64,000 nucleotides of DNA, taken from Nocardiopsis terrae. GTDB lineage: Bacteria > Actinomycetota > Actinomycetes > Streptosporangiales > Streptosporangiaceae. Positions 1 to 64,000 of this stretch are shown piece by piece. The number at the start of each line of letters is the position of its first letter. Positions within the stretch are counted from its first letter, which is position 1. A model generated the notes under the pieces. The model searched no databases, was not told the DNA's origin, and saw only the letters and a program-made list of their open reading frames with translations. The stretch lies in the NCBI RefSeq assembly GCF_014651695.1, contig NZ_BMXJ01000004.1:554076-618075 (forward strand), in the 5' to 3' direction. The position numbers and the translations under genes are program-made.

Positions 1-384
1 TCCGACGCCGACCTCAAGCCCAGCGACATCGTGCACGTCAACGCGCACGCCACGTCCACCCCGGCCGGAGACGTCGGTGAGACCCGGGCGATCCGCTCGG
101 CCCTGGGCGACTCCGCCGCCGACCGGGTCGCGGTGACCTCCACCAAGTCGATGACCGGCCACCTCCTGGGCGGCGCGGGCGCGGTGGAGTCGATCGCGAC
201 GATCCTGGCCCTGCACGAGGGCCGGATCCCGCCGACGATCAACATCGCCGAGCTCGACCCGGACGTGGCCGTGGACATCGTCCGCGACAAGCCCCGGGAC
301 ATGCCCGAGGGGGACGTCGCGGCCATCAACGAGTCCTTCGGCTTCGGCGGCCACAACATCGCGGTGGCCTTCCGCCGGGCCTGA
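1..384 (+). CDS. fabF: 3-oxoacyl-ACP synthase II (FabF), C-terminal part
   Basis: This is the last 127 residues of a beta-ketoacyl-ACP synthase; the gene begins left of the window. The enzyme condenses malonyl-ACP with acyl-ACP in cytoplasmic type II fatty acid synthesis. The frame is open from base 1. It carries the family motif NAHATSTPAGD, whose His is one of the two catalytic histidines, and KSMTGHLLGGAGAVE, which holds the conserved Lys and the second catalytic His. The end, SFGFGGHN, is the usual KAS glycine-rich C-terminus. A strong stem-loop follows the stop, so this is probably the last gene of a fab operon. A polyketide KAS is less likely given the typical FabF ending, but the N-terminal half is not visible. 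Confidence 0.93.
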   Translation, partial: SDADLKPSDIVHVNAHATSTPAGDVGETRAIRSALGDSAADRVAVTSTKSMTGHLLGGAGAVESIATILALHEGRIPPTINIAELDPDVAVDIVRDKPRDMPEGDVAAINESFGFGGHNIAVAFRRA

Positions 385-397
385 CCGACCGCACCCG

Positions 398-432
398 CGA
401 ACGGGCTCCGTCCACCGGACGGGGCCCGTTCG
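398..432 (+). terminator. Stem-loop terminator after fabF
   Basis: Arms CGAACGGGC and GCCCGTTCG enclose a second stem CCGTCC/GGACGG with loop ACC; the single position between them can form a G-U pair. This gives about 16 base pairs starting 14 nt after the fabF stop. There is no U-tract, as is common in high-GC actinomycetes. Confidence 0.75.
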
Positions 433-539
433 GCGTACCCGGACCCTTCACCGCACCAGCCGCCCGCGCGAAACGGCCCGTGAAGCTGTGTTGAACAGAG
501 TCGGACAGGTCTTCAGGTCGGTGCGCCCCACCCGCCACC

Positions 540-1748
540 ATGGGTCCCGTGTCCACGCTGCCCCCACACCCAGTACACCAGGACCCGGCCCCGGCCCCCG
601 GCCCCGCCGTCCCGGCGCCCGGTACCCCCGAACCGGACCCGACGAGGGCCCGTACCACCCTGTCCTACCGCCCGGTGGTGGACCTGGACTCCGGCGCCGT
701 CGTGGCGGTGGAGGTGGCCGCGGCTCCGCCGGGCAGACGCGGCGGGGCCGAGGTCTCCGAACGGGAGGCCGCGGCCGTGGCCGATTGGCTGCTGTCACTG
801 GTGCGCGAGGCCGCCGGGGCCGAGGGCCTCCTGCCCCTGGTGCTTCCGCTGCCCGCCTGGGCGCTGGCCGCCGGGGAGGACTTCGCTGTCCTTGCGGAGA
901 GCGGCCTGCGACGGGCGGGGCGACGCCCGCGTGATGTCACGTTCATGCTCACCGCCGACCTCGCGGAGCTGCCGCGGGCCACGGTCCTGTCGGGGGTGGC
1001 CCGGCTTCGGGCCTCCGGTTTCCGCTGCGGGTTCGGTACGGCCATGGCCCGCCCGGACCTGGTGGTGGAGGCGGCGCCGTTCCTGATCCGGTTGGACCCC
1101 TCCCTCGTGTCGGGGATCGACGGCGACCACCGCAACGGGGGGATCGTGGCCGGGCTGGCCCGGATCGGGCGGAGCAGCGGCGTGTACGCGGTGGCCGCGG
1201 GGGTGACCAGTGCCGAGGAGATCGTCCGGCTGCGCGAGTGCGGGGTGCGGTTGGGCGGCGGGACGTTCTTCGCCGACCAGGGGTGGCGGCCCGGCGAGCG
1301 GGTGACCCCGGTGCCCGAACCGGCGGCGGCCGCCCAGGGCGACGCGGACTCCGGCCCGCGCGTCACCGAGTTCATGGTCCCGCCGGTCGGCTTCGACTCC
1401 AACTCCACCGCCGAGCAGATCCTGGAAGCCTTCACCGGCGACCCCGCCCTCAACAGCGTCGTGCTGATCGACCACCGGGAGCGTCCGCTCGGGGTCATCG
1501 ACCGGACGCGTTTCCTGTTGTCGGTGACGGGACGCTACGGGCACGCCCTGCACGCCAAGCGCCCGGCCCTTCGGCTGGCCGAGGCGCCGCGGACGGTTCC
1601 GGCCTGGATGTCGGCGATCGCCGCGCTGCGGGTCGCGGGCCAGGACCGCGAGCGCGTCTACGACGACCTGATCGCGACCAACCCCTACGGTCAGTGCCTG
1701 GGGATGGTGCACGTCAGCGCTCTGATCCAGTCCCTGTCCCGGAACTGA
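540..1748 (+). CDS. Degenerate EAL-domain protein with C-terminal CBS-like pair
   Basis: A 402-residue cytoplasmic protein. After a Pro-rich N-terminus of about 40 residues, residues 40-265 follow the EAL (c-di-GMP phosphodiesterase) fold: a YRPVVDLDSG opening, RLDPSLV, VAAGVTSAEE and GGGTFFAD correspond to the usual YQPIVDL, KID, AEGVE and GQGYLF positions. Key catalytic residues are missing: EAL reads EVA, the DDFGTG loop reads CGFGTAM, and the Glu of AEGVE is Ala. The domain is therefore probably a non-catalytic sensor or scaffold. Residues 280-402 (beginning VTEFMVPP) look like a CBS-type region as found in actinobacterial GGDEF/EAL proteins. No clear ribosome binding site precedes the ATG; GTG at 549 is an alternative start. 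The monocistronic setting gives no pathway hint. Confidence 0.7.
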   Translation: MGPVSTLPPHPVHQDPAPAPGPAVPAPGTPEPDPTRARTTLSYRPVVDLDSGAVVAVEVAAAPPGRRGGAEVSEREAAAVADWLLSLVREAAGAEGLLPLVLPLPAWALAAGEDFAVLAESGLRRAGRRPRDVTFMLTADLAELPRATVLSGVARLRASGFRCGFGTAMARPDLVVEAAPFLIRLDPSLVSGIDGDHRNGGIVAGLARIGRSSGVYAVAAGVTSAEEIVRLRECGVRLGGGTFFADQGWRPGERVTPVPEPAAAAQGDADSGPRVTEFMVPPVGFDSNSTAEQILEAFTGDPALNSVVLIDHRERPLGVIDRTRFLLSVTGRYGHALHAKRPALRLAEAPRTVPAWMSAIAALRVAGQDRERVYDDLIATNPYGQCLGMVHVSALIQSLSRN

Positions 1749-1807
1749 GGCGGCGCCGAGCGCCGACGGGCCCGGGGCCCGCACCGAACCCCGGCCGCCG
1801 TCCGCCG

Positions 1808-1826
1808 CGAGCCCCTGTCGGGCTCG
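1808..1826. terminator. Short hairpin between convergent genes
   Basis: Perfect 7-bp inverted repeat CGAGCCC / GGGCTCG with a 5-nt loop, in the 100-bp gap between the EAL-like gene and the convergent SGNH hydrolase gene. It could serve both directions. It is short, so the call is tentative. Confidence 0.4.
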
Positions 1827-1847
1827 TGTGCGCTCACAGCCACCCGG

Positions 1848-2789
1848 TCAGCGCTGGGGTTCGGGGCCCTTGGTCCCGGAGGGGCTGCTGGTCGGCGGGG
1901 TGTCGTCCGCGGAGTAGTCGTTGTAGTGCGTGTCCGCCCCGGCCTCCTTCAGCTTCCTGCGGAGGAGTTCGCGGGTCTCCTCGTCGTGCAGGTAGTCCAG
2001 TTCCGGTCTCCGGGGCAGTCGGCCGTCCCCGGAGGAACGGCCCATCGCTCGGCGGCGCAGCCACGGCACGAGGTGCTGACGGGCCCAGCGGCGGCCCTCA
2101 CGGCGGCGCAGGATCCGGGGGAGCTGCTGGGGCGGGGTGGACCAGGGGTCGGTCCAGGACTCGGGCGGACCCATCGGGTGGCCGAGCAGGTCGGCGACCC
2201 GGGCCGCGACGATCTGGTGTCCCGCGCCGTTGGGGTGCAGCCGGTCGTCGCTCCAGGCGCGGGGGTCGTTGAGGGCGTTGAGCGCCCACAGGTCGACGAT
2301 CTCGGTTCCGGTGCGTTCGGCCACCGCGCGCATGTGCATGCTGAACACGGCGATACGGCCGCGGTAGAGGCGCAGGACGGGGATCCATCCGGTGTCGTGC
2401 CCGGCGAGGATCACGACCCGGATCCCCGCGTCGCGCAGCTGACGCACGCCCCACTCGAAGTTCTCGGCCAGCTCGTCCAGGTCGCCCCCGGGGCGCAAGA
2501 CGTCGTTTCCTCCGGCGAGGACGGTGACCAGGTCCGGTTTCCAGGCGAGGGTCTGGTCGAGCTGTTCGCCGAAGATGTGCTTCATCCGGCGCCCGCGCAC
2601 ACCGAGGTTGGCGTAGCGGAAGTCGGGAGAGAGCGTGCCCAGGTGTTCGGCGAGGCGGTCCGCGAACCCCCGGTACTCGCCGCCGGGGCCGCTGTCGTCC
2701 TCCATCCCCTCTGTGATGCTGTCACCGATCGCCACGTAGGACCGGATCAGTTCCGGTCTGGCCACGGGCGCGGCAGCGGGGGGATTCAT
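1848..2789 (-). CDS. SGNH/GDSL-family hydrolase
   Basis: A serine esterase or lipase-type hydrolase of the SGNH family (about 313 residues). The block I motif IGDSITEG holds the nucleophilic Ser close to the N-terminus, GGND supplies the block III Asn, and LHPNGAGH supplies the catalytic His with its Asp three residues before it. No signal peptide is visible, so the enzyme is probably cytoplasmic, unlike many secreted relatives. The C-terminal 80 residues after the catalytic core are Arg-rich and then acidic and are not part of the usual fold. The start is uncertain: ATG at 2789 is used; GTG at 2804 and TTG at 2813 are in frame. Substrate unknown. Confidence 0.88.
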   Translation of the reverse strand: MNPPAAAPVARPELIRSYVAIGDSITEGMEDDSGPGGEYRGFADRLAEHLGTLSPDFRYANLGVRGRRMKHIFGEQLDQTLAWKPDLVTVLAGGNDVLRPGGDLDELAENFEWGVRQLRDAGIRVVILAGHDTGWIPVLRLYRGRIAVFSMHMRAVAERTGTEIVDLWALNALNDPRAWSDDRLHPNGAGHQIVAARVADLLGHPMGPPESWTDPWSTPPQQLPRILRRREGRRWARQHLVPWLRRRAMGRSSGDGRLPRRPELDYLHDEETRELLRRKLKEAGADTHYNDYSADDTPPTSSPSGTKGPEPQR

Positions 2790-2813
2790 CTCAAGGTCTG
2801 TCACGTCAACCAA

Positions 2814-3475
2814 TCATCCGGATCGACCGTCCCACGCCTGCCAAGCGCCGGGGTGCGCGGGAACGGAAGTCTTGGCGGGTCGCGGTGTGCCGCTGGCCCG
2901 AATGTCCGAGCACCGTCGGTCCCAGGGTCGGCCGCGCCGTGGCCACCCGGCCGAGGGGCGCTCGGGCGAGGACAGTGCCCGTTCAGCATACCCGCGCCCG
3001 ACATCGGAGCGCCGGGCCTGTACAGGAGTCCTCCCGCCGGGCTGCACCGGCCCGACACCCCCTCGGACCCCGGCTCCGACCGAGGGCGGTGCGGGCAGCG
3101 GGAGCGTCGTACGGACAACGAGGGGCGGCGACGGTAAGAGCCGAAAGTCCGACATGAGGTAGATCACATCAGTTGACCTGTTCTTGGCGCGGATCTCTTC
3201 CGCCACGGTCATCACACAGCGTGTCCGCCCCCGGGCGGAGGCGGACCGGGACACCCTGGGACTACCCATGTGGCCCCAGGACACGTACGATCTCGGGGAA
3301 GTGCTCACGGCACCCCTGTCCCTCGGCTGACCGTGCCCCGCGCGAAACGGCCGAGCCGGCTCCCGACCCGTCCCCCTCCGGGTCAAGGACGCGTACTGTG
3401 GTGCATCGAACCGAAGGCCCGTGCGGTTCCTCCCGAATTCACGTGCAGACACCAGGAGGTCGAGGTCCCCAGCGG
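2814..3475. other. Divergent intergenic region, no convincing gene
   Basis: About 660 bases between the divergent SGNH hydrolase and the 783-residue protein. Several open frames exist on both strands but all are rich in Arg/Pro/Gly with no recognisable domain, so I do not call them. The region presumably holds both promoters; a TTGACC-like element lies near 3174, but no confident -10 partner could be assigned. Confidence 0.5.
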
Positions 3476-5827
3476 ATGAACGCCGTCTCTCCGATCTGCC
3501 TCGTCGACCTCGCGCCCGCCCTGCGGTGGTCGAGGTCGCCGGACGTGGCACCCCTGCTCCACCACGACCGTCTGATCGACGGCTGGTGGCACTCGCTGCC
3601 CGTCGCCCGCGTCCTGGACATCGCGGGGCCGCCCTGGCTGGCCAACGGCCTGGCCCGCCTCGCCGTGGAACAGTGGGGGCACATCCCCCTCGCGGAGTTC
3701 CTGCCCAGCCTGCGCACCCAACCGGTGGACTGCTCGGACCTGGCCGAACCGGTCCGCGGCGCCGTGACCGCCACCGCCGGAGACTGGGACCGGCTCATCT
3801 CGGCCAGCCCCGCGGAGATCCACGAGTGGCGCCTCCAGAGCTGCGGGGTCCTCGACGTCGTGAGCACGGTCGCCTGGCGCGCCCTCCAGCCCTGCTGTGA
3901 GCTGCCCAGCGGCCCCACCCCCTCGCCCGCACTCATGCTGGAGGCCGTGCGCACCATCTCGCACTGGCTCCCCGAGTCGGCCCCCGAACACGTGCGCAAC
4001 GCGCTCGACTACCTCACCTCCGCCACCGGGGTGGACGGGACCTCCGGTTCCGCCGAGGGCGGCGGGGACGACTCGGTCCCGCCGCAGACCCCCGCCACCC
4101 GCGCCATCCGGACCCTGCGGGCCCTGCGCGCCCAACGGGACCAGGAGCAGGCGCCCGAGAGCCAGCAGGCCCCGGCGGACCACTACACCCCCGCCGCCGA
4201 GGCCCAGCCCTCCGCCGTGGCCGGGGGCATGGTCAGCTCCGCCGCGATGCTGCCCGGCGCGGCCCTGGCCTCCGACGCGGGAGGCGCCCAGGGGCACAGC
4301 CCCGAGCACAGCGGTGTGGGCGACCTGCGCTCCCAGTTCCGGAGTTCGCTCCTGGGCCCCGGCCGCACCCTGCGCCGCCCCAGCTTCCGCCGGACCAAGG
4401 CACCGCCCCCGGAGCAGGTGGAGGAGCGCCCCGCCCCGCCCGCCCTGGGCCAGCACCCGCTGGTGGACCTGGTCGAGGAGATGTTCCGTTCCTGGCCGGA
4501 CCTGGAGCGGACCGTGGCCGCCGAACGGCTCTTCGCCACCGACCCGATCAGCATCCGTGTCCTGTCGGAGCAGATCTCGGTGGACGTGACCGACATCCGC
4601 AGCGCCCAGCGCAAGGTCGAGGAGCGCCTCCTGCACTGGCTCGGCTCCCCAGAGGGCGCCGCCATCACCAAGCACCTGCGGGAGCTCTCCGAGCAGCTCG
4701 GGGCCGCGACCACCATCGACCGGCTGATCAACGCGCACCCGGACCACCCGGTGGAGGTGCCCACGCTGCACACCCCCCTGTGGCGCGTGATCATCACCCT
4801 GTTCACCGATCGGCGCATGCACAACGGCTGGCTCATCGCCGACGATCCGAACCGGCTGCGCTGGCAGACCCGCGAACTGCTGGGCGACACCCCCAGCCTG
4901 ACCGAGGCGGGCATCCGGCTGAGCCGGATCGGCATCCGCCAGCAGGAGTTGCGCGCCTGGCTGCTGAGCACCCCCGGGGTGAGCCTGCGCGACGGCCACG
5001 TGTTCGTGGACGCCTCGGTGCCCATGGAGGCTCCCGGCGGCGGCCACTCACCGGAGGAGTCCGGGGTCACCACGGAGAACGGGCTACCGATCCGCCGCCG
5101 CTCCGACGGGCAGCCGACCACCGAGCCCCTCAGCCCTCCCCCGCCCGGTGCGGACCAGGGCTACCAGCAAAGACCCGGACCCGACCACGGCGGTTTCCCG
5201 CCCCCGCACGCCCCCGCCCCGGCTGCGCGCCCGCCGATGCCCCCCGCTCCGGCGGCGGCCGCCGCGCAGGCGCCCGTCCGCCCGGGGGCGAGCGGACCGG
5301 CCATGTCGGCCCGCTGCTTCCGCGCCCCGGACGGCCGCTGGTGGCACCGCATCGACGTCACCGCCGACCATCTCAACGGTGCTCCCGTGGCGGTGCCCAA
5401 CGGCTACGCGACCCTCCTGGGCCTCCAGCCCGGTCGGCTGCTGTGCCTGACCGCTCCCGGCGCGGACCTGTTGGTCCTGGTCTGGCGCGACCAGCCCGCC
5501 TTCGACTCCCTGCGCCCGCTGTTGCGGCGCCAGGCCGCACAGCCGGGCGACCGTATCTTCATCACGGTCTCCGGCGACCGCCTGGACGCACGCAAGCTGC
5601 CCGCCGGAGATCTGAGCGGGCATCCGCCGGCCGCCCGGGCCCTGCACCTGATCGGCTACACGGCACCGGCCGCCCCGGAGGAAGCGCTCAGGATCCTCTC
5701 CCGACGGATCACCGACAACGGGGACGAGTCCCTCGCCGACCCCCAGGCGCTGCTGGACGTGCTGTCCCTGCGCGGGGACGACGACATCGCGAGCGAGCTG
5801 CGCTCGGCCATGTACGCCGCCCACTGA
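3476..5827 (+). CDS. Large unassigned protein with sigma-region-like helical core
   Basis: A 783-residue protein I cannot assign to a named family. Residues 1-170 form a folded region. Residues 170-330 are Ala/Pro/Gln-rich. A helical core at about residues 340-520 has spacing resembling a sigma-70 region 3/4 or RNA polymerase-associated HTH module: FATDPISIRVLSEQIS, then DIRSAQRKVEERL, then DTPSLTEAGIRLSRIGI. A second disordered stretch at about 540-610 is Pro-rich. The C-terminal 165 residues begin with a beta-rich module (CFRAPDGRWWHRIDVTADH). ATG 3476 is chosen because coding character starts here and AGGAGGT lies 15 nt upstream; GTG 3443 is possible. The upstream extension of the frame is Arg/Ser/Pro-rich and implausible. 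A nucleic-acid-associated role is inference only. Confidence 0.6.
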   Translation: MNAVSPICLVDLAPALRWSRSPDVAPLLHHDRLIDGWWHSLPVARVLDIAGPPWLANGLARLAVEQWGHIPLAEFLPSLRTQPVDCSDLAEPVRGAVTATAGDWDRLISASPAEIHEWRLQSCGVLDVVSTVAWRALQPCCELPSGPTPSPALMLEAVRTISHWLPESAPEHVRNALDYLTSATGVDGTSGSAEGGGDDSVPPQTPATRAIRTLRALRAQRDQEQAPESQQAPADHYTPAAEAQPSAVAGGMVSSAAMLPGAALASDAGGAQGHSPEHSGVGDLRSQFRSSLLGPGRTLRRPSFRRTKAPPPEQVEERPAPPALGQHPLVDLVEEMFRSWPDLERTVAAERLFATDPISIRVLSEQISVDVTDIRSAQRKVEERLLHWLGSPEGAAITKHLRELSEQLGAATTIDRLINAHPDHPVEVPTLHTPLWRVIITLFTDRRMHNGWLIADDPNRLRWQTRELLGDTPSLTEAGIRLSRIGIRQQELRAWLLSTPGVSLRDGHVFVDASVPMEAPGGGHSPEESGVTTENGLPIRRRSDGQPTTEPLSPPPPGADQGYQQRPGPDHGGFPPPHAPAPAARPPMPPAPAAAAAQAPVRPGASGPAMSARCFRAPDGRWWHRIDVTADHLNGAPVAVPNGYATLLGLQPGRLLCLTAPGADLLVLVWRDQPAFDSLRPLLRRQAAQPGDRIFITVSGDRLDARKLPAGDLSGHPPAARALHLIGYTAPAAPEEALRILSRRITDNGDESLADPQALLDVLSLRGDDDIASELRSAMYAAH

Positions 5828-5843
5828 CGCCCGCTCCCGCGAC

Positions 5844-5880
5844 GGGGCCCGCGGCCGGACACCCTCCGGCCGCGGGCCCC
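5844..5880 (+). terminator. Strong rho-independent terminator
   Basis: Perfect 15-bp stem, GGGGCCCGCGGCCGG against its complement, with a 7-nt loop, followed by GCTTTTCT. It lies 16 nt after the stop of the 783-residue protein and is one of the few terminators here with a T-rich tail. Confidence 0.88.
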
Positions 5881-5993
5881 GCTTTTCTCTGTCCGGATGG
5901 TCCGGGTCCGCCCGGGAACCGGCGCGCGCTCCCCCTGGACGGGGCCGATCAACGAACCGCGTCCCGCCGGGTTTCGAACCGACCCGAAAGGAG

Positions 5994-6012
5994 ATAGGTT
6001 AGGCTTACCTAA
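5994..6012 (+). promoter_or_regulatory. DtxR/IdeR-type iron box
   Basis: ATAGGTTAGGCTTACCTAA matches 17 of 19 positions of the actinobacterial DtxR/IdeR/DmdR1 consensus TTAGGTTAGGCTAACCTAA. It lies directly upstream of the DUF2470 gene, predicting repression when iron is sufficient. Confidence 0.8.
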
Positions 6013-6022
6013 AAGAATTGAG

Positions 6023-6775
6023 GTGGTCCTCCTGTCTCCGCACTCCCTCGCGCCCTCCCCCGCCGAGAGGGCCCGTTCCGTCCTCTCCCGGCCCAACCCG
6101 GCCACGGTCACCACCGCCCACGTCTCCCTGCACCTGACCGGGGCCGTCTGCCACACCACGGCCGAAGGCGAGGTCACCCTGCTGCTCCCCGACCAGCACC
6201 GGGTCCTGGCCGAGATCGGCGAAGGCGGCCTGGAGGCCACCGTGGAGTTCACCGACACCGCCCCGGTGGACCTGCGCGACCCGACCCGCTCGCTGCTCTG
6301 GATCATCGGGGACCTGCGCATCGCACCCCCCGCCCAGGCACGCGGCCGAGCGCTCGCCGTCCTGGCCGAGGACCCCGACGAGCGCCTGCTCGACCTGGGG
6401 CACGGCCGCACCATGGTCGTCATGGACCCCCACCTGATCGTCCACTCCGACTACGAGGGCTGCCACCTGCTGCACCCGGAGGAGTTCACCGAAGCCGCCG
6501 CGGACCCGTTCGGCCGCTGGGAGGGGCCCTGGCTGCGCCACCTCGAAGACGATCACCCGGACGTGCTCCGGGCCCTGGTCGCACACTGCCCCGCCCCGCT
6601 CCCCCAGGGCCGCCCCCGCCCGCTCGGTGTGGACCGGCACGGCCTGTGCCTGCGCCTGGAGGGCCCCGACGGCGACCACGACGTCCGCATCCCGTTCCGC
6701 AGGCTCGTGCGCACCCCGCACGACATCGCCCACGAGGTCCGGGAGATGGCCGGACTCGACCGGCACCGGTGCTGA
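6023..6775 (+). CDS. DUF2470 (heme-utilisation-like) protein under iron control
   Basis: A roughly 250-residue protein. The N-terminal 150 residues resemble the split-barrel part of HugZ-like heme-iron utilisation proteins. The C-terminal 90 residues look like DUF2470: LEDDHPDVLRAL, then LGVDRHGLCLRLEG, then DVRIPFRRLV. Such proteins are linked to heme binding or degradation for iron supply. The preceding iron box fits that role, as does the Fe-S operon on the other side. The start is unclear: the iron box ends 10 nt before GTG 6023, the first plausible codon, which has only a weak GAGG nearby; a non-standard CTG at 6032 would be better spaced. Upstream in-frame codons lie beyond the operator and are unlikely. 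The catalytic activity was not demonstrable from sequence. Confidence 0.72.
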   Translation: MVLLSPHSLAPSPAERARSVLSRPNPATVTTAHVSLHLTGAVCHTTAEGEVTLLLPDQHRVLAEIGEGGLEATVEFTDTAPVDLRDPTRSLLWIIGDLRIAPPAQARGRALAVLAEDPDERLLDLGHGRTMVVMDPHLIVHSDYEGCHLLHPEEFTEAAADPFGRWEGPWLRHLEDDHPDVLRALVAHCPAPLPQGRPRPLGVDRHGLCLRLEGPDGDHDVRIPFRRLVRTPHDIAHEVREMAGLDRHRC

Positions 6776-6810
6776 GGAGGACTCGGCACGCCGGTTCGGG
6801 TGCGCACACG

Positions 6811-6858
6811 CGAACGGGCCGGGCCGCTGGGAGTCTCACCCAGGGCCCGGCCCGTTCG
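6811..6858. terminator. Bidirectional terminator between DUF2470 gene and suf operon
   Basis: Outer arms CGAACGGGCCGGGCC and GGCCCGGCCCGTTCG pair perfectly over 15 bp and enclose an inner CTGGG/CCCAG stem. It sits midway between the convergent DUF2470 gene and sufT, so it probably ends both transcripts. Confidence 0.8.
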
Positions 6859-6872
6859 CACGTCGGATCAGA

Positions 6873-7250
6873 TCAGACGTTGAAGCCCAGCATCCGCAGC
6901 TGGTCCCGACCGTCGTCGGTGATCTTGTCCGGACCCCACGGCGGCATCCAGACCCAGTTGATCTTGACCTCGCGCTCGAACTCGTCCAGGGCGCTGTTGG
7001 CCTGGTCCTCGATCACGTCGGTCAGCGGGCAGGCCGCGCTGGTCAGGGTCATGTCCAGGGTGATCGACTCGTCGTCGTGGTTCACCCCGTAGACCAGACC
7101 CAGGTCGACGATGTTCACGCCGAGCTCGGGGTCGATCACGTCCTTGAGAGCCTCACCGATCTCCTCGGCCAGCGCCTCCTGCTCAGGGGAGAGCGGAGCG
7201 GCCTCGGGCTTCTCGGCGGGCTCGGTCGTCGTGGTCTCGTTGTCACTCAT
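6873..7250 (-). CDS. sufT: SufT / MIP18-family (DUF59) Fe-S assembly factor
   Basis: A 125-residue protein of the PaaD/MIP18 family, which helps deliver or mature Fe-S clusters. After an acidic, Thr/Glu-rich N-terminal tail of about 25 residues, the domain shows VIDPELGVNIVDLGLVYGV and then LTSAACPLTDVI, which holds the single conserved Cys of the family. The ending WVWMPPWGPDKITDDGRDQLRMLG is typical of actinobacterial SufT. It is the last gene of the suf operon: the ATG follows the sufU stop without a gap (TGAATG), implying translational coupling. A strong hairpin follows. It is also annotated as 'metal-sulfur cluster biosynthetic enzyme' in related genomes. Confidence 0.93.
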   Translation of the reverse strand: MSDNETTTTEPAEKPEAAPLSPEQEALAEEIGEALKDVIDPELGVNIVDLGLVYGVNHDDESITLDMTLTSAACPLTDVIEDQANSALDEFEREVKINWVWMPPWGPDKITDDGRDQLRMLGFNV

Positions 7251-7724
7251 TCAGGCGCCTTCCTTCTCCAAGGACTGCGACACCGCGTCCTTCCAGGCCA
7301 TCCACCCCAGCAGGGCACACTTGATCCGAGCCGGGTACTTGGACACGCCGACGAACGCCACGGCGTCCTCCAGCACGTCCTCGTCGGGCTCACCCTTGCC
7401 CTTGGACTGCATCAACTCGGTGAACGCGTCCAGGGTCGTCATACCCTCGGCCACCGTTCTGCCGATGAGCAGGTCGGTGAGTACCGAGGTGCTGGCCTGG
7501 CTGATCGAGCAGCCCATCCCCTCATAGGAGATGTCGCTGACGACGGCCTTCTCGTCCAGCACCGAGCCGGGGGCGGGGGCCAGCGCCACCCGGAGCGTCA
7601 CCTCGTCCCCGCAGGTGGGGTTGATGTGGTGCGCCTCGGCGTCGTGCGGATCCCGCAGCCCCTTGTTGTGCGGGTTCCGGTAGTGGTCCAGGATGATCTC
7701 CTGGTACATCGCGTCCAACTGCAT
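7251..7724 (-). CDS. sufU: SufU zinc-dependent sulfurtransferase
   Basis: A 157-residue IscU-like protein that accepts persulfide sulfur from SufS for Fe-S cluster assembly. The conserved ligands are present: Cys38 and Asp40 in NPTCGD, Cys72 in GCSIS and Cys136 in RIKCALLGW. The insertion before the last Cys (around GKGEPDEDV) distinguishes SufU from IscU. In Gram-positive bacteria SufU binds zinc and acts as a sulfurtransferase rather than a scaffold. The ATG lies 98 nt after sufS, an unusually wide gap for this operon that contains a hairpin. Confidence 0.95.
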   Translation of the reverse strand: MQLDAMYQEIILDHYRNPHNKGLRDPHDAEAHHINPTCGDEVTLRVALAPAPGSVLDEKAVVSDISYEGMGCSISQASTSVLTDLLIGRTVAEGMTTLDAFTELMQSKGKGEPDEDVLEDAVAFVGVSKYPARIKCALLGWMAWKDAVSQSLEKEGA

Positions 7725-7751
7725 GGTCAGCCAGAATCCTCGTCCTAAGCA

Positions 7752-7798
7752 GTGTTCTCTGTGGGCCTCCGCTGCGCTTCGGCCCTCGTGGAGAACAC
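7752..7798 (-). other. Intercistronic hairpin between sufS and sufU
   Basis: Arms GTGTTCTC and GAGAACAC (8 bp, perfect) with an inner GGGCC/GGCCC stem lie in the only sizeable gap inside the suf operon. No U-tract follows on the coding strand. It may modulate read-through or mRNA stability so that sufU-sufT are expressed differently from sufBDCS. Confidence 0.55.
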
Positions 7799-7822
7799 CC
7801 CCGGTGGTTCACCGAATCGTTC

Positions 7823-9885
<2,063 letters not shown>

Positions 9886-9893
9886 TTCAGGCC

Positions 9894-10229
9894 TCAGGAA
9901 TTCTTCTCATCCAGCGACACGAGCACGTCGTCGCCGTCGATCTTCACGTCATAGGTGGGGACCGGCTGGGTCGCGGGCGGGTTGATCGACGCCCCCGAAC
10001 GCAGGTCGAAGCAGGAACCGTGCAGCCAGCACTCGATGGTGCCGTCCTCGACCTCTCCCTCGGAGAGACGGACCTCCGCGTGCGAGCACACGTCCCGCAG
10101 GGCGAAGACCTCGCCCTCGGTGCGCACCAGCGCGATGGGGGTCTCGTCGTCGGTCTCGACCGCCAGAACCCCTTCGTCGGGGATCTCGTCGAGTTCGGCG
10201 AGCTTGGTCCAGTTACCCGTCTCACTCAT
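9894..10229 (-). CDS. Rieske [2Fe-2S] ferredoxin-like protein in the suf operon
   Basis: A 111-residue soluble Rieske protein, related to dioxygenase-type ferredoxins. The cluster ligands are CSHAEV (Cys-X-His) and CWLHGSCFDL (Cys-X2-His). ATG 10229 is used because it overlaps the sufD stop as ATGAGTGA, while a TTG three codons upstream is less likely. In actinobacterial suf operons this gene usually lies between sufD and sufC. It may donate electrons during cluster assembly or act as a client; its role is not established. It is sometimes annotated as a nitrite reductase small subunit or BphF-like ferredoxin, which the context does not support. Confidence 0.9.
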   Translation of the reverse strand: MSETGNWTKLAELDEIPDEGVLAVETDDETPIALVRTEGEVFALRDVCSHAEVRLSEGEVEDGTIECWLHGSCFDLRSGASINPPATQPVPTYDVKIDGDDVLVSLDEKNS

Positions 10230-11382
10230 GTGCGGCAAGCTTTCGCTCGACCTTCTCCATGACCCGGTCCCGCAGTTCCTGGCTCTCGATCCGGTTGACG
10301 ATGTCCAGGAAGTAGCCGCGGATGATCAGGCGTCGGGCCTCCTCCTCCGGGATCCCGCGCGAACGCAGGTAGAAGAGGTGGATGTCGTCCAGGCGCCCGG
10401 TGGCGCTGGCGTGTCCGGCCCCGGCGACCTCACCGGTGAAGATCTCCAGGTTCGGGACGGAGTCCACCCGGGTGTCGTCGGTGAGCTGGAGGTTGCGGTT
10501 GTTCTCGTAGGAGTCGGTACCGGTGGTGCCCTCCCCGATGATCACGTCGCCGATCCAGACCGTGTGGGCGCCGGAACCGTTCAGCGCGCCCTTGTAGTCC
10601 ACCCGGGAGCGGGTGTTGGACACGTTGTGGTCGATCAGCGAGCGGTGCTCGTGGTACTGGCCGTCACCGGCGAAGTAGAGCCCGTAGAGCTCGGCGTTGC
10701 CGCCGCGGCCCTCGTAGGACACGCGCGGCGACAGCCGCACGAGGTCCCCGCCCAGGGTGATGACGACCGACTTGAAGCTGGCGTCCTTGCCGACCCGCGC
10801 GTTGTGCTGGCTGACCTCGACCGTGTCGTGGTCCCACTCCTGGAGGCTGACCAGGGTGAGCTTGGCGCCCTCGCCGACGTGGACGTCGAGGCTGCCCGCG
10901 CGCACACCGGTACCGGTGTTGCTGATGATCACGGTGGCCTCGGCCATCGGCTTGACGTCGATGACCAGCTGCTCGAAGGCGGTGCCGCCCAGGGCCTGGC
11001 GGTCGATCGTGATCGGCTTGTCGGCGACCAGCGACTGCGGCACGGTGACGACGGTGGCCTCCTCGAAGGAGGTGTAGGCCTGCGCGATCACGCGGTTGAC
11101 GGGGAGGCCCGCCTTGCCCAGGCGCTCGTCGTCACGGCCGACCGTCTCGAAGGTGACGCCCTCGGGGGCGTCGACGACGGTCTCGTCGGTGCCGTCGGCG
11201 GTCCCCTTCCAGTCGTGCAGCCCCTTGAGGCGGCGCACCGGAGTGAAGCGCCACTCCTCCTCGCGCCCGTTGGGGACGGGGAAGGCGGCCACGTCGTAGG
11301 AGCCGTGCGTGTCGAGCTTGGAGACAGGGATCTGCCCCAGCCCGTGGCTGTGCGCCTTGGGCTCTGTGTTCGCGGTCGTCAA
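10222..11382 (-). CDS. sufD: SufD scaffold subunit
   Basis: A 386-residue SufD, partner of SufB and SufC in the Fe-S scaffold. It has the family's beta-helix core and the conserved C-terminal half: GALNGSGAHTVWIGDVIIG, then NLEIFTGEVAGAGHASATGRLD with the conserved His, then LRSRGIPEEEARRLIIRGYF. The start codon is TTG, one nucleotide after the sufB TAA; no ATG or GTG near the N-terminus fits, so translation is probably coupled to sufB. The N-terminus (EEEWRFTPVRRL) matches the usual SufD opening. Cytoplasmic. Confidence 0.95.
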   Translation of the reverse strand: MTTANTEPKAHSHGLGQIPVSKLDTHGSYDVAAFPVPNGREEEWRFTPVRRLKGLHDWKGTADGTDETVVDAPEGVTFETVGRDDERLGKAGLPVNRVIAQAYTSFEEATVVTVPQSLVADKPITIDRQALGGTAFEQLVIDVKPMAEATVIISNTGTGVRAGSLDVHVGEGAKLTLVSLQEWDHDTVEVSQHNARVGKDASFKSVVITLGGDLVRLSPRVSYEGRGGNAELYGLYFAGDGQYHEHRSLIDHNVSNTRSRVDYKGALNGSGAHTVWIGDVIIGEGTTGTDSYENNRNLQLTDDTRVDSVPNLEIFTGEVAGAGHASATGRLDDIHLFYLRSRGIPEEEARRLIIRGYFLDIVNRIESQELRDRVMEKVERKLAAHE

Positions 11383-11383
11383 C

Positions 11384-12796
11384 TTATCCCACCGATCCTT
11401 CCATCTGGAGCTCGATCAGACGGTTCAGCTCCAGTGCGTACTCCATCGGGAGCTCCCGTGCGATGGGCTCCACAAATCCTCGGACGACCATGGCCATGGC
11501 CTCCTCCTCGCCCATCCCCCGGCTCATCAGGTAGAAGAGCTGGTCCTCGCTGACCTTGGAGACGGTGGCCTCGTGCGCGAGCTCGGTGTCGTCCTCGCGC
11601 AGGTCGTTGTAGGGGTAGGTGTCCGAACGGCTGATCGTGTCGATCAGCAGGGCGTCGCACTCGACCGAGGACTTGGCGGAGTGCGCCCCCTCCTGCACCT
11701 GGATCAGGCCGCGGTAGGAGGAGCGGCCGCCGCCGCGCGCCACCGACTTGGAGACGACCTTGGAGGAGGTGTTGGGTGCGCAGTGCACCATCTTGGCGCC
11801 GGTGTCCTGGTGCTGGCCCTCGCCCGCGAAGGCGATCGAGAGGGTCTCGCCCTTGGCGTGCTCGCCCATGAGGTACACGGCCGGGTACTTCATGGTGACC
11901 TGGGAGCCGATGTTGCCGTCGACCCACTCCATGGTCGCGCCCTCTTCGGCGATGGCGCGCTTGGTGACCAGGTTGAAGACGTTGTTCGACCAGTTCTGGA
12001 TGGTCGTGTAACGGCAGCGGGCGTTCTTCTTGACGATGATCTCGACGACCGCGGAGTGCAGCGAGTCCGACTTGTAGATCGGCGCGGTGCAGCCCTCGAC
12101 GTAGTGGACGTAGGCGCCCTCGTCGACGATGATCAGCGTCCGCTCGAACTGGCCCATGTTCTCGGTGTTGATCCGGAAGTAGGCCTGGAGCGGGATCTCC
12201 ACGTGCACGTTCTTGGGCACGTAGATGAACGACCCGCCGCTCCACACGGCGGTGTTCAGCGCGGAGAACTTGTTGTCACCGGGCGGGATGACGGAGCCGA
12301 AGTACTCCTCGAAGATCTCCGGGTGCTCCTTGAGCGCCGTGTCCGTGTCCATGAAGATGACGCCCTGCTCCTCCAGGTCCTCGCGGATCTGGTGGTAGAC
12401 GACCTCGGACTCGTACTGCGCGGCGACACCGGCGACCAGGCGCTGCTTCTCCGCCTCGGGGATACCCAGCTTGTCGTAGGTGTTCTTGATGTCCTCGGGC
12501 AGGTCCTCCCAGGAGGTGGCCTGCTTCTCCGTGGACCGCACGAAGTACTTGATGTTGTCGAAGTCGATCTTGGACAGGTCCGCGCCCCAGTCGGGCATGG
12601 GCTTCTTGTCGAAGAGCCGCAGCGACTTGAGTCGGAGCTTGGTCATCCACTCCGGCTCGCTCTTCTTGTCCGAGATGTCGCGGACAACCTCTTCGTTCAG
12701 GCCGCGACGGGCCGTGGCCCCGGCGTCGTCGGAGTCGGCCCAGCCGTACTCATATGTTCCGAGCCCTTCGAGCTCGGGGTGCGCGACAGAAGTCAT
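11384..12796 (-). CDS. sufB: SufB scaffold subunit
   Basis: A 470-residue SufB, the main site of cluster assembly in SufBCD. It shows [30 protein letters not shown], the conserved [19 protein letters not shown] (the position of the functionally essential E. coli Cys405) and the C-terminal [21 protein letters not shown] 12796 is supported by AGGAGGAG 5-9 nt upstream; longer in-frame extensions overlap sufR and are Arg/Pro-rich. No intein is present, in contrast to the M. tuberculosis SufB precursor. It is the second gene of the sufR-led operon, 19 nt after sufR. Confidence 0.97.
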
Positions 12797-12815
12797 GCGC
12801 GGACTCCTCCTGGAC

Positions 12816-13583
12816 TCAGACGTCCGTTTGGTGAACTGAGCCGCCCGCCCGCTGGCGGATGGCCTTCTTGGACGCGGGGGTGCCGTCCTCCCCGCTCGCC
12901 CCGTCCCCCCGTGGGGTGACGTGCGTGGTGCACACACCGTCGCCGTGGGCGATGGTGGCCAACCTGCGCACCGGGGTGCCCAGAAGCCGCGCGAAGGCCT
13001 CGACTTCGGCCTCACAGAGTTGCGGGAACTCGGCGGCCACGTGCGCGACGGGGCAGTGGTGTTGGCACAACTGGTCGCCGCCTCCGGGTGCGGGTGCCTG
13101 GCCCGCGGTGGCGGCGTAGCCGTCGTTGGAGAGCGCCTCCGCCAGCAACCGGACGCGCTGTTCCTGGGGAACCGCGTCCAGCAGGGGCTTATAGCGCCGC
13201 TCCAGGTCGGCTACCTGACTCTGGGCGAAGTCGCCGACGGCCTCGGGACCAGCGGTCCGCGCCAGGAAGCGCAGTGCGTTGGAGGCGAGGTCGTCATAGG
13301 CGTGGACGAAGGCGTCACGGCCGGCTTCGGTGATGGCGAAGACCCGTGCGGGACGGCCCCTGCGGCGGCGACCGTGTGTGGGCCGCGCGTCGCGGGCTTC
13401 GACCATGCCCTCGCTGGTCAGGTTGTCGAGGTGGCGGCGGATGGCCGCCGGGGTGAGGCCGAGCCGCTCCCCCAGTGAGGAGGCGGTGATCGGTCCCTTC
13501 TCCAGGATGAGCCGGGCGACGCGGGCACGGGTCCCGTGGTCGGGCCCGTTCAGGGGGCGGGGCGCGCTCGCTGCCTCAGGCAT
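12816..13583 (-). CDS. sufR: SufR, Fe-S-sensing transcriptional repressor of the suf operon
   Basis: A 255-residue ArsR/DeoR-type winged-HTH regulator. The DNA-binding domain covers residues 18-90 ([20 protein letters not shown] as recognition helices and [11 protein letters not shown] as the wing). The C-terminal sensor holds the cysteine set expected of SufR: Cys173 and Cys177 in QLCQHHCP, Cys190 in PQLCEAE and Cys218 in GVCTTHV. SufR binds a labile Fe-S cluster and represses suf genes when clusters are plentiful. It heads the operon and is presumably autoregulated from the region to its right. Confidence 0.93.
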
Positions 13584-13616
13584 GGTGCTCCCCTCCCGTA
13601 GTCACTCGGCTTCTGG

Positions 13617-13642
13617 TTTAGACAACATCAGTGTGGCCTAAA
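13617..13642 (-). promoter_or_regulatory. Possible SufR operator or promoter element
   Basis: Inverted arms TTTAG and CTAAA flank ACAACATCAGTGTGGC, which itself contains CAAC-N6-GTGG, one base from the CAAC-N6-GTTG form described for cyanobacterial SufR. It lies 34-59 bp upstream of the sufR start. The assignment is tentative because SufR sites differ among phyla. Confidence 0.35.
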
Positions 13643-13686
13643 TAAGTCCGCCTAGGCAAACCCGGATTCATGCACTTCATCACGAA

Positions 13687-13704
13687 GGTCAGGCTTGCCT
13701 AACC
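13687..13704. promoter_or_regulatory. Iron-box-like palindrome upstream of sufR
   Basis: GGTCAGGCTTGCCTAACC contains AGGC-TT-GCCT, the core shape of DtxR-family operators, with extended half TTAGGCAAGCCT on the other strand. It matches about 13 of 19 consensus positions, clearly weaker than the site at 5994. It may place suf transcription under iron control in addition to SufR. Confidence 0.45.
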
Positions 13705-14085
13705 AGGCGCTTCGCGCGGACGAACGCGCGGGAAAAGCCGCACAGGCCCGCCTCCGCGCGGGACCGACCGCCCCGCCCGTCCCAGCCACTGAGACTGAAA
13801 TACCGCCATTCGGCCAATACCGCGGATGTGCCCGACCGCGCCCGGGCACGGCGAACGGTTCGGCCCGGAACGAACCGCTCCTCTCGGTGCACCGTGTGGC
13901 ACAACCACACGGGCCGCACCATTCTTCCACCGCGGGGAGACGGAACCGCTCGGTCTCCGGGCCGCGGTCCGCCGACGTGTTCCGACCGCCCCGATCAGGC
14001 CCTTCGCCGCGCCCCGGCCCACCGCCGCCCGCCACGGGGCGGGGTGGTGCGGCACGAGGCCGGGACGCACGTAAACTCAGGCCCC

Positions 14086-15027
14086 ATGGACACAGCCGCC
14101 GTCGAGGTCGTCGACCTGGTCAAGCGCTACGGCGCCACCACGGCCGTCACCGGCCTCACGTTCACCGCGCGCCGCGGCGCGGTGACCGCCCTGCTCGGCC
14201 CCAACGGCGCGGGCAAGACCAGCACCATCGAGATCTGCGAGGGGTTCCGCCACGCCGACGGCGGGAAGGTCCGGGTACTGGGACTCGATCCGGTCTCCGA
14301 CGCCACCGCGCTCAAGCCCCGCGTGGGTGTGATGCCCCAGTCCGGCGGGGTGCCCACCGGCGCCCGGACCGCCGAGTGGCTGCGGCTGATGGCCTCCTTC
14401 CACGCCAGCCCGATCGACCCCGGCGTCCTCCTGGAGCGCCTGGGCCTGACGGCCGCCGCGCAGACACCGTTCCGCCGCCTGTCCGGCGGCCAGCAACAGC
14501 GGCTGTCCCTGGCCTGCGCCGTGATCGGCCGCCCCGAACTGGTCTTCCTCGACGAGCCGACCGCCGGACTGGACCCGCAGGCGCGCATGGCCGCCTGGGA
14601 CCTGGTCTCGGCCCTGCGCGAGGCGGGCGTGGCCGTGATCCTGACCACGCACTACATGGAGGAGGCCGAACGGCTCGCCGACCACGTGGTCATCATCGAC
14701 CGCGGCGCGGTCGTCGCCGAGGGCACCCCCGCCGAACTCACCCAGGGGCGGCGCGAGGTCCGCTTCAACACCGACGCCCCCGTGGACGCCGAGGCGCTGG
14801 AAGCGGCCCTGCCCTCCGGGAGCCGCGTGTCGGCCGCCGCCGCGGGCGGACGGCACGAGTACGCCGTGGCCACCGACGAGCCCGGCGACCTCGGCCCGGA
14901 GTTCCTGGCCACCGTCACCGCCTGGTGCGCCTCCTCCGGTGTCCTGGCGGAGGACCTGCGCATGCGGCGGCGTACCCTCGAAGACGTCTTCCTCGAAACC
15001 ACAGGCCGGGAACTGCGCGACACATGA
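14086..15027 (+). CDS. ABC-2-type exporter ATPase
   Basis: A 313-residue ABC ATPase of the DrrA/CcmA-like drug-export group. Walker A is GPNGAGKTS, the signature LSGGQQQRLS, Walker B LVFLDEPTAGLDP, and the H-loop is in LTTHYMEEAERLADH. The C-terminal 80 residues are the extra domain typical of this group. It overlaps the permease gene by four bases (ATGA), so the two form a unit. In M. tuberculosis the homologous pair (Rv1458c/Rv1457c) lies beside COX15 and sufR; here it remains next to sufR. The substrate is unknown; a link to heme or metal-cofactor biology is suggested only by synteny. Confidence 0.9.
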   Translation: MDTAAVEVVDLVKRYGATTAVTGLTFTARRGAVTALLGPNGAGKTSTIEICEGFRHADGGKVRVLGLDPVSDATALKPRVGVMPQSGGVPTGARTAEWLRLMASFHASPIDPGVLLERLGLTAAAQTPFRRLSGGQQQRLSLACAVIGRPELVFLDEPTAGLDPQARMAAWDLVSALREAGVAVILTTHYMEEAERLADHVVIIDRGAVVAEGTPAELTQGRREVRFNTDAPVDAEALEAALPSGSRVSAAAAGGRHEYAVATDEPGDLGPEFLATVTAWCASSGVLAEDLRMRRRTLEDVFLETTGRELRDT

Positions 15028-15860
15028 CCGAGCACACCTCAGGGACGGCCCGCCCGGCCGTCACCGACGCCCAGACACCCGCCCCCGACGCGAGCCTGTT
15101 CACCCCGGCGCCCGGTGCCGCCCCGATGCGGCGCATGGTCGCCGCCCAGGCCGGGATGGAACTGCGGGTCATGCTGCGCCACGGCGAGCAGTTCCTGCTG
15201 ACCATGGTCATCCCCGTCCTGTTGCTAGTGGGGTTCAGCCTCGTCAACGTCCTGGACGTGGGCGAGGGGGCGCGCGTGGACGCGTTGACGCCCGGGGTGC
15301 TGGCTCTGGCGGTCATGTCCACCTCCTTCACCGGACTGGCCATCGGCACCGGGTTCGAGCGCCGCTACGGGGTGCTCAAACGCCTGGGCGCCACCCCGCT
15401 GTCCCGGTTCGGGCTGCTCGCCGCCAAGACCCTGGCCGTGCTGGCGGTGCAGGCCATCCAGATCGCCGTGCTGTGCGCGGTGGCCCTGCTCCTGGGCTGG
15501 TCGCCGTCGCTGGAACCGGCCGGTGTGCTCGCCGTGCTGGGGCTCCTGCTGCTGGCGACCGCGGCCTTCAGCTCACTGGCCCTGCTGATGGCGGGCACGC
15601 TCCGCGCCGAGGCGACCCTGGCCGGCGCCAACCTGGTCTACGTGCTGATGCTGGGGCTGGGCGGGGTCCTGTTCCCCACCAGCAGCTTTCCCGGGCCGAT
15701 GGAGCAGGCGGTGTCGGCCCTGCCGATCACCGCGCTCAGCTCGGGCCTGCGCGCCGTGCTCACCGAGGGGGCCCTCCCCGGCCCGGGTGCCTTCGTGGTA
15801 CTGGCAGTGTGGACCGCGGGCGCCGGCTTCCTCGCTTCGCGCCTGTTCCGCTGGGAGTGA
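15024..15860 (+). CDS. ABC-2-type exporter permease
   Basis: A 278-residue integral membrane protein with about six hydrophobic segments after a 40-residue Pro/Thr-rich cytoplasmic N-terminus. The sequence GTGFERRYGVLKRLGATPLSR between the second and third segments is the conserved ABC-2 coupling region (ERE/ER-like motif). The final segments contain LGGVLFPTSSFPGP, typical of DrrB-like permeases. It forms the membrane half of the exporter with the preceding ATPase. No antibiotic cluster lies nearby, so a named drug substrate is not justified. Confidence 0.9.
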   Translation: MTEHTSGTARPAVTDAQTPAPDASLFTPAPGAAPMRRMVAAQAGMELRVMLRHGEQFLLTMVIPVLLLVGFSLVNVLDVGEGARVDALTPGVLALAVMSTSFTGLAIGTGFERRYGVLKRLGATPLSRFGLLAAKTLAVLAVQAIQIAVLCAVALLLGWSPSLEPAGVLAVLGLLLLATAAFSSLALLMAGTLRAEATLAGANLVYVLMLGLGGVLFPTSSFPGPMEQAVSALPITALSSGLRAVLTEGALPGPGAFVVLAVWTAGAGFLASRLFRWE

Positions 15861-15916
15861 CGCTCCGCCCGGACGCGGTCCCGGACCGACCGGCGCGCCC
15901 CTCTAGGCTGTCGGTC

Positions 15917-16717
15917 ATGACGATCGACATCGACGCGGTGACCGGTATCCTCCGCGAGGCCGCCGACACCGCGGTCCTTCCCCGTTTCCGGGCCCTGGCC
16001 GAGCACGAGGTGTCGGAGAAGTCGCCCGGCGAGATCGTCACCGTGGCCGACAACGAGGCGGAGGAACTCATCTCCCCGCGGTTGCGGGAACTGCTCGACG
16101 TCCCGGTGGTCGGCGAGGAGGCCGCCTCCGCCGACCCGGGCCTGCTCCGGGCCCTGCGCCGGGAGCCCGCGGCCTGGCTGGTCGACCCGGTGGACGGCAC
16201 CCGCAACTTCGCCCGGGGCAGCACCGCGTTCGCCGTCATGGCCGCCCTGGTCCGCGAGGGGCGGACCGTCGCCTCCTGGATCCTGCGGCCCACCGAGGAC
16301 CGGGCCTACGTCTCCGAACTCGGCTCCGGTTCGTGGCGGGACGGGACCCGGCTGCACCGCGAACCCGCACCCGCCGACCCCGCGGAACTGCGCGGGGCGG
16401 TGCTGTCCCGTTTCCTGTCCCCCACGGCCCGCGAGCGCGTGGTCTCCGCGGCCCCCGCGTTCGCCGAGGTGGGCCCGGGGGCCCACTGTGCGGGGGTGGA
16501 CTACCCCCAACTCGTGGAGGGCGATCTGGACTTCGTCCTGTTCCATCGGACCCTGCCCTGGGACCACGCCCCCGGCAGCCTGCTGCTGACCGAGGCGGGC
16601 GGGGTCGCCCTCAGGCCCGAGGGCGACCCCTACCGGCCCGACGACGAACGGGTCGGCCTGCTCAACGCCGCCGACGGGACGGCCTGGCGGACGGTGCGCT
16701 CACTCCTGCTGGCCTGA
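15917..16717 (+). CDS. Inositol-monophosphatase-family phosphatase
   Basis: A 266-residue lithium-sensitive-type phosphatase (IMPase/CysQ/histidinol-phosphatase family). Metal-binding motifs are visible: VVGEEAAS (Glu ligand), WLVDPVDGTRNFARG (the DPxDGTxxF signature) and LPWDHAPGSLLLTEAGG (the WDxAxG signature). The fold is full-length. The family hydrolyses inositol phosphates, histidinol phosphate, 3'-phosphoadenosine phosphates or fructose-1,6-bisphosphate, and the sequence alone does not decide among them. The gene stands alone, 56 nt after the exporter; ATG 15917 begins the conserved region. Confidence 0.88.
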   Translation: MTIDIDAVTGILREAADTAVLPRFRALAEHEVSEKSPGEIVTVADNEAEELISPRLRELLDVPVVGEEAASADPGLLRALRREPAAWLVDPVDGTRNFARGSTAFAVMAALVREGRTVASWILRPTEDRAYVSELGSGSWRDGTRLHREPAPADPAELRGAVLSRFLSPTARERVVSAAPAFAEVGPGAHCAGVDYPQLVEGDLDFVLFHRTLPWDHAPGSLLLTEAGGVALRPEGDPYRPDDERVGLLNAADGTAWRTVRSLLLA

Positions 16718-16782
16718 GTCGGCCGGAGCAGGGACGGGCAGGGCCAGCCGGGTCCGGGGCCCGGTCGGTCCGGAGCGGGGAC

Positions 16783-17481
16783 TCAGTCCAGCGGGACCAG
16801 CCGCCACTGCTGGTGGGCGTGGCCGCCGTCCTCGGCCTGGGTGACCAGTGTCCCGTTGTCGGGGGCGCCGCCCTGCCCCTCGAGGACCCGCCCGGTGGCG
16901 CGGTTGATCAGGCGGACCACCCCGTCCCCGACCTCGACCACCCTCCAGTGCTGGTTCTGCCCGCCGGTCCGGGTGAGGATGGCGGCTCCGGGACCGGCTC
17001 CCTCACCGGTGGGGACCTCCAGGAGCTTGCCGCTGCCCACACCGACGATCTCGTAGAGGTCGGCCTCCAGGTGGACGAAGCGCCACTGCTGGTTGCCCTG
17101 GTCGTGGCGGTCCCAGAGGTGGACGTGGGCCCCGTTCTGGTCGGAGGAGCCCGCGACGTCGAGGACCCGGTCGCCGTGCACGTTCTGCAGGACGTAGGTC
17201 CGCTCGGGGTCGAGCCCCGCGGGGTGGGTCTGCTCCTCCTCTTCCTCCTCCTCTTGCTCCTCGGGTTCGGGCTCCTCCTCCGGGGCGTCCGAGGGTTGGA
17301 CGAGGATCCCCGAGACCACGGACATCTCCTCGGGCTCCGCATCGGTGTCGGCGACGAACAGGCCCGCCACGTAGCCGGCGAGCCCCACCGCCAGGACCAG
17401 GGCCAGCGCACCGGCGAGAATCGGCCACCTGGGCACGTGCCACTCCGGGGATGCGGCACGCGAGGCTCTACGTCGGGACAT
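16783..17481 (-). CDS. Membrane-anchored ricin-type beta-trefoil lectin
   Basis: A 232-residue protein with a short cationic N-terminus, one transmembrane segment (about residues 20-42, IL..GALALVLAVGLAGYVAGLFV), an acidic linker (residues 60-80, with a run of seven Glu) and a C-terminal ricin B/CBM13 domain of about 140 residues. Three QxW repeats are visible: NQQWRF, NQHWRV and HQQWRL. It probably displays a carbohydrate-binding module outside the membrane. ATG 17481 has GGAG 9 nt upstream; an ATG-less longer form is less likely. No catalytic domain is fused and no glycosidase is adjacent. Confidence 0.85.
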   Translation of the reverse strand: MSRRRASRAASPEWHVPRWPILAGALALVLAVGLAGYVAGLFVADTDAEPEEMSVVSGILVQPSDAPEEEPEPEEQEEEEEEEQTHPAGLDPERTYVLQNVHGDRVLDVAGSSDQNGAHVHLWDRHDQGNQQWRFVHLEADLYEIVGVGSGKLLEVPTGEGAGPGAAILTRTGGQNQHWRVVEVGDGVVRLINRATGRVLEGQGGAPDNGTLVTQAEDGGHAHQQWRLVPLD

Positions 17482-17635
17482 GGCGGGACTCTCCTGCGGG
17501 ACGGGGGCGGTCCGGTTCACTACGGGTCCGGACTATTCCACACCAATCGCCCTACTTGGCGCATATCAGGGGCCTCTCGCGCCCCGCACGGGGCAGGCCG
17601 GGGGCGGACGGGAACGCTCGATAGGGTGTGCGCCC

Positions 17636-18013
17636 ATGGAAGCCATCGGAGTGCCCTGGTTCATCGTCGTCCGCTATCTCGGGCCTCCCCTGTTCCTGCT
17701 CGCGGTGGGCGGAGCCCTCCTGGTGTGGCGGCGCCCGGCCCGCCCGGGGCTGGTGTGGGCCGCCCTGGTGGTGAACCTGCTCGCGGCGGCGCTGCCCTTC
17801 CTGTGGATCGCGGTCCAGCTCCTCACCGGGCTGGGCGAGGCGACGGTGGTCGGGCTGGTCATGACGCTGCTGCAACCGGGTGTGGTGGTCGTGGCGTGGC
17901 TGCTGCTCCTGTGGGCGGCGGTGTCCCGGAGCAGGCCGGGAGGAACGGCCCCGGACGGCACGGGGGCCGCGGACTCCGAGGACGCGAAGAGGGCAGCCGA
18001 AAACGTAGGATGA
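17636..18013 (+). CDS. Small membrane protein of unknown function
   Basis: A 125-residue protein with three clear hydrophobic segments (about residues 9-30, 37-60 and 65-95) and a hydrophilic, Gly/Ala/Asp-rich C-terminal tail of 30 residues. No family was recognised. It is divergent from the lectin gene and ends 6 nt before the EamA transporter gene, so it is probably cotranscribed with it. The start ATG 17636 is the first in frame and lies close to a GATAGGGTG stretch that may be the ribosome binding region. Confidence 0.65.
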   Translation: MEAIGVPWFIVVRYLGPPLFLLAVGGALLVWRRPARPGLVWAALVVNLLAAALPFLWIAVQLLTGLGEATVVGLVMTLLQPGVVVVAWLLLLWAAVSRSRPGGTAPDGTGAADSEDAKRAAENVG

Positions 18014-18019
18014 CCCATC

Positions 18020-18934
18020 ATGAGCACCCGGACCGGTTCGACCAGCACCTTCTCCCCCAGCGCGGCGCTGGGATCACTGCCCCCCGTCTGGCTGGTGATG
18101 GCCGGCATCGTCTCGGTGCAGACCGGTGCGGGCGTGGCCAAGAACCTGTTCGAGTCCCTGCCCCCGGCCGCGGTGGTGTGGCTGCGCCTGCTCACCTCGG
18201 CGGTGCTCCTGGTCCTGCTGGCCCGGCCCGCGCTGAAGGCCCGGAGCCGCGGCGACTGGCTGGTGGTGATCGGCTACGGCGTGGCCCTGGCCTCGATGAA
18301 CTACCTCATCTACCAGGCCTTCGCCCGTATCCCGCTGGGTATCGCGGTGACCATCGAGTACCTGGGGCCGCTGGCGATCGCGATCATCGGCTCACGCCGC
18401 CGCGTCGACCTGCTGTGGGCGGGACTGGCGGGGCTCGGCGTGGCGGCGCTGGGGATCGAGTTCGGTGAACTCGACCCGGTGGGCGTGCTGTTCGCGGTGC
18501 TGGCCGCCACGGCCTGGGCCGGGTACATCATGCTGAGCGCCGCCACGGGGCAGCGGTTCAGCGGGGCCTCCGGCCTGGCCGTCGCCAGTGTGGTGGGGGT
18601 GGTGGTGCTGGCTCCGGCCGGGATCGCCGAGGGCGGCGCCGCCCTGCTGGACTGGCGGCTGCTGCTGTTCGGCCTGGCCGTGGGCGTGCTCTCCTCCGTG
18701 GTGCCCTACACCCTGGAGCTGAACGCTCTGCGCCGGATGCCGCCGAGGGTGTTCGGGGTGCTGATGAGCCTCCAGCCCGCGGCGGCAGCCCTGGTGGGCC
18801 TGGTCCTGCTGGGTGAGCTGCTGACCGTGTGGCAGTGGCTTGCGGTGGCGTGTGTGATCACCGCGAGCGCGGGTTCGACCCGCACCTCCGCCAAGCGCGA
18901 CGCGCGTGAGGCGGCGGAGGAGGGCGACCGGTAA
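18020..18934 (+). CDS. EamA/DMT-family permease (RhtA-like)
   Basis: A 304-residue drug/metabolite transporter with ten predicted transmembrane segments arranged as two EamA repeats. The first repeat includes FESLPPAAVVWLRLLTSAVLL and the second ends RMPPRVFGVLMSLQPAAAALVGLVLLGE, the conserved EamA signature around a Pro and the PAAAALVG helix. It resembles RhtA-type exporters of threonine or homoserine, but the substrate is a guess. The C-terminus is short, charged and cytoplasmic. AGGATG precedes the ATG by 6-11 nt. It follows the small membrane protein gene by 6 nt. Confidence 0.85.
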   Translation: MSTRTGSTSTFSPSAALGSLPPVWLVMAGIVSVQTGAGVAKNLFESLPPAAVVWLRLLTSAVLLVLLARPALKARSRGDWLVVIGYGVALASMNYLIYQAFARIPLGIAVTIEYLGPLAIAIIGSRRRVDLLWAGLAGLGVAALGIEFGELDPVGVLFAVLAATAWAGYIMLSAATGQRFSGASGLAVASVVGVVVLAPAGIAEGGAALLDWRLLLFGLAVGVLSSVVPYTLELNALRRMPPRVFGVLMSLQPAAAALVGLVLLGELLTVWQWLAVACVITASAGSTRTSAKRDAREAAEEGDR

Positions 18935-19012
18935 CCGACGCGGCGGGGCGCCGGGCGGCGGGGCCGCCACAGGAGGGGTGCGGCCGACGGGGCTGGACGG
19001 CCGGAGAAGGCG

Positions 19013-19045
19013 GCGGGGCCGCCGGAGGATCTCCGACGGCCCCGC
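19013..19045. terminator. Terminator between convergent EamA and SulP genes
   Basis: Arms GCGGGGCCG and CGGCCCCGC plus an inner CGGAG/CTCCG stem with a GAT loop give a near-continuous 14-bp hairpin interrupted by one mismatch. It lies in the 141-bp gap between the convergent genes and could act on both. Confidence 0.7.
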
Positions 19046-19075
19046 GGGGTCGCTTCCGGGCGCCCGGCCGGTGGC

Positions 19076-20533
19076 TCAGTGGCCGCCCACCAGGGTTCCG
19101 GTCAGCTCCTTGTGCAGGTGCGCACTGGGCTTGTTCAGACCGGTGATCTCCACCTCCACGTCGTGCCTGCGGAAGTGCTCGGTGACCTGGTCCAGCGCGG
19201 CCACAGCGGAGGAGTCCCACACGTGGGCCCCCGACATGTCCACCACGACCTTGCTCAGCCCCTGCTCGGCGTAGTCGAACCGCTGCACCAGCTCACCGGT
19301 GGAGGCGAAGAAGACCTCGCCGTTGACCGAGTACACCCGGGTACCGCCGTCGGGGTCCAGCACGCTGGTGACGTCGGCCTGCATGGCGGCCTTGCGGGCG
19401 AAGAGGACCATGGACACGATCACGCCCACGATCACGCCGAGCGCCAGGTTGTGGGTCCAGACCACCACGGCGACGGTGACGGCCATGACCAGGGTCTCGG
19501 TCCAGGGCATGCGCCTGACCGTCCCGGGGGCGATGCTGTGCCAGTCGAAGGTCACGATCGCCACGAAGAACATCACCGCGACCAGCGCGGCGATCGGGAT
19601 CATCCCGACGACGTCGCCCAGTCCCACGCACAGGATCAGCAGGAACACCCCGGCCAGGAATGTCGAGACCCGGGTCCGGGCGCCGGACTTGACGTTGATC
19701 ATCGTCTGGCCGATCATCGCGCAGCCGGCCATCCCGCCGAAGAAGCCGACCAGCACGTTGGCGATGCCCTGGCCGCGGGCCTCGCGGGCGTGGTCGGAGG
19801 AGGTCTCGGTGATGTCGTCGACGACCTTGGCGGTCATCAGCGACTCCATCAGGCCCACCAGCGCCAGCGTCACCGCGTAGGGCAGGACCAGCGTGAGGGT
19901 CTCGACGTTGAACGGCACGTCCGGGATCAGCGGGATCGGGAGGGTGTCGGGCAGCTCGCCCATGTCGCCCACGGTGCGGGCGGGGATGCCCATGGCCAGG
20001 GCGCCCACCGTGAGCACGACGATGGCCACCAGCGGGGCGGGGATCGCCTTGGTGAGCAGCGGCAGGCCGAAGATGATGACCAGACCGACGGCGACCATCG
20101 CGTAGATGGGCACCCCGACCCCGGCCAGGTGCGGAAGCTGGGCCAGGAAGATGAGGATGGCCAGGGCGTTGATGAACCCGGTCATCACGCTGGGCGGCAC
20201 GAACCGCATCAGCTTGGCCACGCCCAGCAGGCCCAGCCCGACCTGGATCAGACCGGCCAGGATGGTGGCCGCGATCAGGTAGTCGACCCCGTACTCGATG
20301 GACAGCGGGGCGACCACCAGGGCCATGGCGCCGGTGGCGGCGGAGATCATCGCCGGTCGCCCGCCCAGGAAGGCGATGGACACGGCCATGATGAAGGAGG
20401 CGTACAGGCCGACCCGGGGGTCGACCCCGGCGATCAGGGAGAAGGCGATCGCCTCGGGGATCAGGGCCAAGGCGACGACCAGACCGGCCATCACGTCGGC
20501 GCGCAACTGGGCCCCGCTGGGGATTCTGGACAT
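19076..20533 (-). CDS. SulP/SLC26-family anion transporter with STAS domain
   Basis: A 485-residue inner-membrane transporter with about 12-14 transmembrane segments. The N-terminal sequence [20 protein letters not shown] followed by [10 protein letters not shown] is the SulP signature, and the cytoplasmic C-terminus (about residues 395-485) is a STAS domain containing [20 protein letters not shown]. It carries sulfate, bicarbonate or dicarboxylates in other bacteria; there is no neighbouring carbonic anhydrase or sulfur gene to decide. ATG 20533 is preferred because GAGG lies 7 nt upstream and the product starts as relatives do; upstream ATG/GTG codons to 20614 lack a ribosome binding site. 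Confidence 0.9.
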
Positions 20534-20899
20534 CAGGGACCCTCGTCGGGTCTTCAGCAGACTCATGGAACCCATCTGGTTCGGGCAGTCCACGTCGAGG
20601 ACTGCGGTGTTCACACGTCAGGTGGTGCGGCGACGGCGCGGAGGGCGCCACCCGGCCCGGTGGGACCGCGGCGGCAGGCGCCTGGGGTTCTCCGGTGCGG
20701 CACCCGATGGGCGCCCCGGAGCGCGGCCTCGTCGCCGCGTGCCCGACGCCGTCCCTGAGGGCGGGTCGGGAGGTATGTGGGGTTTCCGCCTCGTGCGTGC
20801 GGAACCGACCTGCTTCAAATTTACAGTTACGTGAGGGTTCGAGTCACGCAGAGCGACTGAGACAACTGTCACAGGGGCGGAGAATGACGGATCTTCCCT

Positions 20900-20916
20900 G
20901 ATCAAAATATGTGATC
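20900..20916. promoter_or_regulatory. Inverted repeat in the SulP upstream region
   Basis: GATCA-AAATATG-TGATC, a 17-bp dyad inside the AT-rich part of the region about 370 bp upstream of the SulP start. It has operator-like geometry, but no regulator is encoded next to it. Confidence 0.3.
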
Positions 20917-20998
20917 TCGATGGCAGCCGCATTTCCGGCGGGATAACCCAAAGTGATTTTCTGGGCGGAATCCCGGGGCGTTCACACGTCTTGCTCAG

Positions 20999-21029
20999 CC
21001 GCACCGGGGACGTCCCCTCGACGGTGCGG
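20999..21029 (-). terminator. Terminator after the MFS gene
   Basis: Outer stem CCGCACC/GGTGCGG and inner GGGG-ACGT-CCCC, with a small asymmetric bulge. It begins 13 nt past the stop of the minus-strand MFS gene. Confidence 0.65.
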
Positions 21030-21042
21030 TTCACCTGGGAAT

Positions 21043-22365
21043 TCAGCCGACCTGATCGTGGTGTGACACGGGAGGGGAAAGGGAGGTCCGGGGCTTGCGC
21101 GCGAAACACACCGCGACCGCGACGACGGCGCACAGCAAGGCCAGACCCATGATTCCCGGGCGATAGGAGTCCGCCCAGCCGTGGGCCAGGGACAGCAGGA
21201 TGGGCCCCACGGCGGTGGAGGCGACCGCCACGGACTGGGTCAGACCGCGCAGGGTCCCCAGACTCGCCGTACCGAAGTAGAAGGGCAGCGCGGCGCTCTC
21301 GACGGCGCGGGCTCCGGAGGCCGCCGCGCCCAGCGCGGCCCCGTAGAGCAGGGCGCCCCACCCGGGGGCCACCAGCGGCAGGGTGACCAGAGCCAGGGCG
21401 TGCATGGCCATGGCCGCGCTCATCAGCAACTTCGGGGACACCCGGTCCGCCGCCGACCCGAACAGCAGGGCCGCGCCCAGCCCGGCGACCGTCTGGGGAA
21501 GGAAGTTGGCGGCGGCCTGGGCGGGGGTGAGTCCCTGCTCCCCCAGGACGGAGATCTGGTGGAAGAACACGGCGGTGGAGACCAGACCGCTGCACGCGAT
21601 GGCTCCGGCCATCGCCCAGAACATCGAGGTGCGGGCGATCACGGAGAGGGGCCACGCCGGTGCCCCGGTGCCCGAGCCCGGGCTCTGCGGGCCGGCCTCG
21701 TCCGCCGAGGGCGCCCAGGCCGCGCCGCGCAGCCCCCACAGGGCCAGCGGCAGGACCACAACCCAGATCAGCAGCCCTTCGGCGACGAAGGTGTAGCGCC
21801 AGTCCAGGACGGTGATCGCCCGCTCGGCGAGCAGGGGGAACAGGGAGATCCCCGCCGCCCCCAGGGAACTGGTGAGGCCGAGCAGGGTGCCCCGGTTACG
21901 GGTCACCGAGATCGCGACGGCAGTGGTCGCGATCATGCTCATGCCGCCCTGCCCCAGGGCGCGCACCCCCACGAAACCGGCCGTCAGCCCGACCAGTTCC
22001 TGGGCGCAGGCCAGCAGCATCAGGAAGCTCCCGAAGCCGAGCGCCACCAGGGCCAGAACCCGTTGGACCCCGAAACGGTCCACCGCACGACCGATCCAGG
22101 GAAGTGCCAGAGCGCCGGACAGGGTCCCGGCCATGTACGCCAGGGAGACCGCGGAACGGCCGACCCCGAGGTCGGCGATGACGTGATCGACGAAGACCGC
22201 GATACCGGCGGTCTGTCCGGGGCCGCTCAGCGCCAGAACCATCGCTGAGGCGATGACGATCCTGGGGATGGAACGGTTGGGGGCGGAGGTTTCGGCGGCG
22301 GGCGGCGCGGAGGGCAGTGAAACTCCTCGGACGTGGCGGGTACGGGCGCTCTGTTCGGTGCTCAC
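21043..22365 (-). CDS. MFS transporter
   Basis: A 440-residue major facilitator with twelve predicted transmembrane segments. The loop between segments 2 and 3 reads GRAVDRFGVQRVL (the MFS motif A position), and a central hydrophilic loop (about residues 210-235, SADEAGPQSPGSGTG) separates the halves. The general look is of the monocarboxylate-porter/OFA type rather than the DHA drug antiporters, but the substrate cannot be read. The start is a GTG at 22365, with no strong ribosome binding site. It lies 48 nt downstream of the release factor 3 gene on the same strand and could be cotranscribed. Confidence 0.82.
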   Translation of the reverse strand: MSTEQSARTRHVRGVSLPSAPPAAETSAPNRSIPRIVIASAMVLALSGPGQTAGIAVFVDHVIADLGVGRSAVSLAYMAGTLSGALALPWIGRAVDRFGVQRVLALVALGFGSFLMLLACAQELVGLTAGFVGVRALGQGGMSMIATTAVAISVTRNRGTLLGLTSSLGAAGISLFPLLAERAITVLDWRYTFVAEGLLIWVVVLPLALWGLRGAAWAPSADEAGPQSPGSGTGAPAWPLSVIARTSMFWAMAGAIACSGLVSTAVFFHQISVLGEQGLTPAQAAANFLPQTVAGLGAALLFGSAADRVSPKLLMSAAMAMHALALVTLPLVAPGWGALLYGAALGAAASGARAVESAALPFYFGTASLGTLRGLTQSVAVASTAVGPILLSLAHGWADSYRPGIMGLALLCAVVAVAVCFARKPRTSLSPPVSHHDQVG

Positions 22366-22413
22366 ACGCGGCGCGGTGCCGCGCGCCCCGTGGGGGCAGG
22401 GACAGCCGGGTCC

Positions 22414-24033
22414 CTAGTATTCCTCGTCGACGCCGCCGGCGAGCAGCGGCTCCATCAACAGCGACGGGTTGTCCCGCTCGATCACCCGCAACCGCCACTT
22501 GTTGTGCACCAACACCAACAACTCCCCGTCGTTGCGCCGCTTGAGCACCTCCGCACCCGAGAGCGCGTGCAACACCGGAGCCGACTCCGCATCCGTACGC
22601 CGCGCCACCGAGTACTCCAACGGCGAAACCTCGATCGGAGAGCGGAACTCCTGCTCCATCCGGTGCCGCACCACGTCGAACTGCAACGGACCCACCGCCG
22701 CCAGCACCGGAGCCTGCTCACCCCGCACATCCGAGGTCAGCACCTGCACCACACCCTCGGCGTCCAACTGCGCGATCCCGCGCTGGAACTGCTTGTACTT
22801 ACCCGCATCCACCGCACGCGCCACCACGAAGTGCTCCGGAGCGAAGCTGGGAATCGGCGGGAAGACCACCTTGGGACCGTCGTAGAGAGTGTCACCCACC
22901 GACAGAGCATGCGCGTTGACCAGCGCGATCACATCCCCCGGATAGGCGGTGTCGATCGTGGAGCGGTCCGAACCGAACACCGCCTGGGTGTACTTGGTCG
23001 CGAACGGCCGCCCCGTCGAGGCGTGGGTGAGCACCATCCCCCGGTCGAACCGCCCCGAGCTGACCCGCACGAACGCCATCCGGTCCCGGTGGTTACGGTC
23101 CATGTTGGCCTGCATCTTGAACACCTGCCCCGAGAAGGGGGAGCTCACGGGCCGGGGCTCGTCCTTGGTGTCGGTCTTCGCGGACGGAGCGGGGGCGAGG
23201 CCGACGATGGTCTCCAGCAGCTGGCCGACGCCGAAGTTGGGCAGGGCCGCGCCGAACAGCACCGGAGAGGACTCACCCGCCATGAAGGAGGTGTGGTCGA
23301 AGTCGGCGCCGATCTCGCCGAGGAGTTCGATCTCCTCGGTGGCCTGCTCCCATTCGGCGCCCTCCACGCGCGCCGCCTCCTCGGCCGACAGCGTCTCCTC
23401 GATAGCCTTGCTGGCGCCGCCCGGGGTGCGGGTCATCTTGGTGTAGGTCCCGCTCGTGCGGTCCACCAGACCGCGGAAGTCGCCCGCGATACCCACCGGC
23501 CAGTTCAACGGGGTCGGACGCAGGCCGATACGCTGCTCGATCTCGTCCAACAGCTCCAACGGCTCACGCCCGGGCCGGTCCCACTTGTTGACGAAGGTGA
23601 TCACCGGCATCCTGCGCGCCCGGCACACGTCGAAGAGCTTCAGCGTCTGCGGCTCCAGGCCCTTGGCCGAGTCCAGCAGCATGATCGCGCAGTCCACCGC
23701 CGAGAGCACCCGGTAGGTGTCCTCGGAGAAGTCCGCGTGACCGGGGGTGTCCACCAGGTTCAGCACCCGGTCGGCGTAGTCGATGCGCAACGCGGCCGAG
23801 GTGATCGAGATCCCCCGGTCCTGCTCCATCTCCATCCAGTCCGAGGTCACCCCCCGACGGTCGCCCTTGCCGTGCACCGCCCCGGCCGAGGAGATCGCCG
23901 CCGCGTGCAGCGCCAGGGCCTCGGTCAGCGTCGACTTACCGGCGTCCGGGTGGGAGATGACCGCGAAGGTCCGCCTCCGCTCCGCCTCGTGAACGACCTC
24001 AGCCGTCACCTTGTCCGTCGCCGGCGCCGTCAC
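22414..24033 (-). CDS. prfC: Peptide chain release factor 3
   Basis: A 539-residue translational GTPase that recycles RF1/RF2 from the ribosome after peptide release. G1 is SHPDAGKST, G2 falls in QDRGISITSAAL, G3 is DTPGHADF and G4 NKWDRPGREPLELLDEIE. The C-terminal domains include GAVGPLQFDVVRHRMEQEF as in RF3. GTG 24033 is chosen because CGAGGA lies 7 nt upstream; a longer GTG start at 24048 would overlap the ribosome binding site. RF3 is present in only part of the actinomycetes. It follows the MerR gene by 25 nt on the same strand. Confidence 0.95.
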   Translation of the reverse strand: MTAPATDKVTAEVVHEAERRRTFAVISHPDAGKSTLTEALALHAAAISSAGAVHGKGDRRGVTSDWMEMEQDRGISITSAALRIDYADRVLNLVDTPGHADFSEDTYRVLSAVDCAIMLLDSAKGLEPQTLKLFDVCRARRMPVITFVNKWDRPGREPLELLDEIEQRIGLRPTPLNWPVGIAGDFRGLVDRTSGTYTKMTRTPGGASKAIEETLSAEEAARVEGAEWEQATEEIELLGEIGADFDHTSFMAGESSPVLFGAALPNFGVGQLLETIVGLAPAPSAKTDTKDEPRPVSSPFSGQVFKMQANMDRNHRDRMAFVRVSSGRFDRGMVLTHASTGRPFATKYTQAVFGSDRSTIDTAYPGDVIALVNAHALSVGDTLYDGPKVVFPPIPSFAPEHFVVARAVDAGKYKQFQRGIAQLDAEGVVQVLTSDVRGEQAPVLAAVGPLQFDVVRHRMEQEFRSPIEVSPLEYSVARRTDAESAPVLHALSGAEVLKRRNDGELLVLVHNKWRLRVIERDNPSLLMEPLLAGGVDEEY

Positions 24034-24058
24034 GATCACTCCTCGCACGTGTGGGTTC

Positions 24059-24466
24059 TCAGGTGGGGGCGTCGGCCCTGGCCCGTTGTTCGCGTAGCCG
24101 TCCGGCGAACTCCTCGGCCATGGCCAGTTGCTTCTGCAGGGCCTGGCAGCGGGCGACGATGGCCGCCTCGAAGGCGTCGAGCCTCTCGCTGAGGGCCTCC
24201 CGGTCCTGGACGGAGGTCTGCTCGGCCCCGAGCCGGTCGAGGGTCTCCAGCAGCTCCCGGGTCTCCTCCAGGCTGAACTCCAGCGGTTTCATCCGCTTGA
24301 TGAGGTTCAACCGGTCGACGTCCTCCTGGGTGTAGAGACGGAAGCCCCCACGCGAACGGGCGGACGGCACGACGAGGCCGACCTCGCCGTAGTAGCGGAT
24401 GGTCCGCAGGGAAAGGCCGGTCCGTTCGGCCACCTCACCGATCTGCATGTGGCCCGGTTCAGGCAT
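24059..24466 (-). CDS. MerR-family transcriptional regulator
   Basis: A 135-residue MerR protein. The N-terminal winged helix reads MQIGEVAERTGLSLRTIRYYGEVGLV followed by the wing FRLYTQEDVDRLNLIKRMK; a coiled-coil dimerisation helix covers about residues 75-130. There is no metal-binding Cys pair beyond a single Cys at about residue 107, and no effector domain, so it is probably a small-molecule or stress sensor of the short type. It is the first gene of an apparent operon with prfC. A candidate operator lies just upstream. Target genes beyond its own operon are unknown. Confidence 0.9.
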   Translation of the reverse strand: MPEPGHMQIGEVAERTGLSLRTIRYYGEVGLVVPSARSRGGFRLYTQEDVDRLNLIKRMKPLEFSLEETRELLETLDRLGAEQTSVQDREALSERLDAFEAAIVARCQALQKQLAMAEEFAGRLREQRARADAPT

Positions 24467-24482
24467 CGGGGCGCCCCTTCTT

Positions 24483-24499
24483 GTTAACTCTACTCTAAC
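24483..24499 (-). promoter_or_regulatory. Candidate MerR operator
   Basis: GTTAACTCTACTCTAAC: GTTA and TAAC ends flank an AT-rich centre with a CTCTA direct repeat, 17-33 bp upstream of the MerR start codon. MerR regulators usually bind a dyad between -35 and -10 of their own promoter, and the position fits. The symmetry is only partial. Confidence 0.4.
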
Positions 24500-24764
24500 G
24501 TCAGGTTCGTTCGGGTGATGTTGGCCGTCGAAGGCGCCATGTTAGTGCGCTCCCGCACCAGGAGGATTTCATGCCGCGTCGGATGACCCGTCCGGACCAC
24601 ACAGGGAAGGGGAGCCCCGTCGATGGACGCACGGGCGCGGGGTCCACACCCGAGCGGACCACGTGCGGGGCGGCACGGACCACGGCAGGGGTCGCGGCCG
24701 CGGCCGTGCCACCACGGGAGGGCGCGGAGCGCGAAGGAAGCAGGTCGACCCTCCACGGCAAACC

Positions 24765-24784
24765 CTACCCTCTCGTGAGGGTAG
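24765..24784. promoter_or_regulatory. Perfect 20-bp palindromic element
   Basis: CTACCCTC-TCGT-GAGGGTAG, perfect 8-bp arms around a 4-nt centre, midway between the MerR gene and the secreted-peptide gene. A 20-bp dyad suits a MerR-type operator, but a small hairpin in an RNA leader is equally possible. No T-tract follows. Confidence 0.45.
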
Positions 24785-25023
24785 CTTCGCCCCGCGCACC
24801 GGTCGCGGACACCGGACCGTACCGGCCCCTGCTGGACCAATGCGGGTACGGCCCGGGACAACGGGAGGCCACGCCCCCACCCGCTGAGCCATCGGTGCGG
24901 CAGCACATCACCACAAGTCAGACAAACATCGCACGGGCCGCGTTTTCTCCCGCCCGGGCCCGGCAATTGATGCCCCTGGGAAGGCCGACCCGCTCCTGAT
25001 CATCCGCATCCGGAAGGGAAACC

Positions 25024-25209
25024 ATGCGCATCGCCGCCAAGCTCGCCCTGACCCTGTTCTTCACCGCCAGCCTGCTCGGGCTGGGCGCCGGTGCCGCCTC
25101 AGCCGGCACGTGGGCCTACCAGCAGTGCGTCCAGGAGCAGCAGTCGCTCGGCCTGCTCAACCTCAACCTCAACCTGTTGAACCAGTGCATCGCGCAGTAC
25201 GACGACTGA
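25024..25209 (+). CDS. Small secreted peptide with Leu/Asn repeat
   Basis: A 61-residue preprotein. Residues 1-27 form a classical signal peptide with Lys6, a hydrophobic core and an ASA cleavage site, predicting a mature peptide of about 34 residues starting GTWAYQQC. The mature part has two cysteines, a central LLNLNLNLLNQ alternation and an acidic end. The alternating pattern suggests an amphipathic beta strand, as in surface-active or amyloid-forming actinomycete peptides; it is not a recognisable chaplin, and only a faint NQC likeness to rodlins is visible. GGAAGGGA precedes the ATG by 5-6 nt. The gene is monocistronic. Function unknown. Confidence 0.72.
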   Translation: MRIAAKLALTLFFTASLLGLGAGAASAGTWAYQQCVQEQQSLGLLNLNLNLLNQCIAQYDD

Positions 25210-25361
25210 GGCGCCGCGGCTGACCGACACCGAGGCCGGACAGCACCGACCGCCCGACCGGGGTCCCGGAACGCGTTCCGGGACCCCTCGCGTGTTCCGG
25301 GGAAACCCGTCATCGCAGGTGGCGACCTGTGTCGGGGGGGCGTCGGGAACTCCGGAAGCGT

Positions 25362-25378
25362 GTACTACGCTTTGTCGT
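25362..25378 (+). promoter_or_regulatory. BlaI/CopY-like dyad at the ctaA promoter
   Basis: GTACTACGCTTTGTCGT, forming the near-dyad TACTACG-CTT-TGTCGTA when the A of the following ATG is included. It differs at one of 17 positions from an element upstream of ctaB (29493-29509). The half-site TAC-ACA/TGT-GTA shape is that of BlaI/MecI/CopY-family operators. Confidence 0.55.
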
Positions 25379-26497
25379 ATGTTTGCATCCCCGGCCTCCG
25401 CGGCGACGGCCACGAACACGCTCACACCGCTCGCTGCGGACGAGATGGAGGACATCGTCCTCCTCGGCGTCCCACTCTGGGGCTGGCAGATCGTCCTGGC
25501 CGCCGCGGGTGTCCTGACGCTGGTCCTGCTGGCCCGCAGCATCTGGGAGCCCACCCCGAGGTCGCTGCGCGCCTGGGCGCTGGGGAACATCGTCGTCAAC
25601 GCCGGGATCGCCGTCACCGGGGCGACCGTACGGGTCACCTCCTCCGGCCTGGGCTGCTCCGAATGGCCCAGGTGCACCCCGGACAGCTTCGTGCCCATCG
25701 ACACCGGGCACGCCGCCCTCAACGCCGCCATCGAGTTCGGCAACCGCACGCTGACCTTCGTGGTCCTGGCGGTCGCCGTGATCACCCTCGTCGCCGTGCT
25801 GCGCACGAGCCCACGCCGCCGCGACCTCGTCCGGCTGGCCGCGATCATCCCGATCGGTGTGCTGGGCCAGGGCGTGGTCGGCGGCATCACCGTCTGGACC
25901 GACCTGCACCCCGCCTCGGTCGCCGCCCACTTCCTGCTGTCCATGGTGATGGTCTTCATCACCGTCGCGCTGTACGTGCGCTGCCAGGAGCCCGAGGGCA
26001 GGCCCCGGATCTGCGTGGGCCCCATGCTGCACACGGTGAGCGTCGGCCTGGTCGTGGTCGGCTTCCTGCTGCTGATCGCCGGGACCGTGGTCACCGGCAC
26101 CGGTCCGCACGGCGGTGACGCCGCGGCTCCGCGCTGGGACCTGGACCTGCCCGCGATCACCCGGGTGCACTCGGCCCTGGCCTGGCTCACCCTGCTGGGC
26201 AGCCTCCTCGCCACCGTGATCGCCTTCCGCGGCGGCGCCTCCCGGCCCGCCCGCAGGAGCAGTGCGGTCCTGCTCGCGGTCGTGCTGCTCCAAGGCGTGC
26301 TCGGCTACACCCAGTACGCCCTGGAACTGCCCGAGGCCCTGGTGGTGCTGCACGTGCTCGGCTCCGCGCTCACCTGGGTAGCGGTCTCCCGCCTGTACTT
26401 CGCCACCACACGGCTGATGCCGCCGGGCGAGGAGCTCACCGCGGAGGCTGCCCGTGCCGGGGCACGTAGTCCTGCTGAGCCTGTGTCTGGGCGATGA
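25379..26497 (+). CDS. ctaA: Heme A synthase (COX15/CtaA)
   Basis: A 372-residue, eight-helix membrane protein that oxidises heme O to heme A for aa3-type cytochrome oxidase. Conserved positions are visible: VTGATVRVTSSGLGCSEWPRC (the RxTxSGLGCxxWPxC signature with a Cys pair), IEFGNRTLTF with the catalytic Glu, and histidines in DLHPASVAAHFLLS, RVHSALAW and VLHVLGSAL. ATG 25379 follows the dyad immediately, so a leaderless mRNA or a later start at ATG 25445 is possible; an upstream extension from 25292 is not plausible. The last 62 bases overlap the convergent PrsW gene. Heme O comes from CtaB, encoded at 28.4-29.3 kb. Confidence 0.94.
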   Translation: MFASPASAATATNTLTPLAADEMEDIVLLGVPLWGWQIVLAAAGVLTLVLLARSIWEPTPRSLRAWALGNIVVNAGIAVTGATVRVTSSGLGCSEWPRCTPDSFVPIDTGHAALNAAIEFGNRTLTFVVLAVAVITLVAVLRTSPRRRDLVRLAAIIPIGVLGQGVVGGITVWTDLHPASVAAHFLLSMVMVFITVALYVRCQEPEGRPRICVGPMLHTVSVGLVVVGFLLLIAGTVVTGTGPHGGDAAAPRWDLDLPAITRVHSALAWLTLLGSLLATVIAFRGGASRPARRSSAVLLAVVLLQGVLGYTQYALELPEALVVLHVLGSALTWVAVSRLYFATTRLMPPGEELTAEAARAGARSPAEPVSGR

Positions 26498-27719
26498 CGT
26501 GCGCGAAGTCCGCTCGGCGCAGGAAACCCGAGTCGGTGGGGTTCTCCGCCCACCCCGGCTTCACCGGCTGGGGCAGCCGCCCCAGGAAGGTGTCCCGGGC
26601 CACGTGCATCAGCGCCAGGAACGAGTCACGGCGGACCTTCCAGTCCTGTCGGGGTAGGCCGAGGTCGAGCTTCTGGTGCAGCAGGGCGAGCTCGGTCGCG
26701 GCCAGCTGGTAGTCCTTCATCGCGAGGCGGCCGCGGGCGCCCGCGTTGTGCGCGGCCCACTCCCGGGCCCGGCGCCGCGCCGTCATCGAACTGAGCATGG
26801 TGATGTCGGACGGGGTGACCAGGCCCGTGGAGATGTAGGGCGGCAGGTACCGGTCGATCGCCGCGACCTGGCTGCGGCGGTCGCGGGCGGCGATCACCAG
26901 GATGCCCAGGAGCACCAGGAACAGCACCAGGTAGGCCACCCCCAGCCCGGACCAGCCGAAGGTGGTCGCCGCGTTCCACATGCCGTGCAGGAGGACCGCC
27001 GCCACCCATCCGGCGAACGGCGCCAGGAGGCGGAGACCGCCGGTACGCATGGCGGCGTAGGCCACGCCGAGGCCGATCATCGCGGTGTAGACCGGGTGCC
27101 CGAAGGGCGCGACGAGGCCGCGGATGGCGAAGGTCGCGACGAGCGTGCCGTCGAAGAAGGCGCTGAGGAAGTAGAGGATGTTCTCGGTGAAGGCGAACCC
27201 GGTCGCCACCATCCCGGCGTAGACCACGCCGTCGGTGAAGGTGTCGATCTCGTTGCGGCGCCGCCAGAGCAGGATGAGCAGGACCACGCCCTTGGCGCTC
27301 TCCTCCACGACCGGCGCCACCAGCGCCGTGCCGAGGAAGTCGGCCACCCCCTCGCCGAACACCGGCACCGTGAAGTAGGTCAGCCCCCAGGTGTTGAGCA
27401 GGAGCGAGGCGACGACGGCCACGCCCCCGCCCCACACGAACGCGAAGAACAGCACCCAGCCCGGTTCCGGTTCCAGCCGGTCGAGCATGAGGATGAGCGG
27501 CACCAGGATGGTGACCGGGACGACCGCGGTCACCAGGCTGACGAGGAACCCGGTCGCACCGTCGATCCCGGCCGCCGCTCCCCCGGCCATCGCCAGCATC
27601 CACAGGTACCCGAGCATGCCGAGCATGCACACCACGCTGACGGTGGTGCCCAGGATGAGGGTCATCGAGTAACGGGAGCGGCGTCCCTGAAGGATCGCCT
27701 TGCTGTCGAGTCGGGGCAT
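26436..27719 (-). CDS. PrsW-family intramembrane metalloprotease
   Basis: A 427-residue polytopic protein of the PrsW/CPBP-like protease superfamily. Signature motifs lie within predicted helices: VVEESAKG (Glu-Glu-x-x-Lys), GFAFTENILYF (FxxxEN) and LLHGMWNAAT (His-x-x-x-Asn), the putative metal site. About nine hydrophobic segments are followed by a 120-residue cytoplasmic C-terminal region unusual for the family core. In Bacillus, PrsW cleaves the anti-sigma factor RsiW; the substrate here is unknown. ATG 27719 (MPRLDSKAIL) is favoured over the longer frame. Its 3' end overlaps ctaA by 62 bp in convergent orientation. Confidence 0.88.
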   Translation of the reverse strand: MPRLDSKAILQGRRSRYSMTLILGTTVSVVCMLGMLGYLWMLAMAGGAAAGIDGATGFLVSLVTAVVPVTILVPLILMLDRLEPEPGWVLFFAFVWGGGVAVVASLLLNTWGLTYFTVPVFGEGVADFLGTALVAPVVEESAKGVVLLILLWRRRNEIDTFTDGVVYAGMVATGFAFTENILYFLSAFFDGTLVATFAIRGLVAPFGHPVYTAMIGLGVAYAAMRTGGLRLLAPFAGWVAAVLLHGMWNAATTFGWSGLGVAYLVLFLVLLGILVIAARDRRSQVAAIDRYLPPYISTGLVTPSDITMLSSMTARRRAREWAAHNAGARGRLAMKDYQLAATELALLHQKLDLGLPRQDWKVRRDSFLALMHVARDTFLGRLPQPVKPGWAENPTDSGFLRRADFAHVIAQTQAQQDYVPRHGQPPR

Positions 27720-27824
27720 GGGGACAGATCGTAGCGGTTGGACGCCCGCTGGGAGGAGCCGGAGGGGCCGGTCCGGGTACGACACAATCGGACCTGTTCA
27801 ACCGTCACGGAGAAAGGCCGCACC

Positions 27825-28253
27825 ATGGACCCGAAGACGACCGCCGACCGGGCGGGCAACCCGCTCTGGCTCCTGGTACTGCGTATCGCGATCGGTGCCA
27901 GCCTGGCCGCCCTCCTGTGGGAGTTCGCCACGGCGGGGCAACTGGTCACCTTCAACACCGACGCGCTGCCGCTGCACTACGGCGGGGCCTTCGCCGTGCA
28001 CGCGGCCACCGGCGTGCAGCTGTTGGCGGCACTCCTGGTGTGGCGGCTGCCGGGGGCCGGGTCGCCCGGCGGGCCCCGGCACGACCGCCTGGTCATGGTG
28101 GTGAGCCTGCTGGCGTTCCTGCTCGGCTTCGGCCAGGCCGCGCTGGGCACCTACGGACCGCTCCAGGCGCACGTGCCGCTGGCGATGCTGCTGGTGGCGC
28201 TGGTGGTGTGGTCAGCGGTCCTCGTCTGGGGCCGCCGGAGCCGCCGGGGCTGA
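27825..28253 (+). CDS. Four-helix membrane protein of unknown function
   Basis: A 142-residue protein with four predicted transmembrane segments (about residues 17-38, 52-75, 86-106 and 112-132) and short charged ends. The ribosome binding region GGAGAAAGG lies 7 nt before ATG 27825. It is divergent from the PrsW gene and convergent with ctaB. Position between the two heme A genes hints at a respiratory role, but no family motif supports this. Confidence 0.65.
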   Translation: MDPKTTADRAGNPLWLLVLRIAIGASLAALLWEFATAGQLVTFNTDALPLHYGGAFAVHAATGVQLLAALLVWRLPGAGSPGGPRHDRLVMVVSLLAFLLGFGQAALGTYGPLQAHVPLAMLLVALVVWSAVLVWGRRSRRG

Positions 28254-28301
28254 GCCCCGGACCGCCCCCGGGCCCCGTCCGATGACCGCCGTACACGGCA
28301 G

Positions 28302-28330
28302 CGGCGCCCTGCCCTGCGGGCGGGGCGCCG
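28302..28330. terminator. Terminator between convergent genes before ctaB
   Basis: A 13-bp stem, CGGCGCCCTGCCC against GGGCGGGGCGCCG with one G-U pair, and a 3-nt loop. It lies between the four-helix protein gene and the convergent ctaB and could end both transcripts. Confidence 0.8.
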
Positions 28331-28354
28331 TCACCGGGCCTTCGGGGGCGTCCC

Positions 28355-29332
28355 TCAGACGAGGAAGCGCGCGATCAGGGGGTCGACGGTGACCGCGGCG
28401 AACAGCAGCGCCAGGTAGGCGTTGGAGAGGTGGAAGAAACCCATCGTCTTCAGCCGGGCACCGGTCACCCCCGCCTTCGAACGGCTGAGCAGGCGGTGCG
28501 CCTGGACGACCAGCAGGGCGCCCAGGACGAGGGCGACCGCGCCGTAGAACCAGGTGGTCCCGGCGACCGGCCAGAAGATCAGCGAGACGATCGCGGTCGC
28601 CCAGCTGTACAGCACCGACTCCAGCAGGACCCGGCGGTCGCTGGCGACCACGGGCAGCATCGGGACCTTGGCGGCCGCGTAGTCCTCGCGGTAGCGCATG
28701 GCCAGCGTCCAGGTGTGCGGCGGCGTCCAGAAGAACACGACCAGGAAGAGCACGAACGGCGCCCAGTCGAGGCTGTTGGTGACGGCCGCCCAGCCGATGA
28801 GGACCGGCATGCAGCCGGCGATGCCGCCCCACACGACGTTCTGCGCGGTGCGCCGCTTGAGCAGCATCGTGTAGACGAAGATGTAGAAGGCGATCGCGAA
28901 GAGCGACAGCACGGCCGAGAGCACGTTGACGAGTGCGAGGAAGCCGACGGTGGAACCGACCGCCAGGATCAGGCCGTAGACGAGGGCGCCGCGCGGGGTC
29001 ACCAGGTCCATCGCGCCCGGACGCTGGCGGGTGCGACGCATCTCACGGTCGATGTCGCGGTCGATGTAGCAGTTCATCGCGTTCGCGCTGGCCGCCGACA
29101 TGGTGCCGAACAGCAGGGTGGCGACCGCGGTCCACAGCGGCGGCACACCCCCGGCCGCGACGAACATCACCGGGATGGTGGTGATGAGCAGCAGCTCGAT
29201 GACGCGCGGCTTGGAGAGGGCGACGTAGGCGCGGGCGTAGGCGCCGAACGATGCCTTGCGGGGGGCCTCCGGCGCGGGGGCGGTCGCCTCGCCGCTCTCC
29301 TGGGCCTGCGGGGAACGGTTGGTGAGAGCCAT
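28355..29332 (-). CDS. ctaB: Protoheme IX farnesyltransferase (heme O synthase)
   Basis: A 325-residue UbiA-family prenyltransferase, nine transmembrane helices, that adds farnesyl diphosphate to heme B to give heme O. The first Asp-rich motif is [18 protein letters not shown], with RQRPGA following as in CyoE/CtaB; the conserved [17 protein letters not shown] and [16 protein letters not shown] (second Asp-containing loop) are present. The N-terminal 30 residues are a Pro/Glu-rich cytoplasmic tail. It lies divergent from tkt, the order found across actinobacteria. A dyad shared with ctaA is found about 160 bp upstream. Confidence 0.96.
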
Positions 29333-29958
29333 CAGTTCCGCGTCCTCACGTCCGGAAGCACTGCTGTCCCCCGGGGGGCCGGCTCGGTTTCAGACACGCG
29401 GATACCTCGACAACTCTTGGGGATTTCGACACTGCTCGCCACGCGGGGTCGAACGGCCCGACAAAGCGTCAGGATCAGCCAAAACCCCGTCAACGACAAA
29501 GTGTAGTACTTGGCTGTGGGGACCGGCGACCAACCCCCTCCGTACGGGTGGCCTCCGGCCGGGGCCCGGCGGCCTGCGCCTCGGGCCCCGCCGCCCGCAC
29601 GGGTGTAGAGAAGGTTCGCACAGCCCTCGCCGTGCTTCCAACGTGCCACGCGCCCGGGAGGAGGGCCGGGGTGGGCAGGAACCCGCACACCTGCTGTGTT
29701 ACCCACAACTAATAGGAGGTGTCGGGCAACGACATCCCCGGCCGCGGACGATAGGCTCAAAGTCGGCACCGTGCGGCCGAGCCACGTCCACAGCCGATGC
29801 CGACGCCGACGCCGAAGGCGACCCCGCCCTCCCGCGCTCCCCCGAGACCCGCCCGACCGGCGGGCCTCCGACGGGGTGCCCGGCGACAACCTGCACGCAC
29901 AACCGCACACCCGCCCCGGAACCGGGTGCACGGGTGCCCGAGAAGGAGACCAAAGGCC
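29333..29958. other. Divergent control region ctaB-tkt, no gene
   Basis: About 626 bases. The ctaB half contains the dyad at 29493-29509 and, nearer to ctaB, a related TGACGCTTTGTCGG at 29457-29470. A run near 29690-29730 (TTACCCACAACTAATAGGAGG) is AT-richer and may hold the tkt promoter. No convincing coding frame lies between 29740 and 29958 despite in-frame openness toward tkt; that stretch encodes Arg/Pro-rich sequence. Confidence 0.5.
29493..29509 (-). promoter_or_regulatory. BlaI/CopY-like dyad upstream of ctaB
   Basis: On the coding strand of ctaB the site reads GTACTACACTTTGTCGT, giving the near-dyad TACTACA-CTT-TGTCGTT. It matches the ctaA site at 25362-25378 in 16 of 17 positions. 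Confidence 0.55.
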
Positions 29959-32052
<2,094 letters not shown>

Positions 32053-32056
32053 CGAC

Positions 32057-32090
32057 GCGGGCCCGCCGGGAGGATCCCCGGCGGGCCCGC
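32057..32090 (+). terminator. Hairpin between tkt and tal
   Basis: Perfect 14-bp stem GCGGGCCCGCCGGG and its complement with a 6-nt loop, starting 4 nt after the tkt stop. There is no T-tract, so partial termination or mRNA end protection is likely rather than full separation. Confidence 0.7.
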
Positions 32091-32139
32091 TCCGTGTGAC
32101 AGGGGCGCACGCGCCCCGTGAGGAAGGCGTGAGAGAACC

Positions 32140-33246
32140 ATGAGCACCGCTCTGAAGGACCTGGCCGCGGCCGGACAGTCCGTCTGGCTGGACGACATCA
32201 GCCGCAACCGGCTGCGCACCGGCAACCTGGCCGAACTGATGTCGACGCACAACGTCACCGGCGTCACCTCGAACCCCTCCATCTTCGACAAGGCGCTCGC
32301 CGAGGGCGACGCCTACGACCTGCAGGTGCACGAGTTCGGTGTGCGCGGGGTCTCGGTGGGTGAGGCCGTCCGGCTGCTGACCGCCTACGACATCCGCTGG
32401 GCGGCGGACACCCTGCGCCCGGTGTACGAGGCCACCGACCGCGTGGACGGCCGGGTCTCCCTGGAGGTGGACCCGCGTCTGGCGCGCGAGACCGAGCGCA
32501 CCGTCGCCGAGGCCAAGTCGCTGTGGTGGCTGGTCGACCGGCCCAACCTGATGATCAAGATCCCGGCGACCGTCGAGGGCCTGCCCGCGATCACCCAGGT
32601 GCTCGGGCTGGGCATCAGCGTCAACGTGACCCTGATCTTCTCCCTGGAGCGCTACCGCGCGGTCATGGACGCGTTCCTGGCCGGGCTGGAGCTGGCCCGG
32701 GAGAACGGCCACGACCTGTCCCGCATCCAGTCGGTGGCCTCGTTCTTCGTCAGCCGGGTGGACGCCGAGACGGACAAGCGCCTGAAGGGGATCGGCACCC
32801 CGCGCGCCGAGGAGCTGCTCGGCCGCGCCGCCATCGCCAACGCCCGCCTGGCCTACCGCGACCACGAGGAGGTGTTCTCCTCCGAGCGCTGGAAGGCCCT
32901 GGCCGCCGGTGGCGCCACCCCGCAGCGTCCGCTGTGGGCCTCCACCGGTGTGAAGGACCCGGCCTACCCGGACACCCGGTACGTCACCGAGCTGGTGGCC
33001 CCGGGCACCGTGAACACGATGCCGCAGGCCACCCTGGACGCCACCGCCGACCACGGCGAGGTCACCGGGGACACCGTCCGTGCGGGCTACGAGGCCGCCC
33101 AGGCCGACCTGGACGCCCTGGCCGAGGTCGGCGTGGACCTGGCCGACGTGACCCGTCACCTGGAGGAGGACGGCGTGGTCAAGTTCGTCGACTCCTGGGA
33201 GAGCCTGCTCGGCCGCCTCACCATGAAGCTCGACGAGCTCGCCTGA
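32140..33246 (+). CDS. tal: Transaldolase
   Basis: A 368-residue transaldolase of the longer TalB-like actinobacterial subfamily. It exchanges dihydroxyacetone units between sugar phosphates. The Schiff-base Lys lies in [16 protein letters not shown], and other conserved blocks are [31 protein letters not shown] and [21 protein letters not shown]. The start ATG 32140 has GAGAG/GAAGG sequences upstream. It lies 87 nt after tkt and 120 nt before zwf. Confidence 0.97.
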
Positions 33247-33270
33247 GCCGACGGGCCCTTCTGAGCCCGG

Positions 33271-33314
33271 CCCGCGTCCGCGCGTGCACCCGACCAGGGG
33301 CGCGCGGACGCGGG
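33271..33314 (+). terminator. Hairpin between tal and zwf
   Basis: Perfect 14-bp arms CCCGCGTCCGCGCG and CGCGCGGACGCGGG around a 16-nt loop, in the 120-bp gap. No T-tract. It may partly insulate zwf-opcA-pgl from the upstream genes. Confidence 0.65.
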
Positions 33315-33366
33315 TGCCGCCGACCACCGATCCACCGGCCACTCTCGACAGGAAGCGCGGACAAGC

Positions 33367-34929
33367 GTGAAAGAACCGGTGATGCCGGGAGCGGTACCCA
33401 ACCCGCTCCGCAACGCCCTGGACCGAAGGCTCCCCCGTATCGCCGGGCCCAGCGTGCTGGTGCTGTTCGGCGTCACGGGCGACCTGGCCCGCAAGAAACT
33501 CCTGCCCGCCATCTACGACCTCGCCAACCGCGGCATGCTCCCGCCGGGCTTCGGCCTGGTCGGTTTCGCCCGCCGCGACTGGGAGGACCAGGACTTCGCG
33601 GCCGAGGCCTACGCCGCGGTGCGCGAACACGCCCGCACCCCGTTCCGTGAGGACGTGTGGCGCCAGCTGAGCGAGGGCGTGCGGTTCGTCCAGGGCGACC
33701 TGGACGACGACAGCGCCTTCGACAACCTGGCCCGGACCGTCCGCGAGCTGGACTCCGAGCGCGGGACCGGGGGCAACTACGCCTTCTACCTGTCGCTGCC
33801 GCCCAAGCTGTTCCCGACCGTGGTCACCCAGCTCAAGCACAGCGGTCTGGCCACACCCGAACCCGCCGGACCGGGCGGGGCCACGCCGTGGCGCCGAGTG
33901 GTGATCGAGAAGCCGTTCGGCCACGACCTGGAGAGCGCCAAGGAGCTCAACGCGGTGGTGGACGACGTGTTCCCGCCGTCGTCGGTGTTCCGCATCGACC
34001 ACTACCTGGGCAAGGAGACGGTCCAGAACATCCTGGCGCTGCGCTTCGCCAACACCCTGTTCGAGCCGCTGTGGAACCGCAGCTACGTGGACCACGTGCA
34101 GATCACCATGGCCGAGGACATCGGCGTGGGCGGCCGCGCGGGCTACTACGACGGCATCGGCGCGGCCCGCGACGTCATCCAGAACCACCTCCTCCAGCTG
34201 CTCGCGCTCGTCGCCATGGAGGAGCCCGTCTCCTACAGCGCTGACGCGATCCGCGCCGAGAAGGAGAAGGTCCTGTCCGCGGTGACGCTCCCCGACGACC
34301 TGGCCGAGGGGACGGCGCGCGGCCAGTACGCGGCCGGGTGGCAGGGCGGGGCGTCGGTCCGCGGCTACCTGGAGGAGGAGGGCATCCCCTCCGACTCGGT
34401 GACCGAGACCTACGCGGCGCTGAAGCTGGACGTGGGCACCCGCCGGTGGTCGGGGGTCCCGTTCTACCTGCGCACCGGCAAACGGCTGGGCCGCCGGGTG
34501 ACCGAGGTGGCGCTGGTGTTCCAGGCGGCACCGCAGCAGATGTTCGCCCGCAGCGACATCAGCGAGCTCGGCCAGAACGCCCTGGTGCTGCGCATCCAGC
34601 CCGACGAGGGGGTCACCCTCCGGTTCGGCTCCAAGGTGCCGGGCACCTCCATGGAGGTGCGCGACGTGAGCATGGACTTCACGTACGGGCAGTCCTTCAC
34701 CGAGGCCAGCCCGGAGGCCTACGAGCGGCTCATCCTGGACGTGCTCATCGGCGACCCGCCGCTGTTCCCGCGCCAGGAGGAGGTCGAGCTGTCCTGGCGG
34801 ATCCTGGACCCGGTCGAGGAGTACTGGGCCAAGGACGGCCGGCCCGAACAGTACGGTTCGGGCACCTGGGGCCCCGAGTCCGCGGAGGAACTGCTCAGCA
34901 GGGACGGCCGCCAGTGGCGCCGCCCGTGA
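33367..34929 (+). CDS. zwf: Glucose-6-phosphate 1-dehydrogenase
   Basis: A 520-residue G6PDH, first enzyme of the oxidative pentose-phosphate pathway, yielding NAD(P)H and 6-phosphogluconolactone. The nucleotide-binding motif is [16 protein letters not shown] and the active site [13 protein letters not shown], with EKPFGHDL between them and [15 protein letters not shown] in the C-terminal domain. The start GTG 33367 leads into a slightly extended N-terminus (about 25 residues before the fold); AGGAAG lies upstream at 33351-33356. It is followed by its activator gene opcA after 28 nt. Confidence 0.97.
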
Positions 34930-34957
34930 CCGCCCGCGCCCGCTTCCGGAGGGACAG

Positions 34958-35884
34958 ATGACGCTCTATCTTCCGCGCACCACGACCTCGCAGATCACCG
35001 AGGCGCTCATGGCCGAGCGGCTCAGTGTCGGCGGGGGCGCCATGAACATGGTGCTCACCCTGGTGATCGTCACCGACGAGGCCGACCACTACGACGCCGT
35101 GCGCGCCGCCACCGAGGCGGGCCGCGAGCACCCCTCGCGGGTGGTGGCGCTGATCCGCCGCGACCCGGAGGCCGAACCGGCCATCGACGCGGAGATCCGC
35201 CGCCCCGGCACCTCGGGGCCGGGCGAGGCGGTGCTGCTGCGCCTGTACGGGCCGTTGGGCGAGCACCCCGACTCGGTGCTGACCCCGCTGCTGGTCCCGG
35301 ACGCCCCGGTGGTGGTGTGGTGGCCGGGCCGGGGGCCCGCCGACCCGGCCGCCGACCCGGTGGGCCGCCTGGCCCACCGCCGGATCACCGACGCCCTGCG
35401 CGCCCCGGACCCGGTACGGGACCTGGTGGAGCGGGTAGCCCACTACCGTGCGGGTGACACCGACCTGACCTGGACGCGGCTCACCCCGTGGCGTTCGCTG
35501 CTGGCCAGCGCCATGGACCAGCCGTGCGGGTGGGTGAACTCGGCCAGGGTGACGGCCGAACGCGACTACCCGAGCGCCGAACTGTTGGCGGCGTGGTTGT
35601 CGGAGCGGTTGGAGGTGCCGGTGGAACGCGGCACCTCGGACGGGCCCGGCCTGACCGAGGTCCGGCTGACCACCGACCAGGGGGACATCACGATCTCCCG
35701 GGTGGACGGCCGGGTGGCGACCCTGTCCCGGACCGGACAGCCGGACCAGACGGTGGCGCTGGCCCGGCGCGGCGCGGCCCTGGCGTTGGCCGAGGAGCTG
35801 CGCCGTCTGGACGCCGACGAGACCTACGCGAGCGCGGCCCGCCACCTGGAGCCGCTGCTCGCTGGAAGCGGAGTGGACCGATGA
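34958..35884 (+). CDS. opcA: OpcA, glucose-6-phosphate dehydrogenase assembly protein
   Basis: A 308-residue OpcA, which assists assembly or redox activation of G6PDH in cyanobacteria and actinobacteria. Recognisable sequences are MTLYLPRTTTSQITEALMAE near the start, NMVLTLVIV, LLVPDAPVVVWWPG and DLTWTRLTPWRSLLA. The position between zwf and pgl is the invariant actinobacterial order. The CGGAGGGAC ribosome binding region lies 7 nt before ATG. Its stop overlaps the pgl ATG as ATGA. Confidence 0.95.
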   Translation: MTLYLPRTTTSQITEALMAERLSVGGGAMNMVLTLVIVTDEADHYDAVRAATEAGREHPSRVVALIRRDPEAEPAIDAEIRRPGTSGPGEAVLLRLYGPLGEHPDSVLTPLLVPDAPVVVWWPGRGPADPAADPVGRLAHRRITDALRAPDPVRDLVERVAHYRAGDTDLTWTRLTPWRSLLASAMDQPCGWVNSARVTAERDYPSAELLAAWLSERLEVPVERGTSDGPGLTEVRLTTDQGDITISRVDGRVATLSRTGQPDQTVALARRGAALALAEELRRLDADETYASAARHLEPLLAGSGVDR

Positions 35885-36627
35885 CCGAACCGGAGATCGT
35901 CCGTACGAACGACGCGGGCCAGTTGGCGCAGAGCGCCGCGTCCCGGCTGGCGAAGCTGATCGTGAGCGCCGAGGTGGAGGAGCGCGAGTTCCACCTGGTG
36001 CTGACCGGCGGCGGGGTCGGTATCCGAACTCTCGCGGCGCTGCGGGACGAGGCCAAGGCCAGCGGGATGAAGTGGTCGCACGTCCACCTGTGGTGGGGGG
36101 ACGAGCGCTTCCTGCCCGAGGGCGACCCCGAGCGCAACGAGACCCAGGCCTGCGAGGCGCTGGTCAACGACATCGACATCCCGTCGCACCAGGTGCACCC
36201 GATGCCGTCCTCGGACGGGACCGACAACCACGACGCGGTGCGGGGTGCCACGAACTACTCGGCGGCGCTGTCCGTGGCGGCGCGGGGGAACGGCCCGGTG
36301 CCCGAGTTCGACGTGTGCCTGCTGGGTCTGGGGCCGGACGCGCACGTGGCGTCGCTGTTCCCGGGGCTGCCGGGGGTGCACGAGGACGAGGCCGCCGTGG
36401 TGGCGGTGCACGACTCCCCCAAGCCGCCGCCGACGCGGATCAGCCTGACCCTGCAGGCCATCGGCGCGGCACGGCAGGTGTGGGTGCTGGCCTCGGGTGA
36501 GTCCAAGGCCGAGGCCGTGCGCCTGGGACTGTCCGGCGCGAGCGTGGACCGGGCCCCGGTGGCCGGTGCGCGCGGTAGTGAGCGGACGGTGTTCTGGGTG
36601 GACGAGGAGGCGGCCTCGAAGCTCTGA
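35881..36627 (+). CDS. pgl: 6-phosphogluconolactonase
   Basis: A 248-residue lactonase of the DevB/NagB-like family that hydrolyses 6-phosphogluconolactone. Typical motifs are LVLTGGGVGIRTLAAL, WSHVHLWWGDERFLPEGDPERNE, and DVCLLGLGPDAHVASLFPG with the catalytic His. The C-terminal PPTRISLTLQAIGAARQVWVLASG is also conserved. It overlaps opcA by four bases and ends the operon. Two inverted repeats follow. Confidence 0.96.
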   Translation: MTEPEIVRTNDAGQLAQSAASRLAKLIVSAEVEEREFHLVLTGGGVGIRTLAALRDEAKASGMKWSHVHLWWGDERFLPEGDPERNETQACEALVNDIDIPSHQVHPMPSSDGTDNHDAVRGATNYSAALSVAARGNGPVPEFDVCLLGLGPDAHVASLFPGLPGVHEDEAAVVAVHDSPKPPPTRISLTLQAIGAARQVWVLASGESKAEAVRLGLSGASVDRAPVAGARGSERTVFWVDEEAASKL

Positions 36628-36653
36628 GGCCGCCCGGGAGCGGTACGTACGCA

Positions 36654-36700
36654 CGCCCCGGCCGGGGTGGTTTCCGTTCAGGAGATCCGCGGCCGGGGCG
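36654..36700 (+). terminator. Inverted repeat after pgl
   Basis: Perfect 11-bp arms CGCCCCGGCCG and CGGCCGGGGCG around a 25-nt loop, 27 nt past the pgl stop. The loop is long for an efficient terminator. Confidence 0.5.
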
Positions 36701-36846
36701 CCGTCGTGTCCGGGGGCCGGGGCTCGGAGGACGGAGCGCTCAGAGCCGGACGGGGGCGCCGCGGCGTCGGTCCGCGAAGGACCGCGTCCCGGATCAGCTG
36801 CACGCCGGAACCCCAACGGGACCATCTACTCGAAGCAGGCAGAACA

Positions 36847-36883
36847 CGACGAAGGGGCCGCGCGGTGTGCGGCCCCTTCGTCG
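36847..36883. terminator. Strong hairpin between pgl and the PH-like gene
   Basis: Perfect 15-bp stem CGACGAAGGGGCCGC and its complement, 7-nt loop, in the 294-bp gap between convergent genes. It probably terminates one or both transcripts; its loss of U-tract is usual here. Confidence 0.75.
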
Positions 36884-36921
36884 TCGCTCCACACATCCGG
36901 GAAAATATTTTCACCCGAACC

Positions 36922-37494
36922 CTAGAGAAGCAACACGGAAAACTGCCAAACACCCGAGTAGAGCAACAGGGACACCACAAGCAGCATGACATCGGGGCGC
37001 ACCCGCGTCTTACCGGAGCCAGGAGAGGGGGACCCGTTCTCCTTCCACTCCGACAGCGCCCCGGAGATCTCATCGCAAGCTCCAGAGTAGGACCTGTACC
37101 CACGCAGCGCACCGAACGCGGAAGGCTCGAACCCTGGAAGAGTCACCCGACTCCCACCCTGAACGAGGAGAAACAAGCCGTCGTGAGCGCACACGGAATC
37201 AACTTCAGAAAAAGTGATGACCCTGTCCCTAAAAGCCCCCCGCACGAAGAAGAACCCGTCACCGATTCCGACCTTGGAGTAGATGACCGCCTTCAGACAC
37301 ACCCACGTCACCAGACCGGCCAGGAAGGAGACCGTGAGATTGAACGAAGCCGTTGACCCCACTCTGTTGGTCATCACCAGAATGACAGCGACCACAGACG
37401 CAAAGGCCAACCCGAGGGCGGACATCAGCAACAGGTAACGAACGTTCCGCACGCACTTCACACCTCCCCAAGCGGGGAGACCACGGGCATTCAC
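36922..37494 (-). CDS. Membrane protein with PH-like soluble segment, low GC
   Basis: A 190-residue protein with two N-terminal transmembrane segments (about residues 18-40 and 50-72), a soluble middle part (about 75-150) whose YSKVGIGDGFFFVRGAFRDRVITFSEVDSV pattern resembles bacterial PH-domain proteins, and a C-terminal hydrophobic segment (170-190). GTG 37494 has GAGGAG 6 nt upstream. Composition is clearly lower in GC (low to mid 50s percent in several 60-base stretches) and Ser-richer than its neighbours, suggesting recent acquisition. No function can be given; the PH assignment is only by pattern. Confidence 0.65.
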   Translation of the reverse strand: MNARGLPAWGGVKCVRNVRYLLLMSALGLAFASVVAVILVMTNRVGSTASFNLTVSFLAGLVTWVCLKAVIYSKVGIGDGFFFVRGAFRDRVITFSEVDSVCAHDGLFLLVQGGSRVTLPGFEPSAFGALRGYRSYSGACDEISGALSEWKENGSPSPGSGKTRVRPDVMLLVVSLLLYSGVWQFSVLLL

Positions 37495-37872
37495 TCACTT
37501 CTCCTCAACCAGGAACCCCCGATCGTCCGCTTGTTCTCCCCCGCACACCGAAAAGCCTTCGCAGGCGGGGCGGCCCGATCAAGCTACATCTGAACCGGGA
37601 CGAAACCCACCGCTCGTCCCAGGGCGGCCACAGCCGGGTGCGTCGGGTCATCTGCCGGTGCCGCTCAGTCCGGCAGCCGTGGCGGCGCGGTCCGAACTGA
37701 CACGGCGGCGGGTTCACCGGGGCCGTGGCCACCGCGGACCGGTGGGGGGACCTGACGGGCCCGGGGCCGCGTGGCCTCACCGGAGCCCGTCATTCGGACG
37801 GGGCGGAACTCCCCCGCCCCCGTACCGGGTGGTGGCCGGGGCCACTACAGCACCCGGGCCACCGTGCGGGGA
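37495..37872. other. Gap between MurE-type gene and PH-like gene
   Basis: About 378 bases on the upstream side of the PH-like gene. Base composition returns to high GC by 37600. The only feature I can name is the hairpin at 37831-37863; no open frame is convincing. Confidence 0.45.
37831..37863 (-). terminator. Terminator after the MurE-type ligase gene
   Basis: Arms GGTGGCC/GGCCACC extended by GGG/CCC across a one-base bulge, 10 nt past the stop of the minus-strand ligase gene. Confidence 0.5.
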
Positions 37873-39429
37873 TCAGCCCTTCTCGGCGACCCGCGAGGTC
37901 GGTTCGTAGATCCCGGAAAGCGGGCCGGTGGACGCGGTGGAGAACTCGCGGACGGTGGTCATGTCGTCGAAGGGCAGCATCTGGTCGCCGAAGATCTGGT
38001 ACGGCTCGCAGCCCTTGCCCGCGATCAGCACGACGTCACCGGAGCGGGCCACCGACAGGGCCCGGCTGATGGCGGACCGGCGGTCAGCGATCCGGGCGAA
38101 CGGGGTCCCGGTCCGCTCCACCCCCTCCGCCACCTGGTCCATGATCGCCTCCGGGTCCTCGTGGCGCGGGTTGTCCGAGGTGATCACGCACCGGTCGGAG
38201 TGGGTGCCCGCGATCTCGCCCATCCGCGCCCGCTTGGTGGTGTCCCGGTCCCCGCCGCACCCGAAGACGGTGATCACACCGCCCGGGGCGAAGCCGCGGA
38301 TCGTGGCCAGGACCTTGTCCAGGGAGTCGGGCGAGTGGGCGTAGTCGACGATCACCGAGACCCCGTGCGGCGCGGCGAAGTGCTCGAACCGGCCCGGGAT
38401 CTGCGGCATGTGTTCGAGTGCGGCCACCAGGCCTTCGAGGTCGTGCCCCTGCACGTGGCAGGCGGCCAGCGCGGCGAGCGCGTTGGACACCGAGAAGCGC
38501 CCCGGCATCGGGATCACCGCCGGGTACTCGCGGCCGCCGTGGTGCAGGACGAACCGGGTGCCCGAGGCCTCCACCACCAGGTCGCTCGCCCGGTAGTCCG
38601 CCGGGCCCTCGACGGAGTAGGTGGTGACCGCGCCCGGCATCATCGCGGGAATGGTGGCGCCCACGGGGTCGTCCACGTTGACCACGGCCTGACGGCACAG
38701 GCCCTGGAACAGCCGCAGTTTGGCGTCCCGGTAGCTGTCCATCGTGCCGTGGTCGTCCAGGTGGTCCTGGGTCAGGTTGGTGAAGATTCCGACATCGATG
38801 TGCGAGCCGTCCACCCGGTGCTGGAGCAGTCCCATGGACGTCGCCTCCAGGACGACGCTGAGGGTGCCGCGGCTGCGCATCCGGGCCAGCAGGTACTGCA
38901 GGTCCGGGGCCTCGGGTGTGCTGAGCAGCGACCGGGGCATCGGGATCGAGTCCCCGCCGGTCCGGGCCCCGGAGGTGCCGATGACCCCGACCCGGGCCCC
39001 GTTGGCGATCCGCAGCAGCGACTCGTAGACGGCCGCCACCGAGGTCTTGCCGTTGGTGCCGGTGACCGCGACCACGTCCATGGCGGCGCCGGGTTCGCCG
39101 TGGTGGCGCGCGGACACCAGCGCCGCGGCGATCCGGGCGTCGGCGACCTGCACCAGGCAGGTGCCGGGTGGCGCGGACGACCCGTCCGCCGGGAGGGGTT
39201 TCTCGACGATGGCGGCGACGGCGCCCCGGGCGAACGCCGTGGCGACCCCCTCCGGGCCGCCCTCGGGGTGCCCGGGGAGCGCGAGGTAGAGGGAGCCCGG
39301 CGCGACCCGGTCGATGTCGACGCAGGGCGCCGCGGTGATGGGGAGGGCCGGGTCCCCGTGGATGACCTGGTGGGCATGGCCGTTGAGCAGTGCGCTCAGT
39401 TGCAGGGGGTGTCCCTTCGAAGGCGGCAC
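37873..39429 (-). CDS. MurE-type UDP-MurNAc-tripeptide ligase
   Basis: A 518-residue Mur ligase. The ATP site is VVAVTGTNGKTSVAAVYESLL, the central domain contains VLEATSMGLLQHRVDG, TNLTQDHLDDHGTMDSYRDAK (with the position of the carbamylated Lys) and the C-terminal domain has CVITSDNPRHEDPEAI, whose DNPR is the meso-diaminopimelate-recognition motif. It therefore probably adds meso-DAP to UDP-MurNAc-L-Ala-D-Glu in cell-wall synthesis. No other mur/fts genes adjoin, so it may be a second MurE beside a copy in the division cluster. GTG 39429 is used; the true start could be slightly downstream. 118 nt separate it from the TetR gene. Confidence 0.88.
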   Translation of the reverse strand: MPPSKGHPLQLSALLNGHAHQVIHGDPALPITAAPCVDIDRVAPGSLYLALPGHPEGGPEGVATAFARGAVAAIVEKPLPADGSSAPPGTCLVQVADARIAAALVSARHHGEPGAAMDVVAVTGTNGKTSVAAVYESLLRIANGARVGVIGTSGARTGGDSIPMPRSLLSTPEAPDLQYLLARMRSRGTLSVVLEATSMGLLQHRVDGSHIDVGIFTNLTQDHLDDHGTMDSYRDAKLRLFQGLCRQAVVNVDDPVGATIPAMMPGAVTTYSVEGPADYRASDLVVEASGTRFVLHHGGREYPAVIPMPGRFSVSNALAALAACHVQGHDLEGLVAALEHMPQIPGRFEHFAAPHGVSVIVDYAHSPDSLDKVLATIRGFAPGGVITVFGCGGDRDTTKRARMGEIAGTHSDRCVITSDNPRHEDPEAIMDQVAEGVERTGTPFARIADRRSAISRALSVARSGDVVLIAGKGCEPYQIFGDQMLPFDDMTTVREFSTASTGPLSGIYEPTSRVAEKG

Positions 39430-39547
39430 GGCCGCTGGTGCGGTCGCCAGCCGGTATGTCCGAACTATACGCCCACACCCAGAACCCGGGCCGCCCCGGC
39501 CGCGGGCGGGGGCGGTGCGAACGCCGCCTGCTCCGCGGCGGGGCCTC

Positions 39548-40192
39548 CTACTCCACGGCGGGGACCTCGAAGTTCACCAGCCGGGACAGGTGGGCGCGGA
39601 GTTCCCCGACCATGTCGACGGCCTCCCGGTCGAGGAGCCACTGCACCTGGAGGCCGTCGAAGAGGCCGATGGTGCTGCGGGCGGCACTGGCCGGCTCGAC
39701 CCCGGCCACCAGGTCCCCCTGGTCCCGGAGCGCCTCGAAGATCGAGGTGACCGTGCCCCTTATCCACTCGTAGCGGCGGACGAAGTAGTCGTGGGCGGGG
39801 TGGGCGGGTGCGGTGGCCTCGGCGGAGAGGGTGCAGTACAGCTCGACGATCCCGGGGACCGACGAGTTGTAGGCCGTGAGCCGGAGGATGCCGATGAGCC
39901 CCGTCCGCGCGTCCCCGGGGCCCTCCGGCTCGAAGAAGTCCGCCGTGCGCTGGTCGCGGTGCTCGAGCACCGCGGCGAGCAGGGCGCTCTTGTTCGGGAA
40001 GTGGTGCAGGAGCCCCGCCTCGCTCATCTGGACCCGGTCGGCGATGTCGCGCAGCGAACCGGAGCGGTAACCGTCCTGGGAGAAGACCTCGAAGGCGGCC
40101 TCCAGGATCAGCCGTCGCTTCTGCTCGGTCTTGGCGTAGGAACCGCGTTTCCTGCCGGTCCGTCGGCCCGATGGGGGGTGGACCGCCGTCAT
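39548..40192 (-). CDS. TetR-family regulator, divergent from glycoside operon
   Basis: A 214-residue TetR regulator. The HTH covers residues 25-70: RLILEAAFEVFSQDGYRSGSLRDIADRVQMSEAGLLHHFPNKSALL split across helices 1-4. The C-terminal ligand domain is of the AcrR/TetR_C type and includes VPGIVELYCTLSAEATAP. The N-terminal 20 residues are Arg-rich. It lies 203 bp divergent from the ABC/glycosidase operon and probably represses it and itself; a palindrome suited to this is at 40293. It could be released by a sugar or aglycone. Confidence 0.9.
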   Translation of the reverse strand: MTAVHPPSGRRTGRKRGSYAKTEQKRRLILEAAFEVFSQDGYRSGSLRDIADRVQMSEAGLLHHFPNKSALLAAVLEHRDQRTADFFEPEGPGDARTGLIGILRLTAYNSSVPGIVELYCTLSAEATAPAHPAHDYFVRRYEWIRGTVTSIFEALRDQGDLVAGVEPASAARSTIGLFDGLQVQWLLDREAVDMVGELRAHLSRLVNFEVPAVE

Positions 40193-40292
40193 CTGTTCAC
40201 GACTCCTTCCGGGTCCGTTGGGGGGCTCAGCCTAGTTCAGAGTGCGCCTCGTGCGGCACCCCGGAGGCCGGGCACCGTCTCTACCTGGGAAA

Positions 40293-40306
40293 TTACAGTA
40301 CGGTAA
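40293..40306. promoter_or_regulatory. Candidate TetR operator in the glycoside-operon promoter
   Basis: TTACAGTACGGTAA, a 14-bp palindrome with one mismatched pair around a central GTAC, between the divergent TetR gene and the solute-binding protein gene. A second looser dyad AAAACC-N13-GGTTTT overlaps it to the right (40305-40329). Confidence 0.5.
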
Positions 40307-40395
40307 AACCCTAGTGGACACTCGGTTTTTAGGTTAACGTGTTCGTCATCACGGCGGATCGCCGCTTCCCCCAGAGTCGCGAAGGAGTCAAGAAC

Positions 40396-41904
40396 GTGTC
40401 CCAGAAGAGAACCCTGGTGGTCATGGCCATAGCCGCTCTCGCCTTGAGCGGGTGTGCCAACGGCGAGAGCACCGCACCTGGTGACTCCGACACGCTGACC
40501 ATCGGAACGATCCTGCCGCCCACCACCTTCGACCTGGAAGGACGCGAGTGGGGCAACGCCTCGCCCTTCTACCAGGCCGTGTACGACACGCTGCTGAGCG
40601 CCACCCCGGACGGGGGCGTCGAACCGCGTCTGGCCACCGAGTGGTCCTACGACGGGGACGAGACCCTCCTGACGATGGAACTGCGCGACGACGTCACCTT
40701 CAGCGACGGTTCGGAGCTCACCGCACAGGTCGTGCAGGACAACCTCGAGGCCTTCCAGGAGAGCGGCGCCACCGCAGCGGTCTACCTCGCGGGCGTGACC
40801 GGCATCGAGACAACCGGCGAGCACAGCCTGGAGATCAGCCTGGCCGAGCCCGACCCCGCCTTCCTCAACTACCTGGCGCGCGACCCCGGGGTCATCGTGA
40901 GCGGCGAGGCCCTGAACGACGAATCCCTGGCCGGTGAACCCGTCGGGTCGGGCCCCTACCTGCTGGACACCTCGGCGACGGTCACCAGCACGAGCTACGT
41001 CTACACCCGGAACCCGGACCACTGGGACACCGAGGCCCAGCACTACGACGAGCTCACCATCAACGTCTACGAGGAGCCGACCGCCGCTCTCAACGCGATC
41101 AGGGCGGGCGAGGTCGACGCCGCACAGCTGGCCTCCAACGACAACCGGGCCGAGGTCGAGGCCGAGGACTGGGACATCCACACCGTCGAACTGGACTTCC
41201 AGGGGCTGCTCCTGTTCGACCGGGCCGGGGACATGAACCCGGCACTGGGCGAGACCAAGGTCCGCCAGGCCATCAACCACGCCATCGACCGGCACGCGAT
41301 GCTGGAGGCCCTCCAGGGCGGCTACGGCTCGGTGACCTCCCAGGTCTTCCCCGAGCACGCCATGGGGTTCGACCCCGAACTGGAGGAGCACTACCCCTAC
41401 GACCCGGAGAAGGCGCGGGAGCTGCTGGAGGAGGCCGGTTACGGCGAGGGGTTCGTCCTGGAGATGCCCATGTCGGGCGCCCTGGGCAGCACGCCCTACA
41501 CCCTGTTGGAGCAGCAGCTCAACGACGTCGGCATCGTCGCCGAGCACACCGACTCGGGCAACAACTTCTTCGCCGACATGCTCGCCCCCAAGTACCCGGC
41601 CGCGATGATGAGCCTGGAGCAGAACCCCGACTGGCAGCTGGTCCAGTTCATGGTGGCGCCCCAGGCACAGTTCAACCCGCTCAACTCGCAGTCCGACGAG
41701 CTCGACACGATGATCGAGGACCTGCAGTACGGCGACGGGCAGGAGCAGGCCGCCCGCGACATCAACACCTACCTGGTGGAGGAGGCCTGGTTCGCGCCGT
41801 TCTACCGGGTGGACGCCGCCTTCGCGACCAGTGAGGGGGTCCAGGTCGACATGCTGGCGACCAACGCCTACCCGAACGTGTACGACATCCGCCCGCAGTC
41901 CTGA
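40396..41904 (+). CDS. ABC transporter family-5 solute-binding lipoprotein
   Basis: A 502-residue lipoprotein: signal peptide with lipobox LALSGC and lipidated Cys20, then an SBP_bac_5 domain (IGTILPPTTFDLEG, the conserved FSDGSELTAQVVQDNLEAF, and GSGPYLLD). The family binds oligopeptides but also oligosaccharides. Here a glycosidase pair in the same operon suggests a glycoside ligand. GTG 40396 has GAAGGAG 9 nt upstream and places the signal peptide at the N-terminus. A 17-bp hairpin follows the gene, which often raises binding-protein expression above that of the permeases. Confidence 0.92.
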   Translation: MSQKRTLVVMAIAALALSGCANGESTAPGDSDTLTIGTILPPTTFDLEGREWGNASPFYQAVYDTLLSATPDGGVEPRLATEWSYDGDETLLTMELRDDVTFSDGSELTAQVVQDNLEAFQESGATAAVYLAGVTGIETTGEHSLEISLAEPDPAFLNYLARDPGVIVSGEALNDESLAGEPVGSGPYLLDTSATVTSTSYVYTRNPDHWDTEAQHYDELTINVYEEPTAALNAIRAGEVDAAQLASNDNRAEVEAEDWDIHTVELDFQGLLLFDRAGDMNPALGETKVRQAINHAIDRHAMLEALQGGYGSVTSQVFPEHAMGFDPELEEHYPYDPEKARELLEEAGYGEGFVLEMPMSGALGSTPYTLLEQQLNDVGIVAEHTDSGNNFFADMLAPKYPAAMMSLEQNPDWQLVQFMVAPQAQFNPLNSQSDELDTMIEDLQYGDGQEQAARDINTYLVEEAWFAPFYRVDAAFATSEGVQVDMLATNAYPNVYDIRPQS

Positions 41905-41908
41905 GAGC

Positions 41909-41947
41909 GGCGCTCCGGCGGGCCCGCTCGGGGCCCGCCGGAGCGCC
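41909..41947 (+). terminator. 17-bp hairpin between binding-protein and permease genes
   Basis: Perfect stem GGCGCTCCGGCGGGCCC and its complement, 5-nt loop, starting 5 nt after the stop codon and 28 nt before the next gene. It probably acts as a partial terminator or 3'-end stabiliser. Confidence 0.75.
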
Positions 41948-41975
41948 TGCTCCGCACGACCCCTGGACGAACTCC

Positions 41976-42917
41976 GTGTTCAGATTCGCACTCCGCCGCC
42001 TGATCTCGGGCGGCGCCCTCCTCTTCCTCATCACCACCGTGGCCTACGCGCTGCTGTACGCCGGCGGAGGTGACATCGCCCGCCGCATCATGGGACCCAA
42101 CGCCACCCAGGAGCAGGTGGACCGCAGGGCCGCCGAACTCGGCCTGGACCGGCCCCTGTGGGAGCAGTACCGCTCCTGGCTGGGCGACGCCCTCACCGGT
42201 GACCTCGGCACCTCCTGGTTCAGCCGCCAGCCGGTGCTCACCGAGGTGACCGACCGGTTGGCCGTCACCCTCTCGCTCGTGGTCGGGGCCACCGTGCTCG
42301 CCACGGTCCTGGCCGTGGCCCTGGGTGTGCTGGCCGCGGTGCGCCGGGGCTGGATCGACCGGTCCGTGCAGGTCATCGCCCTGCTCGGCTTCGCCGTTCC
42401 GGGGTTTTTGATCGCGCTCGGGCTCGTGCTGCTCCTCGCGATCGAACTGGGGTGGTTCCGGGCCACCGGCTACGTACCCCTGGCCCACTCCCCCGGCGAG
42501 TGGCTGGCCTCGGTCACGCTCCCGGTCCTCGCGCTCTCGGCGAGCGCGGTGGCGGCCGTGGCACAACAGATCCGCGGATCGGTCATTGACGCGCTGGACC
42601 GCGACTACGTGCGGACCCTGCGCAGCCGCGGCCTGGGCTTTCGCCAGGTGGTCCTCAAGCACGTACTGCGCAACTCGGCGGGGCCGGCCCTGGCCGTGCT
42701 GGGCGTGCAGTTCATCGGCCTGCTGGGCGGAGCGGTGATCGTGGAACAGGTCTTCTCCATCCCCGGCCTGGGACAGCTCTCGGTGCAGGCCACCGGGAAC
42801 GGCGACATCCCGCTGGTCCTGGGGCTGGTCCTGGTGACAGCCGCCATCGTCATCGCCGTCAACCTGCTCATCGACCTCTGCCAGGCCGCCCTGAACCCGA
42901 AGGTGAGGCTGTCATGA
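41976..42917 (+). CDS. DppB/OppB-type ABC permease
   Basis: A 313-residue permease with six transmembrane segments. The first segment is followed by the external domain (residues 30-95) containing LGLDRPLWEQYRSWLGDALTGDLGTSW, the hallmark of DppB-type subunits. The cytoplasmic EAA-like loop reads RDYVRTLRSRGLGFRQVVLKHVLRNSAGP. GTG 41976 starts the first hydrophobic segment. It overlaps the following gene by four bases (ATGA). It forms the transporter with the fused permease-ATPase and the second ATPase. Confidence 0.93.
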   Translation: MFRFALRRLISGGALLFLITTVAYALLYAGGGDIARRIMGPNATQEQVDRRAAELGLDRPLWEQYRSWLGDALTGDLGTSWFSRQPVLTEVTDRLAVTLSLVVGATVLATVLAVALGVLAAVRRGWIDRSVQVIALLGFAVPGFLIALGLVLLLAIELGWFRATGYVPLAHSPGEWLASVTLPVLALSASAVAAVAQQIRGSVIDALDRDYVRTLRSRGLGFRQVVLKHVLRNSAGPALAVLGVQFIGLLGGAVIVEQVFSIPGLGQLSVQATGNGDIPLVLGLVLVTAAIVIAVNLLIDLCQAALNPKVRLS

Positions 42918-44701
42918 CCCAGGAGACCGCAGCGCGGCGACACGCCCCGGGACGGGGGCGGGGGCTCCCGGCCAGGCTGCTCGCCAACCCGGCCACGGCG
43001 CTGTCGCTGGCCTTCCTGTTCCTGGTCACCCTCGTGGTGTTCGGCGGGGAACCGCTGGCTCCGCGCGACCCCAACCACTCCTCGCTGCACGACATCCTGG
43101 TGGGTCCCGGCGGCGACTACCCGCTCGGCACCGACGGCGCGGGACGCGACGTCCTCTCCCGCCTGCTGGTGGCGACCCGGATCAGTGTCCTGGCCGCCCT
43201 GCTCGCCCTGGCCGTCGCCCTGCTGCTGGGTGTGGCGGGCGGAATGCTGGCGGGCTACTACGGGGGCTGGTTCGACACCGTCTCCACCTGGTTGACCAGC
43301 CTGGTCATGTCGTTGCCCGCCATCGTGGTCCTGCTCGCGGCGCGCGCCGTCCTGGGCCCCTCGGTGTGGCTGTCCATGGCCATCTTCGGAGTCATCCTGT
43401 CACCGGTCTTCTTCCGCCTGGTGTACAGCCTGGTCTCCTCCGTGCGGGAGGAGCTCTACGTCGACGCGGCCCGGGTCAGCGGCCTCGGGGACGCCAGGAT
43501 CCTGGGCCGGCACATCCTGGCCGTGGTGCGCGCGCCGATCATCATCCAGGCGGCCATCGTGACCAGCACGGCCATCGCCATCCAGTCGGGGCTGGAGTTC
43601 CTCGGTCTGGGCGACCCCTCCGTGCCCACCTGGGGCAGCATGCTCAACGAGGGGTTCGCGAACATCTACCGCGCTCCGATGCTGCTGCTCTGGCCCGCGG
43701 TGGCGATCGCCCTGACTAGTGTCGCCCTCGCGGTGCTGGCCAACACCCTGCGCGACGAACTGGAGGGCGGGGCCCGTCCGGCCGGGGGCCCGCAGACCGC
43801 TGAGGACGGTCCCCGGGAGACCGCGCACGCCCCGGTCCGGCACCGGCCCGAGGAGACCGGCACCGGCCGGGAACTCCTGTCGGTGCGGGGCCTGCGGGTG
43901 GGGTACCGGACCCCCGCCGGCGTCCGGGAGGTCGTGCACGGGATCGACCTGAGCGTGGACCGCGGCGAGGTCCACGGACTCGTCGGCGAGTCGGGGTCGG
44001 GCAAGACCCAGACGGCCTTCGCCGTCATGGGCCTGCTCTCCCGCGGCGGACGGGTCCTGGCGGGCTCGGCGGTCTTCGAGGGAAACGACCTGCTCGCCGG
44101 CGGGGAGGCCGACCGGGCACGGGTCCGCGGCCGCGGTATCGGTTACGTGCCGCAGGAGCCCATGAGCAACCTGGACCCGTCCTTCACCATCGGTTCCCAA
44201 CTGGTCGAACCCCTGCGGGTGTGCCTGGGCATGGACCGGCGGGCCGCCCGGGCACGGGCCCTGGGCCTGCTCGAACGGGTGGGCATCCCCGACCCCGAGC
44301 GCACCTTCTCCGCATACCCGCACCAGGTCTCGGGCGGGATGGCCCAGCGCGTACTCATCGCGGGCGCCGTCTCCACCGAACCCGCGCTGCTCATCGCCGA
44401 CGAACCGACCACCGCCCTGGACGTGACCGTGCAGGCCGAGGTCCTCGACCTGCTGCGCGACCTGCAACAGGACCTGGACATGGGTGTCCTGCTGGTCACC
44501 CACAACTTCGGTGTCGTGGCCGACCTGTGCGACCGGGTCTCGGTCATGCGTTCGGGCCACATCGTGGAGTCCGGCCCCACCCGGGAGATCTTCCGGGACG
44601 CGGAGCACCCGTACACACAGTCGCTGCTGGACTCCATCCTCGACGGCGGCAGCGCCCGGGGCCCGCTGGCCCCGACAGACCGGAAGGACGTGGACCGGTG
44701 A
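42914..44701 (+). CDS. Fused DppC-type permease and DppD-type ATPase
   Basis: A 595-residue fusion. Residues 1-285 are a DppC-type permease (DYPLGTDGAGRDVLSRLLVATR, EAA loop EELYVDAARVSGLGDARILGRHIL). A hydrophilic linker of about 35 residues leads to an ABC ATPase (about 320-595): Walker A GESGSGKT near residue 358, signature VSGGMAQRVL, Walker B LLIADEPTTALDV and the oligopeptide-type C-terminal AEHPYTQSLLDSI. Such fusions occur in several actinobacterial uptake systems; the continuous frame argues against a sequencing error. It overlaps the genes on both sides. Confidence 0.93.
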   Translation: MTQETAARRHAPGRGRGLPARLLANPATALSLAFLFLVTLVVFGGEPLAPRDPNHSSLHDILVGPGGDYPLGTDGAGRDVLSRLLVATRISVLAALLALAVALLLGVAGGMLAGYYGGWFDTVSTWLTSLVMSLPAIVVLLAARAVLGPSVWLSMAIFGVILSPVFFRLVYSLVSSVREELYVDAARVSGLGDARILGRHILAVVRAPIIIQAAIVTSTAIAIQSGLEFLGLGDPSVPTWGSMLNEGFANIYRAPMLLLWPAVAIALTSVALAVLANTLRDELEGGARPAGGPQTAEDGPRETAHAPVRHRPEETGTGRELLSVRGLRVGYRTPAGVREVVHGIDLSVDRGEVHGLVGESGSGKTQTAFAVMGLLSRGGRVLAGSAVFEGNDLLAGGEADRARVRGRGIGYVPQEPMSNLDPSFTIGSQLVEPLRVCLGMDRRAARARALGLLERVGIPDPERTFSAYPHQVSGGMAQRVLIAGAVSTEPALLIADEPTTALDVTVQAEVLDLLRDLQQDLDMGVLLVTHNFGVVADLCDRVSVMRSGHIVESGPTREIFRDAEHPYTQSLLDSILDGGSARGPLAPTDRKDVDR

Positions 44702-45546
44702 CCGAGCCCCTGCTGGACGTACGAGACGTCGAGGTGCGCTACCCCGGCCGGGGCCTGCGCTCCAAGGGCTTCCTCGCCCTGCGCGGGGTGAGCCTGGACA
44801 TCCGCGAGGGCGAGACCGTGGGCCTGGTGGGCGAGTCGGGGTCGGGCAAGACCACCCTGGGCCGCGCCATCCTGGGGCTGGCCCCGGTGACCTCCGGCAG
44901 CATCACCTACCGGGGCCGGGAGATCTCGGGGCTCCCGCGCCGCCAGCGGCGCACGCTCAGCGACCAGATCCAGGTCGTCTTCCAGGACCCCTACAGCTCC
45001 CTGAACCCGTCGATGACGATCGAGGCGATCCTCAGCGAACCCCTGACCGTGCGGGGCGGGGCGGGCCGGGAGGCCAGGGACCGGATCGCCGAACTCCTGG
45101 ACCAGGTGGCCCTGCCCTCCGACGCGGGCAGGCGCCTGCCCCGCGAGTTCAGCGGAGGGCAGCGGCAGCGCATCGCGATCGCCCGAGCCCTGGCGCTGGA
45201 GCCCCGGCTCATCGTCTGCGACGAGGCCGTCTCCGCGCTGGACCTGTCCAACCAGAAGAGGATCCTGCGGCTGCTCACCGAGATCCAGGAGGACTCCGGG
45301 GTCTCCTACCTGTTCGTCTCACACGACCTGGCCGTGGTGCGGCACGTCAGCCACCGGGTGGCGGTCATGTACCGCGGGGAGATCGTCGAGTCCGGAGACG
45401 GCGACACCGTCACCTCCGACCCCGAACACCCCTATACCCGGCGGCTCCTGCTGGCCGCCCCGGTGCCCGACCCCGACCTGCAGGCACGGCGGCGCCGGGA
45501 GCGCGCCGCCCTGGCCGCCCGAGAGAACCACGAGAGGACCGTATGA
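44698..45546 (+). CDS. DppF/OppF-type ABC transporter ATPase
   Basis: A 282-residue ATPase, the second of the transporter. Walker A is GESGSGKTTLGRA, the Q-loop region VVFQDPYSSLNPSMTI is characteristic of OppF/DppF, the signature is FSGGQRQRIAIARAL, Walker B LIVCDEAVSALDLS (Glu followed by Ala-Val instead of Pro-Thr) and the C-terminus PEHPYTRRLLLAAP. GTG 44698 overlaps the preceding stop (GTGA), and its own stop overlaps the GH3 ATG. Energises uptake across the membrane. Confidence 0.93.
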   Translation: MTEPLLDVRDVEVRYPGRGLRSKGFLALRGVSLDIREGETVGLVGESGSGKTTLGRAILGLAPVTSGSITYRGREISGLPRRQRRTLSDQIQVVFQDPYSSLNPSMTIEAILSEPLTVRGGAGREARDRIAELLDQVALPSDAGRRLPREFSGGQRQRIAIARALALEPRLIVCDEAVSALDLSNQKRILRLLTEIQEDSGVSYLFVSHDLAVVRHVSHRVAVMYRGEIVESGDGDTVTSDPEHPYTRRLLLAAPVPDPDLQARRRRERAALAARENHERTV

Positions 45547-48005
45547 CCACCAGTAGGCGACCGAGCGAACTCGTCGCTGAGCTCAGCCTGGAGGAGAAGG
45601 TCCGGCTCGTCTCCGGGGGCGGGTTCGCCACCACCGCCGCCCTGGACAGCATCGGGCTGCGTTCCCTGTGGCTCTCCGACGGGCCCTCCGGTGTCCGGGG
45701 CCCCGTCTGGGACGAACGGGACCCCTCCCTGTGCCTGCCCTCCCCCGCCGCCCTGGCCTCCTCCTGGGACACCGGACTGGCCCGGGAGTACGGGACGGTG
45801 ATCGCCGCCGAGGCCTCCCGCAAGAAGATCGACGTCGTCTTCGGGCCGGTGGTCAACATGCACCGCTCCCCGCTGGGCGGGCGGCACTTCGAGGCGTTCA
45901 GCGAGGACCCGGAGCTGACCGCGGCCCTCGCCGGGTCCTACGTCCGGGGCCTGCAGGAGAACGGGGTGGCGGCGGCGCCCAAGCACTACGTCGCCAACGA
46001 CTCCGAGACCGACCGGATGTCCCTGGACGTGCGGGTCTCGGAGCGGGCGCTGCGCGAGGTCTACCTCCTGCCCTTCGAACGCGTCGTCGAGGCGGGAACC
46101 TGGGTGCTGATGAGCGCCTACAACGCGGTCAACGGCACACCGATGACCGAGCACCCGCTGCTGGAGGAGCCCCTGAACCGGTCCTGGGGTTTCGACGGCG
46201 TGGTGGTCAGCGACTTCATGGCGGTGCGTGGCACCCGTGCCGCCTCCGCGTCGCTGGACCTGGCCATGCCGGGCCCCTCCCGGGCCTGGAGTGAGGCGTT
46301 GCTGACCGCGGTGCACGAGGGAAGGGTGAGCGTCGGGGCGATCGACCGCAAGGTGGAGCGCCTCCTGCTCCTGGCCTCCCGGGTGGGTGCCCTGGCGGGC
46401 TCAGCGGAGGGCGGCACCGAACGCCCCTCCCCGGCCGGAAGCCCCCCTTCGGCGGTGGACGGCCGGGCCTTCGCCCGCCGCGCCTCGGCCGAGGGCATGG
46501 TCCTGCTGCGCAACGAGGCGGCGCTGCCCCTGCCCGCCTCCCTGGAAAGCCTCGCCGTCATCGGCCACAACGCCGGGACGGCACGTATCCAGGGCGGCGG
46601 CAGCGCCACCGTCGTACCCGACAGGGTGGTCTCCCCCCTGGAGGGGCTGCGGGCGGCGCTGCCCGGCACCCGCGTGGAGTACTCCCTGGGAGCGATCGTC
46701 CAGGAGGACATCGAGGGCTTCGCCCCGGAACTGACCCGGGACCCGGTGACCGGCCTGCCCGGTGTCCGCGCCACCTTCCTGGACGCGCAGGGGGAGGTGG
46801 TGCTCGACGAGCACAGACGGGCGAGCGCCCTCTACTGGATGGGTGAGGAGCGCCTGCGCCGGGCGCGGCGGCTCGTACTGCGCACGGCCCTGGGCTTCGA
46901 GCGGAGCGGTGAGGTGCTGCTGGGGTTCGCCACCTCGGCACTGGGCCGCCTGAGCGTGTCCGGACGGACCGTGCTCAAGGGCAGACCGGACACCCGGGAT
47001 CTGGACCCGGCAGCGGCAGTCCTGTCACCCCCTGCCCTGACCACGCCCCTGACCGTCACCGCGGGGGAGACCGTCGACGTGGTCGCCGAGTTCGAGGTGG
47101 ACCCCGAGCGCGCGCTGACCGACGTCTTCTCCGCGGTCCTGGGCACGGCCCCGGCCCCGGTGCCGCCGGAAGAGCTCATCGCGGAGGCGGAGGCCGCGGC
47201 CCGCGGGGCCGAGGCGGCGGTCGTGGTGGTCGGCACCAACACCGCCGTGGAGGCGGAGGGGCACGACAGGACCGCGCTGTCCCTGCCCGGGCACCAGGAC
47301 GAGCTGGTCCGCGCGGTGGCCGCGGTGAACCCGCGCACCGTCGTCGTGGTGAACGCGGGCTCCCCCGTGCTGATGCCCTGGCGGGAGGAGGTCGCGGCGG
47401 TGCTGCTCGGCTACTTCGGCGGGCAGGAGTTCGGCAACGCGCTCGCCGACGTGCTGTCGGGCGAACGCGAACCCGGCGGCAGGCTGCCTACCACCTGGGC
47501 GGCGCGCACCAGCGACGTGCCGGTGCTGGACGTGACCCCCGACCGGGGCCTGCTCGCCTACGACGAGGGCGTGCACATCGGTTACCGGGCATGGCTCCGG
47601 GACGGTGCCGAGCCCGCCTACCCCTTCGGGTTCGGCCTGGGGTACACCTCGTGGCGCCTGGAGCGGGCGGAACTGCTCACCGGGCAGGGCTCCGGACCCG
47701 TCCTGCGGGTGGACGCCGCCAACACGGGGGGACGTCCGGGTAAGGAGGTGGTCCAAGTCTACGCCGAACGCGCCGACTCCGCGGTGGACCGCCCGGCCAG
47801 GTGGCTGGTCGGCTTCGCCCCGGTACGGGCCGGGGCGGGCGGGCGGGCGACCGCGGACGTCCCGCTGCGCCCCCGCTCGCTGGCCCACTGGGACGGTGCG
47901 TGGGTGTACGAGCCGGGAGGGTTCCGGCTCCGTGTGGGCACGTCGGTGGCGGACCTTCCGCTGGACGTGACGGTGGAACTCGACGCTGAGGGGGGTCTGG
48001 GGTGA
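45543..48005 (+). CDS. Glycoside hydrolase family 3 beta-glycosidase
   Basis: An 820-residue cytoplasmic GH3 enzyme without a signal peptide, probably a beta-glucosidase. The N-terminal barrel carries GPVVNMHRSPLGGRHFEAFS, KHYVANDSE and the nucleophile Asp224 in GVVVSDFMAV. The second domain starts MVLLRNEAALPLP and contains an inserted PA14-like segment (about residues 400-530), then GTNTAVEAEGHDRTALSLPG with the likely acid/base Glu. The C-terminal fibronectin-III-like domain begins near FGFGLGYTSWRLE. The ATG overlaps the ATPase stop. It would remove beta-linked glucose from imported glycosides inside the cell. Confidence 0.93.
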   Translation: MTTSRRPSELVAELSLEEKVRLVSGGGFATTAALDSIGLRSLWLSDGPSGVRGPVWDERDPSLCLPSPAALASSWDTGLAREYGTVIAAEASRKKIDVVFGPVVNMHRSPLGGRHFEAFSEDPELTAALAGSYVRGLQENGVAAAPKHYVANDSETDRMSLDVRVSERALREVYLLPFERVVEAGTWVLMSAYNAVNGTPMTEHPLLEEPLNRSWGFDGVVVSDFMAVRGTRAASASLDLAMPGPSRAWSEALLTAVHEGRVSVGAIDRKVERLLLLASRVGALAGSAEGGTERPSPAGSPPSAVDGRAFARRASAEGMVLLRNEAALPLPASLESLAVIGHNAGTARIQGGGSATVVPDRVVSPLEGLRAALPGTRVEYSLGAIVQEDIEGFAPELTRDPVTGLPGVRATFLDAQGEVVLDEHRRASALYWMGEERLRRARRLVLRTALGFERSGEVLLGFATSALGRLSVSGRTVLKGRPDTRDLDPAAAVLSPPALTTPLTVTAGETVDVVAEFEVDPERALTDVFSAVLGTAPAPVPPEELIAEAEAAARGAEAAVVVVGTNTAVEAEGHDRTALSLPGHQDELVRAVAAVNPRTVVVVNAGSPVLMPWREEVAAVLLGYFGGQEFGNALADVLSGEREPGGRLPTTWAARTSDVPVLDVTPDRGLLAYDEGVHIGYRAWLRDGAEPAYPFGFGLGYTSWRLERAELLTGQGSGPVLRVDAANTGGRPGKEVVQVYAERADSAVDRPARWLVGFAPVRAGAGGRATADVPLRPRSLAHWDGAWVYEPGGFRLRVGTSVADLPLDVTVELDAEGGLG

Positions 48006-50797
48006 CGGACGCACGGATCACGGAGCTGCGCGCCGAACACTGCCGGGGCGGCGCGGCGGTGGCCGTCGCCGAGCCGAGGCTGAGCTGGGAGGTGGGCGGC
48101 GGCGCCGCGGACTGGCGGCAGAGCGCCGCCGAGCTGTGCTGCGACGGTCGGCTGGTAAAGCTCGACGGCCCCGATTCGGTGCTGGTGGACTGGCCCTTCG
48201 CGCCCCTGGCCCCAGGCCGGAGGTGCGAGGTGCAGGTCCGGGCCGCGGACTCCGAGGGGGTGTGGACCCCGTGGAGCCGCCCGCTCCCGGTGGAGGCCGC
48301 CTTTCTCGGCCGGGGCCGCTGGCGGGCCGAGCCGATCGCGTTGGCCGCACCGGACCGGCCGGCGCAGCCCGTGCTGCTGCGGCGCTCCTTCACCGTGCGG
48401 GGCCCGCTGCGCAGGGCACGGCTGCTGTGGACCGCGCTCGGGGTAGCCGAGATGGAGGTCAACGGCTCGGCCGCCGACGACACGGTGCTCTCCCCCGGGT
48501 GGACCGACTACCGGCGGCGCCTGGTCCACGAGACCGCGGACGTCACGGATCTGCTGGTGCCCGGCGAGAACGTCGTCGGCGCCCGGCTGGCCGGCGGCTG
48601 GTACACGGAGGAGTACGGCTTCTTCGGCCAGGTGTCCCGTCACTACGGCGAGCAGCCGAGCCTGATGGCGCAGCTGGTGCTGGAGTACGAGGACGGCACC
48701 TCGGAGGAGGTCCGCACCGACGGCCGCTGGCTGGCCAGGGGGGACGGACCCCTGGTCTCCAGCGGTATCTACGCCGGGGAACACCACGACGCCAGGCGCG
48801 AGCTCCCCGGCTGGTCGCGTCCGGGGGCGACCGCGCGGGGCTGGTCCCCGGCGGTCCCCACCGGTGAGGAGGTCCCCGAACCGGAGCCCCGCTCCGCTCC
48901 CCCGGTGCGCCGGATCGAGACGCTGCCGGTACGGGAGGTCGCCACCTCCCCCTCCGGGGCCCTGCTGCTCGACTTCGGACAGAACCTGGTGGGCAGGCTG
49001 CGCATCCGGGTCCGGGGCCCGCGCGGCACCACCGTCACCCTCAGGCACGCCGAGGTCCTGGAGGACGGTGAACTCGCCCTGCGGCCGCTGCGCCGCGCGG
49101 CGGCCACCGACGTCTACGTGCTCTCCGGTGAGGGGGAGGAGGAGTGGGAGCCGAGGTTCACCTTCCACGGTTTCCGCTACGCCCGGGTGGAGGGCTGGCC
49201 GGGCGAGTTCGACCCAGCCGACGTCTCCGCCGTGGTGGTGCACACCGACATGGCCCGGACCGGGTGGTTCGACTGCTCCGACCCGCTGCTGAACCGGCTC
49301 CACGAGAACGTGGTGTGGAGCATGCGGGGCAACTTCCTGGCCATCCCGACCGACTGCCCCCAGCGGGACGAGCGCCTGGGGTGGACCGGGGACATCCAGG
49401 TGTTCGCGCCCACCGCGTGTTTCCTGTACGACAGCTCCGCCTTCCTGGCCTCCTGGTTGCGGGAGCTGGCCCTGGCCCAGGAGCGGGCCGGGGGCGTGGT
49501 GCCGTTCGTGGTGCCCCCGGTGACCAGCGGTCTGGGCGACGGCGCCGCCGCCGCGTGGGGTGACGCGGCGACGGTGGTGCCGTGGGTCCTGCACGAACGC
49601 TACGGCGACACCGGGGTGCTCCGCGCCCAGTACCCGAGCATGCGCGACTGGGCGAACGTGCTCCTGGCCGAGAGCGGGGGCACCGGTCTGTGGGAGGGGA
49701 CCCTGCAGTTCGGTGACTGGCTGGATCCCTCCGCGCCCGCCGACCGGCCCGGGCAGGCCAGGACCGACTCCGACATCGTCGCGAGCGCCCACCTGTTCCG
49801 TTCGCTGGACATCGTCGCCCGGTGCGCGCACCTGCTGGACCACACCGAGGACGCGCGCCGCTTCGCCGACGCGGCCGAGCACGCACGCGAGGCCTTCGTG
49901 CGGACGTACGTGAGTGCCGCGGGGCGTATGGTCTCGGACGCCCAGACCGCCTACGCGATGGCGCTGCGTTTCGGCCTGGTCACCGACGGGCAGCTGCGCC
50001 GTCGGCTCGCCCGCCGCCTGGCCGAACTGGTGCGCAGGGACGGCTACCGGATCAGCACGGGGTTCGTGGGCACCCCGATCGTGACGGACGCGCTCACCGA
50101 CCACGGGTACGTGGAGACGGCGGGGCGGCTGCTCACCCAGACGGAGAACCCGTCCTGGCTGTACCCGGTCACCATGGGCGCCACCACCGTGTGGGAGCGC
50201 TGGGACAGCCTCCTGGAGGACGGCACCCTCAACCCGGGTGAGATGACCTCGTTCAACCACTACGCCCTGGGCGCCGTGGCCGACTGGATGCACCGGGTGG
50301 TGGCCGGGCTGGCCCCCGACGAACCCGGCTACCGGAGGATCCGGGTGGCGCCCCGGCCGCTGCCCGGGCTGGAGCACGCGAGCGCCCGCCACCTGACGCC
50401 GTACGGACCCGCGGGCGTGCGGTGGCGCAGGCGGGGCGAGGAGGTGGTGGTGCGCGCGAGTGTGCCGCCCAACACCGAGGCCCGGGTAGAACTACCCGGC
50501 AGGGAGGCCTTCTCCGTGGGTTCGGGTGAGCACGAGTGGGTCTTCCACCAGCCGGCCCCGGAGCCGCGGAGCGGTCCGCTGCAGCTGGACTCCTCGACCG
50601 CCGAGGTGATCGATGACCCGCGCGCGTACGCGACCGTCATCGAGGCGATCGCCGAGCACTCCCCGCAGATGGCGCGGGAGGTGGGCCGCAACACCGTCTG
50701 GGGTGAGCGGCGCACCCTGAGGCAGGCGTTGATGTTCCTGCCTCCGCAGGTGGCGGTGGATGTCGAGAGGGCGCTGGCGGCGCTGGCCCGGGGCTGA
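48002..50797 (+). CDS. Glycoside hydrolase family 78 alpha-L-rhamnosidase
   Basis: A 931-residue GH78 enzyme without a signal peptide. N-terminal beta-sandwich domains (residues 1-400) include VNGSAADDTVLSPGWTDYRRRL, typical of Bac_rhamnosid_N. The (alpha/alpha)6 catalytic barrel contains DCPQRDERLGWTGDIQVFAP, the signature with the acidic catalytic residues, QFGDWLDPS, and YPVTMGATTVWERWDS. The C-terminal 90 residues after the beta-sandwich are helical and unusual. GTG 48002 overlaps the GH3 stop. With GH3 it could take apart rutinoside- or saponin-like rhamnosyl-glucosides; the substrate is inferred. Confidence 0.93.
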   Translation: MTDARITELRAEHCRGGAAVAVAEPRLSWEVGGGAADWRQSAAELCCDGRLVKLDGPDSVLVDWPFAPLAPGRRCEVQVRAADSEGVWTPWSRPLPVEAAFLGRGRWRAEPIALAAPDRPAQPVLLRRSFTVRGPLRRARLLWTALGVAEMEVNGSAADDTVLSPGWTDYRRRLVHETADVTDLLVPGENVVGARLAGGWYTEEYGFFGQVSRHYGEQPSLMAQLVLEYEDGTSEEVRTDGRWLARGDGPLVSSGIYAGEHHDARRELPGWSRPGATARGWSPAVPTGEEVPEPEPRSAPPVRRIETLPVREVATSPSGALLLDFGQNLVGRLRIRVRGPRGTTVTLRHAEVLEDGELALRPLRRAAATDVYVLSGEGEEEWEPRFTFHGFRYARVEGWPGEFDPADVSAVVVHTDMARTGWFDCSDPLLNRLHENVVWSMRGNFLAIPTDCPQRDERLGWTGDIQVFAPTACFLYDSSAFLASWLRELALAQERAGGVVPFVVPPVTSGLGDGAAAAWGDAATVVPWVLHERYGDTGVLRAQYPSMRDWANVLLAESGGTGLWEGTLQFGDWLDPSAPADRPGQARTDSDIVASAHLFRSLDIVARCAHLLDHTEDARRFADAAEHAREAFVRTYVSAAGRMVSDAQTAYAMALRFGLVTDGQLRRRLARRLAELVRRDGYRISTGFVGTPIVTDALTDHGYVETAGRLLTQTENPSWLYPVTMGATTVWERWDSLLEDGTLNPGEMTSFNHYALGAVADWMHRVVAGLAPDEPGYRRIRVAPRPLPGLEHASARHLTPYGPAGVRWRRRGEEVVVRASVPPNTEARVELPGREAFSVGSGEHEWVFHQPAPEPRSGPLQLDSSTAEVIDDPRAYATVIEAIAEHSPQMAREVGRNTVWGERRTLRQALMFLPPQVAVDVERALAALARG

Positions 50798-51270
50798 GGC
50801 CCCGGCGCGGGGCCGTGCGGACGCCGCGGTGCTCCCACGGCCCCGTTCCCGGGAGTGCGCGGACGGGGTTCGGGCCGCCCCGGAGCCGCACCGGAACACC
50901 GGGATGACGGCGGCGGCCACCCGGCGGGCCACTCCTCGCGGTTCGCCTTCTCCAACGCGTTCAAACGGGAGTTCGGTGCTCCCCCGGCCGGGAGCGAGGA
51001 GGACACCGGGACCGCCCCTGAGGTCAGCGACGCGAACCCGACCAGGGTGAGCAGGGCCGTGCGCACCGCCGCCGTACCGGTGGCCCGAACCGGTGAACGC
51101 CCCGGGGCCCGCCCACGTGGCGGCCCGTCCGGTAGTCCGCGTTCCCATGGCCGGTCCTTCCCTTCGGTCGCCCCGCTCGTGTCCGGGTCTGCCCGGCCGC
51201 AGGCGGTGGCGGTTCCCCCGCACGGGAGCCGGATCGTCCCCGGGAGGCGGGGGCGGGCGGCTGCCCTCGC
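50798..51270. other. Gap between GH78 and the TetR gene, no firm gene
   Basis: About 470 bases between convergent genes. The left part has a terminator hairpin. On the minus strand around 50900-51066 an ATG-less frame starts with a hydrophobic segment (RTALLTLVGFASLTSGAV) that could be a relic of an exported protein, but it continues into GH78 as Arg/Pro-rich sequence and I do not call it. Confidence 0.4.
50808..50845 (+). terminator. Terminator after the GH78 gene
   Basis: Perfect 10-bp arms CGGGGCCGTG and CACGGCCCCG around an 18-nt loop, 11 nt after the GH78 stop; ends the glycoside operon. Confidence 0.6.
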
Positions 51271-51984
51271 TCAGTCGGCGGACAGGGCGAGGCTGGCGGG
51301 GATGGCGGCGAAGGCCTCGTCGACGCGGCGCAGCAACCGCTCGCGTCCGCCCCGGACCCGGGCGGCGGTTCCGGCGTCGAGGGGGTCGGGGGTGGCGTCC
51401 ATGGCCGGCCGGCCGGTCTGGCCGGGTTCGCGTCCCATCACCCACTCCTTGGCCCCGCACCGCCAGGCGCTGAGGGCGAACTCGCCGAGCAGGCGCAGCC
51501 GGACGTCCGCCTCTGAGCTGGTTCCCAGGCGCCGTTCGAGGATGCCGGTGAGCTCGGCCTGGACGTGGAACGAGGCGACGACGGTGTGGTCGCGCAGCGC
51601 CGGGGTGGGGCTGTGCGCGGCGAGCCTGCGGCAGGCGTAGAACCGCTCCTCCCACCCCAGGGGCATCCGGGTGACGGTGTCGAGCAGGGCGGAGCGGAGG
51701 GAGTCCAGCACCGTTCCGCCGAGGGGGCGTTCGGCGACCTCCGCGACGTAGCGCTCCCACAGCTGCCCCTCGGGTGCCAGAGCGACCGCCTCCTTGGACC
51801 CGTAGTAGCGGAAGAAGGTCCGCTTGGAGACCTCGGCCGCGGCGACGACCTCCTCCAGCGTGGTCGCCTCGAAGCCCTGCTCGGCGAAGAGCCGTGCGGC
51901 GGCGGCGGCGAGCTCCTCCAGGGTGCGCTGCTTCTTGCGTTCGCGGAGGGAGGGGCGGGCCTGCGGGGTGTCGTTCGGAGCCAT
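51271..51984 (-). CDS. TetR-family regulator of an adjacent MFS transporter
   Basis: A 237-residue TetR regulator. The HTH lies at about residues 18-65 (LEELAAAAARLFAEQGFEATTLEEVV, then SKRTFFRYYGSKEAV). The C-terminal ligand domain ends with an acidic/Arg-rich helix. ATG 51984 is chosen because conserved sequence begins there; the frame to 52200 runs through the operator and promoter region. It is divergent from an MFS gene across 119 bp containing a 15-bp palindrome, the classic layout of drug-responsive efflux regulation. Confidence 0.9.
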   Translation of the reverse strand: MAPNDTPQARPSLRERKKQRTLEELAAAAARLFAEQGFEATTLEEVVAAAEVSKRTFFRYYGSKEAVALAPEGQLWERYVAEVAERPLGGTVLDSLRSALLDTVTRMPLGWEERFYACRRLAAHSPTPALRDHTVVASFHVQAELTGILERRLGTSSEADVRLRLLGEFALSAWRCGAKEWVMGREPGQTGRPAMDATPDPLDAGTAARVRGGRERLLRRVDEAFAAIPASLALSAD

Positions 51985-52066
51985 GCCCCGCATCCTAACC
52001 AGCAGCCACGAAAAACGCCCCTGGTGTTCTTTTGCCTCTCGGTATAAAGTGCCTACCAATATCCAA

Positions 52067-52081
52067 TGCCACTCAGTGGCA
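52067..52081. promoter_or_regulatory. TetR operator between regulator and MFS genes
   Basis: TGCCACT-C-AGTGGCA, a perfect 15-bp palindrome with a single central base, 22 bp before the MFS start codon and 83 bp from the TetR start. Geometry and place predict that the TetR protein represses at least the MFS gene. Confidence 0.72.
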
Positions 52082-52103
52082 GTTTTTGACCAGAGGTCCC
52101 CCC

Positions 52104-53417
52104 ATGCCCGAACCGAAGCCCGCCCCACCCGCGACGCCCGGCCCCGGCACCGCCGCGGGAGCCCCCTCAGCCCCCTCAGCCCCGTCGGCCTCCGGCACAC
52201 GGCACCCGCACGGCGCCCTCGTGGTCCTCCTGCTGTCCTCCACCCTGGGCATCATGTCGAGCACGATCCTCATGCCGGTGCTCGAACTCATCCGCACCGA
52301 CCTGGAGATCAGCGCGACCCGGGCCGGAACCCTGCTCACCGTCAACGGACTGACCGTCGCCGTCGTCAGCCCGCTCACCGGCTGGCTCGTGGACCGCGTG
52401 GGGGTACGCGGGCCGATGTTCGCCGGTCTCCTCCTCTACGGCCTGGCGGGAGGGGCCGGACTGGTCACCGACGACTACACCCTGCTGCTGGCCGGCCGGG
52501 TCGTGTTCGGCATCGGCGCGGCCACGGCCTTCTCGGCCACGACGGTCGCCCTCCTGAACGGTTACCGGGGAGCGGACCGCGACCGGGTGATGGGCTGGCG
52601 GACCGCGGCCACCGGCCTGGGCGGCGTGCTCTGGCCGATCCTCGGCGGCGCGCTGGGCGCGATCTCCTGGCAGGCGCCGTTCGCCGTGTACCTGGTCGGG
52701 ATCCCCGTGGGCGCGGCCGCGCTGTTCCTGTTCGGCTCTTCCGGGCCCGCGCGGAGCGGACCGGTCGGCGAGCGCCCCGCGGAGGTGACCACCCTGCGGG
52801 CGGCGGTGGCCGCGCAACCCGCGCTCCTGGGCGTGTTCGCCCTGTCCGGCGTGTACATGGTGCTCACCTACGGCCTGCTGGTCTTCCTGCCCCAGCGGCT
52901 GGCGGAGCTCGGTGTGCACGACCCCGCGGCGGTCTCCGTGCACGTGGCCGCGGTCACCGGGACATCCGCGCTGGTGGGCGTCGCGTACGCGCGGCTGCGC
53001 CGGGTCCTGGGCGTCAACGCCCTGCTGCGCACCGCAGCCGTGCTGTGGACGGCGGCCTTCCTGCTGCTGGGGCTGGCCGACGCGCGCGCGGCCCTGGTGG
53101 CGGCCGCGGTCCTGGTGGGAGCCGGCGGCGGAGTGTGGCTGACCTCGCTGACCGTGCTGGTGGGCGCACTGACGCCCGCTCCGGTGATGGGGCGGGCGAG
53201 CTCGGTCTCCAGCACGATGGTCTTCGTCGGGCAGTTCCTCTCGCCCCTGGCCCTCGGCCCCCTGATGGCGGCCACCTCGATCAGCGTCGGCCACCTGGTG
53301 CTGGCCGGGGGCGCTGGGGCCCTGGCCCTGGTGCTGTCGTTCGTGCGGTTCCCGACAGCTCAGAACTCCCCCGGGCAGGAGGAGCCCGCCGGGGGCACCT
53401 CGCCGTACAGGAGGTAG
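52104..53417 (+). CDS. MFS efflux-type transporter
   Basis: A 437-residue MFS protein with twelve predicted transmembrane segments after a Pro/Ala/Ser-rich N-terminal tail of about 40 residues. Motif A-like GWLVDRVGVRGPMFAG follows segment 2, and DYTLLLAGRVVFGIGAA the fourth. Regulation by the divergent TetR gene supports drug or toxic-metabolite export; the substrate is unknown. ATG 52104 has AGAGG 7 nt upstream. The last 58 bases overlap the convergent hydrolase gene, making the C-terminal 19 residues (rich in Gly/Pro/Ser) tail-like. Confidence 0.88.
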   Translation: MPEPKPAPPATPGPGTAAGAPSAPSAPSASGTRHPHGALVVLLLSSTLGIMSSTILMPVLELIRTDLEISATRAGTLLTVNGLTVAVVSPLTGWLVDRVGVRGPMFAGLLLYGLAGGAGLVTDDYTLLLAGRVVFGIGAATAFSATTVALLNGYRGADRDRVMGWRTAATGLGGVLWPILGGALGAISWQAPFAVYLVGIPVGAAALFLFGSSGPARSGPVGERPAEVTTLRAAVAAQPALLGVFALSGVYMVLTYGLLVFLPQRLAELGVHDPAAVSVHVAAVTGTSALVGVAYARLRRVLGVNALLRTAAVLWTAAFLLLGLADARAALVAAAVLVGAGGGVWLTSLTVLVGALTPAPVMGRASSVSSTMVFVGQFLSPLALGPLMAATSISVGHLVLAGGAGALALVLSFVRFPTAQNSPGQEEPAGGTSPYRR

Positions 53418-54934
53418 GCGTCCACCACCCGGTCGACGCAGGACCGTCCGCCCGCGTAGGCCGTGTGGCCCCCGCCCTCGTAGGTGAACAGGGTCGCGGA
53501 GGCCAACTGGTCGGCCAGCTCGCGCGCCCACGCGTACGGGGTGGCGGGGTCGCCCCGGGTGCCCACCACCAGGATCGGCGGCGCCATCGGGGCGCTCACC
53601 CCGGTGGGGACGACCTCGGTGACGGGCCAGTGGGCGCAGGGCAGCAACGACCACACCTGATCGCCCCCGAAGAGCGGGGAGAGGTCCGCGGCGCGCCGGG
53701 CGCCCTCCCGGTACTCGCGGGGGTCGGTGGGGTTGGTGTGGTCGGCGCAGCGCACCGCCGTGAACGCGGACTCCTCCGACCCCGATTCCCCGCCCCGGGG
53801 TGCGAGGGCGCCCTCGAGGTAGCCCCGGACGAAGTCGTCCCCGGTGTCGCCCGCCGCGAGCCGGGCGAGGAGCCGGGCCGCGTTCTCCCACCTGTGTTCG
53901 GTGTACAGGGACTCGCGGAGCAGCACGAGCAGTTCGTGGCGGCCGACGCCGCCCTCCTCGAGGACGACCGGGTCGGCGGCGACCCCGGACAGGATCGCCT
54001 CCGTCTCGGCGGTGGCCTGCGCCGCGTCGGTGAACGGGCACTCCGGCGCCCGCTCCAGGCAGTAGTCGACGAAGGTCTCCCAAGCGGCCCGGACACCACC
54101 GCTCTGCTCCACCCCGTCCGCGATGACGTCACGCTCGATCTGCATCGCCCCGTCGAGGACCAGGGCCCGGGTGTTCTCGGCGAACATCTCGGCGTACAGG
54201 GCCCCGATGCGGGTGCCGTAGGAGAAACCCACGTAGTTCAGTCGGCGGTCGCCGAGGGCGTCGCGGAGGATGTCGAGGTCGCGGACCACGTTGACGGTTC
54301 CCGTGTTGGCGAGGAACTCCTCACCGACCTCCTCGACGCAGCTTCGGGCGTAGGCCTCGGCGGCCTTGTCCAGCTCGCGGAGACGCGCGTCGGTGACCTC
54401 CTGCGCTCCGAGGTTCCGGAGCGCCTCCAGGGGCGCCCGCATGGCCCGCCACCGCGGGCAGGTGAACCCCGCGCTCTCCCCCACCCCGCGCGGGTCGAAG
54501 GAGACCAGGTCGAAGGAGGCGCGTGTCTGCCTGCTCAGGGGCAGGGGGCCGCTCCTCATCCGTTCGACCCCGGGGACGCCGGGGCCGCCGAAGTCGAACA
54601 CGAGGGAGCCGCGCCGCTGTTCGGCGGGCCCCTGGGCGGGGTGCCTGACCACCGCCATGTCGATGGTCCCGCCCTCGGGGTCGCCGTGGTTGACGGGGAC
54701 GGTGACGGTGCCGCACTCCAGGCGCGAGGTCCAGTCGGGGTCGCCCTCGGTGTCCTCGGCGGCGGCGAGTTCCTCCGGGGTGAAGCACGGCTGCCAGTCG
54801 ACGGCCTGGCCGTAGAAGGGGAGTTCGCCGTCCCACCGGTCGGCCGGGGCGAAACCCGCCGCCGCGACCAGCACGGTCGTCAGACCCACGGCCCCCAGGG
54901 CCCTTCCGCCAGCGCAGCGCACCCGCACGCCCAC
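53360..54934 (-). CDS. Exported TAP-like alpha/beta-hydrolase
   Basis: A 524-residue secreted alpha/beta hydrolase of the actinomycete tripeptidyl-aminopeptidase-like (TAP/SlpD-SlpE) group. An N-terminal signal peptide (about residues 1-30) precedes the fold. The catalytic triad is visible: Ser in YVGFSYGTRIGALYAE, Asp in VVGTRGDPATPYAWA and His in EGGGHTAYAG. A cysteine pair near the C-terminus (RSCVDRVV and SSCPGEF) and others in the lid suggest disulfides. It probably cleaves short peptides or esters outside the cell. A paralogue lies next to it. The start could be a few codons shorter. Confidence 0.9.
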   Translation of the reverse strand: MGVRVRCAGGRALGAVGLTTVLVAAAGFAPADRWDGELPFYGQAVDWQPCFTPEELAAAEDTEGDPDWTSRLECGTVTVPVNHGDPEGGTIDMAVVRHPAQGPAEQRRGSLVFDFGGPGVPGVERMRSGPLPLSRQTRASFDLVSFDPRGVGESAGFTCPRWRAMRAPLEALRNLGAQEVTDARLRELDKAAEAYARSCVEEVGEEFLANTGTVNVVRDLDILRDALGDRRLNYVGFSYGTRIGALYAEMFAENTRALVLDGAMQIERDVIADGVEQSGGVRAAWETFVDYCLERAPECPFTDAAQATAETEAILSGVAADPVVLEEGGVGRHELLVLLRESLYTEHRWENAARLLARLAAGDTGDDFVRGYLEGALAPRGGESGSEESAFTAVRCADHTNPTDPREYREGARRAADLSPLFGGDQVWSLLPCAHWPVTEVVPTGVSAPMAPPILVVGTRGDPATPYAWARELADQLASATLFTYEGGGHTAYAGGRSCVDRVVDAYLLYGEVPPAGSSCPGEF

Positions 54935-55104
54935 CTCCGCCCCGAACTGCGAACCATCGAAGCCTCCATACTCCGGGTCATCGTTCGTGCCTGCGCGGTG
55001 AACATCCCGGCGGAGGGGTAAACACTCCGTACGGGTGGCTTTCCGGTGCCTTTTACCGGTGGCCCCGTACCGGTGGTCCAGGCCCGGCCCTGCCCGCGGG
55101 GCCG

Positions 55105-55136
55105 CCGGTCCCGCCCGGGCGGACGGGCGGGACCGG
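55105..55136 (-). terminator. Terminator after the TAP-like lipoprotein gene
   Basis: Perfect 13-bp stem CCGGTCCCGCCCG and its complement with a 6-nt loop, beginning 6 nt past the stop of the minus-strand gene at 55142. Confidence 0.78.
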
Positions 55137-55141
55137 GGCGG

Positions 55142-56803
55142 TCAGTACTCCTCGGGAGCGCAGAAGTGTCCGCTGCCGGGCACCACGCCCTCCAGGAGGT
55201 AGGTGTCGACCACGTCGTCCACGCAGTCGTTGTAGCCGAAACCGTAGGCCCCGTGGCCCGAGCCCTCGTAGGTGACCAGAGTGGCGCTCTCCAGCCGCTC
55301 GGCCAGGTCCTGGGACCAGGAGTAGGGGGTGGCGGGGTCGCCGACCGTGCCGACCACCACGATCGGCGGGGCGTCCGGGGCGGTGAACCCGTCCGGCGAC
55401 GCCTCGGCCTCGACCCAGTGCGCGCACACCATCAGGGGCCACACCGCCACCCCGCCGAACAGCGGGGAGGCGTCGTGGGCGCGGACCATGAGGTCGCGGT
55501 GGTCGGCGGTGTCGACGGCGCCGGCGTCCACGGGGTTGTCGGCGCACTCGATCGCGGTCCGCGCGGTGTCCGCCCTGGCGTGCTCCTCCTCGAACTCGTC
55601 CGGGTGTCCGTAGGCGAACGTGTACAGGTAGGAGAGGAAGTAGGCGGCCCGCGGGTGGTCGCTCGCGGCCAGGTCGGCCAGGGCGTCACTGAGGTCGGGC
55701 CACAGGTGCTCGTGGTGGAGGGTCCGGGAGGTGACCTCCAGCATGACGTCACCGTCGATCACGACCTCCTCCGCCCCCTCCGGTTCGTACAGGACGAGGG
55801 GTTCCTCGTCCAGGTCCCCGAGGATCCGGGACATCTCCCCGGTCGCCCGGTCCGGACCGCTGAACGCGCAGTTGTTGCGGTTGTCGGCGCAGTTCTCGAC
55901 GAACAGCTCCCAGGCCGTCTGGACGCTCCCGGCCCGGTCGACCAGCGCGTCCTCCGGGGCGATGTCCAGGTCCACCCCGCCGTCCAGCACCATCGCCCCG
56001 ACCCGGTCCGGGTACAGCTCGGCGTACACCGAGCCGAGGTGGGTCCCGTGGGAGTAGCCCACGTAGGTGAGCTCGTCGTCGCCGAGGACCTGGCGCAGCA
56101 GGTCCATGTCACGTGCGACGTCGACGCTGCCCATGTGCGCGAGGAGGTCCGCTCCCGCCTCCTCCGCGCACGCCTCGGCGTACTCCCGTGCCGCCTCGTC
56201 CAGGTCCCGCAGGTCAGTGTCGGTGAGGTCGTCCGGTTCGAGGTCCCAGGACAACAGGTCCTCCCACCGGTCGCTCCCCCACACCTGCGCCCAGTTCTCC
56301 CTCTCAGCACCTTGGCAGGAGGCGGAGTCCCTACCGCCGACCCCGCGCGGGTCGAAGGAGACGAGGTCGTGGGCCGCACGGACCTCGGGGCTGAGGATCT
56401 CCTGGGAGAGCATCTCCATGCCTCCGGCCCCGGGGCCGGAGGGGCTGAACACCAGCGAACCCCGTCTCTGCTCGGCGGGCCCGGTGGCGGGCTGGCGGAA
56501 CAGGGCGATCTGCACCCGTTCCCGCCCGGGGTCGTCGTAGTCGAGGGGAACCACCATGGCGCCGCACTCCAGGCCCTGCAGCCAGTCCGCGTCCACCTCC
56601 CAGTACTCAACGATCTCGTCGATCTCCGACTGGGCGTAGCAGGCCTGCCAGTTCACCTGCTGACCACGGAAGCGTTCGAGTTCGAGGGCCCCGCCGAACT
56701 GCTCGGTGACGCCCTCCCCGATCACCGGGATCAGGGAACAGCCGGTGGTCAGGGCCATGACGAGCGCACCGGCGGCCAGGGCCGGGGTAGATCCGTACCG
56801 CAC
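55142..56803 (-). CDS. TAP-like alpha/beta-hydrolase lipoprotein
   Basis: A 553-residue paralogue of the preceding hydrolase. The signal peptide ends in MALTTGC, a lipobox, so the protein is probably anchored to the outer face of the membrane. The nucleophile Ser is in YVGYSHGTHLGSVYAE, Asp in VVGTVGDPATPYSWS and His in EGSGHGAYGFG; conserved cysteines remain in the C-terminal TAP domain (YNDCVDDVV, HFCAPEEY). GTG 56803 is preferred because CGGAG lies 8 nt upstream and it gives a normal signal peptide; the frame to 56905 covers what looks like promoter sequence. Unlike its neighbour it is highly acidic. Confidence 0.9.
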   Translation of the reverse strand: MRYGSTPALAAGALVMALTTGCSLIPVIGEGVTEQFGGALELERFRGQQVNWQACYAQSEIDEIVEYWEVDADWLQGLECGAMVVPLDYDDPGRERVQIALFRQPATGPAEQRRGSLVFSPSGPGAGGMEMLSQEILSPEVRAAHDLVSFDPRGVGGRDSASCQGAERENWAQVWGSDRWEDLLSWDLEPDDLTDTDLRDLDEAAREYAEACAEEAGADLLAHMGSVDVARDMDLLRQVLGDDELTYVGYSHGTHLGSVYAELYPDRVGAMVLDGGVDLDIAPEDALVDRAGSVQTAWELFVENCADNRNNCAFSGPDRATGEMSRILGDLDEEPLVLYEPEGAEEVVIDGDVMLEVTSRTLHHEHLWPDLSDALADLAASDHPRAAYFLSYLYTFAYGHPDEFEEEHARADTARTAIECADNPVDAGAVDTADHRDLMVRAHDASPLFGGVAVWPLMVCAHWVEAEASPDGFTAPDAPPIVVVGTVGDPATPYSWSQDLAERLESATLVTYEGSGHGAYGFGYNDCVDDVVDTYLLEGVVPGSGHFCAPEEY

Positions 56804-56933
56804 GTGGGCGGCTCCGTTCTGGGAGGGGGACGTGTCTCTGGGTGGACGGTTGCGCGCCTCGGACGGTTTGCGACCCACCAGTAACAAATAGGACAAATAG
56901 CCCATAAGTAGTTCAGGGCGGGGATACGGCGGG

Positions 56934-59120
56934 TCAGATCCTGCTCACGTCCGTCGTGAGCAGGGCCGGCGGGGCCTGCGGGTCCACCTCGACGACCAGC
57001 GGCCGCAGCGGGTCCCCGAAGCGGATCGCCGGGGCCGGCCGGTCGCCTCCGCCCCCTTCACCGGGGTCGGCCTGGGAGATCCAGGCCACCAGCTCGCCCG
57101 CCCGGGCCACGTCGCGGCCCGGGCGGGTCAGGGCCAGGACCGTCCCGGCCACGTCGCAGCGCACGTTCAGGTGCAGGGTCGCCGCGAACACGCTCTGCGC
57201 CCAGGCCCCCGGGCTCACCCCGCGCAGCGGTCCGCCGGGGGTGCGCCGCCGCAGGCGCGCGGGTGCGGCCAGTCCCACGGCCCGGTCTCCGAAGGTCAGC
57301 ACCAGGCCGGGCCGTTCCTGCGCGGTCAGGAACCCCTCCGGGTCGGCCAGGGTGACGTCCCACCACACCTGGCACTCCCCCGACGCGGCCGCACCGAGGG
57401 CCGCCCCCGCCGACTCCAGGAGCGCCACGTCCACCTGGTCCCCGGCCGGTCCGGTGACCAGGCCGCCCAGGGGCGCGGTCAGGGGCCGGTAGCCGGACAG
57501 CACCAGTGACCAGTCGATCCCGGCCCGCCCCTCCAGCGGTCTGCGGCCGTGGGTCAGGCAGACCAGGGCCCGTTCCCGGGCCAACTGGTAGGTGGCGCAG
57601 GCCCCGTGGAACCGGGCGGCCCCGGCCAGCCCCAGACTCATGGCCTTGGTCCCGGTGGTGATGTCCACGACCACCGGGCGGCCCTCCTCCCGTTCGCGTC
57701 CGATCCATCCCCGCGCGGCCCGGTCGACCGCCTCGGAGTCGTAGCCGTCCACCGGCTCAGCCGACAGCCGCACCCGGTCCCGGTAACCCTCGGCGCGCAG
57801 GGCGGCGGCGTCGGCCGGGGGCGCGCCCGGGCGCTCGGCGGAGCGCAGCGTGCCCGCCGCCGCCTCCCGGACCCCGGCCCGCAGGCTCTGTTTGGAGGAC
57901 AGGACCAGGGTCCGGGCCGGGCGGTGGGCGTGTACGGCGGCCAGGGTGCCCAACCTGCTTCCGCCCAACGGGGTGACCAGGAGCGGGGCGTCCCGGGGGC
58001 CGGGATGGCGGGAGGGCGGCCGGAGCGGGCCGGAAGCGGGGGCGGCCGGAGCGGTCCCGGCGGTCCCCGGCGGGTGCGGGGTCGTCGCCCCCGGGGCGGA
58101 TCTGCTCGGCGGCGTCCAGGCCAGGCTCGGGAAGAAGGCGTCGCGCAGCGCCGTGAAGGAGGTAAGGCGTTCCAGCAGGGCGTCCAGGTGCCACACGTGG
58201 ACCTGGCGCGCGGACAGGGCCGGGTTGTACTCGGTGACCTGGTCGCGCAGGTCGGCCGCGGGCGGCCCCGAGTGGACGAAGAGGACGTGGGTGGCGCCGC
58301 CGAAGACCCTGCGCGCCTTGGCGACGGTCCAGCCCGCACGGGCGACCACGTCCTCGGCCCGGGTCTTGGCCTCCACGCACAGCACCCGGTGGCGGTGGCG
58401 GACCAGGACGTCGAAGTCGGCGACGGAACCGCCGGGGCGGAAGGGGTCGGCCACCTGTCGGGCGCCGAGGACCTCGGTCTCGGGCCGTCCGCGCAGCAGG
58501 CGGCGCAGGTGACGGAGCAGTCGGCCCTCGGCCGCGATCCCGTTGCGCTCGCCCTCGGGCAGGTGCGGGAAGGCTTCTGCCAGGGCGCTCTCCCCGCCCC
58601 GCACGAACAGGCGCACGGGTTCGGGGTCGCGGTCCGCCAGCCAGCGGGCGCCGTGGATCCCGGCCAGGGTGCGCAGGTCGACTCCGCGGCCGGTCACCGC
58701 ACGGCCGGGGCGCGCGGTGTCGGCGGTGCGGAGCAGGTCGCTGTGGGAGTCCAGGTAGTAGCGCCAGGCACGGGCCCGGGGCGGCAGTGCGCGTTCGTGG
58801 TGCAGGGCGGCGACCACACTCATGACCTTGGTGCCGCCGGTGTAGTCGAGGTGCCAGGGTCGTCCGTCGAGTGCGCGCCGGACGGTCTCCAGGAGGCCGG
58901 TGACCCGATCGGGGTCGTGCGGGTCCGGTCCCACGCTGAGCACGCGCGCCGAACGGTGCGGGGCGATGCGTCCGACGGCCTCCGCGACCCGTCGGGCGAC
59001 GGTCAGGGTCCCGTCGCTGGCGACCAGGACGAGCTGGTCGGCGGGCAGGGTCAGGCAGGAGAGCAGGGCGGGGGTCGGGTTCTGCCCCACGAGGACGACG
59101 GCGGCACGGGGTGCGTCCAC
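56934..59120 (-). CDS. CARF-nuclease-CARF protein (Can1/Card1-like)
   Basis: A 728-residue protein. An N-terminal Rossmann-like domain (about residues 1-140) has VVLVGQNPTPALLSC and the CARF motif DYTGGTKVMS near residue 92. A PD-(D/E)XK nuclease domain follows (about 190-290): EGRLLRHLRRLL (Glu198), ADFDVLV (Asp237) and CVEAKT (Glu250, Lys252). After a Pro/Thr linker (335-375) a second CARF-like domain (380-520) carries VVDITTGTKAMS near residue 486. The C-terminal 190 residues are unassigned and lack an obvious ExK. CARF domains bind cyclic oligoadenylates made by type III CRISPR Cas10. The layout resembles a fused Card1/Can2 dimer, as in Can1. GTG 59120 has GGGAGG 7 nt upstream. A RAMP protein 3.5 kb away supports the link. 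Confidence 0.82.
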   Translation of the reverse strand: MDAPRAAVVLVGQNPTPALLSCLTLPADQLVLVASDGTLTVARRVAEAVGRIAPHRSARVLSVGPDPHDPDRVTGLLETVRRALDGRPWHLDYTGGTKVMSVVAALHHERALPPRARAWRYYLDSHSDLLRTADTARPGRAVTGRGVDLRTLAGIHGARWLADRDPEPVRLFVRGGESALAEAFPHLPEGERNGIAAEGRLLRHLRRLLRGRPETEVLGARQVADPFRPGGSVADFDVLVRHRHRVLCVEAKTRAEDVVARAGWTVAKARRVFGGATHVLFVHSGPPAADLRDQVTEYNPALSARQVHVWHLDALLERLTSFTALRDAFFPSLAWTPPSRSAPGATTPHPPGTAGTAPAAPASGPLRPPSRHPGPRDAPLLVTPLGGSRLGTLAAVHAHRPARTLVLSSKQSLRAGVREAAAGTLRSAERPGAPPADAAALRAEGYRDRVRLSAEPVDGYDSEAVDRAARGWIGREREEGRPVVVDITTGTKAMSLGLAGAARFHGACATYQLARERALVCLTHGRRPLEGRAGIDWSLVLSGYRPLTAPLGGLVTGPAGDQVDVALLESAGAALGAAASGECQVWWDVTLADPEGFLTAQERPGLVLTFGDRAVGLAAPARLRRRTPGGPLRGVSPGAWAQSVFAATLHLNVRCDVAGTVLALTRPGRDVARAGELVAWISQADPGEGGGGDRPAPAIRFGDPLRPLVVEVDPQAPPALLTTDVSRI

Positions 59121-59214
59121 GGTTTCCCCTCCCGGACGCACCGCCTTCGGCCGCCTCCAGACGACAGGAACGGAACCACAGTACTCACCCGCGCCCGAAA
59201 GGGGGCGGTAAGGA

Positions 59215-59577
59215 TCAATGGAGTACTTTCTCCCCTTCGCGGTCGCGGACCGGAGCGGAGGTGAGCACGAGGGAACGGCAGCCGGTGACCACCCCCCGGT
59301 CGTCGCGGACCAGGTCGGAGGGGACCAGCAGGTCGTCCCGCTCCGGATGGGCCGAGCTCACGACGGAGGAGACGATGAACCACACCCCCTCGACGGGTTC
59401 GGGCAGGACCGCGCGGGTGCGCTCCTCCGCCATGAGCGGCACGCCCTCCACCTCCCGCAGGGGGAACCGGACGGCCTCGACCCTGGCGGGTTCGGGCGAC
59501 TCGGGCCAGCTCCGGATCACGCGTGCCTGTTCGTCGACGACCGTCACCACGTGCGAGGTCAGATTGACCACGGGCAT
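59215..59577 (-). CDS. Small unassigned protein upstream of the CARF nuclease
   Basis: A 120-residue protein beginning MPVVNLTSHVVTVVDE, with VWFIVSSVVSSAHPERDDLLVPSDLV and VVTGCRSLVL later. I have a general impression of small NLTPH-like uncharacterised proteins in mobile or defence settings, but no function is known to me. ATG 59577 has GGAGGT 6 nt upstream. The gene ends 94 nt before the CARF nuclease start on the same strand, so the two are probably cotranscribed. No signal peptide or membrane segment. A role as partner, inhibitor or companion of the nuclease is speculative. Confidence 0.7.
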   Translation of the reverse strand: MPVVNLTSHVVTVVDEQARVIRSWPESPEPARVEAVRFPLREVEGVPLMAEERTRAVLPEPVEGVWFIVSSVVSSAHPERDDLLVPSDLVRDDRGVVTGCRSLVLTSAPVRDREGEKVLH

Positions 59578-59940
59578 CCGGCGACCTCCCGCTCCCTCTC
59601 GCTCCATGCCGACCGTCCGCTTCGTCCGAACAGCCGCGACGCACCCCGCTCCGAGGCCCTCACCGCACTCTCTCGGACACGGGTCGGTGTCCCCTGGAGG
59701 AGAACAGCGCTGTTAATTCTGAGCCCCGTGTGAACAATGACCGATTAATTGAAAGTTTTCACCCTTAGTCGCTTTCAGTACCATGGTCGGCAATTGACAT
59801 TCCAGCAACAGCGGTCCTACTTTGTTGTACGACCTCCCGTTGACGCAGGAGTGTCACCGAAGGATCACGCCTCGTTCGCGCGTTTCCCCGGAAGGGCTGG
59901 GGAAGCGTCCCAGCCCCGGAGCATCCGGGGAGAAGAGTTC
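59578..59940. other. AT-richer divergent promoter region of the CARF locus
   Basis: About 360 bases between the minus-strand pair and the divergent Cys-rich gene. The stretch 59710-59830 is notably AT-rich for this genome. It includes a single ATTGAAAG (59745-59752), a string often found at the 3' end of CRISPR repeats, but without repetition. An ORF continuing upstream of 59941 to 59749 has no coding character. Confidence 0.5.
59794..59823 (+). promoter_or_regulatory. Possible promoter of the Cys-rich protein gene
   Basis: A consensus -35 hexamer TTGACA (59794-59799) followed after 18 nt by TACTTT, a weak -10 match. It would start transcription about 110 nt before the GTG at 59941. Confidence 0.4.
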
Positions 59941-61149
59941 GTGAGCAAGCACCACTGCTCCGCCGGTGAGCTGTTCGGTTCGGCGGCCTTCCTACGCGTG
60001 TTCACACGCGTCCTGGGCTGCGGGCCGTGCTCGGCGGACGGAACCGCGCAGGGCTGCACCAGCCACTCCGAGCAGTTCTGCGACTACGTCGACCTGTGCT
60101 TCGAGCACTGCGCGTGCGCCGGACACGGCGGCGACCCGCGCGGCGTCGTGGCCGTGCGCATGGCCCGGGCCGAGCCCGGCGCCGACGGTACCGGCGGTGT
60201 GGACCGCACCGCCGCGCACCGGCTCCGCGACGCCCTGGACGACGTCCGCCGCGACCGGTCCTACAAGAACCTGCGCCGCGTCTACCCGCAGCCCGCCCCC
60301 GACGGCAGGATCCGCTGCGCCTTCTCCGAACGCCCCCGGCGCTGGGCCCAGCGCCGCGACGTCGCCCGGATCGCCACCGACGTGGTCGAGCAGGAGGCCC
60401 TGGCCATGCTGGTACTCACCGCCGGGTGGGGGAACCCCGCCGCCGACCTGCCCGAGGACGTCCGCCCCGGCGATTCGGTGTCGTTCACCGAGGACGGCGA
60501 CGCGGTCCCCGTCGCGGACCTGCACGGGCGCCCGCTCACCGCGGTCCGGGAGCCCCCGATGGTCTCCACCGCCACCGGCGACTACCTGCTGCGCAAGCTC
60601 GCCGAACTCGCCGCCGGCCGTGACGCCGACTCCGGCCGCACCCCCGACCAGCGCCGACGCCTGCTCCTGCGCCGGTTGCTGCCGGCCATGAACGGTGAGG
60701 ACGTGGCGCGCAGGCTCACCGGGGTACTGGGCCGGATGGCCGTGGACATGCCCGGCCACTTCGCACTGGTCCAACAGGCCAGGGGGCGGTCCCGCAGCGC
60801 CCCCTACGCCCCCGTCCCCGACCCGCCCGCACGGCACGGGGACGCCCCCGGCGCCCCGGAGACGATCGGCCGCCGGCGCGAGGTCCTGGGCGAAAGCGAG
60901 CGGACGTGGCTGGGCCGGCTCGCCCGGGAACTGACCGCGCAGGCCCAGGCCCACCGGGCGGCCTTCGACGCCGACCCCCGGGGTTCGCTCGACGCCCTGC
61001 TGTGCCGCCTCCTGGAGGAGGGCCCCGAGCCCCCGGAGCTGTGGCGGGGCGCCCAGGACGAACCCGACCGCCGGGCCGACCTGCTGGAGGCCCTCGCCGA
61101 GACCATCAGCGGCTCACCCGTGCCGACTACCTCGCCGCCAGCGCCGTGA
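59941..61149 (+). CDS. Cysteine-rich protein of unknown function at the CARF locus
   Basis: A 402-residue protein. Eight cysteines lie within the first 60 residues (6, 27, 30, 39, 47, 53, 57, 59), with histidines at 4, 5, 42, 56 and 62, suggesting a zinc or Fe-S site: CGPC, then CTSHSEQFC, then CFEHCAC. CSAGELFGS near the N-terminus faintly recalls the CxxxxLFG motif of RAMP proteins, but no RAMP glycine loop follows. The rest is helical and Arg/Asp-rich, with no known domain. GTG 59941 has GGGGAGAAG about 7 nt upstream. It overlaps the convergent HAD gene by 23 bp. I do not know its function; the location suggests it belongs to the CARF/RAMP locus. Confidence 0.65.
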   Translation: MSKHHCSAGELFGSAAFLRVFTRVLGCGPCSADGTAQGCTSHSEQFCDYVDLCFEHCACAGHGGDPRGVVAVRMARAEPGADGTGGVDRTAAHRLRDALDDVRRDRSYKNLRRVYPQPAPDGRIRCAFSERPRRWAQRRDVARIATDVVEQEALAMLVLTAGWGNPAADLPEDVRPGDSVSFTEDGDAVPVADLHGRPLTAVREPPMVSTATGDYLLRKLAELAAGRDADSGRTPDQRRRLLLRRLLPAMNGEDVARRLTGVLGRMAVDMPGHFALVQQARGRSRSAPYAPVPDPPARHGDAPGAPETIGRRREVLGESERTWLGRLARELTAQAQAHRAAFDADPRGSLDALLCRLLEEGPEPPELWRGAQDEPDRRADLLEALAETISGSPVPTTSPPAP

Positions 61150-61819
61150 CCAGTTCGTCCAGTCCCTCGAAGCACCAGTCGAAGGAGTCGGAGCCGGTAG
61201 GCGGATCGCCGTCCGGCCGCCGCACGTAGGCGGTCCGCATGCCCCTGGTCCGGGCGCCACGGAGGTCCCACGCGTGGGCGGCCACCATGAGCACGCGTTC
61301 GGGCGAGTGCCCGGCGGTAGCGATGGCCAGCTCGTAGAGCTCCGGCGCCGGCTTGTAGGCCAGGACGGACTCGCCGGACAGGGCCTGGTGCCAGCGCAGC
61401 CCCGCGTGCGCGCTGAGCCGTAGCAGCGCGGTGCGGCTGGCGTTGGAGAGCCCGATCACCGGCAGCGTCCGGGCGAGCCGGTCGAGCCCGGAGACGGAGT
61501 CCTCCCAGGGGGGCAGACGCTGCCCGGCCGTGGCCAACCAGGAGATGCCGTCAGGGTCGGCGAGTCCGGCCCGGTCGGCCACCCGCCGGGCGGCCTCGGC
61601 GTCGATGGTCTCGCTGGTGGCGTACGCGCGGCGTCCCCGGGCGACGCGGCCCTGTTCGAGGGCGACGTACCGCTGCCACGAGGTGGTCAACTCGTCCACG
61701 GACACGTCTTCGCACCCGGGCACGGCGTCGCGGATCGCCGCCCGGAGTCCGCCGGGTTCGTCGACCAGCGTTCCGAGGACGTCGAAAACGACCGCCTCGA
61801 TATCGCGGATTCCGGCCAT
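61127..61819 (-). CDS. HAD-family hydrolase, L-2-haloacid dehalogenase type
   Basis: A 230-residue HAD enzyme resembling (S)-2-haloacid dehalogenases. Motif I is VVFDVLGTLVDE with the nucleophilic Asp but with Leu after Val instead of the usual Tyr/Phe, motif II is VIGLSNASR, motif III the Lys in LAYKPAPELY and the final acidic motif is VAAHAWDLRGA, typical of type II dehalogenases. True dehalogenase activity is uncertain; many relatives are phosphatases. It is divergent from the CGNR regulator over 80 bp containing two copies of one inverted repeat, so it is probably that regulator's target. Confidence 0.88.
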   Translation of the reverse strand: MAGIRDIEAVVFDVLGTLVDEPGGLRAAIRDAVPGCEDVSVDELTTSWQRYVALEQGRVARGRRAYATSETIDAEAARRVADRAGLADPDGISWLATAGQRLPPWEDSVSGLDRLARTLPVIGLSNASRTALLRLSAHAGLRWHQALSGESVLAYKPAPELYELAIATAGHSPERVLMVAAHAWDLRGARTRGMRTAYVRRPDGDPPTGSDSFDWCFEGLDELVTALAAR

Positions 61820-61837
61820 GCGCCCCTCGCCCTCATT

Positions 61838-61862
61838 TCGTCACCACCTCAACAGGTGACGA
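61838..61862. promoter_or_regulatory. Operator copy 1: TCGTCACC-N9-GGTGACGA
   Basis: Perfect 8-bp inverted repeat with a 9-bp spacer, 19 bp from the HAD start codon. The core CGTCACC-N9-GGTGACG recurs at 61878-61900. Confidence 0.68.
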
Positions 61863-61877
61863 TTTTGCCGTCAACGT

Positions 61878-61900
61878 CGTCACCGGTCAAGATGGTGACG
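61878..61900. promoter_or_regulatory. Operator copy 2: CGTCACC-N9-GGTGACG
   Basis: Perfect 7-bp arms with the same 9-bp spacer as copy 1; its right arm ends on the first base of the GTG start of the CGNR gene. Centre-to-centre distance from copy 1 is about 39 bp. Binding here would block CGNR transcription or translation start, implying autorepression. Confidence 0.68.
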
Positions 61901-62466
61901 TGAACTTCGTATTCGTGAGCGGTGATCCGGCCCTCGACCTGGCCGCGACGGTGCTGTCCCGCCGTGGCGAACGCATCGACCTCCTGTCCGAGCCCGCGGA
62001 CCTGGAACGGTGGACGAGTCTCTGCGACGGCCTCCCCGACCGGGTGAGCGCCGACTCCGCGACCTTCGAGTCCGCTCTCTCCCTGCGTGAGGCGATCTAC
62101 CGACTCGCCCTCGACCGTGTGCTCGAACGGCCCTTCGAACCGGAAAGCCTCAAGGCCGTCAACGACACCGCCGCCGGTCCGCTGCCCTCGGTCGAACTCA
62201 CCGACGCGGGGCTGCGTGTGTCGGGGGACCTGACCTCCGCTCTCTCCCTCGTGGCCAGGAGCGCCGTCCTCCTGCTCGCGGACCCCGGCGCCCGCCTCAA
62301 GGAGTGCGGTCGCGTCGACTGCACCCGCATCTACCTCGACCGCTCACGGGGCGCCCGGCGCACCTGGTGCGGGATGGACGAGTGCGGCAACCGGGTGAAG
62401 GCCGCGGCCTACCGGGCTCGCAGGCGCGCCTCCGCCGCGGACGGGGAACGAGGGCCCAACGGCTGA
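61900..62466 (+). CDS. CGNR zinc-finger transcriptional regulator
   Basis: A 188-residue protein with an N-terminal ABATE domain (about residues 1-125) and a C-terminal CGNR zinc finger: LKECGRVDCTRIYLDRS, then WCGMDECGNRVKAAAYRARRR. The finger cysteines and the CGNR motif are intact, predicting DNA binding with stress- or ligand-sensing by the N-terminal domain. GTG 61900 sits at the edge of an operator copy, so the transcript may be leaderless or nearly so. It faces the HAD hydrolase gene divergently and converges with the RAMP gene. Confidence 0.9.
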   Translation: MNFVFVSGDPALDLAATVLSRRGERIDLLSEPADLERWTSLCDGLPDRVSADSATFESALSLREAIYRLALDRVLERPFEPESLKAVNDTAAGPLPSVELTDAGLRVSGDLTSALSLVARSAVLLLADPGARLKECGRVDCTRIYLDRSRGARRTWCGMDECGNRVKAAAYRARRRASAADGERGPNG

Positions 62467-62529
62467 CGGCACCTCCTCGGGCACACCTCACGGCCGTCGG
62501 GAGCGCGGTGTCGTTCGCCGTCGGCCTGC

Positions 62530-64000
62530 TCATCCTGCGTCTGCTCCCCCGAACCGTTCGGTGAGCGGGGGCAGGACCGGGTACTCGGCGAACTGGCGCA
62601 GCGACATCACCGCTGTCTCCGACCACGGCAGACGGCCCCGCCACCGGCTGGCCAGGAGCACGTCCACGACCTGGTCCACCTCCCTCCAGTCCTCCGTTCC
62701 CCGGTACCCCGCCAGGGCCGCGGAGAAGGCGCCCAGGAAGGCCTCCACCCGTTCCCCGGAGGCACGGGTGACCCCTGCGGCGGGGCTCAGGGAGAGGTCG
62801 GCGGCGCGGGCGCGACGGTCGACCAGGTGGAGTTCGGGGCGCAGGTGCACGCTGCCCATGCCCAGGGACTTGCCCATGCCGATCTTGTGGGCGTGCCCGG
62901 GGTCCGCGGGGTCTCCCCCGTCGGCGGGGTTGGCCAGGAGCAGGGCCCGCATCAGGGCGCCGAGTTCGGCGTCGGTGAGGTTGGTGAAGGTGACACGGGA
63001 GCGCAGGGTGAGGCCGTCACGGAGCGGGACGATGTCGCGCTGGGTGTCCCGGGGCGGCACGGCCTCGGCTCCTCGGGGGACCACCGTGATCCCGAGTTCG
63101 GTCCGGGCCCGCTCGTCGTAGCGGACCGGCGCGCCCAGGCGTGGGTCGTGCCGGTGCAGGTAGGCCTTGTACCCGCCCAGGCGGATCCGCCCCTCGTGCG
63201 ACCAGGTGACGATGTCGGGCCGCTCGCCCGCCGCCGCGTCGGGGCCCTGGGCGAGGTAGTTGGCGAAGCAGCCGCGCTGCGGGGAGAGCAGCTGCACCCG
63301 CAGCGCGGCGCCGTCGGGGTAGTCGGGGTCGGGGTCCGTACTCAGGGCGTTGCCGAAGGAGACCCGGCCCCGGAGCGCTCCGGCCTCACCCGCGAAGACG
63401 TCGGTGTCGCCGAACACCGCCCGGCACACGTCGACGGTGCGCCCGGCACGGTCGGTGCGGTCCGGGTCGCCGTGCTGGGGCCCCAGGACCCGCCCGGGTA
63501 CGGCGCGGCGGATCGGGTTGTCGTCGCTGACCGCGATGCGGTACCCGCCGGAACGGCCGAAGGAGACCACCCGGCCGGAGGGGTCCACGTCGAACCAGAC
63601 CGGTTCCAGGCCCCGTCGGGGCAGACCGCCGCCCCCGGTCCCGGCGACGGGGGGCCGGACCGGGTCACCGTCCCCGGTGCCCAGGGTCGGGGGGAAGGCG
63701 GCCCGCTGGTAGCCGGTGACCTGCTCCGCCGACTCGAACAGCTCCACCATGGCGTCGGGCACGGGGCGGCGGCCGGTCCGCAGGTCCGGTGGTGCGGGGA
63801 AGAGGTAGGCGTTGCGCCGCTCCTCGGCGGCGGCCCCGGTCAGCACGAGCAGTGCCGGGACCACCCCGCCGTGTCCGGGGCCCGCGCACCCGGAGTTCCC
63901 GTGCCCGCAGCCCGTGTGTTCGTGCCGCACGCCGCTCCCGGCGCGTTCGGCCAGGCGGGCGCGGGCCTGCGGTTCGGTGGGGGCGACCGCGGCGACCCCG
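62530..64000 (-). CDS. RAMP-superfamily CRISPR-type protein, 5' end beyond window
   Basis: At least 490 residues in a frame open to the window edge; the start is not visible (a GTG at 63930 is in frame but internal to the open frame). The sequence resembles the TIGR03986-type CRISPR-associated RAMP proteins: ALRGRVSFGNAL, VQLLSPQRGCFANYLAQGP, RIRLGGYKAYLHRHD and, near the end, KIGMGKSLGMGSV, a glycine-rich RAMP loop. RAMP proteins form backbone subunits of type III effectors. A short Cys/His/Gly-rich stretch (HTGCGHGNSGCAGPGHGG) lies before the first recognisable part and could bind a metal or be a linker. Other subunits presumably lie to the right. Confidence 0.78.
   Translation of the reverse strand, partial: GVAAVAPTEPQARARLAERAGSGVRHEHTGCGHGNSGCAGPGHGGVVPALLVLTGAAAEERRNAYLFPAPPDLRTGRRPVPDAMVELFESAEQVTGYQRAAFPPTLGTGDGDPVRPPVAGTGGGGLPRRGLEPVWFDVDPSGRVVSFGRSGGYRIAVSDDNPIRRAVPGRVLGPQHGDPDRTDRAGRTVDVCRAVFGDTDVFAGEAGALRGRVSFGNALSTDPDPDYPDGAALRVQLLSPQRGCFANYLAQGPDAAAGERPDIVTWSHEGRIRLGGYKAYLHRHDPRLGAPVRYDERARTELGITVVPRGAEAVPPRDTQRDIVPLRDGLTLRSRVTFTNLTDAELGALMRALLLANPADGGDPADPGHAHKIGMGKSLGMGSVHLRPELHLVDRRARAADLSLSPAAGVTRASGERVEAFLGAFSAALAGYRGTEDWREVDQVVDVLLASRWRGRLPWSETAVMSLRQFAEYPVLPPLTERFGGADAG

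Follow-up and report, generated by a model that had tools for sequence, protein, structure and literature searches.

The joining of a CARF/PD-(D/E)XK pair in one chain has been studied in Can1 of Thermus (PDB 6sce), which has the order CARF, nuclease-like domain, CARF, and active PD-D/ExK domain, so that the inactive nuclease stands second and the active one last. It is activated by cA4, is a monomer, and nicks supercoiled DNA. Published accounts describe Can1 as apparently limited to Thermus (PMC6981274, PMC9704534) and Can2 as having one CARF domain per chain and acting as a dimer (PMC7969007). Csm6-2, with the order CARF-HEPN-CARF-HEPN, is described as an effector of type III-D loci in which a dimer is fused into one chain (PMC11229360) and is also reported together with Crn4 (PMC12830947). 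The Crn4 family, earlier named Unk01, is described as degrading cyclic oligoadenylates, with Crn4b acting on cA4 and cA3 and reported either with Can2 or without a recognized effector (PMC12830947). Our search found no literature on CARF proteins together with type III CRISPR in Nocardiopsis; the 2020 CARF classification lay outside that search and may describe the protein presented here.

We analyzed a stretch of 64,000 nucleotides from Nocardiopsis terrae (the window), in which a minus-strand gene at 56934..59120, with a GTG start at 59120 and its stop at 56934, encodes a 728-aa protein with the order CARF1, PD-(D/E)XK nuclease, CARF2, and C-terminal domain. This protein is probably the cyclic oligoadenylate-activated effector nuclease of an adjacent type III system, working as a monomer with Crn4 as its off-switch. 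It shares with Thermus Can1 the presence of 2 CARF domains in one chain, but its intact site lies in the second domain and the last domain is without one. It also differs from Can2/Card1 (DUF1887), since two CARFs are found in its single 728-aa chain instead of one CARF and one nuclease, and from Csm6-2, where a HEPN RNase takes the place of PD-(D/E)XK, although the dimer-in-one-chain fusion and the association with Crn4 are common to both. We file the protein as Can1-like in its working, and not as Can1, because both CARFs are present whereas the domain order is different.

The architecture itself is already catalogued by PADLOC as CARF4--CARF_PDDEXK_CARF (PDLC01901), which matched at 1162.8 bits over its full length (residues 11-727 of 728 on model positions 1-690 of 691). 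We found no difference from that family, whose label leaves the C-terminal domain unnamed and, we believe, comes from the 2020 CARF survey. An earlier sequence-only reading of this gene had proposed a single-chain, asymmetric, Can1-like layout, and this much is borne out; the swap of the active half relative to Thermus Can1 had not been stated in it, and neither the existing PADLOC family nor the adjacent type III system figured in it, so that its interpretation stands in part.

CARF domains and nuclease site

CARF1 (58773..59111, minus strand; residues ~4-116) carries the motif YTGGTK at 58827-58844, and CARF2 (57549..57995, minus; residues 376-524) the motif TTGTK at 57645-57659. The sequence-only reading had recognized the CARFs from these motifs, and both profile and fold comparisons identified a CARF domain in each half. 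Similarity between the two halves of the protein is confined to the surroundings of the CARF motif. The PD-(D/E)XK domain occupies 58086..58670 (minus; residues 151-345), with E198 at 58527-58529, D237 at 58410-58412, E250 at 58371-58373, and K252 at 58365-58367. A NERD match on this domain was obtained in 18 of 18 members. No credible solved relative of the nuclease domain was found by sequence, only chance-like rows. The sequence match to 6sce, at 0.23, lay among chance rows. A weak alignment (17.4 bits, E 3.2e-4) connects residues 167-289 with the C-terminal part (441-564) of the PADLOC Can1 model PDLC01902, which we assume to be the Thermus protein.

In an alignment of 35 sequences, TGGTK (94-98), D486, T488-K492, E198, D237, E250, and K252 were invariant. 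With 9 relatives from other genera added, E198, D235, D237, E250, K252, K268, K98, and K492 were invariant in 46 of 46 sequences, an alignment from which 3 of the 40 genus sequences were left out (2 with broken frames and 1 cut); every residue that had been named from the sequence alone is present. Among the 9 distant relatives, T97 is replaced by Ser in 4, T489 by Ile in 1, and D92 by Cys in all 9.

Ring nuclease, cas operon, and conserved linkage

A Crn4-type ring nuclease gene of 120 aa (59215..59577, minus; PADLOC Unk_01) lies between the CARF gene and the cas operon and matches PDB 9r7b (Crn4b) at E 1e-10, as well as 9qs9 and 9sma (Crn4a). The Thr and His of its NLTxH motif, together with the DLVR Arg, are retained across the genus and in 8 Crn4 copies from other genera and, by our own count on the alignment, appear to correspond to T13, H15, and R112 of Crn4b. 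This relation and the conserved Thr, His, and Arg place the gene in the Crn4 family by sequence. Unlike published Crn4b, it adjoins a fused CARF nuclease, and its position there is the best sign that messenger signaling is in use.

On the same strand, 3.4 kb upstream of the CARF gene, is the end of a type III cas operon, most of which lies beyond the end of the window. It was read from 31 kb around and beyond that end (L047) by PADLOC, Pfam, and conservation, and encodes, from 5' to 3', Cas6 (586 bits), Cas10, Cas7, Cas5 (900 bits), a double Cas7, Csx25 (423 bits), and a further Cas7, whose gene reaches into the window. This RAMP gene, at 62530..64000 on the minus strand and continuing to about G000:C4:618869, matched PF03787 (3.8e-11) and PADLOC Csm3 (382 bits). 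With Cas10, Cas5, and Cas7 in one operon, the locus is a type III effector locus. One Cas7 retains an Asp pattern resembling what we take to be that of RNA-cleaving Csm3, and the pattern is absent from 1 of the 8 distant loci with that Cas7 (L119).

The Cas10 gene (PADLOC "Cas10h", L047:14906-16798, 1041 bits) showed no HD match, and Pfam gave this Cas10 no match at all. It has AGDD instead of the common GGDD; AGDD was present in 31 of 31 genus loci, alongside an H-x-D-x-N motif with its Asp in 30 of 30 and its His and Asn in 30 of 31, and both motifs were present in all 9 loci from other genera. Published work counts AGDD among the variants of this motif in Cas10s that are probably active and reports HD in 3% of III-D loci (PMC11229360). 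PADLOC labels the cas genes IIIh, and its other matches include III-D models. Subtype III-H, as described in 2025, combines an inactivated Cas10 palm with an HD domain, lacks CARF genes, and is reported from archaea and a small number of bacterial MAGs (PMC12669027); the present locus differs from that description in its conserved AGDD, the lack of a Pfam HD match in Cas10, and the linked CARF gene. The PADLOC letter of 2023 and the subtype of 2025 may be different things.

A search for Cas10 with PF22335 came up empty in the window's own genome, which would make the CARF gene an orphan; this idea was rejected, as PF22335 misses the adjacent Cas10 that PADLOC finds. A different Cas10 matching PF22335 was identified away from the locus in 9 of 37 genus genomes (L035-L042, L096-L100), with 2 in G032, and some Nocardiopsis species thus appear to carry 2 or more type III systems.

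The CARF nuclease gene was identified in all 37 Nocardiopsis genomes searched (frame broken in 2) and in 0 of 23 others. An order-wide family search recovered it in 36 of 101 genomes, comprising 27 Nocardiopsis and 9 of the remaining 74, the latter from 4 other genera of the family. Within the genus, the fetched sequences show the same gene order as far as they extend; out of 39 loci from 37 genomes, 36 had Crn4, 31 had Cas10, and 28 had Cas6, the rest being truncated at the end of a contig or of the fetched stretch, and one genome in 970 contigs (G026) had the CARF gene and no RAMP match. The order in other genera differs, Cas6-Crn4-CARF-Cas10: CARF is followed directly by Cas10 in all 9 loci and preceded by Crn4 and Cas6 in 8 (all except L119), Cas7 comes after Cas10 in 8 of 9, and Cas5 was reached in 7 of 9 before the fetched sequence ended. 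In L113, the 1.2 kb retrieved downstream of cas10 contained an array and showed no Cas7. The linkage of CARF and cas genes thus outlives rearrangement. Distance matrices of CARF and Cas10 were correlated within the genus (r 0.80) and overall (r 0.945), numbers that mostly show shared descent because they stand without an unrelated control gene.

The locus at L119:11995-19558 keeps the CARF nuclease and Cas10, with an array beside it and no Crn4 or Cas6 found. Two orthologues are ~150 aa longer than the others (882 aa at L120:14387-17032 and 900 aa at L121:3041-5740). Relatives were also sought in viral contigs, plasmids, and phages, in part with a search limited to close ones, and none were found.

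Proposed mechanism, C-terminal domain, and alternative readings

In the mechanism that we favor, binding of target RNA by the Cas7/Cas5/Cas10 complex would lead Cas10, through its AGDD cyclase site, to make a cyclic oligoadenylate, most likely cA4. Both CARFs of one chain would close around a single messenger molecule, as in Can1, with the protein presumably remaining a monomer, and this closure would license the single PD-(D/E)XK site of the N-terminal half to nick or cut a nucleic acid substrate. The C-terminal domain may fill the role of the nuclease-like domain of Can1, as a DNA cleft or a grip on the substrate, and the neighboring Crn4 would end the response by degrading the messenger.

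The C-terminal domain (56937..57500, minus; residues 541-728) had been described from the sequence as having no obvious ExK, and indeed no ExK is conserved in it across the 46-genome alignment. Searches of Pfam and PDB and profile-profile comparison gave no credible match to a family; a receptor row (0.93) and Peptidase_C25_C, a weak match in 3 of 29 members (best 0.025), were taken as chance. It had also been suggested that the second effector domain had been replaced or had decayed; decay is ruled out by the pattern of constraint, and either a replacement or an inactive nuclease fold would fit the data. Median dN/dS was 0.31 for CARF1, 0.25 for the nuclease, 0.30 for CARF2, 0.35 for the C-terminal domain, and 0.58 for the linker, over 81 pairs at 75-95% identity (77 usable for the linker) that share sequences and hence are not independent. 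The nine distant orthologues are 36-43% identical to the window's protein in this domain and 36-42% in the nuclease. From the dN/dS values and this nuclease-like conservation across genera, we conclude that the C-terminal domain is functional and constrained.

What that function is divides the readings. We would not expect it, but it is quite possible that the C-terminal domain has a separate function of its own, for example nucleic acid binding, dimerization, or a second enzymatic activity, and, with the same reservation, that a Can2-like half was joined to a different CARF protein rather than Can2 being duplicated. Such an origin would account for the lack of similarity between this domain and PD-(D/E)XK families or the N-terminal nuclease, a comparison that gave no support for homology of the two domains, and for the best profile matches, Can2 for CARF1 and Csm6 for CARF2. 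The fold table of the structure model reverses these matches, with its best rows being Csm6 for CARF1 and Can2 for CARF2, which weakens the argument for different origins. Structure prediction had been proposed as a check on the sequence-only reading; the AlphaFold model, built from a five-sequence alignment and with a mean pLDDT of 55.7 and a pTM of 0.38, bore out the CARFs and was poor outside them. In the C-terminal domain, where pLDDT is <60 in every ten-residue block, the modeled order is helix-strand-strand-strand-helix(-helix) (565-578, 583-588, 605-610, 613-618, 637-652, and 671-682), an order that a nuclease-like core could also show. On visual inspection, the two strands within 605-618 could match the pair bearing D237, E250, and K252, with small residues or Pro replacing the catalytic ones. 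Some Can2/VC1899 fold alignments extend to residue 614-651, which likewise speaks against a distinct domain; the fold table has no row for the C-terminal domain alone and gives no evidence of a new fold.

The supply of guides and the source of the messenger bear on 2 further readings. Our array scan (exact 16-mers, at least 3 copies, 40-95 bp apart) detected no arrays in the 39 genus loci, no direct repeats were found within the window, and of 3 further genus loci, 1 showed only a 45-bp tandem repeat in 3 copies. If CRISPR guidance had been lost at this locus, its cas genes and the CARF nuclease would form a guide-less signaling or stress module, which we consider unlikely; it would also fit the presence of the I-E repeat pattern in no more than 23 of 40 genus genomes (0 in the control) and of strong Cas1 (E < 1e-60) in 8 of 37. 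However, contig C5 of the window's genome starts with an array of 61-bp period that is cut by the contig end and counts at least 11 repeats, with a Cas1-like match 9 kb beyond it, and arrays of the same period with similar repeats lie beside the locus in 2 of the 9 relatives from other genera. The pattern was built from the repeats on C5, and we call such arrays I-E from features of the repeats and from the period; the genome-wide count covers this I-E-type pattern, and further repeat types exist in the genus. Cas6, moreover, is retained in each of the 28 genus loci whose sequence extends far enough. Guides are thus probably supplied by I-E-type arrays. Very improbable, in our view, is a messenger made by another cyclase or a CARF protein acting mainly as a messenger sponge. 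AGDD is a minority motif and a different Cas10, which could be a further source of the signal there, occurs in the 9 genomes mentioned above, but PF22335 finds no second Cas10 in the window's own genome, the nuclease residues are invariant, the cyclase residues of Cas10 are nearly so, and Crn4 is adjacent.

Returning to the messenger-activated fused nuclease, we tentatively suggest, with confidence somewhat short of even, that fused asymmetric nucleases of this kind have two origins, one keeping catalysis in the C-terminal half (Thermus) and the other in the N-terminal half (here), and that the present one belongs to a stably inherited, nearly genus-wide type III and Crn4 module that borrows I-E-style guides. 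As a mirrored second case beside Can1, the protein allows one to ask directly how a single active site can be enough and what the inactive half contributes. The compact set of a Cas10 without an HD match, one nuclease, and one ring nuclease could serve for testing messenger control in actinomycetes.

Other genes of the neighborhood

No Rfam match or tRNA was found in the window. A Cys/His-rich protein (PADLOC Unk_06, 683 bits) is encoded on the plus strand at 59749..61149, with its conserved part starting near residue 61 of the ORF. This divergently oriented gene of about 400 aa was present in 36 of 39 genus loci and 9 of 9 loci from other genera and is a candidate further component of the locus. 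Between Unk_06 and the cas operon (61127-62466) lie a HAD hydrolase gene and a gene that, from its sequence, we presume to be CGNR-like; they look like a local insertion in the window's genome, because no match to them appeared in the other 38 genus loci that were compared. Downstream of the CARF gene, at 53360-56905, are 2 alpha/beta-hydrolase (TAP-like) genes, the nearer of which was matched in 30 of 39 genus loci.
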